This document shows, piece after piece, positions 1 to 11,315 of a stretch of DNA of 11,315 nucleotides. The stretch is taken from NCBI GenBank assembly GCA_903839795.1, contig CAIMDR010000152.1:1-11315 (forward strand), read 5' to 3'. Source of the stretch: an uncultured Methylococcaceae bacterium. GTDB lineage: Bacteria; Pseudomonadota; Gammaproteobacteria; Methylococcales; Methylomonadaceae. The translations under genes and the position numbers were made by a program. The notes below the pieces were generated by a model. That model did no database searches, was not told the origin of the DNA, and saw only the letters and a program-made list of their open reading frames with translations. Numbering within the stretch: the first letter of the stretch is position 1; the number at the start of each line of letters is the position of its first letter.

Positions 1-13
1 CCTTATTTTTCAA

Positions 14-34
14 GGCGCGCACGGCACGCCCTAC
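14..34 (-). repeat. REP-like GTAG-headed hairpin
   Basis: Read on the minus strand, this begins GTAG and runs into an imperfect hairpin: GGCGTGC, a CGT loop, then GCGCGCC (6 of 7 pairs). A GTAG head beside a GC-rich palindrome is the layout of REP elements. It resembles, but is not identical to, the two units near 6600-6670. Only one unit is visible because the window starts here. Genome copy number is unknown, so the repeat status is inferred from form alone. Confidence 0.4.
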
Positions 35-117
35 AGAAAATAATGTTGCTTAATCAACGAAGGTATCTACACCATAAATATCCGAGCCTGACTAAATCCC
101 TTAAAATCCCTAGAACA

Positions 118-141
118 AAAAAGGGCCTTTCGGCTCTTTTT
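118..141 (-). terminator. Intrinsic terminator downstream of yeeN
   Basis: A 10-base stem (AAAAAGAGCC against GGCCCTTTTT on the minus strand, with one G-U pair) closes on a GAAA tetraloop and ends in a run of T. It lies about 70 bases beyond the yeeN stop codon and is oriented to end that transcript. The A/T-rich arms are nearly symmetrical, so it could also stop plus-strand transcription entering from the left. Confidence 0.8.
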
Positions 142-212
142 ATTGATCGCTATTTTCTATACCTCTTGATCGGCGGTCAAGCCGCATGACAACCGTGTCT
201 GGAAATCAGTGC

Positions 213-929
213 TTAAAACTCGGCATCATGATAGATATTCTGCACGTCATCCAGATCATTCAACATATCCAAGAATTTTTCAAACAATTCCAGATCCTCG
301 CCACTGATAGGTGTGACCGTTCTTGGCAAAAATTGAATTTCGTCCACATCAAAATCAACCTTGCCCAACGCATCCGTTAAAGCTTGCTTGGCTTTAAAGT
401 AGTCGGCATGGGGCGTAAAGACGGTGACTTTTCCCTTATCACTTTCAATATCGGTCACATCCACATCGGCGGTTAGCAAAGCGTCAAGAACGGCGTCTTC
501 GTCATCATTTTCAAAGGCCAAAATAGCGGCATGATCAAACATGTGACTAACTACACCTTGGGTACCAATTTTACATTTTGTTTTGGTAAAGCACTGGCGC
601 ACATCACCAAAAGTACGGTTAGGATTATCGGTCAGGCAATCAATAATCACCATGCAACCACCGGGGCCAAAGCCTTCATAGCGAGCCGGCGAGAAATCTT
701 CCCCCCCGCCGCCTCTGGCTTTTTCGATGGCTTTTTCAATAACGTGGGTGGGCACCTGGTCTTTCTTGGCGCGATCAATCAATCCCCGCAAGGCTAAATT
801 ACCATCGGGATCGACACCTCCCGCTTTAGCACACACATATATCTCACGGCCATATTTACTGTAGACCTTTGCCTTGATATCAGACGTTTTGGCCATGGAC
901 ACTTTACGATTTTGGTAAGCTCTACCCAT
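213..929 (-). CDS. yeeN: YebC/TACO1-family protein, YeeN subgroup
   Basis: The 238-residue product matches the YeeN branch of the YebC/TACO1 family, whose E. coli member is the same length. The branch is recognisable from its N-terminus ([17 protein letters not shown]) and from [12 protein letters not shown], a [19 protein letters not shown] segment around residues 75-90 and [12 protein letters not shown] just after. The family was long annotated as transcriptional regulators. More recent work places YebC-type proteins on the ribosome, relieving stalling at proline-rich stretches, so a translation role is the better guess. The product is cytosolic with no signal peptide. The ATG at 929 has GGAG about 10 bases upstream, which supports this start. 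The gene stands alone: about 190 bases separate it from rsmD, and a terminator follows. No ruvC is visible downstream, which also fits YeeN rather than the ruv-linked YebC. Confidence 0.9.
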
Positions 930-1117
930 TTGATTGTTGCTCCATTGGCAAATAAAAAATCAGTCAATTTTACAGATAAGTGCTTCCATTAGGAATCTTT
1001 AAATCATTTCATCAAGACACAACGCTGGATAGTAATAATAGTCAGTGTACCCATAATGCCAGTTCCAGCTTTCGCTAGCACCGGCTTATTCTGGCTGGGT
1101 TGCATCCGTACCAGTCG
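930..1117. other. Intergenic spacer between rsmD and yeeN
   Basis: This 188-base spacer presumably holds the yeeN promoter. The yeeN ribosome-binding site (GGAG on the minus strand) lies at its left edge. I see no convincing -35/-10 pair and no strong terminator after rsmD. A 28-codon tyrosine-rich open stretch without a start codon lies at 999-1085 on the minus strand and may be chance or a gene remnant. Confidence 0.5.
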
Positions 1118-1672
1118 TCAGCCCAGTCGCTCAAACAAATGATAGCCCACTTCGCCTGCCACTTTACTTTTTAGTAACCGCCAGTTTTCAGGCAGTCCAT
1201 CAAGCTTGAGCGTGCTTTCCGTCTCAACATAGATTTTGGCATGTTTACTTAACCAGCTTTTTTCTTCCAGCCATTGACAGGTCTGGACAGCTAGCGACAG
1301 TGCAAAAGGCGGATCAATAAAAACCACATCAAAAACATCGGCATCACCGGCCAGATAACGAAACACATCCGCTTGAACAATTTTAATTTGGTCGGCGTTA
1401 AGTTTGACTGTGTTTTCTTTTAAAGCGCGACAGGCCAAGGCATTATTTTCAATTTGAATGACCGACTTCGCACCTCTGGAAGCGGCTTCAAAACCCAACG
1501 CGCCGCTACCTGCATATAAATCCAGGCAACGGCTGCCGATAATGTCATTGCGTAGCCAATTAAATACCGTTTCTCGTACTCTTGCCGGTGTCGGCCTTAA
1601 ACCTGGCGCATCGACAAACGTTATGCAGCGACTGCGCCAGTCTCCACCGATTATTCTGAGTTTATTTGACAC
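1118..1672 (-). CDS. rsmD: 16S rRNA (guanine966-N2)-methyltransferase RsmD
   Basis: RsmD transfers a methyl group from S-adenosylmethionine to N2 of G966 in 16S rRNA during small-subunit assembly in the cytosol. The 184-residue product has the usual RsmD length. It shows the family signature RPTPARVRETVFNWL (residues 26-40), the SAM-binding motif I LDLYAGSGALGFEAASRGA (about 50-68), an acidic motif II at QIEN, and the catalytic IDPPF motif (119-123). Translation starts at a GTG at 1672 inside the 3' end of the preceding M16 gene, an 11-base overlap. Only a weak AGAAGAA-type binding site precedes it, so translational coupling to the upstream gene is likely. An M16 protease pair followed by rsmD is a recurrent order in gammaproteobacteria. 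coaD, which often follows rsmD, is absent here. Confidence 0.93.
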   Translation of the reverse strand: MSNKLRIIGGDWRSRCITFVDAPGLRPTPARVRETVFNWLRNDIIGSRCLDLYAGSGALGFEAASRGAKSVIQIENNALACRALKENTVKLNADQIKIVQADVFRYLAGDADVFDVVFIDPPFALSLAVQTCQWLEEKSWLSKHAKIYVETESTLKLDGLPENWRLLKSKVAGEVGYHLFERLG

Positions 1673-3098
1673 TTTGTTCTTCTGGTTTAACGACGGCTTC
1701 TGATTTAGCTTCTGCTTTACCCACGGTTATGGTTTGCAGTAGCTGCGGATTAACATGACGTTTAAGGGCATCGGTTATCGATGCAACCGTCACTTGCTCT
1801 ATGTTTTGTTGAAAAGTATCCAGATAATCCAAGGGCATTTCATAAAAACCAATCATGGCAACATAGCTGGCCAGTTCTTTATTGGTATCAAAACGCATGG
1901 CAAAACCACCGGTAATGTTTTTCTTTGCCGCAACCAGTTCCGCTTCGGTCGGGCCTTGGTTAATAAAATCGGCCAGGGTTTGATTGAGCACTTGCAACGC
2001 TTGCGTAGTTTGATCGTTACGGGTTTGTAAACTTACCAAAAAGGGCCCCGGTTTTAACAAAGGTATAAAAGCACTGGATGCGCTGTAAGCCAAGCCTCGC
2101 TTTTCGCGAACTTCATTAAAAAGTTTTGAAACCAGACCACTACCACCCAAGATATGATTACCCACATAAAGATTAAAATAATCGGGATCTTTACGATAAG
2201 TGCCGGGTAATCCTACCAAAACATGGGTTTGTGTTGACGGAAACTCGATGTGTTGCAGACTCGCTTTAAGCGGCATGGCAACATCAGGTAGAGCGTCCGG
2301 TTTTTTCCCTTGAGGCAGTCCGGAAAGCAACTTTTCGGCGGTTTGTTCCGCTTGCTGTTTGGATAAATCCCCGACAATAACAACCATCGCATTTGCAGCA
2401 ACGTAATATTTCTGATAAAAATGCTTTAAATCAGCGGCCTTAAAAGCGGATACAGTTTTAATCACGCCAGCTTCTGGATGGGCATAAGGATGCTGTCCGT
2501 AAAGCGCCTTATAAAAAGCAATGCTGGCCAATGCCGCAGGCGATTCTTCCTGTTGTTTTAAACCGGCCAAGGTACGGTTTTTTTCGCGTTTAAAGTCAGC
2601 CTCATTAAAAACCGGTTGGGTCAAAATGACCTGCATGGTATCAAGTGCTTTATCGAACAAGGGTTTGTCCGTCAAGGTGCGTAACGAAACAGTCGCTGTA
2701 TCAAGTGAACTACTGACGCTAAAATTTGCACCCACGCTTTCAAAGCGTTGCGCAATATCATCGGCATTCCACTTTCCGGCTCCGGTATCCAGTAAACCAG
2801 CCGTTAAAGATGCCAAACCAAACTGCTGTCCATCATTGGCACTACCGGCATCAAAAACAACCTGTATATCCACCATCGGCAGTCCTTCGGTATGCACATA
2901 ATAAACCCGGCTACCTTGCGGCGTTTGCCAGTGCTCAATTTTTGCAGCGGCACTGGTTAACGTGCTAAAGGACAACAAGACAAGTCCAAGCCAATAAAAA
3001 GTTTTGGCTTCGGTTGTTGTTTTTTGCAATCCACTAATTTTTTGTTGGGTTACGCTATCGCTAACCCACGCCACACATTTTAAGAAATGAACACGCAT
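1662..3098 (-). CDS. M16-family protein without zinc site (putative non-catalytic subunit)
   Basis: This 478-residue pitrilysin/insulinase-family (M16B) protein has both M16 halves but lacks the HxxEH zinc motif. Aligned with its neighbour, the two His and the Glu are replaced by Ser97, Ala100 and Gly101. It keeps the substrate-binding Arg/Tyr pair in REKRGLAYS (R334, Y338). Such partners form heterodimers with a zinc-carrying subunit, so I infer that it completes the peptidase encoded just upstream. A hydrophobic stretch at residues 34-51 ending in SAAA looks like a signal peptide, suggesting a periplasmic location. It is preceded by an unusually long polar leader of about 33 residues. The ATG at 3098 overlaps the upstream stop as TAATG and has GGGAG at good spacing, which supports this start despite the long leader. 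Substrates cannot be read from sequence. Confidence 0.85.
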   Translation of the reverse strand: MRVHFLKCVAWVSDSVTQQKISGLQKTTTEAKTFYWLGLVLLSFSTLTSAAAKIEHWQTPQGSRVYYVHTEGLPMVDIQVVFDAGSANDGQQFGLASLTAGLLDTGAGKWNADDIAQRFESVGANFSVSSSLDTATVSLRTLTDKPLFDKALDTMQVILTQPVFNEADFKREKNRTLAGLKQQEESPAALASIAFYKALYGQHPYAHPEAGVIKTVSAFKAADLKHFYQKYYVAANAMVVIVGDLSKQQAEQTAEKLLSGLPQGKKPDALPDVAMPLKASLQHIEFPSTQTHVLVGLPGTYRKDPDYFNLYVGNHILGGSGLVSKLFNEVREKRGLAYSASSAFIPLLKPGPFLVSLQTRNDQTTQALQVLNQTLADFINQGPTEAELVAAKKNITGGFAMRFDTNKELASYVAMIGFYEMPLDYLDTFQQNIEQVTVASITDALKRHVNPQLLQTITVGKAEAKSEAVVKPEEQSVK

Positions 3099-4450
3099 TA
3101 CTTAACTCCCTTTTTTTCAGCCGTTGAATTGATGGTTTGTGGTTCCAGATAAGCAATACTCAGATGATCGTCAATCAAGTGTTTTTTCGCCACATCACGG
3201 ACTTGTTCTGCGGTTACCTGATTGATTTTAGAAACATATTCATCCGCTTTTTGCCAGCCTAAACCCACTGTTTCCAGCGTGCCTATTTCCATGGCCTGAT
3301 AAAAATTAGAATCTTTCTGGTAAATATCACTGGCTAAAACCTGCGCTTTGATACGTTGTAATTCTTCCGTACTGATCAAGTTTTGTTGCAGTTTTTTTAT
3401 TTCATCTTTTAACGCAACTTCCAGTTGATCGACTGTTTTACCTTCAGCCGGTGTCGCTTCCAGTTCAAATAAATCAGACATTCTTGACGTCAGGCCATAG
3501 CCGGCACCCGCAGAAACCGCTATTTGTTTACCGCGTACCAATGCTGAAGATAAGCGGGCGCTACTACCGCCATCCAATACGCCAGCCAATACTTCCAGCG
3601 CGTAGGCTTCCCATTCATTTTCCGCCGTTTTTAATACCGGCACTTTATAACCCATTACCAATGAGGGCAGTTTTGCAGGCACCTTGACGGTCATTTTACG
3701 AACACCCAGTTGTTCGATTTCAGTTTGTGGCTTTAATGGTTTGATGTCACTGGGTTTAAGGGCACTAAAATATTTTTCCGCCAGATCAAAAACCGCTTGG
3801 GGTTGGACATCACCCACCACTACCAAAGTCGCGTTATTGGGTGCATACCAACGTTGATACCAGGCTTGCAAATCTTCAACCGTGTAATTTGCAATATCTG
3901 CGGGCCAACCAATAACCGGATGTTTATAAGGGCTATTGGAATAAGCGATCGTCATAAACTGTTCCTGCATTTTGGCTTGTGGATTATCATCCGTCCGCAT
4001 TCGGCGTTCTTCGGTCACTACTTGCAGTTCTTTTTTTAATTCTTCGGGTAATAGATGCAGATTACGCATTCTATCTGCTTCCAGTTCAAAACTGACTGCC
4101 AGCCTTGACGCTTCCATGGTTTGAAAATAAGCGGTGTAATCTTGGCCGGTAAAAGCGTTTTCATCACCGCCATTTTCGGAAATAATACGCGAAAATTCGC
4201 CGGCCGGATGCTTGTCCGTACCCTTAAACATCATGTGTTCCAGCATGTGTGATATCCCGGTAATGCCGCCAGGTTCGTAACTGGAGCCCACTTTGTACCA
4301 GACTTGAGATACAGCAACCGGTGAGCGATGATCTTCCTTTACCAACACTTTTAGACCATTCGCCAACGTATGTTCAAATACTTTGGTTTCTGCGCTACTG
4401 GTAAACACCGGCAGACACATTAACACTGTATACAATAATCGTTTATTCAT
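3098..4450 (-). CDS. M16-family zinc metallopeptidase (catalytic subunit)
   Basis: This is an exported zinc peptidase of the M16B group. From the ATG at 4450 it has 450 residues. An N-terminal signal peptide (MNKRLLYTVLMCLPVFTSSA) is followed by the inverted zinc motif HMLEH (H68, E71, H72). The third ligand is Glu148, 76 residues after His72, which is the classic spacing. The C-terminal half lacks the usual Arg/Tyr pair: the corresponding segment reads RGKQIAVS, with Val where Tyr is expected. The downstream protein has the pair, so the two fit a split-active-site heterodimer. The reading frame stays open to a TTG at 4477. I chose ATG 4450 because GAGGGAG lies just before it and the signal peptide starts there. 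It is the first gene of the operon and is coupled to the next by TAATG. Confidence 0.88.
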   Translation of the reverse strand: MNKRLLYTVLMCLPVFTSSAETKVFEHTLANGLKVLVKEDHRSPVAVSQVWYKVGSSYEPGGITGISHMLEHMMFKGTDKHPAGEFSRIISENGGDENAFTGQDYTAYFQTMEASRLAVSFELEADRMRNLHLLPEELKKELQVVTEERRMRTDDNPQAKMQEQFMTIAYSNSPYKHPVIGWPADIANYTVEDLQAWYQRWYAPNNATLVVVGDVQPQAVFDLAEKYFSALKPSDIKPLKPQTEIEQLGVRKMTVKVPAKLPSLVMGYKVPVLKTAENEWEAYALEVLAGVLDGGSSARLSSALVRGKQIAVSAGAGYGLTSRMSDLFELEATPAEGKTVDQLEVALKDEIKKLQQNLISTEELQRIKAQVLASDIYQKDSNFYQAMEIGTLETVGLGWQKADEYVSKINQVTAEQVRDVAKKHLIDDHLSIAYLEPQTINSTAEKKGVK

Positions 4451-4553
4451 AACTCCCTCTTTAAAATATGATTGCAAGCGCGTCGGACTATTTCAATAAT
4501 CAATAGTTCACGGTATTCTATACAATAAATTACAAGTTGGAACTTATTAAATA
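4451..4553. promoter_or_regulatory. Divergent promoter region, M16 operon / cyoE
   Basis: This 103-base spacer separates two divergent transcription units and must hold both promoters or 5' leaders. For cyoE, A/T-rich -10 candidates lie at 4514-4526 (TATTCT, TATACA, TACAAT), but no well-spaced strong -35 is visible. The left edge carries the M16 ribosome-binding site (GAGGGAG on the minus strand). The assignment rests on gene orientation. Exact promoter elements are not resolved. Confidence 0.5.
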
Positions 4554-5441
4554 ATGGCTAGCAAATCCTCAGTGCTTTCATGGAAAAACTACTACACACT
4601 CTGTAAACCCAATGTGGTTGCAGAAATGCTCTTTACCGCTGTTGTCGGGATGTTATTGGCGGTACCCGGAATGCCGACCCTACAACCTTTTATTTTTGGT
4701 ACTATTGGTATTGCCCTGGCGGCCTCCTCCGCTGCGGCTGTTAATCATTTTATTGACCGGAAAGCGGATGCACTGATGGCCCGCACCGAAAAACGCCCTT
4801 TACCTTCAGGTGAATTAACAACGACCAATGTAGTTACTTTTGCGATGGTGTTGGGTATTGGTTCCATGCTTATTTTAGTATTATTGGTCAATACCTTAAC
4901 GGCTATTTTGACGTTTCTGTCATTATTTGGTTACGCTATTATTTATACGCTTTATCTTAAAAGAGCAACGCCCCAAAATATTGTTATCGGTGGTATTTTT
5001 GGCGCGACACCACCGCTACTCGGTTGGTGCGCAATGACGGGAGAAGTACATCCTTTTGCCTTGCTTCTGGCCTTAATTATTTTCGTTTGGACACCACCGC
5101 ATTTCTGGGCCTTGGCTATCGCCCGGCGCGAAGAATACGCCAAAGTAAACATCCCCATGTTACCCGTTACCCACGGGGTAGAATTTACCCGCCTGCAAAT
5201 ATTGCTCTATACCATTTTGTTGCTATGTGTGACATTGCTGCCTTATTTAACCCGCATGAGCGGTTTAATTTATTTGGTGTCGACCGTGCTGTTGGATTTT
5301 GTTTTTATTTTTTACGCCGTGTTGATGATGCGCAATAAAGATAATAAAACCGCCATGAAAACGTTTGTTTATTCCATCGTTTATATAACGCTTCTATTTG
5401 CAGCGTTGTTAATTGATCATTATTTTCGGTTTACTTTATGA
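4554..5441 (+). CDS. cyoE: Protoheme IX farnesyltransferase (heme O synthase)
   Basis: CyoE/CtaB is an inner-membrane UbiA-superfamily prenyltransferase. It attaches a farnesyl group to the vinyl side chain of protoheme, making heme O for heme-copper terminal oxidases (and heme A where CtaA exists). The 295-residue product has the usual length and many hydrophobic segments. It carries the diphosphate/magnesium motif NHFIDRKAD (N64, D68, D72) followed by RTEKRPLPSG. The family stretches YLKRATPQNIVIGG, GATPPLLGW and WTPPHFWALAI are also present, then REEY and MLPVTHG. The ATG at 4554 gives the standard N-terminus, although its ribosome-binding site is weak. No oxidase subunit genes are beside it; instead it overlaps a trpD2-like gene. 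Confidence 0.95.
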   Translation: MASKSSVLSWKNYYTLCKPNVVAEMLFTAVVGMLLAVPGMPTLQPFIFGTIGIALAASSAAAVNHFIDRKADALMARTEKRPLPSGELTTTNVVTFAMVLGIGSMLILVLLVNTLTAILTFLSLFGYAIIYTLYLKRATPQNIVIGGIFGATPPLLGWCAMTGEVHPFALLLALIIFVWTPPHFWALAIARREEYAKVNIPMLPVTHGVEFTRLQILLYTILLLCVTLLPYLTRMSGLIYLVSTVLLDFVFIFYAVLMMRNKDNKTAMKTFVYSIVYITLLFAALLIDHYFRFTL

Positions 5442-6463
5442 ACTTCACCCATCACGAACAAACCCCGCATCCTGAACATCCTTTCGCACAGTACATCCGC
5501 ATACTGGGTAAAGGTAAAAAAGGCTCAAGACCCCTTACGCAGGATGAAGCCTATCAGTCCATGAAAATGATTCTGGCGGATGAAGTGCTGCCTGTTCAGT
5601 TGGGCGCTTTTTTAATGTTAATGAGGGTTAAGGAAGAAACCCCCGAGGAATTGGCAGGTTTTGTGTTGGCGGCCAGAGAGTCCTGCAAGCTATCAAACGA
5701 TAAAGCGATAGTTAATCTGGATTGGTCATCTTATGCCGGTAAACGTCGCCATTTACCCTGGTTTTTATTATCAGCCCTGTTATTGGCAGAAAACGGTACC
5801 CATGTTTTTATGCACGGTGCCAGCGGCCCCAGTTCAGACCGGCTTTATACGCAAGATATGTTGAAATATCTGGGACTGAAATACTCAAGCTCCATTGAGC
5901 AAACCCGGCAACAACTTGAGCAACAGTATTTCAGTTATTTGTCGTTGGAACATATTTGTCCAAAACTGCATGAGATTATAGAACTGCGTCCCTTGTTGGG
6001 CTTACGTTCACCGGTTCATACGCTGGTGCGTTTGTTAAATCCGTTTAATGCGCAATACAGTATTCAAGGCATATTTCATCCGGGTTATCGACCGGTACAT
6101 CAACAAGCAGCGGCTTTATTGCACCAGCCTCATGCGGCCGTGTTAAAAGGTGAAGGCGGTGAAACCGAGCGTAATCCTGACATGGATTGCCTGGTACAAA
6201 GCGTCCATAACGGTGAACTATTGGATGAAAATTGGCCGGCTTTATTTGCCCGCCGCCACGTAAAATCTGAAGAACTTGACCCAAAGCAACTGCCTTTAAT
6301 TTGGCAGGGCAGTATTAACGACGAGTTTGCCGAAAACTCCATTATTGGTACGGCAGCGATTGCGCTTAAATTATTGGGCAAAGCTAACACTCAGCAAGAA
6401 GCACATCAGTTAGCGACAGATTACTGGCTAAACAGAGATAAGCAAAGGCACGCAGGATTTTGA
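5438..6463 (+). CDS. ybiB: TrpD2/YbiB-like glycosyltransferase-family-3 protein
   Basis: The 341-residue protein resembles anthranilate phosphoribosyltransferase (TrpD) in fold but belongs to the TrpD2/YbiB branch. The N-terminal helical domain (about residues 15-85) contains LTQDEAYQSMKMILADEV and LGAFLMLMRVKEETPEELAGF. The phosphoribosyl-binding region reads DWSSYAGKRRHLPWF (95-109) in place of TrpD's GTGGD, followed by FMHGASGP. E. coli YbiB is reported as a nucleic-acid-binding, SOS-regulated dimer without TrpD activity. I therefore infer that this is not a tryptophan biosynthesis enzyme, and its substrate is unknown. The start overlaps the cyoE stop as ATGA, so translation is probably coupled. 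No separate promoter or LexA-type operator is visible directly upstream. No trp gene is nearby. Confidence 0.8.
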   Translation: MNFTHHEQTPHPEHPFAQYIRILGKGKKGSRPLTQDEAYQSMKMILADEVLPVQLGAFLMLMRVKEETPEELAGFVLAARESCKLSNDKAIVNLDWSSYAGKRRHLPWFLLSALLLAENGTHVFMHGASGPSSDRLYTQDMLKYLGLKYSSSIEQTRQQLEQQYFSYLSLEHICPKLHEIIELRPLLGLRSPVHTLVRLLNPFNAQYSIQGIFHPGYRPVHQQAAALLHQPHAAVLKGEGGETERNPDMDCLVQSVHNGELLDENWPALFARRHVKSEELDPKQLPLIWQGSINDEFAENSIIGTAAIALKLLGKANTQQEAHQLATDYWLNRDKQRHAGF

Positions 6464-6810
6464 TCCGGGCTTAAGTTCCTAAGAAGGTAACGACTCAGCC
6501 GTTGAAAAAATGGAACCGCTAATACAACTCGCAAAAAATAATCACCACCCTATCGTTCCACGCTCCGACGTCACTGCCCACAATTAAGCGCGGTAGGAGC
6601 CAGGCCATGCCCACGATGAAGAAGCTAAAACTAAGCATTGCAGCCCAAATATCACGGGCATCGCCCGCTCCTACAGTGATATTGTGCTTAACTGTGGACA
6701 GTAGCGCTCCGGCGAGGAAACCAGGCGAAAATAAAATCAGTTGAAATCCGTATGATCAGTGTTCTATTGATTGAAGCCAATACCGACTGATGGTGTTACA
6801 AAGCGGCGTT
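6464..6810. other. Gene-free repeat-bearing region
   Basis: This 347-base stretch lies between two convergent genes and holds no credible coding sequence. Its centre is the REPIN-like element at 6573-6702. Just left is CGTTCCACGCTCCG (6554-6567), and a related CGCTCCGGCG lies just right of the element (about 6705-6714), both resembling short dispersed intergenic repeats. A small imperfect hairpin (AACG...CGTT) occurs near 6489-6502. I see no clear T-tailed terminator for either neighbouring gene, so the palindrome itself may separate the convergent transcripts. Confidence 0.6.
6573..6702. repeat. REPIN-like inverted pair of REP sequences
   Basis: Two GTAGGAGC-headed units face each other: one on the plus strand at 6593-6617 and one on the minus strand at 6674-6651. 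The second has a clean hairpin, CGGGC-gat-GCCCG; the first is more degenerate (GGC-cat-GCC). They are enclosed by outer inverted arms ACTGcCCACAaTTAAGC (6573-6589) and GCTTAACTGTGGACAGT (6686-6702), which match at 15 of 17 bases. A GTAG head plus a GC-rich palindrome, in an inverted pair, is the organisation of REPINs moved by RAYT transposases. No RAYT gene is in this window. Genome copy number cannot be seen. Confidence 0.7.
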
Positions 6811-7431
6811 TTATTGCTGAGAAAAACGGGGTATTTTTTTAAGTGCATTTTTTTCCAAATGTACGTACTGCAAGCCAATCAATGTTCGACCATCGGAAAT
6901 AAGATCAACCCATATCACCTTTACTTCACCCTTCAATTCCAGTCGTTTAAACTCAAAACGGCTTATCGTGCCCACTTCAACCACTATTACTTCTGAAAGA
7001 CAAATCATTAAACCATCGACTGAAACATTGACTGACGTAAAATTATAATAGCGACCATTTAAAAAAATTTTCCCGGGATCGGGCATGTATTTTCTGTAGA
7101 CTTTTCTTTTGTTCAACTCTTTATCTATATCAAAGGCAATGTTTTTAAACTCAAGCGCCAGTAAAATATGCCCTTCTTCCATATCCGCTCTTACCACCTC
7201 AACTTCACCCACCAGGCGCATTTCAGGAAGATACAAATCAATGATGGTTGAAACCAATAATTGATTAAAAACATATTTAATATCAATGTCTTCCCTATCG
7301 GTATTTAACTGGGCAAGTATGCCGTTTATAGACAAATTTATAACGGTAATTTTATGCTCTTCTTCCCCCATATAAATGAAGCCCTCTGACATCAGGTTTG
7401 TGCGCCGGGGCCGATCTAACATTGAATACAT
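6811..7431 (-). CDS. Tandem PilZ-like domain protein
   Basis: The 206-residue cytosolic protein appears to contain two PilZ-like domains; PilZ domains bind cyclic di-GMP and control motility, pili or polysaccharide. The first half has RPRR (residues 7-10) and NLSING (32-37). The second has a proper RxxxR (R109-KVY-R113) and NVSVDG (135-140), matching the D/NxSxxG motif. The ends of the two halves also resemble each other: GEVEVVRAD...LLALEF against GEVKVIWVD...LIGLQY. This supports an internal duplication. Only the second domain has both canonical motifs, so I infer that it is the likelier nucleotide binder and the first is degenerate. The ATG at 7431 is preceded by AGGAG at normal spacing. 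The gene stands alone, with repeat elements on both sides, so its target pathway cannot be read from context. Confidence 0.75.
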   Translation of the reverse strand: MYSMLDRPRRTNLMSEGFIYMGEEEHKITVINLSINGILAQLNTDREDIDIKYVFNQLLVSTIIDLYLPEMRLVGEVEVVRADMEEGHILLALEFKNIAFDIDKELNKRKVYRKYMPDPGKIFLNGRYYNFTSVNVSVDGLMICLSEVIVVEVGTISRFEFKRLELKGEVKVIWVDLISDGRTLIGLQYVHLEKNALKKIPRFSQQ

Positions 7432-7500
7432 AACTATCTCCTGATTGACTATCGGCTTATATTTCCTATCAATTTAACGCCATCGGTAAGCAAGTATTCA

Positions 7501-7528
7501 AGCCCCTTCTTTGAAAAAAAGGGGAGCT
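7501..7528. repeat. Short hairpin (CCCCTT/AAGGGG)
   Basis: CCCCTT (7503-7508) pairs with AAGGGG (7519-7524). An outer AGC/GCT extends the stem past one bulged base. There is no T-run on either side, so an intrinsic terminator is unlikely. It resembles small dispersed intergenic hairpins. It lies about 70 bases upstream of the PilZ gene start. Confidence 0.4.
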
Positions 7529-7641
7529 GAATATTTACGTAAGCAATTAACCTGTCCAGTCTTAAGTTGATAGACTTTATATTCAAGCTCACACTTTATG
7601 AGTTTATCAAGTACAATTGTAGTTAGGCGATTTCCTGCAAA

Positions 7642-7767
7642 GAATATACCCAATTCGCTGGTCTTTTTATTTATTTTCTGCGTTGTCAAAATAGTTACGT
7701 AGCCAGCTACGCGCCTATTTTTCCGCCTTGAAAATAAACAAAAATCCTGCGCCACTTGGGTATATTC
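7642..7767. repeat. 126-base palindromic MITE-like element
   Basis: Perfect 12-base inverted ends, GAATATACCCAA and TTGGGTATATTC, bound a long imperfect palindrome. Its centre, CGTAGC-CA-GCTACG (7698-7711), lies exactly midway between the ends, at 7704.5. The arms share further inverted blocks such as TTTATTTTC and AAAATAG, so the single strand can fold end to end. There is no transposase gene and no obvious target-site duplication. The layout fits a non-autonomous dispersed element. The right end lies 93 bases from the lytic transglycosylase start. A high genome copy number is expected but not testable here. Confidence 0.7.
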
Positions 7768-7860
7768 ATTCTTGGATATCGCCTTATGTTTATTTTTCCT
7801 TACCAAACCAACTCAAATTATACCCCTATCACTATTTTGCTCAACACCTTGCTCCACCTC

Positions 7861-8433
7861 ATGAAACACCCACTCATACTGCCCTTTTTATTCTCTTTAG
7901 TAGCCTGCACAGCGGCTCCGCCCAGAAACAGTGACAATCTATGCGCCACTTTTCAAGAAAAAGATGATTGGTATGCAGATGCCAAACAATCGTATGAAAA
8001 ATGGGGTGTGCCAATTCCTGTACAAATGGCGATTATGCACCAAGAATCGCATTTTGTCGCTGATGCACGGCCACCTCGCATCTGGCTGCTGGGTATTATT
8101 CCTTGGTTTAGACCTACCAGTGCTTATGGCTACGCGCAAGCACTTGATGGAACGTGGGATCTTTATCTTGACGATGCCGGAGGCTGGACGTCTGATCGTG
8201 ATGATTTTGCCGATGCCGCCGACTTTATTGGCTGGTACAGCAACCAAAGTCACTCCAAGCTGGGTATCTCCAAAGGGGATGCAAAAAACTTATACCTTGC
8301 CTACCATGAAGGACATAAGGGTTATCAGCACAAAAGCTATTTACAAAAAGCGTGGTTACAACGAACAGCCGAAAAAGTCGCTTACCGGGCCAAATTATTT
8401 CAGCGTCAATTGGGCACTTGCAAAATGAATTAA
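7861..8433 (+). CDS. SLT-domain lytic transglycosylase lipoprotein
   Basis: This is a lysozyme-fold (SLT-like) protein predicted to cleave peptidoglycan glycan strands non-hydrolytically. From the ATG at 7861 the product has 190 residues. A lipoprotein signal peptide ends in the lipobox LVAC (Cys16), so the mature protein should be membrane-anchored in the periplasm. The catalytic Glu is likely E62 in AIMHQESHF, followed by SAYGYAQALDGTWDLY, a typical SLT glycine/alanine segment, and by YLAYHEGHKGY. Cys28 and Cys187 could form a disulfide. The frame stays open upstream to a TTG at 7756 inside the palindromic element. I rejected that start because it would bury the lipobox signal 35 residues in. 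No Shine-Dalgarno sequence precedes ATG 7861 (it follows CTCCACCTC), which is odd. The exact subfamily is not recognised. Confidence 0.78.
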   Translation: MKHPLILPFLFSLVACTAAPPRNSDNLCATFQEKDDWYADAKQSYEKWGVPIPVQMAIMHQESHFVADARPPRIWLLGIIPWFRPTSAYGYAQALDGTWDLYLDDAGGWTSDRDDFADAADFIGWYSNQSHSKLGISKGDAKNLYLAYHEGHKGYQHKSYLQKAWLQRTAEKVAYRAKLFQRQLGTCKMN

Positions 8434-8450
8434 AAAAACCAGACTGTTTT

Positions 8451-8478
8451 TTGGTAAACTATCACTTTTACGTTAACT
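8451..8478 (+). promoter_or_regulatory. Possible promoter of the FKBP gene
   Basis: TTGGTA (8451-8456) and TTAACT (8473-8478) are spaced by 16 bases and lie just upstream of the GTG start at 8492. The -35 matches the sigma-70 consensus at 4 of 6 positions and the -10 at only 3 of 6. The 58-base gap after the transglycosylase gene would fit an own promoter, but read-through from upstream is equally possible. Confidence 0.25.
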
Positions 8479-8491
8479 AAAAGGCGCAACC

Positions 8492-8974
8492 GTGAGAAAA
8501 ATTCAAATTAAACTTATTTCAATTGTCACCGTTATACTTATAGGAATTACTATGTTTTCAATGGCCAATGCCACCACACCAGCAGAAAATAAAGCGGCCG
8601 GCGTTGCTTTTCTGGCAGAAAATACTAAAAAAGCCAATATCGTAACCACTGCAAGTGGTTTGCAATACGAAATTTTAACACCCGGAACCGGCACTGCAAA
8701 ACCTTTAGCGACGGATACTGTCAAGGTGCATTACAAAGGCACAACCTTGGATGGCAAAGAATTTGATAGCTCTTACAGTCGTGGCGAACCTATTTCATTC
8801 CCTTTAAACAGAGTGATTCCGGGCTGGACTGAAGGCGTACAATTAATGACCGAAGGTTCTAAATACCGCTTTTACATCCCTTCAGAACTCGCTTATGGCG
8901 AGCAAGGCGCTGGCGGCTCAATTGGCCCCAACTCAACGCTGATATTTGACGTTGAACTGATCAAAATTCAATAA
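8492..8974 (+). CDS. Exported FKBP-type peptidyl-prolyl cis-trans isomerase
   Basis: This enzyme speeds cis-trans isomerisation of prolyl bonds and helps protein folding. The 160-residue product has a signal peptide (hydrophobic residues 8-24, cleavage likely after MANA at 27), so it should act in the periplasm. A short linker leads into SGLQYEILTPGTG and one FKBP domain. The active-site set is intact: Tyr in VHYKG, Asp in EFDSS, Phe in ISFPL, Val-Ile in RVIPGW with Trp, Tyr in LAYGEQG and Phe in LIFDVEL. Unlike FkpA or Mip it lacks the long helical dimerisation domain, so it is a minimal version. The GTG start has AAGG upstream. An internal ATG at 8552, preceded by TAGGAATTACT, could start a form without most of the signal peptide. 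Confidence 0.92.
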   Translation: MRKIQIKLISIVTVILIGITMFSMANATTPAENKAAGVAFLAENTKKANIVTTASGLQYEILTPGTGTAKPLATDTVKVHYKGTTLDGKEFDSSYSRGEPISFPLNRVIPGWTEGVQLMTEGSKYRFYIPSELAYGEQGAGGSIGPNSTLIFDVELIKIQ

Positions 8975-8981
8975 AAATACA

Positions 8982-9032
8982 GGTGAAAGGTAACAAGGTG
9001 TAAGAACAGCCTTACATCTTTCACCTTTCACC
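8982..9032. repeat. Nested inverted repeat before rlmKL
   Basis: GGTGAAAGGT (8982-8991) is perfectly inverted as ACCTTTCACC (9023-9032). Inside it AAGGTGTAAG (8995-9004) pairs with CTTACATCTT (9011-9020), using one G-U pair and a six-base loop. The whole structure fills most of the 80-base gap between the FKBP gene and rlmKL. No T-run follows, so it is a poor intrinsic terminator. The slipped GGTGAAAGG/CAAGGTG units suggest a dispersed repeat or an mRNA-stabilising hairpin. Confidence 0.6.
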
Positions 9033-9054
9033 TTGTACCATTGCCTTTTAACTT

Positions 9055-11151
9055 ATGCCCACTTACCAACTGTTCGCCACCACGCCCAAGGCGATGGAAA
9101 CCATTCTTACCGAAGAACTTCAAAGTCTCGGCATCACCAACATCAAAGTCACCATGGCCGGTGTCGCCTTTCAGGGTGACCTGGAAACTGCTTATCGGGC
9201 GTGCTTATGGTCCAGAACCGCCAACCGGATTTTACTGGTGTTAAGCTCGTTTGAGGTAAAAACGCAGGAAGATCTCTACAATGGCGTGCAACAAATCAAT
9301 TGGTTTGAGCATATTAACGCTGATGATACGTTTGCCGTTTCGTTCAGCGCAAAAAACTCGGAGGCTATTAACAACACCCATTTTGGCGCATTAAAAGTTA
9401 AAGATGCCATTGTTGACCAGATGCGGGACAAGTTTCAACAACGCCCCAGCATCAATACCGAACAACCTAATATTCGTATTAACGTTTATTTAAACGGCGA
9501 AATCGCCCAGCTTAGTTTGGATTTATCCGGTGAAAGTCTGCATCGTCGCGGCTATCGGGATGTCAATATACAAGCCCCCATGAAAGAAAACCTTGCCGCT
9601 GCAATGCTGTTACGTTGCGGTTGGCCCGAAATCGCCAAACAAAACGGCTCTTTGATAGATCCGATGTGCGGTTCGGGAACGCTATTACTGGAAGGCGCAA
9701 TGATCGCCGCAGATTATGCCCCCGGCCTGTTACGTGATTATTTTGGTTTTATAGGCTGGAAAAAACACGATGCAGACTGCTGGAAAAAATTACGCACTGA
9801 AGCCCTGCAACGCAGAAAAGCAGGTATGGAAAAACTCCCTGTTATGGTCGGCTTTGATCAAAATCGTCACACCGTCAACGCGGCTTTAACGCACATAGCC
9901 AATGCCGGACTGCAAAATAAAATTCATGTTGAACGTCGTGACATTGAGGATGCAGAGCCTGCTGAAAGCTGGACACCCGGCTTATTAATCTGTAATCCGC
10001 CTTACGGTGAACGTTTGGGGGATGAGCAAGAAACCGCCGAACTGTACAAGAAATTCGGTGAATCACTAAAAGCGCATTTTATCGGCTGGAAAGCCGCGAT
10101 GATTATCAGTAATCCTGAATTGGGTTTTCGTTTGGGAATACGCTCACAAAAACCAATTACTCTTTATAACGGTGCGCTGGAGTGTAAACTGCTACGTTTT
10201 AATATCGAAGAAAGCAGTTTTTTTATTCCTAAAGCAAAAACACAGGAAGAACGCATTGCTCAGGTCATTGCGATCAGCAAAACCGAACCGCCGGTTGTTG
10301 TTGCTGAAAAGGTTGCGCGTGTAGAAAAAGCACTCAAGCCGGACACTGAAAGCCGTATTGACAAAGAGACCGGCAAAGCGAAAGCGCCAATAGCAGAAGT
10401 TGTCGCCCATAAAGAAGACAGCAAGATTGGAGCAATAGAATTTGCCAATCGACTAAAAAAGAATTTAAAAAAACTGTCCAAATGGGCCAGGCAAAACGGG
10501 ATTACCTGCTATCGTGTTTACGATGCCGATTTACCGGAATACGCTGCTGCGGTTGATATTTATCAGGGCGCGGAAACCTGGATTAATGTTCAAGAATACG
10601 AACCGCCTAAAACCATTGATCAACACAAAGCCGATCAGCGCTTGGCCGGATTACTCGCAGAAATACCGCAGGTATTGGGTGTTGACAGCGATCATATTTT
10701 CTTAAAAATACGCAGAAAACAAAGAAGCACTGACCAATACGAAAAACACGGCGAGTTGGGACGCTTCCATACCATTGAAGAAGGTGGCTGCAAGTTATTG
10801 GTTAATTTTGAAGATTATCTGGACACCGGTTTATTTCTGGATCATCGGCCCATTCGGATGCTAATTCAGCAACAGGCCAACAACAAACGCTTTTTAAATT
10901 TGTTTGCTTACACCGGCAGTGCCACTGTCCATGCCGCAATGGGAGGCGCAACGTCAACCACTACGGTAGACATGTCCAATACCTATACGGAATGGGCCAA
11001 AAACAACATGGCTCTGAATAAAAACACCGGAGAGCATGAGTTTATTCAAACTGACTGTCTGGAATGGCTGGCAAATGAAGCCAAAAAAGCCGCAGATGTC
11101 CGGCAATATGATTTAATCTTTCTTGATCCGCCTACGTTCTCAAATTCATAG
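9055..11151 (+). CDS. rlmL: Bifunctional 23S rRNA methyltransferase RlmKL, amber-interrupted
   Basis: In E. coli, RlmKL makes m2G2445 (RlmL half) and m7G2069 (RlmK half) in 23S rRNA. The 698 residues before the stop match this family. A THUMP-type RNA-binding region (about 45-160) leads to the RlmL domain with DPMCGSGTLLLEGAM (202-216) and NPPYGERLG (314-322). After a lysine/glutamate/alanine-rich linker (about 392-460) comes the RlmK domain: NRLKKNLKKLSKWARQ, DYLDTGLFLDHR, FLNLFAYTGSATVHAAMGGA (613-632) and DPPTFSNS (691-698). A TAG then replaces the expected Lys of SNSKRMED, and family sequence continues in the same frame. If TAG terminates, the RlmL half is complete but RlmK loses its last strands. 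The ATG at 9055 gives the normal family N-terminus but has no clear ribosome-binding site. It follows the FKBP gene after an 80-base hairpin spacer. Confidence 0.9.
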   Translation: MPTYQLFATTPKAMETILTEELQSLGITNIKVTMAGVAFQGDLETAYRACLWSRTANRILLVLSSFEVKTQEDLYNGVQQINWFEHINADDTFAVSFSAKNSEAINNTHFGALKVKDAIVDQMRDKFQQRPSINTEQPNIRINVYLNGEIAQLSLDLSGESLHRRGYRDVNIQAPMKENLAAAMLLRCGWPEIAKQNGSLIDPMCGSGTLLLEGAMIAADYAPGLLRDYFGFIGWKKHDADCWKKLRTEALQRRKAGMEKLPVMVGFDQNRHTVNAALTHIANAGLQNKIHVERRDIEDAEPAESWTPGLLICNPPYGERLGDEQETAELYKKFGESLKAHFIGWKAAMIISNPELGFRLGIRSQKPITLYNGALECKLLRFNIEESSFFIPKAKTQEERIAQVIAISKTEPPVVVAEKVARVEKALKPDTESRIDKETGKAKAPIAEVVAHKEDSKIGAIEFANRLKKNLKKLSKWARQNGITCYRVYDADLPEYAAAVDIYQGAETWINVQEYEPPKTIDQHKADQRLAGLLAEIPQVLGVDSDHIFLKIRRKQRSTDQYEKHGELGRFHTIEEGGCKLLVNFEDYLDTGLFLDHRPIRMLIQQQANNKRFLNLFAYTGSATVHAAMGGATSTTTVDMSNTYTEWAKNNMALNKNTGEHEFIQTDCLEWLANEAKKAADVRQYDLIFLDPPTFSNS

Positions 11152-11315
11152 CGGATGGAGGATGTATTTGACATACAAAATGATCATGTACAACTCATCA
11201 AAAATGCCGTGACACTATTGGCACCTGAAGGCATTTTATATTTTTCTACCAATTTCAGACGTTTTAAAATTGATAGTTCCGGACTGTCCGAATTAACCGT
11301 TGAAGATATTAGCGC
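11152..11315 (+). pseudogene. rlmL: C-terminal RlmK remainder after in-frame TAG (runs off window)
   Basis: Read in the same frame as the preceding gene, this encodes [16 protein letters not shown], then [19 protein letters not shown], and continues open for 54 codons to the window edge. These match the stretch that follows DPPTFSNSK in E. coli RlmKL (RMEDAFDVQRDH ... LLRAGG). No frameshift is needed; a single AAG-to-TAG change would explain the break. The ATG at 11155 has no ribosome-binding site, so separate initiation is unlikely. The coding pattern looks intact, which suggests a recent change, a read error, or decoding through the stop. Confidence 0.75.

Follow-up and report, generated by a model that had tools for sequence, protein, structure and literature searches.

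An in-frame amber codon in rlmKL of a fragmented Methylobacter-like MAG most likely reflects an assembly error or one strain's mutation rather than a new reading of the genetic code

Results

The rlmKL gene at the end of the contig carries an in-frame TAG

The window analysed here is the entire contig CAIMDR010000152.1 (C152), 11,315 bases, from a fragmentary Methylobacter-like MAG (G000; 748 contigs, 3,559,868 bases, 83% complete). An open reading frame that starts at position 9055 of the plus strand encodes 698 amino acids, and the TAG at 11149-11151, which reads ttctcaaattca TAG cggatggaggat with its flanks, lies in this same frame. The parts of the gene are as follows.

9055..11151, plus strand: rlmKL up to the in-frame stop, 698 aa; the RlmL half is whole and the RlmK half is broken within its methyltransferase domain (NF008748, Pfam)
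11149..11151, plus strand: in-frame TAG at the Lys of DPPTFSNSK (from the sequence; the codon in relatives is AAG or AAA)
11152..11315, plus strand: the rlmKL frame continued for 54 codons to the contig end (NF008748 positions 627-680; match to the relative's locus L033)

The presence of this TAG in the assembled sequence is confirmed. The protein encoded before the TAG matched the NCBIfam model for RlmKL, NF008748, over positions 3-625 of 704 (860.9 bits, cut-off 466), and the 54 amino acids past it matched positions 627-680 (65.8 bits, E 2.3e-18), so that the TAG occupies exactly one family position, 626. The open frame therefore halts at position 626 of 704, while the remainder stays in frame to position 680, where the contig ends. 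In Pfam, RlmL_1st (77.4 bits), THUMP (66.9 bits) and UPF0020 (148.3 bits) were matched above their cut-offs, and Methyltrans_SAM was also above its cut-off but partial (60-207 of 286). Hence the N-terminal RlmL part, with its ferredoxin-like domain, THUMP domain and UPF0020 methyltransferase, is present over the curated cut-offs, and a complete RlmK methyltransferase domain does not fit into a single open frame. A reading of the sequence alone (the sequence-only reading) had placed the TAG at a conserved lysine of rlmKL with family-like frame on both sides, and these matches bear it out.

The gene shares its domain order, and its sequence up to and past the stop, with RlmKL (YcbY), the bifunctional 23S rRNA m7G2069 / m2G2445 methyltransferase (E. 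coli structures 3v97 and 3v8v). The closest full-length relative among the matches listed, P0001, has 97% identity across the query, and its alignment to the E. coli RlmKL chain runs through the same DPPTFSNSKRMED motif. Unlike RlmKL as described by YcbY and NF008748, the gene on C152 has TAG in place of one lysine codon, and its 3′ end is missing at the contig end.

The stop is private to this sequence

We examined 87 rlmKL loci of relatives, from two collections that overlap partly in genomes. The motif was found in 81 of them and was absent from the search result in six (L013, L039, L076, L080, L084 and L087). Among the 81, the codon at the site is AAG in 40 and AAA in 41, and none has a stop there; the count accepted any codon at the site, so it could have shown one. 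A stop conserved among relatives was not seen in these loci. The named records closest to the MAG belong to Methylobacter and other Methylococcales and are chiefly MAGs; LinL3_bin-0689 comes nearest (93% in the best segment).

At the protein level, the site is Lys in 180/180 relatives (a partly redundant set made up of the 81 loci plus 99 of the 120 listed proteins), in an alignment that is blind to a stop at the site since frames were cut at stops and loci were picked by the Lys-containing motif with two substitutions allowed. Over the columns of this alignment that are at least 90% conserved, the TAG is the sole private residue of the protein, which gives 1 private residue in the 49 such columns that lie at most 250 nt from the contig end and 0 in the 435 elsewhere. 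Lysine also occupies the site in all 13 protein relatives that were inspected, and no protein as short as 698 aa occurred among the 120 matches listed, of 7,999 candidates scored in the protein search.

The sequence after the stop is intact and soon reaches the contig end

After the TAG, 155 of 164 bases are identical to L033, the nearest named relative; seven of the nine differences fall at third positions (five silent, two replacement codons). Before the stop, the alignment with L033 has 1,967 identities, 124 mismatches and 51 gap positions. Relaxed selection is not in evidence downstream of the stop, and an old pseudogene is disfavoured because no decay is seen past it. The sequence-only reading was right that the downstream part shows no decay; as a pointer to the cause it carries less, since a base error or a very recent allele fits the intact sequence as well as recoding does.

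A feature absent from that reading is the nearness of the contig end: C152 stops at 11315, 166 nt past the first base of the TAG. The gene at L033 extends 67 nt further, and by this measure the last 67 nt of rlmKL are missing from C152. Along L033, the end of C152 is followed after 165 nt by the next match from the same MAG, contig C195; the 3′ end of rlmKL falls in this assembly gap of about 165 nt. DNA searches of G000 gave no second version of the C152 end and no second copy of rlmK. In the protein search for such a copy in the MAG, the sole matches were C152 itself and a stretch of 36% identity on contig C2, a paralogue of a kind that many relatives show too.

TAG terminates genes normally in the MAG

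Among 64 gene ends examined in the MAG, 37 are TAA, 19 TGA and 8 TAG, each of the eight TAG ends being at most 2 codons away from the reference end. TAG is therefore neither rare nor absent as an ordinary terminator, which weighs on reassignment and less on weak suppression. The sequence-only reading had pointed to other conserved genes with in-frame TAG and to amber-suppressor tRNAs as possible signs of recoding, and neither turned up: the survey described below, of 28,559 codons (2.4% of the assembly), contained no other in-frame TAG in conserved genes and yielded two TAA codons instead, and none of the 13 tRNAs recovered with RF00005 from this 83% complete MAG has a CTA anticodon. A search by CTA pattern gave 10 hits, and the eight of these examined as loci hold no tRNA. 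As a control, the reversed pattern gave 27 hits, which shows that the pattern hits are chance.

No match to release factor 1 (RF1, prfA) passed the cut-off in G000, at 83% completeness; of the 35 genomes in the genus search, G000 included, 27 have one that does. Of RF2, named by eye, G000 retains no more than a C-terminal piece, which lies at a contig edge. The RF1 miss in G000 is most simply an assembly gap. A similar shortfall was seen in G023, rated 100% complete in 950 contigs, where only a 33-residue end piece matches RF1; both shortfalls are probably assembly gaps.

If the TAG were read as an amino acid, by an amber suppressor tRNA, by reassignment or by local recoding, a full RlmKL would be made, and both the family-like frame past the TAG and the RF1 result in the MAG would agree with this. 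The ordinary use of TAG as a terminator, the mixture of stop types among the interior stops, the lack of a CTA tRNA among those recovered and the stop-free site in the relatives' loci all speak against it, and we regard such reading of the TAG as very improbable. Reassignment is disfavoured by the normal terminators and mixed stop types; for a suppressor tRNA, neither the pattern nor RF00005 gave a candidate in this MAG, which yields few tRNAs. A weak amber suppressor or tolerated readthrough in a strain of this methanotroph, with RlmL produced in full and RlmK in small amounts, is formally possible because RF1 was not found and few tRNAs were recovered, and is hardly to be expected.

Other interior stops in the MAG also lie near contig ends

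We surveyed interior stops by aligning relatives' open reading frames to pieces of the MAG; 1.2 Mb of the complete relative G019 and the loci of further relatives supplied these frames. The survey covered 78 pieces (434,314 bases, roughly one eighth of G000) and aligned 28,559 codons, about 86 kb. The contigs are not a random sample: some were taken by number (plus C195), others had turned up in earlier searches, and searches brought in another 17 pieces, including C312, which was found via the C160 stop described below. The 12 residues nearest to either gene end were excluded, and with them the stops on L230, L235 and L170. Six stops then lay within alignments, of which three proved to be artefacts: C490:2874 is upstream of the gene's open frame, and C111:7718 and C111:8000 are antisense to an 885-codon open frame. 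The three kept stops are the following.

C152:11149: TAG, 166 nt from the contig end, in rlmKL
C124:6072 (L245): TAA, 61 nt from the contig end, in a DEAD-box-helicase-like gene (named by eye)
C160:3190 (L185): TAA, 213 nt from the contig end, in a TPR-protein-like gene (named by eye)

At the C124 site, eight of 12 relatives' loci were matched and have CAA (seven) or CAG (one); at the C160 site, all five loci matched, of seven, have AAA. Codons within 250 nt of a contig end make up 1,055 of the 28,559 (3.7%), a total that still includes the artefact alignments, and all three kept stops lie in this zone. A narrower count that leaves out two artefact alignments (25,106 codons) has three stops in 844 codons at most 250 nt from an end and none elsewhere. 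By our own arithmetic, the chance that the two stops that were not preselected both lie so near to ends is 3.7% squared, about 1 in 700, with a 250-nt limit that was picked after the distances were seen. The identity to the reference genes is 0.843 at less than 100 nt from a contig end, 0.899 at 100-250 nt, 0.858 at 250-500 nt, 0.872 at 500-1000 nt and 0.847 beyond 1000 nt; since it does not drop near the ends, no generally high error rate shows there. The 25,106-codon survey contains a double alignment on C149.

Contig ends overlap in slightly different versions

The TPR-like gene of C160 recurs, open, on the end of contig C312 (L261, residues 19-509). Where the two ends overlap, 344 of 362 bases are identical, and at the codon that is TAA in C160, C312 has AAA (lysine). 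The 18 differing bases lie in 18 codons, of which 15 changed silently and three did not, one of the three being TAA versus AAA. The next copy that G019 has of this gene shares only 40% identity, so that two close copies per genome are not expected. A second pair of ends, from C144 (L170, 15661-15999) and C146 (L172, 4386-4724), overlaps over 339 nt with 97.3% identity. From such overlaps, the MAG appears to be a composite of close strains, with the contig ends as its least reliable places.

Discussion

Base errors and strain mixing at contig ends are a known kind of fault in fragmented MAGs, and the rlmKL stop resembles it in several ways: it is a private stop, 166 nt from the end; the other surviving stops also lie near ends and are of another type, giving two kinds (TAG and TAA) in all; and ends of the MAG overlap in slightly different versions, at 95-97% identity. 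It is known here from the assembled sequence, in which a base error and a strain allele look alike. We consider it most likely that the TAG is an assembly error or one strain's mutation, not a new reading of the genetic code. Of the four options given in the sequence-only reading, a nonsense mutation and a sequencing error thus stay in play, the latter in the favoured form of an error at the contig end, while suppression by a mutant tRNA and recoding recede.

On balance we lean towards a wrong consensus base near the contig end. The TAG would then be no functional feature, but a wrong base at a thinly supported end of a fragmented, strain-mixed MAG, let in perhaps by low read depth or by a strain switch. 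Against such an error, the identity to reference genes does not fall towards the ends, and three stops are few, one of them being the finding itself. By our own arithmetic, random errors would have to run at about 1.6% for two unselected stops to arise in 1,055 codons, with 0.5-1% within sampling noise. The C160/C312 differences, mostly silent, also resemble natural strain variation, so the TAA there, and likewise the TAG of rlmKL, may represent an allele that really exists.

A genuine nonsense mutation of recent origin, carried by the sampled strain or by a single strain within the population, is a close second to the consensus error and a serious possibility, if somewhat short of an even chance. 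The chain would end at residue 698, RlmL would be active, perhaps more weakly, RlmK would be lost, and the 23S rRNA is predicted to be without m7G2069. The intact downstream sequence is what a very recent event would leave, and the MAG mixes close strains. Loss of RlmK would moreover be tolerated, to judge from E. coli, in which the two domains of RlmKL can work as individual enzymes, the K domain enhances L activity, and a single rlmKL knock-out has a very small growth defect (PMC11194073). Such an allele was nevertheless unseen in the relatives' loci where the site was found and in the protein relatives inspected, no listed protein is as short, and a mutation would not be expected to sit close to a contig end, as this stop and the two others do.

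If the stop is real, the RlmL half is kept and RlmK is broken within its methyltransferase domain, just past DPPTFSNS; RlmK would be lost and RlmL probably kept, with m7G2069 lost and m2G2445 kept, perhaps at a reduced level. The gene would then offer a naturally occurring split between RlmL and RlmK activity, of use in studying the role of m7G2069. For fragmentary MAGs in general, a private stop near a contig end in a conserved gene calls for a check for end error and strain mixing ahead of any proposal of gene loss or recoding.

In addition, one or more dispersed repeats of about 150-200 nt, approximately 88-93% identical, were observed on contigs C107, C147, C306, C596, C69, C435, C483, C388 and C569, and similar sequence also occurs downstream of rlmKL in L033.
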